Shown: in pieces, positions 1 through 64,000 of the stretch
How positions within the stretch are numbered: position 1 is the first letter of the stretch
Layout of the letters: each line of letters starts with the position of its first letter
Assembly (NCBI GenBank): GCA_016098155.1
Contig: JAAAJB010000107.1
Coordinates: 1 to 64,000 of the forward strand
Source of the DNA: Actinomortierella ambigua
Taxonomy: Eukaryota; Mortierellomycota; Mortierellomycetes; Mortierellales; Mortierellaceae
Reading direction: 5' to 3'
DNA length: 64,000 bases
The notes under the pieces: generated by a model
Told to the model about the DNA's origin: nothing
The model's database searches: none
What the model saw: the letters and a program-made list of their open reading frames with translations, nothing else
Made by a program: the position numbers and the translations under genes

Positions 1-338
1 TCAGGAGGCCATGTCGTCAACACATGGACAGACGTGTGAACTGAAATGAGCAGATCAATAAAGAGGGATTTAGGATGCCGAGGAGCCCAAGGTTAGCGTC
101 GAATGAGACCAAGCGCTGTGGGTCCTCCAAAGTTGAGTATGTGTCTGCACCTGTATGTTGGTCTCGCTCTGCCATTTTCGTGTAAAAGGTGAAGGTGGGA
201 TGTCTAAAGGTGTTGATTTTGCTCAACTTGCCTTCTGGGCCGAAATATGGTTACACCAATTTTCCCACATGCATGCTCTTTTCATCACGTCACCATTGAG
301 TCCTGATCTCTTCGCTCGCTCCATTCATTTCAAAATCC
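1..338. other. upstream region of first kinase gene, no gene seen
   Basis: I see no coding exon here in either strand. Short open frames lack splice signals and coding character. The stretch ends just before the ATG at 339 and therefore holds the promoter and leader of the first kinase gene. No clear TATA box was found. Confidence 0.5.
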
Positions 339-3300
339 ATGGCGCATTACCAAGAGTAAGTCAACAGAGCGCATAGAAGGTGCTGATTTCCTTGCTGCAG
401 TCCATTAACTTCAATTCTCTCTCCAATAGTGTCAACTCGACGTTGGTCAAAGGGCCACCAATTGGATCGGGTTCTTCTAGTAAGGTCTTCTTTGGTTACT
501 GGTCCGGACTGCCTTGCGCCATCAAGCAAATCTCGATCCCCAGCGAGACCATCGAGCGGGAGGTTGCCCTCTTTCGGAATCTTCAGCATAAGAATATTAT
601 CCAATTCTATGCAGCCTTCGACCACACCACCGCCAGCAACAAAAAGATGCTCCTCATTGTCATGGAGTATGCCGAGAACGGGTCACTCACCAATGCCATC
701 CAAAGCAAATGCCTAAACTGGGAGGACAAGAAGCGCATCTCACACCAGATTATCTGTGGCCTCGCCTACATGCATTCTTGTCGTGTTCTCCACCGAGATC
801 TCAAAAGTGACAATGTGCTCCTCACAGACGGCATGAAGGTGGCCAAGCTGTGCGACTTTGGACTCGCCAAGCTGAAACCGCTCGGCCAGACACCAGACGA
901 CAACGATGGACATGTTGGGACACGTCGATGGATGGCGCCAGAACTGTTTGACACCAATACTGAGCACACCACCAAGACAGATGTGTATTCTCTCGGTTGG
1001 ATTCTCTGGCAGGTTGCATTCGACATTACCCGACCATTCGACCACCTTGACGAAGATGATGCTATCGAGCAAGTCAAGAAGGGTGCTCGAGGGAGGATCC
1101 CAGACGAAACACCGGACGAGGTTCGAAGACCAATCGAAGGTTTCTGGCAACACAAAGCATCATCACGACCTGAGGCAGGAACATTCCTCGACGAGAACAC
1201 CTTCCCTCAAGGTCAAGACGATGTTCCCACTCTTACGTTTTCGTTTGGGACCAGTGTCGAGGATATTTCTGACATTCGAGACGATGAAATGCAGATGCTT
1301 GTCAGCACAATCAACAATAGTACCGTCCAGAGTTTGACCATCTCTCCGCATTTACTGCCCGTTCAGCAACAATTTCCTCGGTTGCCCACGAAAATATCTC
1401 CACCAACAGAATCATCGGCGCTGAAAATTTTCGTGCGCGATTTCAAGCAGCTTGCCTATGCTGAAAACATGTACGCTCAGTTTGCGTTGGGGATGATGTT
1501 CCTCAAGAGCAAAGGATCTGTCCAGAGTAATTTTGAAGCCTTCTACTGGTTCAAGAAGGCCGCCGAGCTCGGACATCCAGAGGCACAATTCTACATTGGA
1601 GATCTATACGAACGCGACAGGCTGCTCCACAAGGATGTCGGCCGAGCTGTCCACTGGTATGGCAAGGCGGCAGAACAGAACCATCCCGAAGCGATGCGGC
1701 GTCTTCTCGCATTTGTTCCTCCAAACCCAATGTGTGATCAAGACTATACGTATCCTTCTGATGACCAGACACCACGCTCTTCGGATCGACATTTGGGGGG
1801 CCATAGAGGCCATACCAATGACCACCTTCCTCCACATGCTCCCTTCAAATCCGACTCTGGTGACCCATCCAGCAATTTTGGCGGTACCAAAGTCACTGAC
1901 TCAGGTGACTCTCACAGCGATTCTGGGGCTCTAAGAAAATCTGGCCCTCCGACAACAAGCTTAGCGCCCGGTAAAGCCGAGGTAAGGAACGAGTGTACAG
2001 AGTCGGATTCTACGCCATGCAGAGTATTATATTTCACAATCAATATCACTGACTGTACGCTTCGTCGCTTTTTGCATAGAACGCGATTGCCGACAAGAAC
2101 CAAACCGGCGCTGGCAGAGAAACTCCGCCATTTAGCATAAACACGAACCAGTCCGTTCCGACGAGCCAGGCCGACTCTACCTTCCCGTTCAATCCTACTA
2201 GCAGCGCGATCTGCAAGTCCGTCGATCATTCAAGCCAGCTGAATGTCAGCAAATCTGGGACTCCCAACTCAGCGTCGGCCATTTTCAAGAGGATAGAGCA
2301 ACACCTGCCCGACATTATTTTCTTCCAGGCGACGGTCGGCAAAATCCTCAGTGATCTGAAGACGCCAATGTACGCGCCTGGTGAGCGAGATCCAGCAGTC
2401 GTCGACGCCCTCCGAAAGCTCCATGTCATTATTGTCATGCTGTCGTCTTCTGGGTTGGCTCTTTCTCTCGACAACGCTAATATCAATGAAGTCTGCTCGG
2501 ATCTGAGTCGTGTCCGGCAAGAGCTGTGTCGGTCCCTTGGCATGCACGACAACGCTATCAACGTCGAGGAGGAGGAACAGAAGGATGCGAGTGCCGTTCG
2601 AGTCGCACAGGCCAAGCTTTCCAAAAAACGCAGCAACGCCAAGCTGCTATTTAGAGAGTTCAGGGTGCGCGAGGAGCAGATCAAGAAGTTCTTCCTTGAC
2701 AAAGACAATCTTCGCCTGGATGAGATCATTGCTGAAGACAACATCTCCAAGACTTTCAAGGGCGAGATCATCGCTGGCGACAGCAAGGGCAAGAAGGTCC
2801 ATGTCAAGGAATATACCAAGATCGCTTTCGTTGACTTGAATGTCATCGCTCAGCGCATAATCTTTCTCACCCAGTTGATGAACCGCTGTGAGAATATTGC
2901 TCGCCCACGATTCGCCGTACCGTCCGCCAAGATGATTGTCGTGGATCCAATCACACACATGACCTTGGGGAGTATCCTGCAGGCAGGGGCGATGACCAAG
3001 GCTCAGAAAATCGAGGTCTCGCTGAAGATCGCGGGAGCTCTGGCCTTTGTTCACACATTCGACATTCTCCATCGCGACATTCGGGCCTCCAACGTGTTCA
3101 TGATAGAGAGCACTACCTCTGACGGCCGAACGGTGACTGTACCCAAACTCACAGGATTCGAGATCTGCCGTGACCGTCAGGGTGACAACTCCCGCGGCGA
3201 TAAGTTCCCAAAGCAGCCTATGTATGCGCCAGAGATTGCAACTGGACATGGTGCGAGCCTCAAGTCGGATGTGTTTTCGTTTGGCGTGCTGATGTACGAA

Positions 3301-3525
3301 ATTTCGATGGGCAAGAGTCCCCCGATGGAAGGGAAGTGGGTCACACAACAGGATGTAGACATTTGGCAGAGCCAAGAGCATGACCAAATGTCTGGTCCAT
3401 ACTCAGACCTCTTGGCACGATGCATCTCATTTGACCCTGAGGGACGCCCCAGCATGAAGGAAGTTGCTGAGATGCTTGTCACCGTGGCAAGCGAGCAGAG
3501 TTTGCTTTATGATGAAATTATTTAG
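339..3525 (+). CDS. TKL-type kinase - Sel1 repeats - MLKL-like pseudokinase fusion protein
   Basis: Three exons: 339-355, 430-1981, 2080-3525, giving 1004 residues. Introns have GTAAGT and GTAAGG donors and TAG acceptors; the second has a CTGAC branch site, and phases match. The ATG at 339 is preferred because the reading frame of exon 2 has no upstream ATG. Residues about 15-290 are a complete kinase: glycine loop GSGSSSKV, Lys38, HRDLKSDN near 127, DFG at 148, APE near 175. Residues about 355-432 are Sel1-like repeats (AELGHPEAQFYIG). Residues about 591-730 are charged and helical. From about 732 to the end is a second kinase fold with HRDIRASN near 854 and APE near 907, but GFE replaces DFG near 880, so it is probably a pseudokinase. 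The helical-plus-GFE layout resembles MLKL; the kinase-plus-Sel1 half is typical of fungal signalling proteins. Role in signalling or cell death is inferred. Confidence 0.8.
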
Positions 3526-3759
3526 AACCTGATGTGCAGGGAGAGACATTGGGGATTAGGATCCTGCACAACTCTCTTGCTTGAAGTGCCTGAATCGTGT
3601 CTAGATAGCGAGTCCCAACGCTGTGTGAGCTCCTACACTGCAGCAACAGCCCATAACATTTCTAATACTATAAAAGAGTTGAGGACCATGATTCGTTCTG
3701 CGCCAATAATTCGAGCCATCAACTTGTTCGAAGAAGGGGATTACTCCAAAGCCAACTAG

Positions 3760-4115
3760 AGCACGGGAACGAGACGTGCCACAGCCTTGAGGGCGACTGC
3801 TCCCGCGGCGAGTAGATTTCAAAGCAGCCAATGAATGCGCCAGAGATTGCGACTGGATATGGTACGAGCCTAACGACGGATGTGTTTGCGTTTGGCGTGC
3901 TGATGTACGAAATTTTAATGGGTAGGCGTCCCCCCACGGAAGTGGAAGTGGGTCACAAAACAGGATGCGGACAATTGGTACGAAGAGGAGCACGGATCAT
4001 TGTCGAATCATTACTATTCAGCGCTCCTGGTGTGATGCATCTCGTTCGACTATGAGGCACGTCCACACATGAGAATCGTTGCCGAGGATCTTGTCACTAT
4101 TGCTGGTGAGTAGGT
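3760..4115 (+). pseudogene. decayed copy of the C-lobe of the preceding pseudokinase domain
   Basis: This stretch matches the last exon of the gene at 339-3525 almost base by base from its activation-segment region to near its end: both carry APEIATG, then SDVF/TDVF and FGVLMYEI. Frameshifts and stops break the frame before and after the longest open piece (about 3831-4055), and no start or splice signals are associated. It is a 5'-truncated tandem copy or the end of a lost paralogue. The DNA at 3526-3759 and 4116-4342 shows nothing else I recognise; the latter is the promoter of the downstream synthase gene. Confidence 0.8.
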
Positions 4116-4342
4116 AGCAGAACAGAAACAGTGTCGCACAGGTAGAGTCTGAAAATTTGATTAGGCCTCAGACTGCAGAGAACTCTCTGTCTACATTCGA
4201 ATGAAGATCTGAAACCAAACATTGGTGGCGCACTTCCCTGTTGAGTAACAGAAAAATTATTTAAACACCACCACCCCTTTTCTCATTGTTCTCTTACATT
4301 CATTTTGACCATCCCATTGCGTCCAATCCAGTAGTGAGAACC

Positions 4343-6336
<1,994 letters not shown>

Positions 6337-6523
6337 AGATACCGAGAGTTCTTGAAACCCCCTTCAAATAATAAAAAGTGACAATTGCTATTGCCTCAAA
6401 TTGTTCGAAAGGCCGGATGAAAAATAAAGTATCAAGAGTTGAGCGTTTAGTTTGGGAAGGCTATCCCCCTTGCACACAAAAGAATGTAGACATGGCCCAG
6501 AAAACTTACAAACTATGGTTACT

Positions 6524-6794
6524 GGCTCAGCCCAGGCGCCGAGCCCGTGAGAATCGTTGTGAAGAGGGTAATGATGAAAGGAGGAGGAGAGAGAGAAGGA
6601 AAGCACAGTGGCAAGGGCTGCAGGGCGGTCGAATGGATCATGTGAATGGTATGGGGAAAAAAAAGTGTGGTGAGAAGCAATAATAAGGTTTTGTGTCGCA
6701 TAAACACTCATCGCACCCATTGCGCGCCCTCATCGCATTTTTTTCTCCATCTCATCCCACTTCCGCACATGCAGGAATCAGAGGACCCCAACGT
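6524..6794 (+). repeat. promoter and first exon of kinase gene 2, copy A of duplicated block
   Basis: The block begins with GGCTCAGCCCAGGCGCCGAG and continues with GTTGTGAAGAG, GATGAAAGGAGGA, GAAGCAATA, AGGTTTTGT and CTCCATCTCATC elements. The same elements in the same order occur at 10960-11198 upstream of the next kinase gene. Conservation of promoter, first exon and splice site shows that the duplication unit included regulatory DNA. The stretch 6337-6523 between the synthase gene and this block holds no gene that I can see. Confidence 0.8.
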
Positions 6795-9243
6795 GTAAGT
6801 GGGCTCGGGTTCATACCAAATTTGCCCATATCGGAGCTAGTAAAGAGCCTTCTGCTAACAATGTCAATACTACTTAAATCAACCTCCGTGCTCTAGCCAA
6901 AAGAACGCTTCACGGCTGAAGCTCGGGCCATCCATTGGCAGAGGAGGCTTCGGTGAGGTCCGCTTTGCCCACTGGCATGGACAGCCGTATGCTATCAAGA
7001 TCTTCTTCCTCTCCAAGTCGGATGCCGCACAAAAGGATATCAAGAAGGAGATTCAGATCATGAGCAAGCTACGCCATCGTCACATTGTTCTGTTTCACAG
7101 AGGGGCCATTGTCCAGGAACGACTTGCCTTCATCATGGAGTACGCCGAAAACGGTAGTCTGCAGAGGGTCATCCGTTCCAAGATTTCGCTCGAATGGACG
7201 CTCAAGGAGAAGATCACGCAGGGGATTGTTCGAGGATTGGCCCATATCCACTCTGCGGGTGTCATCCACCGTGATCTCAAGAGTGGCAACGTGCTTCTCA
7301 CCAAACACATGGAGCCAAAGCTATGTGACTTTGGGCTGGCCACTGTCAAGGACCACTCAACTACCAAAGCTGGAGAGGAGACGCTCAAGGGCTCGGTCCG
7401 TTGGATGGCACCAGAACTGTTTATTGGAAAACCTCTCTACAACACAAAGATCGACATGTATGCGCTTGGATGGATTATGTGGGAATTGGCTACCGACACC
7501 ACACCTCCATTCTGGGAACAACCTGCCGATGCTGTTGTTATTAGTCTGGTGAAAGAGGGTGAGCGCCTGCCAATCCCTAGCGACACCCCCAGCGACTATC
7601 AGCGGTGGATTCAGAGATGCTGGGATCAGAATCCTACGAATCGACCAGCAGCTGACGAGATGGTTACCGAGGAGCCTGAACCAGAAGGTATCTGCGAAGG
7701 CGAGGTCTCTCTAGGCTCATTTTCCACAAGTAGGGTCGCGATGTTGCAGTCGGAAAGCGAATCTCAAGCAGCGTCAATTCCTTCATCATCCAAGTTGAGT
7801 TCGTCGGCGTCCCTCACCGCAGCACCCACGAGCATTATATTAGCTGATGATGCCGAGTCCTCGCAGCTGGCTGCACCATTCCAAGATTTGGATCTCGAGG
7901 AGATTGATGACTATCATGAGAAGGACAACAAGGACGCTCTTTTCGCCATGGGAGAGATGCACAAGAAGAGCGCGGGGGCAGTCCAAGATGATCTCAAGGC
8001 CCTCGTTTGTTTCTTCAGAGCAGCCGAGCATGGCCACCCCGAAGCTCAGTTTCGTATCGCAAAGATGTATGAGGCCGGACAGCCAATTCCAGTCCCAAGG
8101 GATGTTGATCGCGCAAGGCGCTGGCTCGAGCAAGCAGTCGACCATGGCCATGCTCAAGCCAAGGAGAGTCTCAACGCAATGCTGGATCAGGCACAGCCGG
8201 TTACATCGTCCTCAGATCCGCAGATTGGCTCCAGCGCCTACACGCCTGAGGTAGCGCCAGCGAACCACTTGCCAGATCCTCGCACCTTTGATCCGACAAA
8301 TTCACGAGCGTCGCCAGCAGAACAATTTCCTCTTGTCATCAGTGGCCAGATTGGAGCGGGGGGCTACAGCAGAGTCTATCAGGGTCGCTGGGGAACTCGT
8401 CAAGTTGCCATCAAAAAATTCCACCTACAACAAAGTGAAGCGTACATTGGTGCCGTCCAACATGAGATTCAGACTCTCGAACGTCTTCGACATCGGCACA
8501 TCATTCAGTTCTATGGGACAACCTATGAAGATGGCCATCTTGCTCTCATTATGGACATTGCCGAAGGGGGTAGCCTTCGGCTTGCCATTGAAGCACAAAA
8601 ATTAGACTGGTCAGCCAAAGCGCGTATCACCCAAGAGATTGTTCGTGGTCTCGCCTACATCCACGAGGTTGGCATTCTTCATCGGGACCTCAAGAGCTCC
8701 AACGTGCTCCTCACAAGGCACTTTGAAGTGAGGCTGGCTGATTTTGCCCTTGCCACGGTCAAGCAATTGATGAGCGACACTGTGATGAGTGGTGCTTTGA
8801 AAGGCACTTTGCGTTGGATGGCGCCGGAGCTCCTCTCGGCAAAACCCATATACTCAACCAAGTCGGATATGTTTGCTCTCGGTATGGTGATGTGGGAGAT
8901 GGCCGCCAACTGCACCGTTCCCTTCAAGGATGAGACCAACAACTTTAGTGTCATTTCAATTGTCCGAGGTGGCGGGCGTGAAGTGCTGCCCGAGGACACA
9001 CCCGCAGAGTATCGCCACTGGACCGAACAATGCTGGGATCAGGACCCCGCGAGCCGGCCAGAGGCGGCTGATATGATTTCGTACGATGATTTTGAACATG
9101 CGTACGCTGGCAAGGACTTGCCTCCTCCAACTGTCACCATCACGCTGACCGATTATGAGATCGACCTCCTCGATTTACCTTTGGATCCCTCTTTGCATGG
9201 TCCTGAGAGTCCATTAAGCCGTTCCGCCACCAACCTGGCGTAA
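6769..9243 (+). CDS. tandem TKL-type kinase - Sel1 - kinase protein (copy 1)
   Basis: Two exons, 6769-6794 and 6897-9243, encode 790 residues. The intron has a GTAAGT donor, a CTAAC branch site and a TAG acceptor, and the identical arrangement in the paralogue at 11173 supports the short first exon. Kinase 1 (about 15-290) is complete: GRGGFG near 23, Lys43, HRDLKSGN at 133, DFG at 153, APE near 180. Residues about 354-435 carry Sel1-like repeats (AEHGHPEAQFRIA). Kinase 2 (about 490-735) has GAGGYS, Lys515, HRDLKSSN at 604 and APE near 651, but DFA replaces DFG at 624. Probably a cytosolic Ser/Thr signalling kinase; substrate unknown. It is the nearest paralogue of 11173-13493 and is more distant from 339-3525, which has a different second domain. 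Confidence 0.85.
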
Positions 9244-9574
9244 TCAGTTGGTCCATCCATACCAACGGCCGAGTCGGGGCTCGATTCCCTGGGATTTCCG
9301 GTCTCTTGATGGTGTTATCCTTCAAAACGGGGAGGACGAAGGAACGCTAACTACAGGGTGGCTCGCATGGGTATTTGATTTGGCCTTTGGAATTGAGTCT
9401 GAATCTTGTTTTTTGAGTGCGAACAAAGCAAGTCCCCTCCCTCCCCTCCGTATATCGCCTTCAAGTTAGAAAAACTCGTAGTTTAGATGCGTGCTGGCGA
9501 ATATCATACAACCCTCTCACGAGGACCGTAAAAAACTCCCCCTCTTAGTTGCACTTCTGAATGGTATATATATT

Positions 9575-9695
9575 GAAGATAAAACTGCTTTGATCAAATC
9601 CTGATTGGCCACGAAAGCATGAAAAGCCAGCTCAAATCGCAAAACGACAGAACGAAGTGCTTACATTTTTGTACGTCTTTTTTAATATCACATTG
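9575..9695 (+). repeat. 3' flank of kinase gene 2, copy A of duplicated block
   Basis: Elements such as ATAAAACTGCTTTG, ACGAAAGCATGAAAAG, CAGCTC and GACAGAACGAAGT recur in order after the paralogue at about 13697-13815. This marks the downstream edge of the duplicated unit. The DNA at 9244-9574 is the 3' untranslated region and shows no other feature. Confidence 0.6.
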
Positions 9696-9699
9696 CCCT

Positions 9700-10660
9700 C
9701 ATCTTGGCTAACAGATCCCCCGCAACCAAGAGAGACGTTCAAAGACGACCTTGCGGGCGACCTCATCCGCAAAGCTGTGAGTGGTCGTAACATATCATGC
9801 AACAATCTCCTTGATAGAGAACGCGAGCGATTTCACAATCTCGCCTTGTACATGATCAACCAGGTTCTCTAAGTCATGGGTATATCGCTGGCCGGTGACT
9901 TTTCTGTAACAATACCACAAGTCTTACCCGACCCCACCGTCCAAGCGAGTTAAGACTGAGTCTCAAAGTACCCTTGCCACTCAACAAGACCACCAGCGCT
10001 TTGCTCTCAATACAATATTGGCTGCATTCAAAAGAGCCGACAGTAGTGATGACATCGACAACATCCACAACACCAACAACGACAACCGACCGTTTTACAT
10101 CGATGACCCTGGTGGCCACGACAAACCGTATGCAATCAACACTTTGATCAAGCTCATCAAAGCCGACTATGTATGTGCCCCTGTTATAATGTCCTCTTAC
10201 GGTATCGCTGTCTTGGTGCTCGACGATGGGCGCAAAGCTCACTCCATCTTTAAACTATCCATGTCTATCAAAGAGATGGACACTTGTGGTTTCAATGCCC
10301 AAAGTGTCATGGCCATGCGTATCCACAATGCACCTATTGTCTTTTGGGACGATGTACCCGTACTGGGTAAAGAATTACACGACGCCGTCAACATGTCCTT
10401 TCAAGATGTTCTTAATGACGCCTCTAAACCATTTGAAGGAAGAGCCATGATCCTCAGCGCTGATTTCAGACAAATCCTGCCTTTCCCCAAACGCGCCTCG
10501 CCAGAGCAAGACATGCAGTCTCCCCTGCGCATTGCTGATTTCTGGCCTTCCGTGGCAGTGCTACCATTAAGCAAAAACAAAGAGTACAAGATCGACCCCG
10601 AGAGCGAGCGGTTCATTGACAACATCGGAAATAGTACGTAAAAACGCCAGCTTTATTCGC
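9700..10660 (+). pseudogene. decayed PIF1-type helicase of a Helitron-like element
   Basis: The longest open part, about 10018-10641, reads in the order expected for the PIF1-like helicase domain of Helitrons: FYIDDPGGHDKP at the Walker A position, GIAVLVLDDGRKAHS, FKLSMSI, IVFWDDVPV at the Walker B position, SADFRQILP, and a later LPLSKNKEY and NIGN segment. Walker A has lost its GKT core and Walker B reads DDVP, so it cannot be an active ATPase. The upstream part, about 9700-9990, has in-frame stops. No Rep domain and no Helitron ends were found. It lies between the two duplicated kinase genes. The remaining DNA to 10959 contains a C/T-rich run and a GA microsatellite. Confidence 0.8.
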
Positions 10661-10782
10661 ATCGACAACCACATCGTATTCACGCGCGACAATTCGACAT
10701 CCAACTCTACAAAAGACGCCACAGTAATATCTCTGGATACCCTCCCCCCCCCCTTTTTTTTTTCTCAATGTGGAGAGAGAGT

Positions 10783-10786
<4 letters not shown>

Positions 10787-10813
<27 letters not shown>
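10787..10813 (+). repeat. (GA)n microsatellite
   Basis: A run of about 13 GA units lies between the helicase relic and the promoter of kinase gene 3. Similar purine runs are common in intergenic DNA throughout the window. Confidence 0.9.
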
Positions 10814-10959
10814 GGAAGCCCTCCGGGCTACCGGCGGGCGAAGCAGCTAGCATAAGTATCAAGGGACGTTGTCTGGCTTTTGGGAACTCTACAGCAGCGA
10901 GTCTCCCTCTCCTCGGCTCCCCCCCCCCCAAAAAAAAAGTTTCCTATCACGAAAACATT

Positions 10960-11198
10960 GGCTCAGCCCAGGCGCCGAGCCAGCGAGACCCGTTGTGAAG
11001 AGATTAGTCATGAAAGGAGGAAGTGAGTGAGAAAGAGAGAGAAAGAGAGAGTGGGAAGGGTCATAGGGCGATGAAAGAGGAGCATGCGGGTGGGAAGCAA
11101 TATTTAGGTTTTGTATCCCAAAAACATCGCTCCCATCGCGCCCCATTTCTCCATCTCATCTCACTTCATCGCATGAAGGAAAACGATAAACCTGATGT
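10960..11198 (+). repeat. promoter and first exon of kinase gene 3, copy B of duplicated block
   Basis: This is the second copy of the block at 6524-6794, beginning with the same GGCTCAGCCCAGGCGCCGAG and ending in a first exon with the same length, phase and GTAAGT donor. The GA-rich portion in the middle is expanded in this copy. Confidence 0.8.
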
Positions 11199-13493
11199 GT
11201 AAGTAGACTCAGGTCCATACCACTTTTGTACTTATCGGAGCTTGTAGAGAACCTTCACTCACATCAATGCCAATGCTCCTTGAATCGACCTCCGTGTTCT
11301 AGCCAAAAGAACGCTTCGCGGCTGAAGCTCGGAGCACCCATTGGTAGAGGAGGCTTCGGTGAGGTCTACTTTGCCCGCTGGGATGGGCAGCCGTGTGCTG
11401 TCAAGGTCTTCAACCTCTCCAAGTCGGATGCCGCACAACAAGATATCAAGAAGGAGATTCTGATCATGAGCAAGCTACGCCACCGTCACATTGTTCTGTT
11501 TCACAGAGAGGCCACCATCAAAAACCGACTTGCCTTCATCATGGAGTACGCCGAAAACGGCAGTCTGCAGATGGTCATCCGTTCCAAGACTTCGCTCGGA
11601 TGGACGCTCAAGGAGAAGATCACGCAAGGAATTGTTCGAGGGTTGGCCCATATCCACTCTGAGGGTGTCCTCCACCGTGATCTCAAGAGTGGTAACGTGC
11701 TTCTCACCAAACACATGGAGCCAAAGCTATGTGACTTTGGACTGGCCACCGTCAGGGACTTCTCAACTACCAAGGCTGGAGAGAAGACGCTCAAGGGCTC
11801 GGTTCGCTGGATGGCACCAGAACTATTTGTCGGGGCACCTCGCTACAACACAAGAATCGACATTTATGCTCTTGGATGGATCATGTGGGAACTTGCTACC
11901 AACACCACACCGCCATTCTGGGAACAGCCTGACAATGATGTCGTTATTAATCTGGTGAAAAAGGGGGTGCGCCTGCCAATCCCTAGCGACACCCCCAGTG
12001 ACTATCAGCAGTGGATTCAGAGGTGCTGGGATCAGAATCCTGCGATCCGACCAGCAGCTGAAGACATGGTTGTCGAGGAGCCTGAGCCAGAAGGTGCCTG
12101 CGAAGGCGAGGTCTCCCTAGGCTTATCTTCCACAAGTAGGGCCGCAATGTTGCAGTCGGAAAGCGAATCTCAAGCGGCATCAATTCCTTCATCATCCAAG
12201 TTGAGTGCACCGTCGCCCATTACCGCGGCACCCACGGGCATTGAATTAGCTGATGATTCCGGGTCCTCGCAGCTGGCTGCAACGTTCCAAGATTTCGATC
12301 TCGAGGAGATTGACGACTATCATGTGAAGGGCATCAGGGATGCTCTTTTCGCCATGGGTGAGATGTACAAGAAGAGCACGGGGGCGGAGGCAGTCCAAGA
12401 TGATCTCAAGGCCCTTATTTGTTTCTTCAGAGCAGCCCGGCTTGGCCACGCTGAAGCTCAACTCCGTATCGCAAAGATGTATGAGGCCGGAGAGCCAATC
12501 CTAGTCCCAAGGCATGCAAGACGCTGGCTCGAGCAAGCAGTCGACCATGGCCATGCTGAGGCCAAGGAGAGTCTCAACGCGATGCTGGATCAGGCACAGC
12601 CAGCTGCCTTGTCGCCAGCAGAACGATCCCCCCTTGTGTCTAGTTGCCTGATTGGAGCAGGGAGCTACAGCAGAATCTATCGGGGTCGCTGGGGAACTCG
12701 TCAAGTTGCCTTCAAAAAATATGACATACTACGAAGTGATCTGGAAGATGATGCCGTCCGACATGAGATTCAGACTCTCAAACGTCTCCGACATCGGCAC
12801 ATCATTCAGTTCTATGGGATAGCTTATGAAGATGACCAACTTGTCCTCATCATGGACTATGCCGAAGGGGGTAACCTTTGGCTTGCCATTGAGGCACAAA
12901 AACTAGACTGGCCAGCCAAAGCGCGTATTACTCAAGAGATTGTTCGTGGTCTCGCCTACATCCACGAGGTTGGCATTCTTCATCGAGACCTCAAGAGCTC
13001 CAATGTGCTCCTCACAAGGCACCTTGAAGTGAAGCTGACTGATTTTTCTCTGGCAAAGGTCCAGCGCTCGTTGAGCATGACTACAATGAGCGGTGCTTTG
13101 AAAGGCGCTGTACGTTGGATGGCGCCGGAGCTCTTTTCGGCAAAACCCAAATACTCGACCAAGTCGGATATGTTTGCTCTCGGCGTAGTGATGTGGGAGA
13201 TGGCCGCCAACTCTACCCGTCCCTTCAGGGAGATGGTCGACAACCTGGTTGTCATTACAATCGTCATAAATGGCGGGCGCGAAGACCTGCCCGATGATAC
13301 ACCCGCAGATTATCGCCATTGGACAAAAAAATGCTGGAACCAGAACCCCACGAGACGGCCAGAGGCGGCTGATATGATTTCGTACGATGATTATGAAGAT
13401 GCGTTGGCTGGCAAGAGCTCGTCTCTAACTGAATTCAACTCGCTGATCGATTATACTGTCGACCTCTCCGAGCTCTCTTCAGACTTGGACTAA
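11173..13493 (+). CDS. tandem TKL-type kinase - Sel1 - kinase protein (copy 2)
   Basis: Two exons, 11173-11198 and 11303-13493, encode 738 residues. Gene structure and sequence closely match the copy at 6769-9243. Kinase 1 is complete (GRGGFG near 23, Lys43, HRDLKSGN near 133, DFG near 153). Sel1-like repeats follow (ARLGHAEAQLRIA). The linker before kinase 2 is about 35 residues shorter than in copy 1. Kinase 2 begins near 459 with GAGSYS, has AFKKY at the ATP-lysine position and HRDLKSSN near 569, but DFS instead of DFG near 589. The two copies thus carry different substitutions at the same glycine. Probable signalling kinase; target not known. The 353 bases between this gene and the next (13494-13846) hold the duplicated 3' flank and nothing else seen. 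Confidence 0.85.
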
Positions 13494-13696
13494 ACCCGAG
13501 CTGGTACGCAATACACTGCCCCCTCCCAGATAGATACCCATAGATTTGTCGTAGATTAACACCTGAGCAGTGTGTGTGTTTTCGTTGATTCTCTGAGCAA
13601 GTGTTTGGTGCTCTATGACAGTAATGTGTGTCCACTTCCCGAGAAAATCTATCTTCACATAACCCACCCCCACAACCCTGCACGCTGCCATCTTTG

Positions 13697-13815
13697 TCGA
13701 GAATATAAACTGCTTTGCTGTTTACCGTGAAACCATGAAAAGCAGCTCGTTCGAGTCACAAATGACAGAAGGAAGTACAGTGCGCATACATTTTTTATCA
13801 CGCTTTTTATTTTTT
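13697..13815 (+). repeat. 3' flank of kinase gene 3, copy B of duplicated block
   Basis: ATATAAACTGCTTTG, ACCATGAAAAG, CAGCTC and GACAGAAGGAAGT match the 3' flank of copy 1 near 9575-9695 in order and spacing. The block ends just before the stop codon of the convergent ATG13 gene. Confidence 0.6.
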
Positions 13816-13846
13816 TATTTCTCTCGGCCATAACAAACACAAACGT

Positions 13847-16800
13847 TCAGCCTGACGTGCTCGCCGAAGGTGGTGGCGGCGGCGGTGGCGGAGGGCCAAA
13901 CGCGCTGCCGCCGAGAGCAAACGCTCCTCCAATCTCGCCAGCCCCCGCCCGACTCGCAGGCCGCACCAAGAACGCGGCACCACTTCCACCAACACCGCCA
14001 CCGACAACCGAGCCCGGACGAGAAAGCGAGGCCGGTGACCCGGGTCCTCCGCCTCCCATTCCTACTCCTACTCCGCCTCCAAGCGTTGGCGAAGGGTGGC
14101 GCGACGTTCCACTCGTCGAAGCGGATGCCGCTGCCGCTGCTGCTGCTGCTGCAACAGTCGACGACCGACGGCTACTTCCCAGCATTGTGATAGGGTGGTC
14201 CAACGGTGTCGTGGCCGACGGGCCATACAGCACAGCGCCTCCACCAATGGGCATCAGACGCGGCGATTGCGACGCCGACGATGAGTTGGACGATGATGCA
14301 CTCGCCGAGGATCCATGTTGTACGCGCGACGTGGTGCCCAACAACAGTGCCGCCATTGACGGCTGGATCTCGTTGCCTCCTGCTCCTGCTCCTCCTGAGG
14401 AAGTGGCCCCTGTAACTGCTGTTGTTCCTACTCCTGCTCCATAGCGGCTATTGCGACGCGACGATGAGACCGACGACACGACGCCCGATCCCGCCAGTCC
14501 TCCAGGATGTCCGCGGCTAGACGCCATCGAGCTGGCAACACTCGATCCATACCCGCCACCGCTGCCACCACCACCACCCATATCATAACCTCCACTACCA
14601 CTACCTCGCCCAGACAGGATTTCAGCCGCCAAGCCTTGATGGCCTGCACCGCTCGCACCAGGACTGAGCTCGCTCATGATAAACAACATGTCGTCGTCAT
14701 CGTTCGCTGTGTTGTTGGCCGTCCGAAGCGACTCTTCGTATTCGTCGTCATCATCTTCATCTTCATCATCGTCCTCATCTTCCGCCTGTCGGAGCTGGCG
14801 GAGACCATCTTCATCCTCATCGTCATCGTCATCTTCATCCGCTCCTCCACTACGGCGACCGTATCGCCCGGCCGTGCTTGACACCTTGCGCAAGCGTCTC
14901 ATACCACCACCACCACCACCAGCAGTGGCCACGCCCGAAGACGGCAAAGACGATGGCGAGCTCGAGAGCGCAGCCTTTGTCGATTTCCCGCCTGTCGTCG
15001 ACTCGGAGTGCGATCGACGCGTCGATCCTTCACTTGCTGTCATCGCTGTTGTCGTCGCGCCAGTAGAAGCCAATGTTGCCCCCACGCCGCCCTGTGCAGG
15101 GCTCTTGCTGAATACTCCTCCTCCTCCTCCGCGTTCACGCTCCCGCAGGTGAATCTTGGCCATGCCGCGTTCCATGCAGCTACTGCCACCGCCAGCGCCA
15201 CTGCCACTGCCGCCGCTACTGCCAACAACAATATCCCGCTCCTGGTCCAAGCTACCATATCGGAACGGCGACCTCGTGCCCCGCCGAATCTCATCCATGA
15301 TCAGAGCTGCCGAACCCCCCGGAGACCGGGATGACGGGCCCATCGATGGCGTGGTCGACCCAACGACATGACTGAGCCCGGATCCCGTGCCTCCGTTCCC
15401 ACCACTACCATTGCCGCTTGCCATCGATGTCAATGAATGTCGCTTGTTGACAATCGGCTGCGGACGAGATAACGTGGTTGTTCCTGCTGCTACTCCTGCT
15501 GCTGCTGCTACTGATGCCATAGCTCCTCCTCCTCGGCTTCCTCCAGAGATTGCAACATCCCCCGCTCCCAAGGTCGTGGGCATCGCACCGCCCTGTTCAC
15601 TGGCCGCCCGACTATGCCGACCGTCCGAGGCTCGGTCACGATTGCTACTGCCACTGCTGCCATGGCTGGCATGTAAGCTGCTACCACCGCCACCGCCAAC
15701 ACCACCAGCAGCGCTCAGGCTACTACTGGTGCTTGATCGCCGCTCGCGGTCACGAGGCACAATCATGTCATCGATATCCCGGTTTCGGATCGGGATTTCA
15801 GCATGCAGTGGTGATGGCGTTCCTGGTTGATGGGTGTTGACAGACTGTGAAAACCGGCCAAGAGACGATGACGAAGAGGTCGTAGTCGTAGGGACATTGG
15901 TTGTGAAAATGGCTGGTGGAATAGGTGATGTAGGATCCATTGTTGTTGTTGTTGTTGTTATTGTTGTTGTCACCGATACCCCTGCCGATGTCTCATCCAG
16001 CTGCTGTTGTTGTTGATGTTGTTGTTGACGACCCAAAGTTTGACTTGCAGACATGGACTCGGACAAATTGGAGTTCATATGCTTGAGCTGCTGGAACCGA
16101 TCCAAAGTCACCCTGGACCGATGTGTCGACGACCCCATCATGCTGCTCTCACCACCTCCGCCTCCACCTGTGGCAAACGCCTTTGATCCAATAGTGCTCG
16201 ACTTTCCAAACAGCTTCAACGGCTCCGGGGAATCCAACATCCGCACAAACGCGCTCACATCATCCTCATCGTCCTGTGGAAAGTGGAGCAGCGACGATGC
16301 CGCTGCCGTGGTGGTGGTGGTGGTTGTTGTTGATGCTGTGGAAGTTGATGCTGCTGTCGGCGCCCCAACGATCGAATTCCGATGATGGCTACTCCGCCCC
16401 GGAGGCAGGCTTTCACTCGATGCTCTCCGTCCCGTCGAATCGTGCCGGTGACCAAAACTCGATGTCACACGTGGGATCGAGGTCGACGACGCATTGCTCT
16501 TGACCGACGTCGATAATTGATTGGTCGAAATTTCGGCCGGTACAAACCCCCCACCTCCTCCTCCTCCTCCTCCTGTCGTCGTTGTCATCGTGAGGCTGGA
16601 ACCGACGTGTGCGCCACTGCTTCCAAAGCTTCCCGCCGACTGATTTTGGTGTTGCTGTTGCTGTTGCTTTGACGTCGGGACGTTGCTGCCCTGCGACAAC
16701 GGGTATCGGTTCATCGACGAAGACGACGGCGACCGGTGGAGATGGATGGAAGCCGGTCGCGACGATGACGGTCCAGATGGCTGAGGGATCGCCTCCAGAT

Positions 16801-19565
16801 ACGAAGGAGAAGGGGAAGACGAAAGCGATGGAGACTTGAAAGGCGAAAAGACTGCTGATAATGGTCGACGCGGCGCCCCGACTCCTCCTACTCCTCCTCC
16901 AGCAGCAGCAGCTGCAGCTGCTGCAGAGGCTTCCGAATGACTCGATCCCAACTTGAACGGTGGGCTTTCCATGATCGGATCCACATAATGCTTCGCCACA
17001 GCGGCATATCCTCCTCCGCCAGTTTGACCGACTGAAAATGGAGGTGTACCCACTGACGAATGGTGTTGTTGCAATTGAGAGTACTGTGGAGACTCATGGT
17101 AGAAACCGCCTGCTCCTGATCCCGCCGCCGCCGCTGCTGCTGCTGCTGCCCCTGCACCTCCTCCGATAGGCGCGCCGCTTGATCCTCGCCGCGACATACG
17201 AGTGCCAATGGACGACAAGGATGATTGCGAGGATGAAAACTCGCCCGACCGCTGCGGATATTGTTGTTGTTGTTGTTGTTGATGTTGCTGCTGCTCCTGT
17301 TGCTTCAAAGACTGAGAACTGTTGCGACGAGGACGCAAACCCGGTATAGGCGCTAGGTTCTCCGAGAATGATGATCCCGAGTTCTCCTGGCTTGATCTCC
17401 GCGTCAGCTGTGATGCCAGTGATCTTCTCGTTGCTCCTGTCCCTGCCTGTTGATCGAGAGAAAAACACGTGCATGTATGTGAAGAGGTCCCACCGCATGT
17501 GAGTTACATTGATCAGTGATCAGTGAAAAAAAAAATAAACACAACAATCACACTAACGCTGTAGTACAGAGTAACTCCCGAGAGGGAGGGGGGAGGCAAG
17601 AATGCATGCAAAGCAAAAAAAAAAAAAAAACCTCATCCTGTACCTCTGAAGCATATTGTCGAAGAGAACGAATCGACTCTTGGGAATGTGAGTGCGCGGC
17701 GACCGTCGGCTTAAAGTAGTTCTCATCCATATCGATGAACCGTGAACTTAACAGAGTCTCGGCTTCGTCCACATGAAAGTCAACATTGCTGCGGTACGTC
17801 ACATTGAGCGAGAAGGACCTAGATCATATGTGGACAAATATCGAGCACACACAGAGAGAGGGGTGTGTGTGTGTGCGTGTGCGTGTGCGTGTCAATGCAA
17901 ACCCTGCTTACTCACTTTGAAAAAACAGCTGAACGTGCAGGAATGACAAATAAAAAAAGAATAGGGGGTAAGGGAAGAGGACGAGGGGGGAAGAGTGAAA
18001 GGAGGGCATCTGGAAAGGGAAAAAGAAGAAAAGGCTGCCTTACCCGACCGGTGTTTCGACTTGTCCAAAGCGATACTCGGTGATCATGGGTCGAGTCTCG
18101 CCTTCTACAAGAGGCACCTCGATGCCAATGTCATGGTCGCTCCTCAAGATACTGTCTTCTGGCGTTTGATGTCCTCGACTGACACGAAATCCAATTTTGA
18201 GCGAATGGTTCTGCTTTTTTAGTCGACGGTAGAGTTGGTACGCAGGCAAGAGGCGCATGTACGCGTACAGGGATCGGAAAAATATGATTGATTTCTTGTA
18301 CACGACGGGTGGATCAGGGACAGGGTCTGGTAGCGTGTTTCTAAAAAGGACAAAAACGAGAGGGTCCCCACACACACCCTGTCATTAGTCCTCTGAACAC
18401 AAAACACGCACATCCCCTCGTCCAACATCAATTCCCCGAGGGTGAAACTGTCGAGGACAGGCAAGCGCAGCAGCAATAGAGGCAGCGGAAACTGACCAAC
18501 AACAAAGGGAATGCTTACCCAAGGGTTAGGCTCCAAGACTCTATGAGAATGTTTTTGCGGGTCCTTTGATGCTGCTGTTGCCGATGGTACGGATGTAAAC
18601 TGCCGAGGCCGCTGTTACCATTTCCATGGATGTCGATGCGATTTTTTTGGTTGTTCTCATCAATCAGAACCAGGACCTGGTTGGGCGACATCTCGGACGT
18701 ATCCAGAAACAATTCTACCACCATCATGGGAGGCGATTCCGTGATGGCCGCTGCCCGCCAAAACTTTGCATCGTCCTTGTAGACTTCAAGATCCTCGAGT
18801 TCTAGATTGAACTGGATAAAAAAAAACGAGAGAGGCAGAAGAGCTGTTCAGTAGAACGTCCCCGTCCAAAAATAACAGGCGTGCACGAACACAGGAGAGA
18901 ACAGGAAAGGGTAGGAGGTAGAAGCAGAGAGAGAGAGAGAGAGGAGAGATAATGCGAGAGGGTCAGACCAAGGACAAAACAAGACATTGATTACTTTACC
19001 CATTTGCTCGTCTTCTTGACGAGAGGCACCCCACGCAAGGAGCCCTTTCGGGCTGGCTGGTTGGAGAGTGGGTCCGGGTGGGTAACGCGAGCAAGCAGTA
19101 CTATTTGGATCACCTTGACGTAAAAGCTCTAAGGACCCCACCAAAAATAGCGAACGAAAGTGAGTGAGTGAGTGAGTGAGTGAATGACTGAATGACTGAA
19201 TGAGCAAGTGAACGAACAAACACGTTGCATGCACAGGCATTGCTGCGGTGTCCATGAGAACAGCTGGGCATTGCAAGTACATGAATTACCTGGAGAATTT
19301 GGTCAGCCTTCTGGTTCCTGGGTGGCGGCGGTGGGTGCTGCTGTGGTTGCTGGTGCTGCTGCCCTTGCTGGTGCTGGTGCTGTTGCTGGTGGTGCTGCTG
19401 TTGGTATGGATACAGCTGCGAGTACGGTGAAACACTGGCGCTGCTGGCACCCTGCTGGTGACTGTAGGTGTGAGCACCATGAGTCGACTGAGTCGGAGAT
19501 GGCCCAGGCGAGGCTGAGCGCGAGCTTGGCTGATAGTACGACGATATGCTCGAGTGGCGACTCAT
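13847..19565 (-). CDS. ATG13: autophagy-initiation protein Atg13, unusually long
   Basis: Six exons on the minus strand: 19290-19565, 19000-19128, 18519-18811, 18044-18340, 17644-17818 and 13847-17446, about 1589 residues. Atg13 is the HORMA-domain subunit of the Atg1 kinase complex that starts autophagosome formation. Residues about 86-355 form the HORMA domain: ADQILQ-SFYVKVIQIVLLAR, MMVVELFLDTSEMSPNQVLVL, ILIESWSLTLG, PPVVYKKSIIFFRSLYAYM, LLPAYQLYRRL, FGQVETPVGSFSLNVTYR. The rest is disordered Ser/Gly/Gln/Ala-rich sequence with two islands: DDEDDVSAFVRMLDSPEPL near 785, in the place of the Atg17-binding segment, and DDDDMLFIMSEL near 1303, in the place of the Atg1-binding segment. Family members are usually well under 1000 residues. 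The donor of exon 5 is uncertain (17644 or 17632); both keep the frame. PKA is known to phosphorylate yeast Atg13, and a PKA gene is the next neighbour. Confidence 0.88.
17862..17892. repeat. (GT)n microsatellite in ATG13 intron 4
   Basis: An interrupted GT/GCGT run lies within the 225-base fourth intron (17819-18043). It interrupts no coding sequence. Confidence 0.9.
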
Positions 19566-20467
19566 TGTGATGTGGGGTGGGGGAGGGTATTAAAGAGGCT
19601 CTGAGGATGAGACGGAGTGAATGAAAAAGTAGGGAGGGATGGGGATGATGGTCAGCCCTCGGTGGGGCGTAGCATCATCGAGTGAGAGTGAGAAATTGTG
19701 AATGGGAGAGGAGAGACAGGACACTTGTTGCAGAAAGGGTGGATGGAATGCACTGCTGCTGACCCGAACAGCTGGTGGCTTCCCTTCTCTTTTGTCGCCG
19801 CTCGACCTAATCCCCCTCTTTCGTCTCTTCCTCTTTACCCTCGTTGCCACTTGCTGACAAGAGGTTAGTGGCGTGTGCGTGTACGTACAGACGGTGCACG
19901 CATCCCCCCCCCCTTCGTGTTCTCTCTGTGTCTACCCCTCTATCCCTCCTCCACTCCCTCCTCTTCTCCTTCCACACTATCACATTTCGCACATAGAAAC
20001 GAGTTTGACTTTGTCGGGCTTTTTTTTTCGTGTTTTTGGTTACAACTAAGGATGGAGAGGCTGGCTGGAGAGGGAAGGAGAGGGGCGAAAAAATGAGGAT
20101 GGACTACAACTACAAGAAGCAAGAAGAAGAAGACGAAGAAGAAGACGAAGAAGAGGGGGAGGAGGAGACACATAAAGAAAATCACAGAAATGAAAAAGAG
20201 ACAAAAAAAGTATACACGACATAGATATTGTATGGGCCCAAAAAAAAAACAACTGGATGCTGATGAGTGATGCATAATGATCGAGTCCGCTGCAAGCATC
20301 AAAAACAATCTCTCGGCCCTTCTACACGTTCAGGCAAAGAAAGAGAGGAGAGGCGCGGGCGCTTGCATATGCGTCCGATGGCAAAACCCCATCAACGAGG
20401 CGAGAGGGAAAGGAAAGGAGAAGGGAGGGGAACCATGCAACCACAAAACTTTTTTGCTGTTGTTGTT
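19566..20467. other. ATG13 promoter and PKA 3' region, no gene seen
   Basis: Both flanking genes are on the minus strand, so this 900-base gap holds the 3' untranslated region of the kinase gene and the promoter of ATG13. It contains a GAAGAA-rich run around 20120-20165 and homopolymers; no exon or RNA gene was recognised. Confidence 0.5.
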
Positions 20468-23400
20468 TTAGAACCCAGGGAAATAGGTGCCGAGCGCATC
20501 TTCCTCGCCGTCCGGGTACACGCCATATTGCTCTGCATCCTCTGGATAGTCATCAAAGTTGCTGGTGTCACCCTCGCCTCGGATGGTCGGTCGATAAGGC
20601 GCCTCGATCCGGCGCGAGTACACCAGATCCCAGTCGACGCCCTCGAACCATGGATGCCGCTTAATGTCGTTGGCTCCTCCCTTCAAGTTGCCGTATCGCT
20701 TCGTCAAGTCTGCCGTCAATAGTCGCTTCAGTAGATCTTTCAGTGCTGGCTGGAAGTGTGCCGGGTACTTGACCTTGCCCGCCATGATCTTGCCGTACAA
20801 CTTGATGTGGTCCTCATCAAAGAATGGTGGGAAGCCTGCGCACATTTCAAACATGAGCACGCCCATCGACCACCAGTCCACTGCCTTGCCGTATCCCTTG
20901 GATTGAATAATCTCCGGTGCCAAGTAATCGGGTGTGCCACACAGTGTCCAGGTGATGTTTTGAGGAACATGTTTCGCAAAGCCAAAGTCTGTAATCTTGA
21001 TATGGCCCAGCGAGTCCAGCAATAGATTCTCGGGCTTGAGGTCGCGGTAGATCACTGCATGTGAGTGCAGATATTCCAGAGCAAGCAACACCTCACATGT
21101 GTAGAAGCGGGCAACATGCTCAGGGAAACGCTACACGAAACAAAAGAAAAGAGAATGTTGATATTATCCGTTAGTGAGAGTGTACAGCCTTTGAGAGGAC
21201 GGAGAGAGGGGAGAGAAAAGAGGACAGAGGGAGGGAGGGAGGGGGGGATGGACTGTTGTTATTGTAACACGAAACAGGGTCACGACTCTCCAGCTCCATA
21301 TCAACCTCTACGGGACCAGTTGTGGTCCATGGCAAAGTGCCGGACCCAGACACCATACACAGAGAGTTGTTCCAATTTGTAGCGCTGATGCTCTCACATG
21401 CACCTACAAAACAATTGAGCGAGCACCCTGACCTCGTCTACTGGAGGTACGGGATGTCTATGCCTGAATTCTGGCAATGCTAGCTCAGCATTTGCATGTT
21501 CCCTGTTCAAATGCGCTCCTTGAACAGTACGATATCATTTGAAACACAGCTGATAGCAATCAATCAAGTGGAGGACGATTCTCCCAAGACTTGGGCTACT
21601 GATTTGGATGCTGGTCCCAAGTTCCCCTCTCCCCCTCCTCCCCCTCTTGTCCACTGTTTTTTTTTTCTCTCCCCCTGCCCTGGCTGTGTTTTCAAAAAAG
21701 TACATCCACAAGATGTTGCCAAGAAAGAAAGAAAAGAGGAGAGAGAGGAGAGTGTGGACGGGAAAGAAAGAGAAGGAGAGTCGCGCGAGAAAAAAAAATA
21801 GAGGGAGGGTGTGGACGATGCATTGGGGTCGTGTCCAAAATGATGAGCAGGATATTCATGCAGCCCCTGTCGTTCATGTCCCAGCCCAAGCCCTGCTCTC
21901 TTCCCCTTCCCCCTCTCTCTCCACCCTACCCCTGCTCCCCCTTTCCTTTTTTTATTCTGTGCGCACACGCACACAACACAACACCTTCAAATACAGCCCC
22001 CAATGCCAGACGATAAGTATCGACTCTTTTGTGCATCATTGTTGGTGTAAAGTGCATATTGACCCCACCAACAACTAACCCTTCATCAGAGTCCAGTTAT
22101 TGCCCATGCGTCCCCAGGTGAAGGAGGAGGAGGAAGAGCAGGAGGGGGGCTGAGAGTAATAGATCAAAAAGAGGAATGAACGCACACCACAAGAGAGTTC
22201 CGGTCGCCACGCATGAAAAGAAAGGGAGCAAGCGGATGGTGGCTAGTCCAACTTCTCTCCTTCCAGACTATCCGCACAGTGGAATCAATGCAAGTAGAAA
22301 AGTGTCCCTATCCTGGCAGTCCTCATTTGCACCACACCTTGCCTACCCGCGCATGCACGCCAACTCTACGTGCTGCTGCAAGAGCCAATTGGGGGGAAGA
22401 AAATAACAAAGAGTACACAAAATGTACAGAAGAGGTAGCTCTGAGCTGGGTTGTCGGGTGCTTTCAGTTGGAGTGAGGTGAGGGGAAGAGAGGGTGTTCA
22501 GCAACCAATGAAAGGGAACAGGCAAGCATGGATGCCTTCCCATCTACCCTTGATTTCCTGTGCCCACATCCCGCTGTAGAACACACACACAAAGCATGTA
22601 CACTCCAACTATTGCCGTCCGAGCCCACCCATTCTGTCTACCGGCCCCTGTTGCTCGCTTCCTTCCCTCTCTTTCTCCCGCCCAATCTCATCATCCACTT
22701 GCCCCTCGGATGGTGCAACCAACCCACCTTGTGTCTTTGACTACTACTCCCTCTCTCTTTCTTCTTGAAAAATTCCCTCCCCCCGTTCTCCGACTCCCTC
22801 CATGCCGACATATTTGTCGCCAGCTACTCCACAAAAGCATAGATGCAGTTGGGGCGCATTTCTCTCTTCTCTCTTGCTCCCTTCCCCCTCGTGAGTACGT
22901 TTGTTATCTACTATGCAGGAAATAAAGAATGGGGGGGGGGAGAGACAAAAGGAGAGAAGGGGAGGTGGAGGGGAGCACAAGCGATGGTCGTGATAGGGCG
23001 ATATTGTACAAACGCGCGTATCTCTCACTCTCTCTGTGTGTGTATCTGCCTGCTTGCTTGCCTGCCTGCCTGCCTGCTCTGCCCGGTCCTGCCCTGTCTC
23101 TCAATTGTCTGTCCATCTGTCCATCTGTCTGTCTGTCTGTCTCCGCATCATCATCCAAACACATCTTAGCACCGAAATAACAGTCGACAGCATGAGTGGA
23201 AGCAGGAGGCTGTCTTGTTCCATGCGTGCCTTCTCTCAAACGCGTCCTCCACAAGGAGAAAGAGCGACAGAGGCAGTCATTAAAACGACAAGAGCGAAAA
23301 AAAAAAAAAAAAAAAACTCAGAGGACCAAGAAAACTTGCCCCAATGAGGGGGTTGAAGAAAAGAAAAGGATGCGCGATGGGCACACAGAACTAAGGAAAG

Positions 23401-26400
23401 GAAAAGAAAGGGAGCAAAAACTCGGAGGGCTGGAACACAAACCCCCCTCCCCTCCCGCCCTTTCAATTGGCTGATATGAGATGGGAAAAGAGTCGTTCAT
23501 AAAATGATGTGGAGTATGCCCAAATCTCGTTGGCCGTGGTCCAATGGTAGACTGGATGGTTTGATTCAGTCAAAAAAAGTTACTGGCCAAATAAAAAAAG
23601 GGGAGAATGTAGAAGCGTGTAGATGTTGGGGCGTTATATTGGCCATAGAAGGTGGTTGCCGCCCTCGCATTCCTTCCGTAGAGACAACCCTTGTTGGAAA
23701 CCCAACCGTGGAGAGCAGGAAAGGAAAATAAAGAACTAACCTGACTTCTTCGCAGCACCGAGAACAGCTCTCCGCCGACAACATAATCCATGACCATGTA
23801 CAGGTTCCTGACATCCTGGAAGGTGCCCCAGAGGTTGATGAGAAATGGATGCTCCACGCGCTCCAGGATCATCTTTTCGTTGTTGGTGTGTTCAACCTGC
23901 TTCAGTCGCACGACCTCTGACTTTTTGAGCACCTTCATTGCATAGAAACGCGAATTAAACCGCGACTGCACGAGATGCACTCGTCCAAACGACCCTGTGC
24001 CAAGCGTCCGGTGGATATGAAAGTCGTTGAGGTTGAACTTGCGTCGTGCCGTAGTCTGTTGTGGCACATGACGTACTTCTGGTACCTGTTGTTGCTGTGG
24101 TTGTTGTGGTTGTGGTTGTTGTTGCTGTATCTGAGAGTGTTGCTGTGATAATTGAGCAAGCCGAGCAGCTTGTTGCTGTTGTTGTTGTTGTTGTTGTTGT
24201 TGTTGCTGTGCTTGCTGCTGCCTTAACAACTCTTGTTGCTGAGCTTGAAGCGCGGCCTGCTGTTGCTGTTGCTGTTGCTGCTGTTGTTGCTGTTGTTGCT
24301 GTTGTTGCTGCTGAAGAAGGTATTGCTGCTGCTTCTGCTGCTCCAACTGCTGGCGCTGCTGGTCCAGCTGCTGGCGTTCTGTCAAGGTGGCATCGGCAGA
24401 GACCATCTCGACGGATTGCATGCTATGTGGAATGAATGGCTCCGTGCCTGTTGTGCTTGTAGCTGTAGTTATGGTGGTCGTAGGGAGGGCGGTAGCGACG
24501 GTCGAGCCAACAAAGGCAGCCGAATGTTGCTGTGGAGAGTTGAGTTGGAGCCTATCGAGTCCGAGGTTCGAGTTTGGGCTAGTCAGGGCACTGGAATGAC
24601 CGGCGTTTGTCGCAGCTGCACTGCCGTTGATGGACAAAGCGCCAAGGTCGGTGTTGATTGGCCGTGGCAGGTCGTTGGGATTGTTGGACGAGTCCTTTGT
24701 TAAAAGTGATGAGTTATTCAGAGGGGTGGCTGTCAAGTGCGACGACGCGGCTGCCTTGGCTAGTTGGTCAAGTGGTTGGTGTTAGGGGCGGGGGCAGAGG
24801 GAGTTGAATGAGTTGGAAGGAGACCAAGACAAAAGAGTTAGTCAACGGGGAAATGAGAGGAATGAAAAAGAGAGAAAGAATGAGAGAAAGAATGAGGAAG
24901 AGAGTAATAAGAGAGAAAAGAAAAGAAGTAAAAAATGAGAGTGCAGTGTGTTTTGTATGCAATTGAGTGAGTGAGAGGTAACAACAACAGGGAGTGAGTG
25001 AGTTGAGTGAGAGTGAAGAAAGGACGAGTGTGAGCTGGAGTTATGAGCGAACAGAACAGGGCAGACAAGACACAGAACACGACACGACCCCCCCCCCTCA
25101 CTTCACTCTCTCTGCCCCCCCCCTCCCTCCCCTTCCCCCACCCCTCTTTCTCATTGTCCCCCCCCCCACCATCCATCCACCCACCCACTGTGATGAGAGC
25201 GATGAGAGTGCAGAAAGGGAGACAGAGAGAGTGCGTGAATGAGTGAGTGAGTGAGAGGACATTCAAGCGAATGGAAGAGCCATCCCCCCCCCAAACCCAA
25301 CGCCTCTCTGTCTCTCTCTCTCCCGTTCATTTTCTTACTTCCCTGTCGTTCCTCCAACACGCACGCGCTCTCTTGGGAAGTACAACCAAGCAAACAAGCA
25401 AAACAAAGGAAGGAAGGAAGGGAAGCAGAGCAGGCAGCCAGACAGGCAGCCTCTGGTCTCCAAAAATAACAGAAGCAGCAGCAACAGCAGCAGCAACAAC
25501 AATAGTATTAACATGCCTGGTGCAGGCTGGGGTCAATATCAGGGAGAAACAAAAAGAAAGGAAACAAACGCGAACGGCATCCTCCATACAAAAAGAGGAG
25601 GTGTGTGTGTCCATCTCGACAAGATGACATTCTGCAATGGACTCCATCTTGCGTGATCGCTCATTCTCTTACACATTTCCCTCCCTCGCGCATATACGCA
25701 GGGACTGCTAGGGTATATAGCAGGAAGATAGGAGGGGCAGAGAGAGAGAGAGAGAAAAGAGGCGCGGGAAGTATGCGGACCCCGTTTGAGGACATGCGCT
25801 GGTTGGTTCAGTGGTGGTGGTGGTGGGGGGAGATACGTGTATTATTCGGGAAACAAACGAAGATGAACACCCGATGTGACCCAACACAAGGAAAGGCTAG
25901 CTGGCGAGGCCAAGTCAAGACACACTCCAATTGCGCTCCAGTGGGCTGAACGAAAGAGCCAGGAGATCCCGCCTCTTGCTCTGCCACGCTTCAAGTGCTG
26001 GATGGGATAATCTTTGCCTCCGGCCAGCTAGTAAGCACCTCTGCTACTGCTGTCTAAGAAGGGGCATCTTTTGGAGCCAACAGTGTATTAGGTATAGGAG
26101 TAAGAAGACAGACAGGTAGCAACGCTCTTGTCTCTCTCCCCTACTTCCCCCCCTCCCCTTCTTCATCCTCTTCTTCCACCGAGGCTCGACAAGAGTCCTT
26201 CTCCTGTACCGTTTGAAGATAGATCTGTTCGGAAAAAGAAGGTGGTGGACATGCGCGTGCGGCGAGACGGGAAGTGAGATGGGTGGGAGAAGGGAAGGAG
26301 AGAGCAAACGTGTTGTTTGTGTCGACAGGTGTATGTGTGTGTGTGTGTGTCTGTTTGTGTGGAGGAAGAGCAACAAGCACACATGGCCACAACGATCCAT

Positions 26401-28789
26401 CCCTGCTCTCCGCAAACTCTCTCCCCCCTCTCTCTCGCTCTCTCCCCCCGTCTGTTTTCTCTCCTTCCTTTCCTCCCCTCACACAAGACACACATCCACA
26501 CACCCTCTTTCTCTCACTCTCTCACTCTCTCTCTTCTTCTCGTGAACGTGTTCCGAGGTTTCGGTGGTGGGGTGTTGCTGTTGCACCTTGCTCGCAGATT
26601 GCAGTGATTGCCGATTGCTCTGTGTGTCCTGTGTTGTGTTGTTTCGTTTGGTCAAAGTGTTTGCTGACGTGAGAAAAAAAAACCCCCCCTCCCTCCCCAT
26701 GTATCTCTTGATACGTGCGTGAACTGAGCTGAACTCGCACAAAATGAAAACCGGCGCGGTTCCTTGACCATTTGTTTTGCTGAGTGTGCACCGGAGGGGG
26801 GGGGACCCCAAAGAAAAGGAACGAAAGAGTGAGGCAGGCGAGCAAGGAATGAGGGGAGGAGGTGCGGAGGAGACGGATCAAAGGCCAACTCTCTCAGTCA
26901 GGATAGTGTAGGCAAAAAAGATGCACATGAATAATAAAAGAATACCTAAGAGTGAGATGAGGGAAGAGAGCGGGGGGCGAGGAGGGTGGTAAGTGGGTAA
27001 TAAAGTGGCAGTGGGAGAGAGAGGTGGAAAATGTCAATGCATAAGGGAACAAAGAGCAGTGAAGGTCAAGAGAGTAGTGGAGCCGTGCAAGAGTGACAGA
27101 TGGAGAGAATGGGGTGCAGGAAGAAGTAAGGAAGAAGAAAGAGAAGGAGGATAAGATGACAATAACAAAAGAAAGAGAAAAAAAAATTGGTGTCAGATGC
27201 GCCAACGACTCAGACACTCCTCCTCCTCCTCAAAGACCACGCGTCGCACCTCTTCGTTTCGAATACTGCCTCGAAAATGAATGACTCTTCTTTTTTTTTC
27301 CTTTCGCGTGCCTCGATGACGAAAGGTGATTGTCCACACCACCGAGAAAGTAGAGGGAGGGACAATTGTGCTGTTGGTTGGGGATGGGGTAGATGGTTGG
27401 CGACCACAATGCACAAACACAGACACAACAGCTCTGGACAGGAAACAAACGTGTCAATTCATGCAAGAAGAGTGAGGCTAACCCAAGAGATAATAATGGG
27501 TGCGGATATGTAGGGAATAGGGTGGCCAATTACGAAGCTCGCTCCCGGCACACACAGTCTCTCTCTCTCTCTCTCTCTTCATTTCTTTCTCTCATGTCCT
27601 ACACAAACGTACCTTCGGGACGAAGACTATCCTGGTAGCCCGAGTCGCCCGTCAGCACTGTGCTTCTGCTGCTGTTATATGCGCTCGGATAGCTGCTAGG
27701 TCTCGTGGTTGTCTGGTAAGAAGGCTGTGGATCCCGTCCAGGATCGTTGATCTCGGCATGAGCTGGAAGCATGGAATGCGGTGATGGTGAGTGATTGGCG
27801 TGGAAACCAAAGTGTTTTAGTGAATGCATTAATAGACGATAACGATACTGACGAATGATGCTGACGATGCTGATGATGTTTTGAAAAGATAATAGAAAAA
27901 AAAGAAATAGAGAAAGAAAATGGCGGGAAACCCAATTTTCTCATATAGCCACACAGGTAGCTCTTTTTTTTCTTCTTCTTATTTCACACACAACCGGACG
28001 AATTTGTTTGTTGTGATGTTTTGTGCCTTAATGCGAATAGTAATTGGGGGGGGGAGGTGACCAAGGATAAGCAAATGATTGAAAAAGAAGAAAAATGCTA
28101 GAAAAAGAACAAGGATCAGATGTCGAGAAAAAAAAAGACAAGGGTGCTGTCTTCTGGGCTGAAAGGGGAGGGGAGAAAAGGGCGGGGGACTACCCGAGGA
28201 GAAGCGAGATAGGGCAGAGAAAGGGGTGGATGTGGATTAGGCGACGGACCGAGGCAGTGACAAAAAAGTGCCTCCCCTTTCTTCTTCAAAGTGCGTGAGC
28301 ACGCACCTTTCTCTTTGCGTATCTGCCTTTTCTCTCTCCTCCTCCCATCATGCGATAAATACACGAGTTAAATGAACAGAATGTGGTTTTTGGTCCAAGA
28401 GACAAAGACTCTTTTATAATCCACAGCACACGAGTCATTTGCATGCATGATTTTTATATGAACGAGGACCCTCTCTCTCTCTGTCTCCGCTCCTTTTTTG
28501 TTTTCTTTCTTTCATTCATTTTTTTTCTTTCTCTCTTTCTTTCCCTTGATGAGGAGGATGTGTGTTCATGCATGCGCCTTGAATATCATTGATTGCCCAA
28601 GTCAATGATATTTCCCTCCCAGCTTTTTTTAAACCAGCCAAGGATGATGCATGACATAGAGTTACTGATACACAGATGGGGTCAATGGCTGTGCGACTTG
28701 GGCCAAGGGTGACATTAAAAATAAAAAAAGGCAGGAGGCAGGGGGAGGTGGGGACGGGATGGGGGAAGGGAAGAGGGAAGAGAGGAGGC

Positions 28790-28822
<33 letters not shown>

Positions 28823-29745
28823 GGAGGTATGGACGAGAATGTGAGAATAGCAGTGAAAGAGGTGATGAACTAGCATTGTAGTTAAGATCATCCCCATCCG
28901 TACAAGAGGGAAAGACGCGTCCCCATGGGAGCCGATTGTGACTGCACAAGCTGTTTGTTCCAAAGAAGAAGAAAAAAAAAGAACACGCATGAAATTGAAA
29001 GAAGGTTTTGGCTTCGACGCAATGGACCGACTCCAAAAAGTGTACGCCACCCCGATTCTTACGCCACAACAAGCATGGCCCATGCTCGATGACATACATA
29101 GCGTCATTGGGTGGGGGAATGAATGACTTATTAAGGCAACTCAGCCCCCAACGCCTGAAAGGGGGGGGGGGAACTGATTATGATAATTGCAATATTAACG
29201 ACATTGGACATCACCAGACCTAACCTCTCTTCTCTCTCTTTAGCCTCCTTTCTTGGTCACACGCCCACAACCCCTCTGCAGAACCTGCAGCCAGCTCCGC
29301 ACTTCAAAAACCATGACACTCCCCCCCTAAAGGTTTCTCGCCAGAATTATCCTTTCTGGCACCCCCACACACTCTTTTCTTTCTTGCACTCACTCTATTT
29401 CTCGTTTTCGCCCAGACCTTTGGTACACACCACAAAAAACCTGTAAACAAGAACAAATCAAATAATGAAAAACTTTCGCACGCTTGATGCAAACAAAGGA
29501 GATCATTGATGTGTGTACATGTATGTATGTGTGTATCGCGCAACGATGAACAATAAAAATAGAGGTGTGTCAAGCAAAGTGAAAGGTAAAAGAGGCCCTC
29601 TCCCCTCCAGGTTATCTGCCACTGCACCTTCTGTTGACCCACGCTTACCTCCATGGTGTTGGTGATGGTCATCGCCTTGCAAGTCATGCGCGCTGGACGA
29701 CTTTTTGCGCATGGTTTTGTCCAGAAACTTGTGGAAGATTGACAT
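20468..29745 (-). CDS. cAMP-dependent protein kinase (PKA) catalytic subunit
   Basis: Four exons: 29649-29745, 27613-27762, 23741-24759 and 20468-21130, giving 642 residues. The last two are certain: [17 protein letters not shown] (near 330), [40 protein letters not shown] with the activation-loop Thr, and a C-terminus ending FPGF, the hydrophobic motif typical of AGC/PKA kinases. PKA is the effector of cAMP in nutrient and developmental signalling. The first two exons are inferred: the ATG at 29745 has AAAATG context, donors are GTAAGC and GTACGT, acceptors TTCCAG and CTAG (the latter with CTAAC upstream), and both junctions restore the frame. Exon 3 begins without an in-frame ATG, so some upstream exon is needed. 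Residues about 210-300 are long Gln tracts. Introns of 1886, 2853 and 2610 bases are far larger than any others here. Confidence 0.85.
21131..23740 (-). other. 2.6-kb intron 3 of the PKA gene
   Basis: The intron joins RRSQ to [10 protein letters not shown] at the place where PKA kinases are continuous, so it must be removed. It has a GTTAGT donor, a CTAAC branch site 40-50 bases before a TAG acceptor, and is filled with C/T-rich and G/A-rich runs, CTGCC repeats near 23047-23077 and a poly-A run near 23300. No further kinase exon was found in it. A short tRNA-like segment lies at 23530-23590. Confidence 0.8.
24760..27612 (-). other. 2.9-kb intron 2 of the PKA gene (inferred)
   Basis: Bounded by a GTACGT donor and a CTAG acceptor with CTAAC about 25 bases upstream. 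It is made of low-complexity sequence: GAGT repeats near 24964-25020 and 25220-25260, C-rich runs near 25088-25190, CT-rich runs near 26410-26540. I see no other gene, though the length would allow an alternative promoter or a non-coding RNA. Confidence 0.6.
27763..29648 (-). other. 1.9-kb intron 1 of the PKA gene (inferred)
   Basis: Bounded by a GTAAGC donor and a TTCCAG acceptor in matching phase. Contains a poly-A run near 28790-28817, G-rich runs and AT-rich sequence. No gene recognised. Confidence 0.55.
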
Positions 29746-30556
29746 TTTCTTTCTCTTTTTGCTGTCTTTACTGTTGTTGTCTCTGCTCTGTTGAAACGGC
29801 AAACTGGCTGCTGCCGTTGCTGTGTCGATACTTCAAAGTATACAAACAAAAAATCGTGATGGAAAGTTGAAAAGTAGACTGATAGAATAGATGAGGAGAG
29901 GAATACAGAGTTCAGTAGGATACGATAGGGGGGACAAGTAAGGATCGTTGCTGTGGGTGTGTGATACGATGCGCGTGGCGGTGTTTTGAGGATGTTGCAG
30001 GCGTGTGGGTGTGGGGAAGGGGGTGTTTGGTGCGTGGCGTGTATGGTATGGGAACAGAAAAAAAAAATGCTGAAAGAAGAGGACGACAAAAACATCCCTG
30101 TTTCTTGTTTCTCTTCACGCTGAAAAATGCATGGGGTTGTGCAGTCACAGTTTCACCTTGAAAAAAGCAGTACCATGAAGCATCAAAGTGTGTATTGTAC
30201 ATGTTTATCGTGGTGAATGAAAAAAAGAAATAGTTATGGAGATCTCTAAAAAGGAACAATAAATAACAATAAATAAAATGATGGGATGCAATGAAAGGAA
30301 ACTCGAGTGAGCATGGAAGTATTCAAGACCAAAAAAGTTCCTACAAGTAGAGAGCAAACAGTCAAGAGAGCGAAGGAAGGGGTGTGAAATTCCTCAAGAG
30401 AAATTGACCTTTCCCCTAGGATTCTGTGTCCCCTTCTTCCTCCCCCTCCCCTACATCTCACACTTGCCTTCTTCCCCCTTAATGTTTCCCTCCGATGGTC
30501 CTTTTCCTCCCCTCCCCCCTCGTCATATGTCTTCTACTTGACCCGTCCCCCCTCTA
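29746..30556. other. PKA promoter and MFS-exporter 3' region, no gene seen
   Basis: Both neighbours are on the minus strand. This 811-base gap shows only AT-rich and T-rich sequence and CCCTCCCC runs close to the exporter stop codon at 30557. Confidence 0.5.
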
Positions 30557-33009
30557 TTAGGCGGCACCCATAATCATCTCCGAGGGATCGAGGTGGCGGA
30601 ACCGGCGGATGAACAACGAGATCACAAAGGCGACGCAAGAGATGGGGCACACAACCGTAAAGATGTACGAGAACGAGTCCACATAGGCAGCCACCAAGGG
30701 AGCCTTGAGCTCCGCAGGCAAGGTCTGGACGACGGTGATCGATTCCGCAATCGGATACTTGGCCAAGCCCATGAGCACGTCGGCAGGCAGCTCCTTCATC
30801 TTGGCGGCCAAGTGGTTGTTGAACAGGGCCGTGCACATGGCAATACCAATGGCGCCACCAATCGAGTTGAAGAAGCCACACAGGGCCGTCACGACTGCCA
30901 TGTCCTCCTTCTCCACCGATGCCTGGGCAGCAATCATGGCCGTCTGCAAGATGAGACCGACACCGGCACCCACGATGAGGAGGAAGCCAATCTCTTCACC
31001 CATGCTCGAGTTCTCGTCCAGCAGGATGCACAGACCCACACCAACGGGCACCAGCGCCGCGCCGATCCAGATAAAGTAGCGTGGGTCCTTGATCTTGGCC
31101 ATGATCGCGCCCGAGAGGATCGATGCAAAGACCAGACCCAGAACCATGGGCAGCAACTTGAGTCCCGAGGCCGTGGCACCGTTGCCCTTGACGACCTGGA
31201 AATAGATGGGGCTGTAGAAAATGACACCGAGGAAGCCAATGCCCGTAAAAAAGTTGACCAAGAAGATCGTCGCCACATTAAAGTTCTTGAACAGACGCGG
31301 TGGGACAATGGCCTCGTACGCCTTGGTCTCGGCATAGACCAGCGTGGCAATCAGGGCAGCCGCAACGCAGAAGAGACCGATGATCGCGCCATGGTTCCAG
31401 GGATACTCGACACCACCCCAGGTAATGGGCAGCAGCAGACACACCACAACGGCGATGATCAGCAAGGTACCGATATAGTCGATACGCGCCAGCTGCTCCT
31501 TGAGCTTTTGAGACTCAAAGGGCAGACGCAAGAACACAATGACCGACGCCAGGGTGATAACACCGAGAGGCAGGTTGATGTAGAAGCACCAACGCCATGA
31601 GGCATGATCGACAAAGGCACCACCGAGGAGAGGGCCGATGACGGACGAGATGCCAAAGACCGACCAGATGATACTCTGGTATTTAGGACGCTCCTCGATC
31701 GAGAAGATGTCCGAGATAATGATGAGCACAATCGACAAAAGACCCGAACCGCCGAGTCCTTGGATCGCACGGAAGACAATCAACATGGTCATCGTCGTGG
31801 CGGCACCAGCGCCAGCCGATCCAACCATAAATGTCACACAGGCAAACAAAATCATCACTTTACGGCCAAAGATGTCTGAAAATTTGCCATAGAGAGGCTG
31901 GAAAGCATCTGTAAAAAGAAAGAAAGAAAGAAAAATGTCGTACATACGAGTAGTGAGTACTTACTGCGTGTGAGGTGTACATGCGGTTATACACTCAAAG
32001 ACATTCCAGATGAGCTTCGGGGAGGAGGAAGAAAAAAAAAGAGAGATAAGAAAAAAAAGAAAAAGGACGTACTGAATGTCAGGAGGTAAGCCGTGGCGAC
32101 CCAACTCATCTCGGCCTTGGCGTTATAATCCGAAGCAATCTTGGGCAAAGCAGTGGCGATAATGGTACCATCCAAACTCGCCAGGAACGTAGCCATCGCT
32201 AAACTAATAATGAACAAAAAAAAACACAAGGAAAAGACGCGGACGCATGGTTAGATTACTAACCGCAACACAAAAAACCGGTTTGACAACAACAACAACC
32301 TACGTTCTTTAACTCCACGAACATGTGCTCTCAGAAAAGATAGAAAAGCACAAAAAAAAACAATTGGAAAATAGGAAAGCCAAATTAGACTCTCTCTCTG
32401 GAAGACAGTTGGTTCCTGCATGTGTGCATCCTTTTCGTTTCGGGAACACACGGCAAGTTTCTTTTTTCTTTTGCAGAAAAAAAAAAGAGAGATAGAACCA
32501 CAATGAAGACGAAGGATAAATGGATTGGCCGATCTGGTGGAAGGCGGAGCAATAACAAGCACTCTTGATGCACACGTTGCTGCTGGCCACCACACTATGA
32601 AAAATAGGGGGGGGGAGGGGAGGGGAAAGAAGGGAGAGAAGGGAGAGAAGGGAAAGGGAGAAAGGAGTCGACTGGAAGAGCAATACCAGGGTAGAGAAAA
32701 GTACAGTGGTGTGTATGTGTGTGTGTGCATGCATGTCGCCCTATTTCCATAGAGGCATATAGACTCATACCCAATGAAGAGGAGAATGGCGGCACGTCTG
32801 GTAATCTGAATGACCGCACCAGCAGGCTGGCTCTCGAGTTGGTTAGGAGTGAGCTCCTTGGCCTTGATGGAAGCCGAGCTCAGCGACGATGTCTCGACCC
32901 TTTGGCCAGTCGCATCATTGAGCTCCATTTTTTGAGGGACCTCCTCTTTAAGGTTGGTGTTGAAGGTGTCCATCTGTGTGGAGGACGAGGTGGTGGAGGG
33001 AGCAGCCAT
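30557..33009 (-). CDS. MFS exporter of the DHA2 (14-helix drug:H+ antiporter) type
   Basis: Three exons: 32771-33009, 32073-32203 and 30557-31908, giving 573 residues. A hydrophilic N-terminus of about 65 residues is followed by LAMATFLASLDGTIIATALPKIAS, the helix-1 signature of DHA2 transporters, then FQPLYGKFSDIFGRK (motif A), FRAIQGLGGSG, GPLLGGAF and WRWCFYINLPLG (motif C region). The number of hydrophobic segments after that fits 14 helices in the plasma membrane or vacuole. Such proteins export drugs, toxins or siderophores by proton exchange; the substrate cannot be told from sequence. Introns use GTATGA and GTACGT donors; the first is 567 bases. The two neighbours suggest no biosynthetic cluster. 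Confidence 0.9.
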
Positions 33010-35141
33010 GCCAGTGGTGTAGGTGGATATGATCTGCTCAATAGACGGATTGGTGTCGATTTTTGTTTCGGTCTTGGATTTAATGGTGTGAAGGAGGACT
33101 GTGGGCCTTTTAAGAAGAGTGACCTAACAGTGCAGGGAGATTAAAGGTGAGTGGAGGTTATCGAAAGGAGAGGATGAAGAAGGAACGAAGGTGAGGGGTG
33201 GTTGTTGTAGCTTATATGGATTTAGCTGAGCAGCGGCCTTGAGGACACACATATGGCACGCAGACCACAGTTTGGGCCAAACGGGTTTGTGAGGGCTTGG
33301 AGGCTAAGAGACAAAGTTATTGTGGGCACGCCTTACCACACACGCACACAGCCAGCAGCAGCTGTGTCGAAAGAGGGAAGACGATGCCCGGCGAAAAAAA
33401 AATGGGTGTGCAGCGCAAGATGTAAACAGACCACACACACCCTGCGCCCTTAGCATTGTCGGCCAGTTCAGGGACAACTAATTCGATCCCAGCTCATTCC
33501 TAAACTCTATACACACACATACACACTCCTCTGCTGCAGGTCCAGACAAAAACATGGTTGACCTCCCTCCCCCCTTTTCACACTCTCAGTGGAGCAAAAA
33601 CTCCCTGGAAGAGACTCCCTACTTCCACCTTCCCTCTGGCCACAACCAGCAACGTGGTAGAGAAAAATGAACATATCGCATGACATGATAGAGACGACGA
33701 GTAAGCATTTGAGGACAGAGGCGCCGGCTCGCTCCAAATAGTAAGTACGTAGTCAAAAATATGCTTTTCGTGAAGTTTACACGCAGGGTCTGAAGTTCAA
33801 TGACAAACTGGTTTTTGCACTACAAAGAACAGGTTTGTCCACATCGCTCCCGCTGCCCTGATCGGACAGTTTACTTCCCCCCCCCCTCCTTTTGCCCTCT
33901 TCCCCTGTGCATACCCCCAATATCGCGCAATCTACAGTCAAGCCCACCATACATGGTCGAAACTACCCTCGCCCCTTTCCCCTTTCCCTCTCCCCTCACC
34001 CTTTCCCCTTAGATGCTGTCTTCGTGGGCATGGAGGGAGGGGAGGCGAAGTGAGAAGGGGGGGGGGGAGGCAACGAATGAGAAAGGAAGGGCAGCGTGCT
34101 TTCATTGGAACCACACCCGGGCGGACCTTTCTGTGTTCTCGGCTTCCTGTAACACTTGCGTTGCTCTTCGATCATTTTTTTTTTTAGGTCGCAGTCTCCT
34201 CCAGCCTTCAACGACGCAGCGCCCCGGTTCCCCTAAAATGGATAGCTCATTCCGTTCCTACCCACATCGTCTACTCTTTTGTATCAAAGTGAAGGATGCC
34301 ATATTTAAATGTTCATTCATTCTGTACGAGGCATAAATGCTAAACCGAGGCGAGGAGTAACAAATGTGGGGAAAAGAAACGCACAAAGATAGCTGCTGAA
34401 TGAAACATGCTGTAACCTTGGGAAGCGAATCCCTCCCTCCTAGACACTGACATGCCAAACATAGACTCGGCGCAGAACGTATGTGCTGCAAACTTGTCCA
34501 CCATCAGGTCTCCCCCATACGGATCTGCGCTTGTATGTAGCTCGCTAGATTGGTTCCTCCTTTAGGAGATCACAAAAAACGACCACAACTCACTCCGCTC
34601 TGCATAAATCGATCGACTTCTTGTACGCATAAAAAAAAAGTACCCTTAGACACGTAATCCTGTTATTGTTGTTGAAGTGTTGAAGTGGCCTGTTGCCTCT
34701 CCTCGGGCTTTTATACATAGACTGTCCACATCACATCCGACGTTTGTAATACCATACCACGGTTCCACATTTCGTCGGCCAAAGGCCAACATGTTCAAAG
34801 CGTGGATAAGTGCCTCACCCAAAAAAAACTTACTGTGTTTGATTGTTTGTTTGTTTGCTCACGTTCTCTCATATCTCTCGCACATTTCCTCGTGCTTGAG
34901 ACCATCTCCCCCTCCCCCTAATGTTTATATGTTCAGATTATGTGGTATGTTACGGAAAATACGGCACATTGTATCCATTGACGAGTATAAGTGTGACACA
35001 ACAGGTTTTTTTTTTCATCGTTACATGTATGAATCAATTTTTTGGTGTAGTCAATGCTCGTTTTTATTTGATGTTGCACACACATCTGATACGTTGTCCG
35101 TTACCAGGTACATTCGTGCGCGTGTATGATTTTTTTTTTTT
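33010..35141. other. 2.1-kb gene-free interval upstream of the MFS exporter
   Basis: This holds the exporter promoter and the 3' region of the next minus-strand gene. I found no exon with coding character and splice signals, no tRNA and no transposon motif; only homopolymers and C/T-rich runs. Confidence 0.45.
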
Positions 35142-37615
35142 TTATGGCATTGGAGATAAGGGTCCAAAGGGTACCTCGCCCCGGTTGGTCTCTCCTTCGA
35201 CGTCCGGCTCACAGCACAGACTGTCATCGGCGCAGGATATAATAGTGCTACAACATTCGTCAGCCGATGCAGAGCGCGGCGGCATGTCCAACGACGCGAT
35301 AGAGGACGTGGTATCGACTGATGTTGCTGTTGGCGTGATGAGGAGACACAGAGACGACGACGATGACAGCGACAATGGCGATGGCGAAGGCGATGGCAAA
35401 GGCGATGGCAATGGAGATACCAATGGCGATACCACAGGCGAGGATTCGCAGGTATCGCATGCAGGCAGTTCCAGACTCGTGCGCACAGGCGACGGAGGTG
35501 AAAGGCACGAGGTCGAGCCCATGCGCTTCAGCATGGGGGCACGTCGACCATCCACCACCCCTGATGGAGGCAGCTGCAGGTTCAAGAGCGACGACGCCAA
35601 AGTTTCGGCCAAAGCCTGGTGGTGATCGTCATTCAAAGACAACGACGACGCGTTGCCGTGGTCATGAACCGTCAGAGTGATCATGGGAGCAGCGGTCAAT
35701 GGCAAACTATTTGCGATGGCTGGGACAGCATCGCGCTGTAGTAAAGAAGGACCAGTTGCCAATGGTGGGACCGCTGGTATCGCGTGGGCTTGTTGATGGA
35801 ATAGTTGTTCATCCGCCATCGAGTCAGCCTCTGCAATGGACTGCTGCCGTTGTGGTTGCTGCTGCGGCCGGAGTGGGCTTTGCTGTGAGGGGCTTTGTGG
35901 AGAACGAGGAGAAGGACGAGGGGTGCGGGGTGGAGGGGGTAAACTCCCAGAGAACTCGGGCGAGTGATCATTCAATTCATCGTGAAGCGTCATAAGATCT
36001 ACCGCTGCTTTCATGCACTTTGTCATCATGGTGGTATCTTTAGGTACATGGCAGACGGTGTCACATTGATGCTCATGTGAGGGAGTAGGAGACGGTAATG
36101 GTGGTAAAGGCTGGGAAGGTTGAGGTGGCAGAAGGCTAGCAAAGGTGCGAGGATGGGCGTGGCGCACATGAATCGTCTGAGCAGAAGAGGGAGGTGGTGC
36201 AGGGTGGTAATGAAGAGGGTGGAGGCTGGACTGTTCATAGTAAAATCGAAAACGTTCTGGATCATGAGGCAGTGGCAAGACACAGTGGGACGAGGGCTGG
36301 CACTGGTGTGGTGGTGATGGTGGCGGTGAAAGAGGTGAGAGTGATTGCTGCCGGCGGTAGATTTGGTTTTGATCTTGCGTTTGCTGCATGCAAGGAGAAA
36401 GGACGATTGGAAACCCAGTGTAAAACTCGGGACCTAGGTCAGGATGGTAGTATGGGCTTCCTTTACGACTGTGTTCGTACGCAGCATTACGCGGTGAGGT
36501 GAAAACAGCAGGGTTTTGGGTATTCATCATTGTTGCGTGGCGAATGTTGGTATAGACTGGGGGTGGAGGCGATGGAACTGAGAGAAGGCGGCGATCTGGA
36601 CAATGGCTTGTAGGTAACGTCGAAGAAGCTTGGGCGAGAGAATTATTGGGCGTCACTGGTGAGCACCAGCCTGTTGAGCCGAGCGGAGGATGGTCATTCA
36701 TGGCCAACATACGGCTCTCGGCGTCTAGGTCGCTTGCAAACGGCCTGAACTGGCATGCTTCATCGTGTTGAGCATCAAGCTCGAGCTGCTGGTGTTTCAG
36801 GAAAGCGGCCGTTTGCTTGCGGCGGGAACGACGTCGACGGAAGAGGGCGAATAAGCTCATGGCAATGACAGCAACGACAGCTGCACCAGCCGCGCCACCA
36901 GCGATGGCAGCAATTCGTTTGGTGTGGTGTGGGGAGTCGACAGCCCCTTGGCCGCCTTGCTGCTGTTGACTGGTGGTGCTGTTGGAGAGAACGTCAGTGG
37001 GCCTCACTGATTCAGGAACTGGGGAATATGAGCAGGTGATTAGCGAGTGCAATTTCTAGAGGCAGGGTTTCACCGCGGGAGACACGGTCATTTGCCAGCC
37101 ACATGTCTCTTACCTCCTCCATTCGACATTGACGTCTTTTCAGCAATTGAACGGTGGGCAGAATTCTTGGCTTCCCCGGTTGGGTTGTCGTTTCGACGAG
37201 GCATGTTGGTCACCAAGGTGATTTTATCGGCGCTAGAGTCCAGGTACGTCAATGCGCTTTCAAGCTGCAGGGTGGGGTCATTTTCAGTTTGCATCCTGCA
37301 GGGTGGGCGCCCCCGCTGATGAGTAATATCGTTCAGTGGGGGACGGAAAGGGGGTGCCCGGGGAGCGCTGTAGTCGGATGCTGCATCTGAATCGAGTTGC
37401 AGTTTCCGATTCAGGCTCTCGTGATCTGCGACGCCGAGTAAGGAAGGGTATGAGGAAGATGTAGAGGAGCTCTGAGGAGTCGGAGGGGAGGAGGGAACAG
37501 GTCGAGCAAGCGACTGTGAAGTTTGTAACAGATAGGTGGTGGTCATGTGCAGCGCTTTAGATGGCGGGTACGCATGACCACTCCGGCACCGCCGCGCGGC
37601 CAACGATAATGTCAT
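35142..37615 (-). CDS. single-pass membrane protein with long proline-rich cytoplasmic tail, unknown function
   Basis: Two exons, 37114-37615 and 35142-37018, encode 792 residues; the 95-base intron has GTAAGA and CCCCAG borders in matching phase. I do not recognise the family. Residues 1-200 are Ser/Pro-rich with no convincing signal peptide. Residues about 202-227 form one hydrophobic helix rich in Ala and Gly, followed by the basic stop-transfer stretch RRRRSRRK. The remaining 560 residues are Pro/Ser/His/Gln-rich with many PPPSPP-like patches that could bind SH3 or WW domains. Many fungal surface proteins share the pattern of ectodomain, small AG-rich helix and proline-rich tail, but here the ectodomain is short and lacks kelch or cysteine-rich repeats. 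A missing upstream exon is possible, although a TATA-like site lies 70-80 bases before the ATG. Confidence 0.65.
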
Positions 37616-38734
37616 ATATACAGTCAGGAAAGGGTCAATAAGGAAGAAAAGACCAAAACTTGCAACTTCTGCGCAAGAGTATGCCTTTATAAGTGGCTGG
37701 TGTGAAGCGGTTGAGCCTCCGGGTCCTCAACGTAAAATGAATGCGAGCGCACGCCCTTCATTTCTTGTCGTTTGTGATGATCGGTCTCCGCCGCCGTCCA
37801 AGGAACTCAGCGAAGGTTTGGCCTGGTTTCACATATTCATTGTGCTTTCCCCCCCCCCCTCATCTGCCCGCCTGCCTGCCCAGTCCCCCCGCTCTCCTCT
37901 CTCTCTCTCTCTCTCTTTTCCTCTACCTGTCTTGCATAAGCTTCAACTTTGACGCACATTCCTCAACCTACTATAACCTACGAGTGTTTAGCTCTAATAC
38001 AGATGAGGAGTGTGGCGCAAGTGCTTGCCACAGGTCTGAACACCTCTGTATTGAAGTAACTTGCCTAAACATGCTGGAGGATCCACATTACTAATTTATG
38101 TAAATGACGACAGCAGGACATACCAGGGCCTGTCTCTCAGCTGTTCATTGCCTTTTTGGAGTTGACAAAGGCCGGAGATTTCTGTTTTTATACTTTCTTG
38201 TGGTGAAAAGGGAAATGATATGTGGGGATGACGGGTTTACACCTCCTCGGGGCTTTCTCGCTTGACATTTTAGTAGTATGTGTCTGAGTGTACCTGGCGT
38301 CAAGGCGCCAATGATGGACAAATAGGAGCGCTCTTTGTGATTGGAGAGCGATCCTGGATTGGTATTGTGGCCTCTGCCTATTGCTTACTCATTCCCTGGA
38401 ACCCAATCCAAAGGAGTTTTGCGTTTAGTTCCTCGCAACCAATGCTTGGTCGCACGTGAGTGTTGGCCCTGGGGGGCGAGCGTAGAGTCTATTGTGGAAA
38501 GATTGGATTCTGAATATTCTGTGTATACGTGAAAACCAAAAGGGCCTGCGGCGAGCCTGGGGCCCCATCGCAACCACAATTCACCTCTTCACGACACCTC
38601 TCACACTTGATTGTCACCTGAACTAACATCATGTCGATGTACGTAGTCGTATCACTTTAAGAACAATAGCTGGACCGCTCCAAAGCCCTTCCTGTATTCT
38701 TGTGTAGGATGTGCCCCTTTGTAACACCCTTTGT
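37616..38734. other. gene-free interval with possible transposon debris
   Basis: No intact gene. Around 38385-38580 the minus strand gives an open stretch (APQGQ, then RGTKRKT) that faintly recalls the middle of Tc1-type transposases, too weak to annotate separately. The rest shows a CT microsatellite near 37890-37915 and unremarkable sequence. Confidence 0.35.
37686..37693 (-). promoter_or_regulatory. TATA-like box of the membrane-protein gene
   Basis: Read on the minus strand the site is CTTATAAA, about 70-80 bases upstream of the proposed ATG at 37615. Position and sequence fit a core promoter element; it is not proven. Confidence 0.35.
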
Positions 38735-38830
38735 TTACTCGATGGGCTTGAGATCGGGATGATACGGCGGAAGCCCAAGTATACAGCAATTGGACCTATT
38801 GAGGGTCACCACGAGTGGTGGGAGGGTTCG
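38735..38830 (-). pseudogene. fragment of a Tc1/mariner-type transposase (catalytic end)
   Basis: Read on the minus strand, 38782-38738 gives ILGLPPYHPDLKPIE followed by a stop. The pattern PPYxPDLxPIE is the hallmark of the last catalytic region of Tc1/mariner transposases. The upstream part is not open, so only a relic remains. No terminal inverted repeats or TA target duplication were found. Confidence 0.65.
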
Positions 38831-39099
38831 CACCTTTGCTTATGAGAGATGGCTATCTTGTGAATGATCCGTTTCACGGCAAAGACTTTAGGCGCGTGCT
38901 CTATTGTTTCGTTCAACCCTACTCTCACCTCCCCTCTCTCTCAAAAAAAAAAAAAAAAAAAAAAGGCATAGAGTTCTAAGAGCGGGGTCTATTCAAGGTT
39001 GATTACGCTTGTTTGGTAAGCACTTTTTCTCCTTGAGCTATAACTCACGCTACTTCATTTGCAGCGTGGGAGAAACAAAGATGTGTTCGCCCATCAATC

Positions 39100-40435
39100 A
39101 GGCGCGTTTATTACTTGCCCCAGTCTAGACGCCATCATGCAAGAAACCTACTCTTTGAAGCGATTTACTCCTAATACCAGTGGTTCATCGAACTCTTGTA
39201 TTGCTCAAAGTCACCGAAGAGACTAGGGGTGTGTAAACGAAGCGACCCAGCCTCAGATAATTTGTAAATTTGAGCCCACCCCGCGCGGGCGCCAACCTGA
39301 AACGTCACCGATATGACCCAACGTGTGGTCTAACCTACCATCTGAGGTAAGCTCATCAATGAATCACGAAAAAACTTCACCTCCCCCCCACACACACATA
39401 CATAAATAAAGTGTAGCGGCTACCTTCTTGACAAAAAAATATGTCTTCAGCCCGGAAGTCGCCTAAACCAAGCTCAGTTACTACAAAGTCGTCGTCCTTT
39501 TTTCTGGCTCCAATAGACCGGCTCACCATGCCCAACAGAGCATCTTCAAGTCGGTCGAATTCATCTGTTCGCGTAGCTTTGTGGCAAAGAAGCGAAAGGA
39601 GAGAGGAGGGGGGTGGGGCACCAAAGTATTCGCTTTTGCCTTTTTCCAGAAAGTGCCGGTGCTTGAATGTCCGGCTGAAGAAACTGCCCCTCTGCTTTTG
39701 ACAGCCGCTTCGACTGTTTTCTGCGGGTGTTTGTTCGTGGTGTCACTGTCCGAGCTAGTGGACCGACCAGCTGTTCTCAGTCGCGTGGGGCATCGCTTTG
39801 GTTCGTCCTCTGAACTGCACGGTGCTTGGCTAGAATGACTATGGTGATGTGTCCGTTCGCCGTTCTCAGCTCGGATTGTCTGGCTTGACTTTGCCATGCT
39901 TGCTTCCATATGGGCTTAATACCTCGACTACCTCGTTTTCCGACGCCTTAGCTGACGATTTCGTTTAAGCTTGCGCTCCCTGTCAGGAGGAAGATGGGCA
40001 CAGGCGCCGACAACACAATGCCTACCCAGACACAGACACCTGATCGGCAGGGCACTAGCCGTGCGACATCTTCTGATGACTTGAAAACATTCCGGACCTC
40101 GGTCAGTCGGGTACGGAAGAACATCGTCACTGTGCCGTTTGGAACGTTGCTGAGAGCAGTTCGCGCAGCTTTAATGCAATAACCTGTAAACGGTGCCTCG
40201 TTGGGTTTTTAACGGACCCGCGGAGGACATATCTCTTTTGTGCGTAGGCCCTTGGGTCGGAATCTGCGGCGCGGAGGCTGTTGACATGATTACGAATGCC
40301 ATCAGGACCTAGCGGTGTCATAGGAAACGCCACGTTGCCCTTGCACTTTTTGTTGCCACGAAGAACATCGCGCAAAACTGGGGCTATGACCCTTTGCCTT
40401 GGAGTGTCTTGCTTGTGGAAGCCGCCTGGCACCAT
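39100..40435 (-). pseudogene. decayed multi-frame ORF, possibly TnpB/Fanzor-like
   Basis: On the minus strand an open piece at 40127-40435 (about 102 residues, with RGNKKCKGNVAFP and KRYVLRGSVKN) is followed, after a stop and in shifted frames, by LTEVRNVFKSSEDVARL (near 40100), HCVVGACAHLPP (near 40020), further patches to about 39450, and VLGVNRFKE near 39190-39160. The order reminds me of a multicopy TnpB-like (Fanzor) protein family in Mortierella-type genomes, where the CVVGA patch would follow the first RuvC motif; here the catalytic Asp position is lost. This rests on memory of family patterns, not on a search. The sequence is clearly broken by stops and frameshifts. Confidence 0.35.
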
Positions 40436-40913
40436 CCAGAGGCAAGTGCCATCAGCCGCTATTCTCGAGATATATGTTTTGACCCACCATGACGTCTCGA
40501 TGAATGTATTTCATGCAATCCTTGCCAGAGCAGTACAGGCATAGAGTAGGCATAGAGTCTGGGGCCAAAAGCTTCATAGAGAGGGGTTGACGCCACCAAT
40601 TTGATTGATCGACGATTTTAAAGCCTTAAAAACGCCAAAACCAGCTTTGCTCCCCAAGCTTCGGAGGGGAAACACAACAGTGTGTCGGAAAACGAGGCCG
40701 AAGAAATTCATCAGCGAAAAAGAGAGTGATCTTTGCATCCGCATCAAAAAGGACTCACATATCACCCGCCCTCCCCATTCCTATCCTTGCGGCATACCTC
40801 CCCTCCCCTTCCTCCTCCTTCTCGACCTTCACGTCCCACTCTCTCCCCCCTCCACCATTCTCCCTCGCTCTTGGAGTCACGTTTAATTGCTCCGAATCAC
40901 AATTAAAACAAAC
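40436..40913 (+). other. upstream region of the complex I gene
   Basis: No coding exon seen. The last 130 bases before the ATG at 40914 are C/T-rich (CTCCCC, CCTCC runs), as is usual for leaders of highly expressed fungal genes. Confidence 0.5.
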
Positions 40914-42760
40914 ATGGCATCCGCTGCACGCTTCCTCTCGCGTTCTCTGCGCCAGACCGCCTTCTCCGGTCTTGCCAAGCGCACGACCACCATCACCCCA
41001 CAGGCACACCCCTCGCTGTTGACACGGCCAACATGGGCACGTGCCAAGCTCATGTCGACCGAGGCTGCCGCTGCCTCGTCCAGCGGTGCCCATCACAAGG
41101 CCCATCACGACCGTGAGCTTTATGGTGCTACCGCCCCTCTTGGTGGCACGACAATAACCGAGGAAGTCGTCGATGAGGACGGCGTCGATGTCAACACCCG
41201 CCACTTCACCGTCAACTTTGGTCCCCAGCATCCCGCTGCCCACGGTGTGTTGCGTCTGATTCTGGAATTGGAGGGTGAGGAGATCCTCCGTTGCGATCCT
41301 CATGTCGGTCTGCTGCATCGTGGTACCGAGAAGCTGATTGAGTATAAGACCTACCTGCAGGCTCTCCCTTACGTATGTTTTTTTTTTTCTTTTCTTTTTT
41401 CTGTTGCCTTCCTTCATGGTCAACCTGATGCATCGGATTAGTGTATTCTACTTACTAACCTCTCGTTTTATGTCTTTCTCATATTTTCTCTATGATCCGG
41501 GAATCGGCTCCAATTTGGATGATTATCATTCCCCCCACCCTACTGGATCAACACTTGGATCTTCTCAACAAATACGCGCATACTACATTTGACCCGCCTT
41601 TTTTTTTCTCTAGTTTGATCGTCTGGACTACTGCTCCATGATGGTCAACGAGCAGGCGTACTCGTTGGCTGTTGAGAAGCTGCTCAACATTGACGTCCCG
41701 ATCCGTGCCAAGTACATCCGTACCCTGTTTGCCGAGATCACGCGTATCATGAACCACTGCATGTCGGTCATGTCGCATATCATGGACGTGGGTGCTCTGA
41801 CCCCCTTCTTGTGGATGTTCGAGGAGCGTGAGAAGCTGATTGAGTTTTACGAGCGTGTCTCGGGCTCGCGTATGCACGCTGCCTATGTCCGTCCCGGCGG
41901 TGTCTCGCTCGATCTGCCCAAGGGTCTGATGGACGACATTCATACCTGGGCTGACCAGTTTGGCGACCGTATGAACGAGTGCGAGGAGCTCATCACTGGT
42001 AACCGTATCTGGAAGGGTCGTACCGTCGATGTCGGTCGTGTCACGGCCAAGGAGGCTCTGGACTGGGGCTTCTCCGGTGTCATGCTCCGTGGTTCCGGTG
42101 TCAGCTGGGATCTGCGCAAGGCCCAGCCCTATGATGCCTATGAGTATGTCGACTTTGATGTCCCCGTCGGCACCAAGGGAGACTGCTACGACCGTTACCT
42201 CTGCCGTATGGAGGAGATGCGTCAGTCGCTTCGCATCATTTACCAGTGCATTAACGACATGCCCCCCGGCCCCGTCCGTGTGGACGATCTCAAGATTTCT
42301 CCCCCTCGCCGCGCCCACATGAAGGAGAACATGGAGGCGCTGATCCATCACTTTAAGCTGTACTCGGAGGGTTACGCAGTTCCCGCTGGCGAAACTTACA
42401 CCGTCGTCGAGGCTCCCAAGGGTGAATTCGGTATGTTCAAAAACAAAGCAGGAGTCATGGATTGGGGTTTTTTACAGACTGTGGTCTATCTATTGTTGTT
42501 TTAACTTGTCGAGCATGAATGTCAATTTGTGAACTCATCTTTTTTTTTTTTTTTAATTTTTGCTTTCCTTTATATTTCCCTCTTAAAAAGGTGTCCATCT
42601 CGTTTCCGATGGCAGCAACCGCCCATACCGCTGCAAGATCCGCGCTCCTGGTTTCGCACACTTGGCAGGATTGGACTTCATGGCCAAGGGCCACTTTATT
42701 CCCGATGTTGTCACCATGATCGGTACGATGGATATTGTGTTCGGTGAGGTCGATCGCTAA
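40914..42760 (+). CDS. NDUFS2: NADH:ubiquinone oxidoreductase 49-kDa subunit, mitochondrial
   Basis: Three exons, 40914-41372, 41614-42430 and 42591-42760, give 481 residues. This is the nucleus-encoded core subunit of complex I (NuoD family) that helps form the quinone-binding pocket. The first about 45 residues are rich in Arg, Ser and Ala without acids, as in a mitochondrial import sequence. Family motifs follow: [125 protein letters not shown] at the end. Length is normal. Introns have GTATGT donors and TAG or AAG acceptors. Codons are strongly biased to GTC, CGT, GGT, CTC and AAG compared with neighbouring genes, as expected for high expression. Confidence 0.97.
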
Positions 42761-44336
42761 ACGTCCCCAAAAAAAATCAACATCAAGGGATAGAGGAAGG
42801 CGACAGGAAAGAGACAGGATTGATCAGCGGGCCATTGGCAGGCGACTCTATCATGTTGTTTTCCAATCCCCTTCTTCTCTTTATCTCAACATTCCAGCAT
42901 TTGCTCTTTTTGCGATGACCCTTTTGTTTTTTCTCCCCCTTCAAGCTATCATTTTACCCCCCCCCCCTTCCACCAACGTCAAGTAATCGACGAGTTTTAT
43001 TTTGCGCTTTTTTTTTGTAGACCTCTTCACTTTTCATAAACTTGGTTACTTTATTTCTCATTCCATATACATAAAGAGGCTCTGAGTCGACACGTATTGG
43101 GGGTTGCTTCTGATGCAAGAATTGTTCTCATACCAGCCAGTTATTGCGGAGGGCGCAAACCGTTCCAAAAGTGGAACTTTGCAGCAGCAAAAAAAACATG
43201 ATTGCTCTCCCAGGACCTGGACCGACACTCGGCCGAGCCTATGCATCCAGCCAAAGTCGATTTAGGCCACGGGCGTAGTCGTGGTCGACACTCAGTCTGT
43301 GTTTCGATACCAGAGCGATGAGATGGAGGTTGACCCTACGTCGGCTTTGGTACATTCATCTGAGCCAACACCAGTATTGCGAGTCGTGGCAAGGCGTTTA
43401 TTGTCAGTCCGCAAACTGGGATCCAATGACATGTACCTCCACTGCATCACTGCCTGTCCAGGAACCTGAATATTAACCTGTGCACATGCCAGACTTTTCC
43501 GACATGCAACGTTCAATCTTCAAGATTTCGAGCGCCGTCCAACACGGCGCGCGTCTTCAGAAGGGATTTCGCTGATCGTTGCGTGGCTCTCTTGAGAACA
43601 CAGTGAGTCTCGTGCGGACCATAGGCGTCGGCCACGTATTTTTTTCCCCTCTCCGTCGTTTCTTTGAGCACGTCAAAAGGTGTTTGAACTCGGAAAGACA
43701 TCGGTCTATGGTGGCAGTGGCGATCACAACGATGTGTATCTTTCATCTACCTCCTTACTGCAGTGGCCTCCATCACCGATCAATCAAGATCTTGGGAGGT
43801 CGTAGGTCATGAAGAGGCACCCATCTTATCAATAGTTTGAAGGTGATATCGATTTTATACTTTTTATTTGCATACATATTCAACGATTACACGTCCAACA
43901 ACTATTATCGGCTATCCTGGCCGGTCATTCAGACACGCAATACCAACCTAAGAGAGGAGATGAAATGATGTGTTAAACAAAACGTTTAAAGAAATGCAAG
44001 TAGAGCACAGCATAGTATAGAAAAAAAAAGGAATTGGAATTTAGAACTCTGGCACAAAGAAACAGCACACTTGGGTCCCTCTCCCTCCGAAGAAGGCGGG
44101 TCCCACTCCTGGCTTTGTCTAAGAGTTCCGGCTGTCCTAAAAGCCTATCCGATGAAGGATGTTTCTCTTCATCCGCTATAGAAACGAAAGTCACCATCTT
44201 ATACGGTGACGCTCGGGGGTGCGGATGGTCAAAAGTGAAAAAAAAAAAAAAAAAAAAAAAGGGGAAGGCAGAAAAACAAAAAAAGTAACACCACACATAT
44301 GAAACTCAAATAAACCAAGCAACAGCAACACGATTC
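42761..44336. other. 1.6-kb interval between convergent genes, orphan open fragments
   Basis: Plus-strand NDUFS2 and the minus-strand MUN-like gene converge here. Minus-strand open fragments at 43513-43746 and 43292-43516 are contiguous in space but have no recognisable domain. A poly-A run lies near 44238-44261. I looked for continuation of the MUN-like protein and did not see it. Confidence 0.4.
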
Positions 44337-47300
44337 TTACGGAAAAATCTTTTGAGGGAATCGCTTCTTGAGCTTGCTGTGCTCCGAGACGATGAAGACG
44401 GCCGTCTTGGTGAGTGGCACCGTCTCGTTTTCAAAGCCCTCCTTCTGGATCTCATCGTCCTTGTTCTGGAACCGCTTGACAGCCTCCACGAGCACCGTCT
44501 CCTTAATGTCCTCAATAAATGGCGACATATTGATGTTCATCCGCTGGAAGACCTCTTGCTCGTGAACTTTGTCCAGGATGTTCAACATGGCTGAGAAGTA
44601 CGACAGCGACACCTTTTCAAGGTCGCCAATGTCGTGGTTGATGTTGTCAAACATCATGTAGTTCAGACTACCATAGAAATCCGACAACATGTTCGCCTCT
44701 GTGATATGCCATTGTGGGATGTCTGCATCCTTGTAGAGCTTGCTTTGCATAAACTCCAGCAGGAAGCCAATCGGAAGTTTGCCCTCGCGGTAGCGCTCCT
44801 TGATGACCTCCATGTATAGAATGTCGCGCCAGCTCGATGTCAAACGCCAACGGATGCCACATTCCTTCAGCAACGCCTTTGTCGCCGTCGAGAGCAAGTT
44901 TGCCACGGGCTCCGTTTCAGAGTGCGAGATGAGCGCATGGTCAACGCACATGTTGAGCAACAATCGATAATACTCCTTGGGGTTCACAGGGATGAAGACA
45001 AATTCGCTCTATAGAACAGAAAAGGCAAGGAAGAAAGAGGAGAGGTGGGGCAATGGTAACCCATCAATATGGGATTCGGCCAAGTCCTGTCAAAGCAGCA
45101 CTCTTAATTTTTTTTTGTTTTTTTTTCTTACTGGATGATATACTCTGGAATTAGCATCGGCTCCAACCGAGCTCTGCATCGAGCTGGCCAAAGCGCGAAT
45201 GAGTCCAGTAACTGCAGACCGTTCTCGATTCTTGAACGCAGAGTGATGGCCTTGATCGTAATAGTCCTCCTTACCCGGGTAAGGAAATGCGTCCAAGCCG
45301 AGGTTGACAGCAATCTTTTTGAGGTCATCCAGTGCGTTCTATTAACAATAGTCAATCGCAATAACGGAAGTAACGCCTTGTGAGCATTCAAGAGTGATCA
45401 TCCCCTTCCCATGAGCAAGAGAAGAACAGAAAAAAAAAGACAAACGACATTCCAAGAGTGCCATCTCTTCTCTTTGGCAGCTTACCTGCTTGGTGGAGGT
45501 CCTCTTAAGGTCGTTCATACGCTGCTGTCGGGTCGAATCCTGTAGTCTAAAGAGGTCCTTAATCACCTTGAGCAGTTTGTCAGCTTGGGCGGTTGCATGG
45601 GGTTTGGCTGGGACTGGTTTGGCTTGCTTTTCCAGTCGCTGTAGGATGCCTTCATGGCCAGGGAAAGGGTCGTGTCTGATCGCATCACGGACGATCTTGG
45701 TCATGATAGCAATCTGGTCAAAACGGTTGGCGGGCGTGATACCCCTTGCCTGTTGGATACGAGTCATCTCGATCGTAAAGGTAACCAAGAGACCTTCGAC
45801 GTTTGTCGAATCCTTAAACTGCTTGGGTTCCATATTGCTCAGCGCCTGCTTCACGACTGGATCCTGGTACATTGGTGTGCGGTCTTTGTTGGATAGGATC
45901 TCCTTCACCTTGGTTCTGACGGCCTTGATTAGATCCTTGTGTGTCTCCTTATCCGTTCCTACGTGCACCGGTGCTGGCGCAGCCGGCGGTGGTGCCTCGA
46001 GTGATTGAGCCAGCAGGACAATGCGGAGGAGGTAAGGGTACAGTTCATCCGGTGTGACATTGAACGGAGGTGGTGTTGATACCGGTAGTGGTGGCACTGG
46101 AGGTTGGGGATTCTGGGGAAGCAATGCTGCATTGTTTGCACCATCATTAGGTTGATGGGGTGCCATGCCGGTGCCTGTCATATTGGCGGCTCGCCGCAGT
46201 GTCTTGTTTCTGCGAACCATAGGTGGCGCCAGTTGAGCAGGGCTATTGTCCTGTGATGCCGCCATGGACGAGATTTGGTTGTTCATATAGTCTGGATTCA
46301 AAAAGCTGAGAGCCTTCTCGCCAAAAGGTGTAGATGGTGGATGCTGCTGTTGCTGTTGAGTCACAGGCCGGTTTGCTGGTACTGGGTGAATAGAACCGCC
46401 GGGTGCTACGCCAGGAGCTCCTTGTGAAGATGGGCCATGTCCAAAGCTGAAGACTTGATCAGGCTGAGGTGCAAAGTATGATGCCTGAGCGACTTCTGGT
46501 TTTGTTGCGTTGGCCAGTGGCGGTGGTGGTCCTGCTGCGGCCAGTGTTTCTGTCAACTGATCCCTCGGAAGCACTGGTGTCACCGATCCTGGTGAGGGCT
46601 GGCTGGTTGGTCTCTTGGGAGTCAGACCCAGCGGCGCCACAGCGGGCAGAGCACTCGAGTCGGCCGAGTCGCGCAGCGGGGCATCCGTGAGAGTGTAACG
46701 CTTCTCTAGAGTTGTCTTTGGTGGTGGCACAGGAGCAATGTCGTCGGTGTTGGCGTTGGTGGAGGTTACATTAATGTTGTTGACAAACTGCTCCAACGAG
46801 TCCAGCGAGATGGATTCTTGACTGCCTTCACTGAATAGATGATGTGATGACCGACCCGATGGCTGCTGCTGTTGTTGTTGTTGGCTACTTGTCTGGATAG
46901 GAGGCGTAGACAACTTTGGTGGAGCTGGCGGGAGAGAGGACGTTGCCTGACCAAGGTAGCTCTGCTGCGACGACGTCAACACAGGTGGCCTGGGCACTGT
47001 CGATGGTTCTGAAGGCAGAGGCACTTTGATATTGGCGTCCACAGACAGACCACCGATGGACGACGGGGGTCGGTGGAAGGAGGCATCAACCACCTCGACC
47101 TTGATTGTGTCTGACGAGGAGATGCTCGACGGTGCTGGCTTGGGGGATTCCTTTGGAGGCGCCATTGGCGGCTTTGGCTGGTAGGCTGACTTTGGCTGGT
47201 ACGAGCCTCCCCCTACTCCTGGGAAATGATCGGGCCTCGCTTGTTCTGGTGCGGGCTGAGAAGCAGGTGTTGGCAGGGCAGGGCTGGTAAAAATGGATGC

Positions 47301-48761
47301 TGCAGACGGTCTAGAGCTGCCATTATTAGAGGGAGGTGGGTGGTGGGGCGGTGTCAAGGTCGAAGCGATGGTGGATGTATTGGAGACAGAGAGATAGCTC
47401 AGAGCAGGTGAAAGAGACGGTGAAGGCGAGATCATTGGCGACTGTGCATGAGGAGTCAGGGAGGAAAGGGACGGCGTCTTTGGCGCAGAGTAGATGCTAC
47501 GGGCGTCGTCGTCGTCCTCGTCCTCGACAGGCAGCAGCTCTGTCGGCCTGTCGTCCGCGTCAAAGGAGGCCGAAGAGACAACTGGAACAAGAGGAGGGCG
47601 CTGAAGTGTCGAGTGCGAGCCACCACCGATTCCTACGCCGGGTGGGCCTGGAGGTTGTAGCGAGCCGTGGCCAGGCAAATGCCCTTGCTGTTGCTGTTGT
47701 TGTTGTTGTTGGTTGTGATGAACAGGTCTGGGGGAATCGTGCTTCACAGGTTGGTAGCTTGTTTTGGGGCGATAGGCTGGTGGAGCCATTGGGCTAGGCG
47801 TTAGCGTGCTATTGGTGCCGTGGGCTGCTGCAGGTGGTGGCTGCACAATATTGGGCGGAGGCTGTAAACTGCCACTATGTGGTGGAGGTTGTACATTGCT
47901 ACCGGGTAGAGGCCGCACACTGTTGCCGGATGCTGCTGCTGCTGCTGCTGGCGGTGGTGGCACCAAAGGTGGAGGTGCGTTGTTGGAAAAGCCTGACAGT
48001 GCTGTGCTTGTTGGTGGCATCTGATGGATCATGGGCGGTGGCTGGGAGGCCATCATCGGTGCTCCCAAGGGTCCGTTGGAAAACGGAGGACGAGGCAGAG
48101 GTGGCGCGGCAGCCGACATTGCGGGCGACGAGATTACAGAGGACACAGGATAAGACATGGCGGGCTGCATTGGCGGCGTATATGGAGCCTGTGGTGGCAG
48201 TGGTCGGTTATGCTGTCCAAACGGCTGCTGCATGGGTGGCCTTGGCGACGACGAAGGATGCCCTGCAAAATGGCCTGGTCCAGGTCCGTGGCCGTGGCCA
48301 GGCGGAGGGCCTGGAGGACCTGGGCGCGCATGGGGAGGCGGAAGTGGATGCGAATGCATAGGAGGAGGAGGAGGGCCTCCTGGACGAGGCGGACCATACG
48401 AGTTGAAGGGTTGGTGGTGGTGGTGGGGCATGGGCATGCCAAATGCAGGCGGAGGTGGGCCTTGGGGAGGACCATGAGGAGGACCGTGAGGAGGACCATG
48501 GGGAGGGCCTTGAGGTGGGCCATGCGGTGGGCCATGCGGTGGGCCATGGGGAGGGCCATGAGGAGGAAATTGGTGAGGCATGGATGGAAACATGTTGGGG
48601 CCAGCCCCAGGCGGATAGGCCATTGGCCGTGGCGGCGGGGGTGGATGCTGGTGCTGCAGCGGGAACTGTGGTGGTGGGGGCCGCTGAGGAGGTGGGTAGG
48701 GCCCTTGTCCTTGGTGGGGGTTGTACCCACCATGGGCCGAGTAGGGCGGATACTGGCTCAT
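44337..48761 (-). CDS. Munc13/MUN-like protein with proline-rich N-terminus, apparently truncated
   Basis: Three exons, 45486-48761, 45132-45338 and 44337-45008, give about 1384 residues. Introns are in phase 0 with GTAAGC and GTAAGA donors. Residues 1-900 are Pro/Gln/Gly/Ser-rich and disordered, with a tandem PHGP repeat near 65-100. After that the sequence is folded: DELYPYLLRIVLLAQSLE, then NRFDQIAIMTKIVRDAIRH, and in the last exon KEYYRLLLNMCVDHALI, GIRWRLTSSWRDILYMEVI, LSKLKKRF-type helices. This order and spacing resemble the N-terminal half of the MUN domain in fungal Munc13-like proteins (DUF810 type), which act in vesicle priming. Full-length relatives continue with MHD1, C2 and MHD2; here the frame stops right after KKRFPQKIFP. 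A GTAAGA donor overlaps that stop, so another exon is possible, but none was found before 42760. Family call is moderately sure. Confidence 0.65.
48446..48580 (-). repeat. in-frame tandem repeat coding for (GPPHGPP/Q)n
   Basis: On the plus strand, units such as GGACCATGAGGA and GGGCCATGCGGT recur about every 12 bases. On the coding (minus) strand they give alternating GPPH and GPPQ units in the MUN-like protein. Such repeats vary in copy number between strains. Confidence 0.85.
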
Positions 48762-49422
48762 TCAGCCGAGAATGCAGATGATGAGGGGGGGATGTTGCGG
48801 GATGGGTGAGCCGAAAAGAGTGAAGGAATGGATGTACAAGAAAAAAAAATGAAGAATGGAAGTGGGCAAAGAGGAGAAGGATGGATGAGCAGCAGCAGAA
48901 GACAGGTAGACAAGAGAGAAACGAAAGGGAGGGAAAGGGGTGCATCGAACACCTTTAGGGCACCCTCCAATATCCCATATCCATATTCACCTACCTACCC
49001 CCCCCCCTTTCTTCTTCCTTCTTTCGCCCATCTGCTGACACCCGCCTGCTTACCCGCTTGTACACGCTTACACGCTCGTCCATCCCCACCGCCCTTCCTA
49101 TTTCTGTCAGACGACACGTTCGTGCCTGGCTGTTGGGAAAAAAAAGTACTGCAGGATGTTGCGAAAGAGTTTGAGACGGCCGCTTCTTTTGGCTCATATA
49201 AATATGCTGGCTGGCTGCTGTTATATCTGTCCACAGTCCAAATCGAGCGCGACTCAGGGGGGGAGAAAGAAGGACGCCAATTTTGGATTATGGCGTCTGT
49301 TCTTTCTCTTCTTTCTCTTCACGTTTTGCATCAAAAAAGACCGCCGAATTCATTCACATTCATCATTCCTCCCTTTACATCTTGCTCCCTTCAATTGATC
49401 CGCTCTCCACGCTTGGTTCACA
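48762..49422. other. divergent promoter region of the MUN-like and cis-prenyltransferase genes
   Basis: The two start codons face away from each other across 661 bases. A TATAAATA-like run lies near 49197-49204 on the plus strand. No coding exon was recognised. Confidence 0.5.
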
Positions 49423-51475
49423 ATGTCATTCCTCGAACGGACTGCACGCACAACACTCGTCAAGGCCCTACAGTGTGGGCCCATTCCCCAACATATCGGC
49501 TTCATTATGGATGGCAACCGTCGCTTTGGTCGCAAGGTCAACGTCGACAGCGGGAAAGGCTACTACTTTGGCTACAGCACTCTCGAAAAGGTAGGAAGGA
49601 GAGTGAGAGAGAGAGGCTGAGTGAGAGTGAGTGAGAGTGAGAGAGAGGCTGAGTGAGAGTGAGTGAGAGTGAGAGAGAGGGTGTGTGAGAGTGAGAGTGA
49701 GAGAGAGACCGGACACGCTCCCGGGCCTCCCCAACTTTTCATTTAAACCCCCTGAGATAACAATCCAATCCGGACTCCAATCTATCAACGATCAAGCCCC
49801 TTTGCCGTTTGCTGATCACCCCCACTAACTGTCCCAAGGGGCCCTTTGATTGCAGATGCTAGCCATTTGCATGGAACTCGGGATCAAAGTGGTGACTGTC
49901 TACGCCTTCAGCATCGAAAACTTCAAGCGTCCTCCCGACCAAGTCGAGTGTCTCATGGAGCTGGCCAAGAGCAAGTTGACCGAGATGTGCGAGGAGAGGT
50001 AACGTAGTTTTCCCACCCCCCACCCTTCCCCTCTCTTTCTCTAATAGGTTGGAGACAGATATCAAGGGAGTGAGGGTATGACAGAAAGACAGGACACAGA
50101 GGCTACGGCAGTGGAGGCCTCAAAACCAAATGTCCGCTCACCATTCACGAGACAGCAGAGCGGAGAACAGACAGTAACAACACAAAAAAAAACATGTGAA
50201 ACGAACGTGGACAAACGATAGCGGTTGAGCCAGGCCAAAATGTGGCGGAGGAGAGTAAGCCTCGACGAAAAAATAAGCAGGGTATTGCATTAGGGAGGCG
50301 GGCTTGTGCTTTAACTTTGATTGTATTCTTGAAATGTGTTGAGAGCCATGACGCTGATAGGGAAATGGATCACAGGGCTGTCACGTATCAAACATTCTTT
50401 CCCACCATGCCTGAAAAGCGCTGGCTAGCCAATAAGACCATTACACCTCATCACTTTTCACTCTCCTTTTTCAACCCCCCATTAACAATTTCGTCCGCCA
50501 TTACTGCAACACCATAGTGAGCTTGTCAAACGCTACGGTATTGGTATTCGAGTACTCGGAGACACCAGCTTACTACCGGAAGATGTCCAGGCTGTCGTCA
50601 ACAAGGCGGTCGAGTTGACAAAGCACAACAACAGGGCTATCCTCAACATGTGCTTCCCATACACCTCACGGGAAGAGCTGACAATGGCCACCAAGGCCCT
50701 CGTCGAAGGCGTCGAAGCCAACGAGCTGGACCCAAGGTAAAATATGCCAAGGAAAGAGTCATGATAGGCCAAGGCGTTTGATACAAACCCATGGAGAGTA
50801 TATCCGTCAGCTGTAGTACAACCAGTTGGTTGACCAAACTTTTTTTTTTTTTTTTTTTTTTGCTTGGATGTCGCGGTCTGCCTTGTCTTACATAGCGATA
50901 TCACCTCGAGTGTCCTTGAACAAAGCCTGTATACCCGCTCCTGCCCACCCATGGATCTTCTGATTCGCACCTCGGGCGAAAACCGCCTTTCCGATTTCAT
51001 GCTGTGGCAGAGCTCACGTACCTGCCACATCGAGTTTATTGACTGCTACTGGCCCGAGTTTTCATTTTGGCGCATGCTCCCTGTCCTCTTACGCTACCAG
51101 CTTCGCGCCCGCTCCTTCGCGGCTGCTCGTAGGGCCATCGAGGCGCGTGATCAACAAGTACTTTTAGAATCCATTGTCCGCGCAGGATTAGCTACCGTAC
51201 GGGAAGCAGAAAAGGCATCGAACGACAATGACGACTCGACCCATTCCTATACCACTTCCGCATTGTCGTCGTCACCTCAAAGCAACCCCACTTCCTTGCT
51301 CCAGCGCCGATCGCCTTCAAAGCACTCTTCATCAGACGACTCTACCACATCCAACCCATTAATGTACGACGAACAAGAGATGCGCGCATGGAGAGCAGAG
51401 CAGAAAGATCGTGTTGCTTCATTTTTGACACAGCGTGGATACATCCCCAACTGTCCACTCGTGCAACTTCATTAA
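49423..51475 (+). CDS. RER2: cis-prenyltransferase (dehydrodolichyl diphosphate synthase)
   Basis: Four exons, 49423-49590, 49856-49998, 50518-50736 and 50896-51475, encode 369 residues. The enzyme adds isopentenyl units in cis to farnesyl diphosphate at the ER, making the dolichol needed for protein glycosylation. [13 protein letters not shown] near 26-38 contains the catalytic Asp30; [19 protein letters not shown] and [14 protein letters not shown] follow; the C-terminal core has [19 protein letters not shown] and [10 protein letters not shown]. The last 130 residues are an extension with Ser-rich low-complexity sequence, not seen in the bacterial enzyme. Introns have GTAGGA, GTAACG and GTAAAA donors; the second is 519 bases. 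The gene ends 189 bases from the convergent SMC2 stop. Fungi may carry Rer2 and Srt1 paralogues; the symbol is by similarity only. Confidence 0.93.
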
Positions 51476-51664
51476 TGCTAATACAAAAAAATAAATCAAC
51501 ACAGCCACCCCCTCCACCATCACCACCACCATCACCATCTCCCTATACCTCACTTTCAAATCATCTCTACTTTTTATATGTGTACACAGAGAATCATGCG
51601 TGCGTCCCCCTCCCCCTATGATGCAGAGCAAATTGTACGTCTCACTTTGCGCGCAACAGTTCCT

Positions 51665-54157
51665 CTAGAGCTTCATCCGCTTCGCAGCATTGGTGATATC
51701 CGCTGTCGAAGACTTGCTCGAGGATGATGGCTCGCCGACAACAGGTCGGTTCTCCTTGCCAGTCGAGCGCTGATGAGATGTAGAACCAGAGGTACCTGCC
51801 GTCGTCGTTGTAGCAGCGGCGGCAGCGGCACGCTGGTGGGTATTGCGGAGTTGGTTCTGGGCATTGCGGTCGACGATCGAGATGCCGTCGCGGAACCGGG
51901 CGCGGAAGAGCACATTGGCGTTGTTAAACATTCCCTCCTTGAGTGACACAACAATGAACTGCGAGCCCTTGAACCGCGTGCGGAGCAGCTGACCAATGTT
52001 TTGCGTATGCGACAGATCCAACGCGGCATCGACCTCGTCCAGGATGTACATCGGCGCCGGCTTGAACTGCAACAACGACAGGATCAACGACAGCGCAATC
52101 AACGACCGCTGACCACCACTGAGCTCCGTCAAACTGTTCTTCCACACCCCACCAAGACACACCTTGACTTCCAGACCATCCGTGACGGCCATGCCCTCCG
52201 GGGGCTGAAGTCGTGCGCTGTTCCCGGGCAAAAGGTCGCCAAAGATGGCACCAAAGTCGCTGTTCACCTTTGAGTACGTCTTCTCCAGTGCTTCGTTCTT
52301 GTAGTTGTCCAGAGAGATAATTGTGTCTTGAATCTTCTTCTTGTCGCGCTGTACCGTCGCCAACATTTGCTTAAGCGACGTCTCGCGCTTCTCCTGGTTT
52401 TCGAGCATGTTCATAACCTTGGGGTTCACTTTGCTCTTCATCGCCGATTGCTTCTCGTCCAACAGCTTCAACTTCCGCCGACTTTCGCTCGGGTTCTGCG
52501 TCGTAAAGTCGTATGGGCCGCCCAGTTGTCCGAAGAGACTATGCAGAAGAGAAGAGGGATGAATAAATGCAGCGTGGTGAGCACGACGAGGTGTTTCGAA
52601 AGATGCGAAATATAGAAAGAAAGAGCGCGTCTCTGAACAACACTGCTGTATCCATACTGTTTTTGATCCGCAATCCAAGGGTTCGTTTCCAACAACTCCT
52701 GAAGGGCATGGCTAACTGCTTGCATCTCCTTGCTCAGACGGTCCAGGTCATGGGTAAGATTCTGTATTTCGACCTGACAGTCGGCCTTGGCCTTAGACTT
52801 CTGCTTCGACAAGGCCTCCAGCTCCTTCAGCTCCTCGTCATATGCCATCATCTGCGCTTTCTCATGCTCAAAGTCTCGCTGAGTCTTCTCGAGCGTCTCC
52901 TCATGCGATCGCATTTGGGCCAACAGTTGATCCCGCTCCCGTTCAGCAGCTGCAATCGTCGTTTCCAGACTGCTCAGCTCTTGCGATATAGATGTGGCAT
53001 CTCTCTGGGATTGCTCTATTTGGGATTTTTTTTTTCGTCAGATATATAGAAGAGCAAAATTAGGGGGACGATGAGTGAAAGCTGTGTGAAACAATCAGCA
53101 AAGATAAAGCGCAGCCGGAACTCTCTCTCCCCAAATAGAATATTAATGGTCATACGGATTTCGAGCTGGAGCGTCTGAGCATCTCGCTGCATCGACTTGA
53201 CGCGCGGGGCCTTCTTAACGAGGTCCACTTTCAACTTGGATAGTTTTTGCTATGAGTAGAAATGAAAAATGTTCATCCGTCGCAGTGTATTTTTGGTTAG
53301 CATGTGACTTATAGTGGGAATAACACCTCCCCCCCCCTACCCCCAAAAAAAAAGTAGAAAGTGGAGACATATCAATAGAACTTCCATGCAAACAAGGTAC
53401 CTACCGTGAGCTCCTGCAACTTGCCATCCTTGTTGTGTTTAAAGTCGTTCATCTCCTTTTCGATTTCCCGAGACTGGGCCATAGCTTCGTCTCGCTTACG
53501 AGTCGCATCCTCAATCACCTTGGTCATACTCCGCATCTCCTCTTCCAGCTTCGTTGCCTGCTCCAGCAGCTGAGAATGTTCCGATCCGGAAAGCTCTTGC
53601 TCACACAGGCGAACCTCATGTTGTTTCAGGCCCAAATTGTGCTTCAGCGCCGCATAGTCTCGGCCCTCTTCAGAAAGCTTGGCGAGTTGCTGCTCAATCC
53701 GCATCAAGGCCTCCCTGTGTGTCTGTAACTGATTCTTCAGCGTTCGCAGTTCCTGCAGGTTGGTCAGAATTCCGCTTCCAGAGGGACGTGATCCTCCTTG
53801 CAGAGTACCACTAGGATCGTAGACATCTCCTACCAGCGTCACAGACTTCATACGCACATCCTTGTTGAAGGTGACTCGCTTGGCAGAATCAGCATCCTCG
53901 CAAATGAGAGTATTGCCGAAAATATACGCCATAGCCGTCTCCAGGTGCTCTTCATAGCCGATCAGTGTCAGTGCCAGATTCACTTTGCCTGGTGCCAGTC
54001 GTTGAGCCGTGGCTATTTTCTACAGACACTCCACCGAAGCAGTCGACAGATACAACAAAGAATCCGGGGGGTGGTGGAGTTAGTACATGAGAGCATTGAG
54101 AGCATGTGCTGTGCATGTGCATGCCCAAAACCACCCCATTTATACTCACACCACACC

Positions 54158-54188
<31 letters not shown>

Positions 54189-56573
54189 ATTGGAGAGCCA
54201 TCGGAACAAAACAAGTTTTCTCGGTTCTACCTGCGCGTGAGCCTTGAAGGCCGTAATCTTATTCAGCGGAATAATAGTCACTCGTTTGCGTAACCGACCT
54301 CTCTGGAGAAGCTGGGATCCAATAACCTCATTGTCGACCACGACCTAAAAACAAAACGACAATCCAGAAAAAAAATAAGTACACTCAATTGTAAACAAAA
54401 CAAAACAAAAATCAAAAAAAGAAAAGGTCTGGCGCACAATGTGTATCGACCCTTGATGTGGCGGAAGCATGCTATTCTTACATTATAGAGACGGCCTCCA
54501 GCACAAATTTCCAACGCCGTGGCAGCCTTGGTCCACTCTTGCTGCACGCTGAACAACTCTGCAACTAGACCCTTGACCGCGGAGCGATCAAAGTTGGGGG
54601 TTGGGTTGGAATACTGGAAATCCAGACCAGCAAGTGCCCTTGACCTCGACTCGACCTTCTCCGTGAGTGTCGCGACCGCCTCGGCTTCGCGCGCCCTATC
54701 CGCCATCAGCTGTCTCTCCAGTTCAGGATCAAAGTTTTGCTTCTTCATCGCGTCTTCGAGCGACTTGACCTGCTGCTGGAGCGAGCCCATTTGCGTGCTC
54801 AGCGCCTTGTTGTTCCTCTGCGCCGCACTTGCTCGGTTGCGCTTGTCGGTCATTTCTCTCTCCAGATGCTGCAGCTTCAGCTTGGACTGCTCGACAACAG
54901 TGGCGGCTTGAGCACCCGTCGACTTGATACGCTGCAGCTGCTCCATGTAGCCGTTTTCGTGTCCTTCCTCAGCGGCAAGACCCGTCGACAGGGTCTGGAC
55001 GAGCTCCTCTGTCATGCGCACCTGCTGACCGAGCGAATCGTGCTCGGCCTTCAACTCCTCGTAGACAGAGTTCAGTTTCTGATGTTCCTTTTGCTTGATC
55101 GCCAGCACCTTCTCTGTCTAAATTTGAAAAAGGGGGAGGACAAATAGGGTTAATAGCCGCCTATGACTATTTCAGAATACTAAAACGCCCTTCAGCTTTT
55201 TACCGATGGGTCTAGAATTACCTCCGCAAGATTGACCGATAGAGTACCACGGCTCTGGGACTCATCATGGGCCTCCTTTGCCTTCAGATCGCATTGAGTC
55301 TTGAGCTTGACGAGTTCCCTCGCCAAGTCCTTGACTGTCGACTCTAGCGTCTGATACCGTCCACCATGGGTCATTTCTTCCGAGCGGCTAGATGTGATTC
55401 TGTCGATATCCCTAGCGATATTTTCAATGGCCGCCTGCAGGTCTACAACGTGGCTACTCTGAGACTGCATAAGATTTGTCTTGTCTTCGTGATCAGCTTC
55501 GACCCTCTTGAATCGATCCTATCACCACGGGCCATCAAAAAAAAAATAGCGATTCACGTGAGGATGGTGACCAAGAGAAGACTTGGCCGCGTCATCATAG
55601 CAAGTCTTGGCAACAATGATAAAATATGTTATGACCGCTCCTTTACCTCATAACGAGCATAGTCATATGACACAACGATCCTGGACAGCCGCTCAAGTTC
55701 TCTCTGCGTCTTTTGGTACTCGAGATAGGCGCGCTTTTCTGCACGGAGCTTGTCCAGCTTGGGCACAATCTCCTCGGCCAAAAGCTGAGTGATCTCCTCG
55801 ACTTTTTTCTCCTTCTTGGCAATGGTCTTGAGCGCCTTCTCCTTGCGCTCCTCAAACATTCTCGTGCCGGCAGCTTCCTCAATCATGGCCAAGATCTCGG
55901 GCGGCTTCATGTTGAGAACTTTGGTGATTTTGCCCTGCATGATCAGGAAGTGTGGATTGTTGATGTTGAGTTGCACGGATTGGAAGAGTGTCTGCACGAC
56001 CTGCTGCTGAGCTGTGTGTCCATTGACCAGATACTTGCTCCTTCCTCCAATAAGAATCTAGTGGCAGAGTAGGAAAGAGAACGTGGGTTAAGCTCGACGT
56101 TGCTTGACGAAAGAACGCCCTCCTTGCTTTTCCTCACTCAAGGTAACCACTGATACCTGACGCGTGACGGTAATCTGCTTGCTACTCTCGAACCCGACAG
56201 GGCTCTGCTCACGGTCTTCATTGTTGAACACGACTGTCACAGACGCCTTGGTAATTCCTGCCTGTCCACGCTTGTAGATAAGGTCCTGAATGCTGCTGGC
56301 TCGCACCTACAATTCACAAAGGTTGTCAGCAACAATGGTGTTTCTCTATTCCGTCGGCATTTTTTAGTCTCTAGGGGTGAAAGAGGGGGGGGTGCTCCGA
56401 CTTGCCTGTGACCAGTTCGTGATGCCTAAAACAAAACAGATGGCGTCCAAGATGTTTGATTTGCCTGATCCATTGAGACCCGTAATGGCATTGAACTCTG
56501 GGTCCCATCCAGTGATGGATGTACGCGTGGCATAGCTCTTGAAGCCGTCAATAATCAGCTCCTCGATACGCAT
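51665..56573 (-). CDS. SMC2: condensin subunit SMC2 (chromosome-segregation ATPase)
   Basis: Ten exons: 56406-56573, 56157-56306, 55647-56057, 55204-55518, 54482-55117, 54231-54344, 53405-54019, 53156-53249, 52658-53015 and 51665-52538, giving 1244 residues. SMC2 pairs with SMC4 in condensin and compacts mitotic chromosomes. The start [18 protein letters not shown] is typical of SMC2, and Walker A is GLNGSGKSN near 32-40. Coiled coils flank a hinge in the middle (exons 5-7, with [17 protein letters not shown] and [13 protein letters not shown]). The C-terminal half has the LSGGQRSL signature and Walker [12 protein letters not shown], then a Ser/Thr/Ala-rich tail of about 60 residues. Phases agree at all nine junctions. 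The first intron has a GC donor (CAG then GCAAGT). A poly-A/T run of over 20 bases lies in intron 6. Confidence 0.95.
54157..54184. repeat. poly-A/T run in SMC2 intron 6
   Basis: A run of about 28 A on the plus strand within the intron 54020-54230; comparable runs occur near 28790, 38945, 44240, 50840 and 61025. Confidence 0.9.
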
Positions 56574-57258
56574 TGCCGTTGTCGATGGTGGGTAGTTAGA
56601 TGGTGGCGATCGAGCTGCTGCATGCGACAGGGTGCTCAGGCACGACCCCAAAGTCTGAATAATTCAAAAGTCACAAAATTGGATTCGGCAGATATCACCA
56701 GTATCAGAGTAAAGAGCGGACAAAAGGACCCTCGCGCACGTTTGTCGATCGTGGAGGAGTTGTATGAAAGGTATGGCTCTCGAGACGGGGCGATGACCAA
56801 AGGTGAGATGGTGAATTGAGACTTTGTTGGCGACAGCGTGATATTGATTGGTGAAAGTGGAGAGAGAACTTGGAAGAGTACTCAAATATTTGGACGAGGC
56901 TTTCTTCTTGACAGTTTCAACCGGCCTTTGAAGGAGATCTCGTGCGTCATGACACGTCTCCTGTTGATTGTGAGAAGGTCCTAAAGGCAAATATGGAAGA
57001 AAGTCTTGAACGCCTCATGCTGCAAGGGATCTCCGTGAGAACCGCGGCCCTGATAATGAAATACCGTATCCCATTATTGCTCAGATTTGAGGTCTGGCTA
57101 TCGGATTCTACGCACTTCGTCGGTACAACGATGTCCTCGGAGCGGACAAGGCCACTTCAAAAAATGCGTGGCTACCATCCGATTTTTTGGGGCTTCGAGC
57201 ATTCCTACATCTTGCTCTCCCTACGACTGCTACAACTCACTTTATTCTATAGGCGTGT
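56574..57258 (+). other. SMC2 promoter and possible relic coding fragments
   Basis: Open plus-strand fragments, near 56700-56815 (ARLSIVEELYERYGSRDGA) and 56940-57250 (SLERLMLQGISVRTAALIMK), look protein-like but are in different frames without clean splice sites. A third frame gives GFYALRRYNDVLGADKATSKN near 57100-57165. I do not recognise a family. Confidence 0.35.
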
Positions 57259-57561
57259 ATGGCCCGATATTCAAGCGAGGCCTCCGCCACACTTGCCTCC
57301 TGTCCTGCCTCCCCTTCTCTCACGCCTGAATTGAATGAGCCAAAAACCCCTGCAGCGGCTGCAGGCTCATCATCACCAGCCCCAACACCGTTTATTGCAC
57401 CTCCAACCCAAGTAATGCCAACGCAAAGCAGAAAGTCAAGCCCAGAGTGCGATGATGCTACACTCTATATCGATGAAAACGATAGATGGTGCTCTGCATT
57501 GTTGCCTTGCGTCCATGAATTGGCTTCAAACATTCCCAATCACGCCCACGCTATCTCGTAG
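57259..57561 (+). CDS. hypothetical protein or last exon, Ser/Pro/Ala-rich
   Basis: An open frame of 100 residues begins with ATG at 57259, just after a possible acceptor (TTTATTCTATAG), and ends at 57561. It has a PT/SSPAPTP-rich middle and a more ordered end (DDATLYIDENDRWC). It could be the terminal exon of a gene whose earlier exons are among the fragments upstream, or a decayed remnant. No family recognised; weakly supported. Confidence 0.3.
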   Translation: MARYSSEASATLASCPASPSLTPELNEPKTPAAAAGSSSPAPTPFIAPPTQVMPTQSRKSSPECDDATLYIDENDRWCSALLPCVHELASNIPNHAHAIS

Positions 57562-57720
57562 TCTTGCCTCTTCACATTCTCGCCAGCTTCACCTCTTTCC
57601 CTCCCCCTGATCGCACAGCAACAACAATAATTGCCCAAAGACAACGCTCAAGCTTGGTTTTAAGAACACTGAGCCTTTTTGGGTCTGTCGCCCAACGGCA
57701 ATCTTCTCTGTCCGTCACCT

Positions 57721-57758
<38 letters not shown>

Positions 57759-60700
57759 TCCAACACAACACGCAAGATAGCAGATAGCAATAAAAAACGC
57801 TGATTTCCTAGCTCGATCCAATCATTTCAGACGGGCTATTGTATCGAGCTGTCGGCTTTGCATTGCACTTCTTCATGAACGGGGCAGCGTCACCACTCAC
57901 ACCCCCCATGAGTGCCAGAACCTCTGCCTGGAACTCCCACCCGCGCCCAAAATGATGAGGATGCGCGGGGATACTAGGTTCCAGTTTGTGGTGTCTGTCA
58001 CAGTGAGTTTCTATATATGTCACAACCAGAAACTACAGAGGTCCATCTCTCCCCCTCCCCCCTCTTCTTGGCTCCACCCGGCAGCACACCACATCAAGGG
58101 GGAGGACCTCATGGAAGCGGCCCTCGTGGCTATCAGTGAAGTAGAACACGCTCTTCCTTCCATCGCATTCTCGTATCCCAACTCTCGACAGGTCGGAAGG
58201 AACGAGGTGATGAAAACGGGGAAACAAGGGCTGCATCTCTCTTCTTCACAACACCGCGCTACGAAAAAAAAAAATTGTTCTGCATGACGGATGTACTCCT
58301 GACGTCTTTCAACATCCCTGAACTGAATTTATTTGTTTTATTACTACTAAAGTGATTAGGTGTGTGGGTGGTGGTGGTGTGGTGGTGGTGGTGGTGTATT
58401 AGGGAAGAACGGTGGGGGGGGGGGAGAGAAGAAGCTCGGAGAAGCAACATGTATCATACACAGGCAACCGGGACTCGACACCCCTTTCCTCGGCCCCTAT
58501 CGCACCAAAATTCTAAGTTGTACATTTTTTTACCTATATTTCTATATTTAGCGCAAAAATAAACGATCAAAAAAAAATAATGGCAACACCGTCAAAGCGA
58601 CGACTGGACACTTTCTCCACTGCTTTGGCAATAAAAAAATGGCTAGTGCGATGGATGACAAGATGTCAAGATAGGAGAGAGAGGGGGGGGTAGGCAGCAG
58701 GTTGGTGGTAGATGTTGGTGGTGTTGGGTGTCGTCGTTATTGTTGTTGTTGTTGTTGTTGCTGTTGGCGTTCCTATTACATAGTCCTTGACTACGGGTAG
58801 TGGAGAAAGGAAGGGGAGGGGGACCTTATAATACAGTGCAGCGATAATGATGCTCGATCTCTGCAGCTGGGTAAAAATAATCGCCGCCTGTTGAGGCACC
58901 AGAGAAATGAAAGTATATTGTCTGAATTTTGCCAGGCCGGCCCTCCAAGATACCAATCACGAGCAAGGTCATTAGCCAACCTTAACGTTACTTGTGCATC
59001 ATTGCTTCGGATGGACGGCTTCAATTACCATACAAAGCATGTTGTACCTTGTTAATCAATGCCGTTCTGGGTTGGTGTGCCTGCCTGCAAGACCTCTGGT
59101 GTCACTTTCATCTATCTATGTCCATCGAGACCCCCTCCCCACTAAGAAACCAGTGCATGTGCAAGAGACATCATTCAAATCACAAGGTGGGTGTAATCGT
59201 GGACGATATATGTCATTGTTAGACCTGCCGTTTATTTAAGTGAACTTTCACCCTCGGACCAATTACAAATACAATTATCCTCACCCAAGGCAGTGGGCAT
59301 CACAAGACAAAGGCACATCCATCTCGAGCATCAACAAAGACCAGTCATGGCTTGCCGATTACAGGCCTGTCGCACGCGCCTTCCAGGGAACCTGACCGTC
59401 GCTACCTCTCCAAACCCAAAGGCATTGAGAGAGAGAGGAAAGACAACGGTCCGCTCCGTATCTAACAAGCTCCGTTGTTTTTTCACTTGTTGTGCAATGC
59501 CGCTTTATTTGTTTCCAGAGTATTTACTGCCCGCCTTCGACATTCTCGTCATTTTTAGGCCCTGAATTGAGACACGGCTACTCTCTTTTCTTCGCAGTAT
59601 GTTGCCTCCGTTATTTTTCAGTTTGTATGGACCCCCTTGTGGCAGCCCTGCACACCAGGCGCATCGAGCCCGCTCCTGATTGCCTATTTACACCCTTTTT
59701 TTTTTTCTTCCTTTGTAGCATTCTGACCAGACTACTCCTCCTTCTTTTTCTCTGACTCTCTCTGTCTGTGTGTATGTGTCTCTTGGCGCTGCCCTGGATT
59801 TCGTCACCTCCTTTGTTTCGTCGTCTGCTCTTTCCAAAATACAAAATGGATGAACAAGAACATAAAAGAGACAGAGAACTGAAAAGGGACACCAGATGTG
59901 GGCCTAGAATACTTCCGAGAAAAGAAACCAATTTTTTTTCAATCGTGCGCCGAACTGCAGGACACACGCATCCAAGGCAGCAAAAAAGAATGATATTGCT
60001 TCTGCTGCTGCTGCTTCTGCTGCTTCTGCTGGCCGGATGACCGAGAAAGAGAAGAGAGAGAAAAAAAAGGGAAAAGGCATGCCAATAGGCCTTTGCATAC
60101 ATACAGGATACAGCCTAAAAGGAGAAGGATTTCCATCCCCACTTTTAAACGCCTTCTGCCGGAGTAACAGAAAAAAAGGGATGATTATGCTGGAGCTGGC
60201 ATGCTACATATCCTTGTTTTTCCTCCTCGTCATCCTCTAGCTGAAACCAGATACTCTGACTCCTCTCTCTCTCTCCGACCCCACAGCAGGACGGCAGCAT
60301 TAAGAAGAGGTTGCTGCTTGACCCACTCTACTGCCCAAAGGACGGCATTTAGACGGATGAACATAGCAAGCTAGAGCCCCGGTTCATACTTTTTGCTGCC
60401 TGGTTGTAAAATAGGAGGCATAAGAGAAGAGAGATGGCATGGAGTAAATCCCACCACGGGTTTCAGCAGCAACCAGAACAACGGTATCGGTGGACGAGAA
60501 AGAAGAGGAGAAGGAGGAGGAGGAGGGGGGAGGGTGGGGCGAGAGAGAGAGAGAAGCAAAGGAGGGCTAGAGCCAGAGCACAGAGATCTGGATGACCGAC
60601 AGAACAAGATGGACACTCTCGTGTACACACACACACACTTTTTTTTTCTTTTTCGCTGCTCTCAGTTGTTGTGTGCCCAGCTGGCTGGAGAACCCATTGG

Positions 60701-61372
60701 CATTGGAGTAGTTCTACTCCTCATCCTTCATCGAGTGTCCATTGTCTATCGCTCTCTGACTATCTGTCTCTCTTCGCTCCATCAGCGGTTGACTGATGGG
60801 ATAGGATGACTCCCGCCATTCTCTGCCGCGGTGATGCGCACTGATGCATGCCCCGCCCCCTATTTTCATATTTATAACGTTTGTTGAATTGTCTGCCTGC
60901 AATCCTGTTGACCCCGCTTTTTTGATATATCTTGTCTTCGTTTTAGTGATTGCTGCTTTTCTCTATCTATCTCTTTGTGGCTGCAGGAATAGCAAAGCAT
61001 ACAATTGATAATTAAGAAAAGAAGAAAAAAAAAAAAAAAAAAAAAAAGGGAAGAGAGTTAAATAAAAAAAAAAAGAACCCCTTCACCATTTTGCAATAAT
61101 TTGTAGTTTGGTTATTTTTACCAGCCCTTCTTCTCATTCTTTTTGTTTTTCTCATCACCATCCCATCTCTCTTTTTTTTTTCCTTTCTTCTCCATCGCTC
61201 TCGACCCCTTCCCTGCCGTTCATCATCTTATGAACATTTTCCCTTTAACCTCCCCTTCCTTTCATTCCTCTTCTTCTTCTTCTTAACATCCCATCCATCA
61301 CCCCACCCCCTCAGGCTCATTCCTCTTCCTCGCCCTCTTCCTCCTCCCGCTTTTTTTAACGAACCCCCACCT
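57562..61372. other. 3.8-kb gene-poor interval
   Basis: No convincing exon on either strand. It contains a CT microsatellite at about 57725-57755, a GGT/GGTGGT run near 58365-58400, T-rich and A-rich homopolymers and short low-complexity open frames. No tRNA, rRNA or transposon motif was found. Confidence 0.45.
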
Positions 61373-61717
61373 GTGCATCCACTGCAACCCCCCCCCCAAA
61401 CCCCCAGTAGCTTCAACCACTACCCCTTCCCAACAACAGCACCCCCTCCACCCTTTTACCCTACCTTCCACTTCACCTTACCTCACCTTCCTCTTCACAC
61501 ACCCCTCGTCAACTTTGAGCCACCTACTACTACCACCTCAACCCACTTTGCCTTTCCCTCTGACGATCATTCTCTCTCCACCGGTCCTCATTCCATACTT
61601 TCGCCGCTGTCTCTAAACCCCGACAAGGCCAAGTCTTCCATCGAAAACAAAGAAACATACGCTCGAGTGCCTGCCCAAATAGTCTCGACCGCCATTCTGT
61701 CTCTATTCTCCGTTTGG
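61373..61717 (+). other. possible leader exon of the gene at 63090
   Basis: A pyrimidine-rich, stop-free stretch runs into a consensus donor GTAAGT at 61718. It may be the 5' leader exon of the gene beginning at 63090, leaving an intron of more than 1 kb, or a non-coding coincidence. There is no ATG that clearly starts it. The interval 61718-63089 holds CT, CTG (about 62528-62553) and TGTC microsatellites and no other feature. Confidence 0.25.
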
Positions 61718-63089
61718 TAAGTCAGCAAGCAATCTACCCTATACCTCTGGGGTGTCAAAAGTAGTTTCCCTTTGTTGGATGGGTGTTCGCCAGGGTGGCA
61801 TGGAGAAGGAGAGTGGGAGAGGGGGAGGGAGGGGCCAAGAAGCCGGGAAACATGCGATGCGCAGGGAACCCCCTCTTTCATCTACGGCATGGCCCTGTCG
61901 CGAGAGAGAGATGAACAAGAGAAAGGGGGAGGGGGGGCAGCCGTCTCTGTTTATCCTACGTTGGAGAGGCAAGCCGGCTTTGCCGAGAGAGAGAGAAGAG
62001 AGAAGCCAAAGAGAGGGAGGGAGTGGGCAACAAGCAGGTCCACACAAAAAGAGAACATAGAGAAGAGAGTTTCATGATTATCAACACACACACATACACA
62101 CACAACAACAACGCATATAACATGCGTGTGTGTGTATCTATGTATGTGTTTTGGGCTGGGTTTGATGTCCTTTTTTTTTTGGGCAATGTATTGAGTTGAG
62201 TTTGGACAGGTTTACGCTAGCAGGTGTACCCCGCCTCTGTGTGGGCCTCCCTCCAGTCCACACTTTCTTTACAAGCATGTGTGCATATCTCTCTCTCTCT
62301 CTCTTTCTCTCTTTCTTTCTCTCTTTCCTTCTCTTATATAACCCCTGCCTCGCATTCCAGTGCTTTTTGCCCTTTTCCCATCACAACGCTACAACTTGCC
62401 CCTCCTCCTCCTCCTCCTAATTTTTTTTGCCGCGAAAAAAACAAAAAGAAAGAAAAGAGAACAGGACGAGCTTGTTCCTGAGACGCGTGTGTCTTACTCA
62501 TTTGTTTGGTGTGTAATGTGTGTGTGTGCTGCTGCTGCTGCTGCTGCTGCTGCCTGTCTGGCTACTCTCCATCTGCCTCGCCCCCTCTCCTTTTCCCCTC
62601 TTGCCCCTTCCCTCCTGTCCAATGTGATACGCCATGTTTCTGACACATTTATTTGCACCTCCCTCTCTCTCTCTCTCTTTCTCTCTATTCTGTCTGCCTG
62701 TCTGTCTGTCTGTCTGCCTCTTTCTCTCTCTTTCTCCAATCCATCAGCCTATCAGAGAGTTGATCCCTCCATCCCTTCTTATTCAATTCAATTGAATTGA
62801 GTAACTGACTGTGTACAAACAACAAGCCCATCACCCGTTTTCTTTGTGCAATCAAGAAAATAAGGCCAGCCCCTCCTCCCCCCATACCACCCATTCAAAA
62901 ACGCGTGCGCCTCTCTCTCTTTCGCCTCTCTTCCTCGTTGCAAGACACGCATCCCTCTCAACTTCCAAGGTACCATCCATTCCATACATTCACATCCCAT
63001 CCCCCCCCCGCCTCTATTTCTCTTTTTTTATTTTCCATCTCCTCCTTCCCTCCCTTCCCCTCCCCCTCCCCCTTTGGCCTTTCATACCA

Positions 63090-63258
63090 ATGTCCTTCGC
63101 GACTCCCTCTTACATGGCTGCCCCCTCAGTCGGCGGCATTGCCACTCCCCCTCCCCTATACGCCGACGATTCCTCGGCCTACTTTCAGCTCGACCCATCC
63201 GGGATCAAGCAGCCACATGATCGCATGCGGCTTCATCGTATCCTAAATGATGGTGCTC

Positions 63259-63289
<31 letters not shown>

Positions 63290-64000
63290 CCCCTTTTCAC
63301 AGGTGCATCCGCCGCAGCCCACTCCTCCTTCCGAGACTGACCACTATCAACATTATCCTTACCAGGACAGTCAGCAGCATCAGCAGCTTCATCCGCAGCC
63401 GTCTGCCTCCCCTCTTGTTTCCTCGTCTTCCTCCGCTACTACCTCGTCGCTCCCCATGACACCTTGCTCGCCTATTGCCGTGCCCGTCACGTCTCCTTTG
63501 CCCCCCATGTCCGGAATGAACTCTGGTGGTGTCTCGCCCGCGATCCCGACCACTCTGGCCACCATGTCGTCGCCCATGTCGCCCCTGACCTCGTTCTCGA
63601 CTATGAGCCAGCCCTCGTTGATCTTTGACACAACCGAGGTCATGCCATACTCGTACAACCTGCCCCAGTATCAGCACCACTCGTATCCATTCAAGCATGC
63701 TGGCAATGCTCGACCCATGGACCAACCGTCGTTTGTGCCCGACTCGTCCCAGGGCCAAAGTGCTGCTGCCCACTACTACCACAGCCCCGACCCCTCGGGC
63801 TCCCCATCCGCTATCAACTCCTTCCCTCCTCGCACTGTAAACTCGCTGGTCGATCATCAGTACCCCACTCCCGACTCCCCACCACCCTTCCACGGACAGT
63901 ACCAGGCCCCATCGCCCTACAGCGTCGGTTCCCACAGCCCCATCTCCAACGGATATACGTCTGCCTACGTTGCACCGGGTACACCTGGCTCTGGCTCGCT
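63090..64000 (+). CDS. N-terminal part of a Gln/Ser/Pro-rich protein, possible transcription regulator (runs off window)
   Basis: From the ATG at 63090 the frame is open for 303 codons to the window edge with no stop. The sequence is strongly coding-like: C-ending codons dominate, and there is a (CAG)n tract coding for about 8 Gln near residue 60, followed by His/Gln/Pro- and Ser/Thr/Pro-rich stretches with many SP, TP and SPMSPL-type phospho-site patterns. No DNA-binding domain is visible yet; such composition is common in fungal activation domains, so a transcription regulator is only a guess. The leader before it is C/T-rich. Confidence 0.75.

Follow-up and report, generated by a model that had tools for sequence, protein, structure and literature searches.

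An intact TKL-type kinase and a predicted MLKL-like module on one protein chain in the fungus Actinomortierella ambigua

Background

Helical bundles of the MLKL type are already known from fungal NLRs and from plant and animal kinase-like proteins, and the question is how far a kinase-driven relay reaches beyond animals. The closest described system is vertebrate MLKL with its activator RIPK3. According to the cited accounts, MLKL carries a GFE triad together with HGK and is phosphorylated by RIPK3 at T357/S358 (PMC6013482, PMC5104457). Plant MLKLs and the wheat MLKL_NTD-kinase Pm13 place a four-helix bundle, a brace and a kinase fold on one chain (PMC10951266); they have a single kinase fold, in Pm13 with all catalytic residues, and no second kinase or Sel1 repeat is described in the cited text. 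In fungi, MLKL-related helical bundles occur as HeLo, HELL and BaMLKL domains, HELL also in kinase/pseudokinase proteins, and the accounts drawn on here describe neither a second intact kinase nor a GFE triad for them. A paper on how MLKL evolved in metazoans also gives the name MLKL to a protein of Basidiobolus (PMC11476962); a fusion with a second kinase is not mentioned in its relevant passages. Sel1 proteins of Glomeromycotina, reported as exclusive to that group, have been placed under the MLKL family of TCDB (PMC8778642), with no bundle, triad or second-kinase fusion described in that section. Plant tandem kinase proteins of the WTK family carry two kinase folds on one chain and act in immunity; in the cited text no MLKL-like bundle is described before the second fold (PMC11153570, PMC11006675). 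A 2025 review calls for broader exploration of fungal HeLo and four-helix-bundle proteins (PMC12881547).

The gene described here lies near the start of a 64,000-nucleotide stretch of the Actinomortierella ambigua genome (contig JAAAJB010000107.1, positions 1 to 64,000), referred to below as the window. Its product shares with vertebrate MLKL a predicted four-helix bundle, a predicted brace, a GFE pseudokinase and Ser residues in the activation loop. It differs in that kinase and MLKL are separate proteins in animals and one chain here, in having HRD where MLKL has HGK and Gly at the position of S358, and in having the bundle inside the chain rather than at a free N-terminus. With the plant MLKLs and Pm13 it shares a predicted bundle and brace with a kinase fold on one chain, and with the WTK family the two kinase folds. 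Unlike the fungal HeLo and HELL proteins, the window protein, like its exon 3 alone, gave no HeLo, HELL or Goodbye match in Pfam at E values up to 1. No report of an intact kinase and an MLKL-like pseudokinase on one chain was found in the open-access literature, as far as its cited passages go. An activator-type kinase is covalently linked to an MLKL-like module, and this type of module also occurs on its own in the genome. Because both forms are present in one genome, a kinase-thrown MLKL-type switch in a fungus can be tested directly with purified parts.

Gene structure

The gene encodes 1004 residues in three spliced exons on the + strand, between positions 339 and 3525.

339..355, + strand: exon 1, start codon, MAHYQ and two bases (GT donor at 356, AG acceptor at 428-429, open frame)
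356-429, + strand: intron 1, GT-AG
430..1981, + strand: exon 2, with kinase 1, Sel1 repeats and the start of the linker (open frame, GT donor; junction with exon 3 as in P0001)
1982..2079, + strand: intron 2, 98 bp, GT-AG (identical junction in P0001)
2080..3525, + strand: exon 3, with the end of the linker, predicted four-helix bundle, brace, pseudokinase and stop (open frame)

The GenBank model of this gene (DFQ27_000338, Actinomortierella ambigua; here P0001) uses an identical exon 2/3 junction. Since P0001 starts further in, at MEYAENG, the start at 339 is a putative one; the N-terminus of the related protein P0004, MTLYQDVDSTLVKGP, resembles it. A stop directly upstream of 2080 closes the exon 3 frame. 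The first Met of exon 3, residue 620, already lies within helix 2, which leaves the bundle with no start of its own in that exon. In the same genome, kinase, helices and pseudokinase are encoded in single open frames in L011 (735 residues), L013 (881 residues) and L014 (784 residues). Given these single frames and the junction used by P0001, the kinase and the C-terminal module are, on the evidence of the gene models, one protein, and the fusion does not stem from faulty annotation. The preliminary description of the locus had proposed such a fusion, and the single-frame relatives, the GenBank junction and the exon 3 frame all bear it out.

The N-terminal kinase, Sel1 repeats and linker

Pfam matched the window protein to the kinase domain in two places and to Sel1 in two others. 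The N-terminal half is arranged as follows.

443..1210, residues 11-266, + strand: kinase 1, TKL type, with all catalytic motifs (Pfam PF07714, motifs)
1415..1741, residues 335-443, + strand: Sel1 repeat region (PF08238, two stretches, E 2.2e-13, best stretch 354-388)
1742..2265, residues 444-585, + strand: Ser/Pro-rich linker, split by the intron at 1982-2079 (low identity to P0002, high dN/dS against L010)

The match to PF07714 had an E value of 3.4e-70 for the whole protein, with its best stretch at residues 16-255. The motifs GSGSSSKV, CAIK, HRD (127-129, nt 791-799), DFG (148-150, nt 854-862) and APE (175-177) were found. The best solved relative by sequence was the plant CTR1 kinase (E 6.4e-28), which we take to be a Raf-like TKL kinase. 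With the G-loop, the VAIK-type Lys, HRD, DFG and APE all present, kinase 1 has the motifs of an active TKL kinase. The complete motif set and the two Pfam families agree with the intact kinase and Sel1 repeats first described. The first kinase was compared across the 10 fused proteins in which it is visible (the window protein, L011, L013, L014, L019, P0002, P0004, P0005, P0006 and P0007): HxD is kept in all 10 and DFG in 9. L019, a more distant fused copy, has HQD and GFG.

The linker is far less conserved than the domains around it: its identity to P0002 is 43%, compared with 70-85% in the domains and 78% in the bundle. In comparison with the paralog L010, dN/dS was 1.96 in the linker (62 codons), 1.00 in the brace (from only 31 codons), 0.59 in the bundle and 0.34 in the pseudokinase.

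The C-terminal pseudokinase

The second kinase-domain stretch (PF07714, E 1.3e-23) carries VHVK, HRD at residues 854-856 and GFE at the position of DFG.

2692..3516, residues 728-1002, + strand: pseudokinase
3154..3162, residues 882-884, + strand: GFE triad replacing DFG, in the context KLTGFE
3190..3192, + strand: activation-loop Ser894, candidate phosphosite (invariant alignment column)

Among 20 family members the triad is GFE in 17 and AFE in three, and the catalytic-loop motif is HRD in 17, HRN in two and HCD in one. Both of the features first remarked on, GFE in place of DFG and an HRD kept unlike that of vertebrate MLKL, are therefore present in the window protein and typical of the family. 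The GFE triad may have been inherited from an ancestor shared with MLKL or may be convergent. In a tree built without the fish RIPK3-like protein, the 20 pseudokinases fell on one side of a branch (support 100/99) and 16 other kinase domains on the other.

The column of Ser894 is invariant in the 13 rows of one alignment (A2, two rows of which are the window protein) and in the 10 rows of another (A1); Ser is also common in other activation loops of this genome, standing at +10 in 53% of 30 DFG loops. Ser at +7 after the triad was considered as a counterpart of MLKL S358 and rejected: it occurs in 7/20 members, mostly close relatives, and the window protein has Gly there. In the 30 DFG loops, taken from fetched loci, Ser was found at +7 in 10%.

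A 38-position profile of the activation segment was searched against PDB sequences (E up to 10) and returned 11 matches, all of them MLKL, with E values of 0.021-0.69. When the GFE triad was masked no PDB match was left, so this MLKL-only list reflects the shared triad and little more. A profile of a wider segment ranked Lyn, CSK and Lck first. For the pseudokinase as a whole, MLKL was not first by sequence among solved kinases, the best 60 being listed.

Predicted bundle and brace

Structure prediction with AlphaFold was carried out on residues 574-1004 (12 further alignment rows, one of them the same protein) and gave a pLDDT of 80.6 and a pTM of 0.85. About 130 residues (588-716) were predicted to be mostly helical, followed by the kinase fold.

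2272..2535, + strand: predicted four-helix bundle (AlphaFold; ten-residue blocks with pLDDT 73-93)
2566..2658, residues 686-716, + strand: predicted brace helix (AlphaFold)

The bundle helices were placed at 588-601 (h1), 606-620 (h2), 628-645 (h3) and 655-675 (h4), with a short helix hM at 647-651. A protein that consists of the module alone, P0041, was modelled with lower scores (pLDDT 72.0, pTM 0.59) as helices 4-20, 26-46, 50-70, a short helix 73-79, 82-99 and a long helix 111-139, with a kinase fold after them. The fused and the lone form share one predicted order, that of MLKL: h1 to h4 with the short hM, next the long brace and last the kinase fold. A short hM between h3 and h4 is, in the cited account, a feature that human and basidiomycete MLKLs seem to have in common with HeLo-like proteins (PMC9815663). 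The model of residues 574-1004 thus predicts a bundle and brace rather than a plain coiled coil. The two forms differ in where the bundle lies: in the window protein it begins at residue 588 of 1004, after some 580 residues, and in P0041 h1 lies near the free N-terminus. Foldseek and VIA searches with both bundle-plus-pseudokinase models listed kinases throughout; because all the matches listed were kinases, they carry no information on the bundle, and the absence of MLKL among them excludes nothing.

Relationship of the helices to MLKL_N

To compare the helices with the N-terminal domain of MLKL, profiles of the window-type and lone-type helices were aligned with hhalign to each other and to an MLKL_N set of five sequences. 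This set comprised stretches of mouse and human MLKL, L039 and L040, which are this genome's own domains over the Pfam cut-off for MLKL_N, and P0070, which lies just below it. No kinase was present in the frames seen around L039 and L040.

Window-type (6 rows) and lone-type helices matched over 139 columns with a probability of 96.5% and a score of 63.5, which none of 200 shuffles reached (best 36.4). The lone-type helices (5 rows) matched the MLKL_N set over 103 columns with a probability of 66% and a score of 34.0, again above all of 300 shuffles (best 24.7). The score dropped to 12.6-19.4 when parts of the set were used, so this match leans on the set as a whole. The window-type helices gave no direct profile match to the MLKL_N set, with scores of 11.8 (4 rows) and 12.4 (6 rows), and any kinship of the window bundle with MLKL would therefore be transitive, through the lone copies, whose bundle the profiles suggest to be distantly related to MLKL_N.

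Among the helix profiles compared with MLKL_N, that of the lone copies appears to be the sole convincing one. Searched against PDB sequences it had MLKL chains among its matches (5 of 18, E 0.33-0.45); four nucleoproteins scored better, and the MLKL chains alone spanned more than about 55 profile positions. Pooling the helices of both types (10 rows) was tried and rejected, since MLKL made up 5 of 31 PDB matches at E of about 0.5 amid unrelated proteins with similar or better scores, and the score against MLKL_N was weak (19.5) and exceeded by 1/100 shuffles, with an odd value of 134.

Pfam itself found MLKL_N below its cut-off in two of 10 helical segments (best E 0.0084, in L017); for the window protein there was no such match up to E 1. 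Nor did four paralogs (up to E 5) or the 10 segments (up to E 10) match HeLo, HELL or Goodbye. In these Pfam searches, including that of the window protein, the HMMER filters drop most matches above E of about 0.1. Of the initial expectation of a bundle matching MLKL_NTD, HeLo or HELL folds, the part that stands is the profile link of the lone paralogs to MLKL_N, with the window protein joined to it transitively; a direct profile match of the window helices, and any Pfam match to HeLo or HELL, were not obtained.

Paralogs and the joining of kinase and module

The A. ambigua genome (33.8 Mb in 846 contigs) was surveyed for further copies. Ten copies with open frames were found, five fused (the window gene, L011, L013, L014 and L019) and five lone (L010, L012, L015, L016 and L017), together with decayed copies, namely C723, C465 and one downstream of the window gene.

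3765..4113, + strand: decayed second copy of the pseudokinase end (pieces of 64% and 56% identity, one with a TAG inside, the other with a TGA and a TAG)

The lone copies L015, L016 and L017 have their own Met shortly before helix 1, as do the GenBank proteins P0041 and P0040. For L012 and L010, the upstream sequence that was read contains no kinase. Upstream of L010 lies an unrelated, acetyltransferase-like frame, and a kinase begins downstream of L010 at the contig edge. L019, L015 and L017 share one contig of 13.4 kb. Further A. ambigua and A. wolfii proteins in GenBank also include both forms, with P0002-P0007 fused (P0003 being partial) and P0040-P0044 lone (P0044 uncertainly so). In P0004 the order is kinase, Sel1 repeats, second kinase, module.

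When the fused or lone state was mapped on the pseudokinase tree, four changes were needed. P0003, a partial model with Sel1 repeats and no first kinase, had been labelled fused and P0044 lone; with both unlabelled there were still four changes, three of them forced by well-supported branches. Because at least three changes are forced, kinase and module have, by this tree, been joined or parted repeatedly, and such repetition suggests a functional link between them. P0044 comes from a contig of 3149 bases. On visual inspection its first residues resemble the last part of a Sel1 repeat, which Pfam does not recognise as Sel1.

A tree of the partner kinases (9 partner and 25 background rows) required three changes and recovered one partner clade in 0% of 200 bootstraps. 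Independent fusions to different kinases were nevertheless not accepted as proven, since a single partner-kinase clade is not rejected (p-AU 0.10).

Possible function

On account of the repeated joining, the lost DFG and the MLKL-like layout, a switch from kinase to module is the likeliest function. In that case the protein would unite on a single chain the roles that RIPK3 and MLKL divide between them in animals, with kinase 1 switching the MLKL-like module and the bundle attacking a membrane, a reading to which we give a probability of roughly 40%. Kinase 1, once engaged, would phosphorylate the activation loop of the pseudokinase, either in cis or on the lone paralogs; phosphorylation would relax the brace and thereby release the bundle, which would assemble and attack the membrane. 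The main objection is the internal position of the bundle, MLKL and HeLo proteins working through N-terminal helices in the accounts cited (PMC10197012, PMC12881547). The kept HRD, the missing Ser at +7, the dN/dS of 1.00 in the brace and the failure of the window-type helices to match MLKL_N directly also count against this reading, and the conservation of the bundle and the two MLKL_N domains found elsewhere in the genome count for it. To meet the objection of position, one might expect cleavage within the long, variable linker to set the bundle free, or the internal bundle to serve as a seed that triggers the lone copies, in which helix 1 lies near a free N-terminus. The activation of echinoderm MLKL by caspase cleavage offers a loose precedent for the former (PMC11932488). 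A bolder version is doubtful, namely a one-chain necrosome in which a RIPK3-like kinase is welded to its own MLKL-like killer, with lone killers beside it and repeated joining and separation of the two; if true, the kinase-to-MLKL relay would be cell-death wiring shared by fungi and animals or re-invented in them.

The main rival is that the protein is a tandem-kinase sensor of immunity or allorecognition, with the MLKL-like module as bait or regulator, kinase 1 as the output and the membrane spared by the fused protein; functionally it would compare with the tandem-kinase and kinase-fusion resistance proteins of plants. This is a real if somewhat less than even prospect. It would accommodate a bundle held internally behind a fast-changing linker, the decayed copies around the window gene and the varying number of kinases, P0004 having two and Sel1 repeats before the module. 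The integrated domains of kinase fusion proteins are, in addition, presumed to perceive effectors, which the cited text finds paradoxical for the MLKL_NTD of Pm13 (PMC10951266). A pure bait would, however, leave unexplained why lone proteins, which lack kinase 1, retain both the predicted bundle and the predicted brace.

It is unlikely that the protein is simply a multidomain signalling kinase with no part in cell death, whose helices serve dimerisation alone and whose pseudokinase regulates kinase 1 allosterically. Kinases are abundant, the genome having at least 147 kinase-domain matches from the scoring of 147 among 489 candidates, many in long frames, and further multi-kinase proteins being neighbours of the window gene, and the failure of the window-type helices to match MLKL_N directly fits such a protein as well; the predicted MLKL helix order and brace, the transitive profile link to MLKL_N and the lone copies all speak against it. 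That two neighbouring genes were misread as one, as the need for a 98-bp intron at the junction and the missing upstream kinase of L010 might hint, is highly improbable in view of the three relatives with both halves in single frames, the identical joining in GenBank and the lack of a Met in exon 3 before residue 620, within helix 2.

Distribution

Three protein searches were made, two of them limited to about 8000 candidates, and among the matches listed the bundle was well covered in Actinomortierella alone. Homologs not named Actinomortierella made up 32/39 and 43/48 of the matches listed in two of the searches, with a query coverage of at most 52% and 63%, respectively; these were taken as generic kinases, and P0070, P0071, P0079 and P0082 were read individually. 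P0003 and P0004 both carry DFQ27 tags, yet the best matches of P0004 in the A. ambigua genome have an identity of only 70-76%.

A double-kinase relative and the surroundings of the main gene

The protein P0004 (DFQ27_009570, 1218 aa), a fused form, has the domain order kinase, Sel1, kinase, bundle, pseudokinase. Its first kinase groups with the first kinase of the main gene in the window, and its second kinase and pseudokinase both group with L014, a fused relative in the same Actinomortierella genome. P0004 looks like the product of one fused gene being added in front of another.

The pseudokinase end of a second copy, decayed and containing stops, lies directly downstream of the main gene at window positions 3765-4113, as if left from a tandem duplication. 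The two kinase stretches listed here make up a kinase cluster next to the main gene, and the synthase-like frames lie between the kinase genes.

Features downstream of the main gene (window positions)
4484-6336, tRNA-dihydrouridine synthase-like frames, read by eye from the translation
6859-9243, kinase stretch with the frame order kinase, Sel1-like stretch, kinase; the second kinase has the triad DFA
about 11340-13535, kinase stretch, a 787-aa frame with two kinase matches; a TAA falls within the matched stretch of one of them

Across the whole genome, at least 147 kinase-domain (PF07714) matches were found, many within long frames; the count is a lower bound from 147 of 489 candidates scored.

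Pfam matches to pseudokinases and MLKL-like proteins

Pfam DUF7580 weakly matched the pseudokinase region of three lone bundle-pseudokinase copies (L016, L010 and L012), the lone-form protein P0040 and the more distant fused relative L019, which gave the best match (E 4.9e-5); all five fell under the curated cut-off.

Two domains elsewhere in the genome scored above the Pfam cut-off for MLKL_N, the model of the MLKL N-terminal four-helix bundle.

MLKL_N domains
C834:39386-39772, L039, which also matches mouse MLKL (E 0.00086)
C20:38051-38365, L040

No kinase was present in the frames seen at either locus, and these domains possibly represent a second MLKL-type family in Actinomortierella ambigua. 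Cysteine-rich frames adjoin them.

The metagenome protein P0070 (857 aa) begins with an MLKL_N-like region (E 1.7e-5, slightly under the Pfam cut-off), and the kinase behind this region has HRD and DFG. P0070 is MLKL-like, and its kinase looks active.
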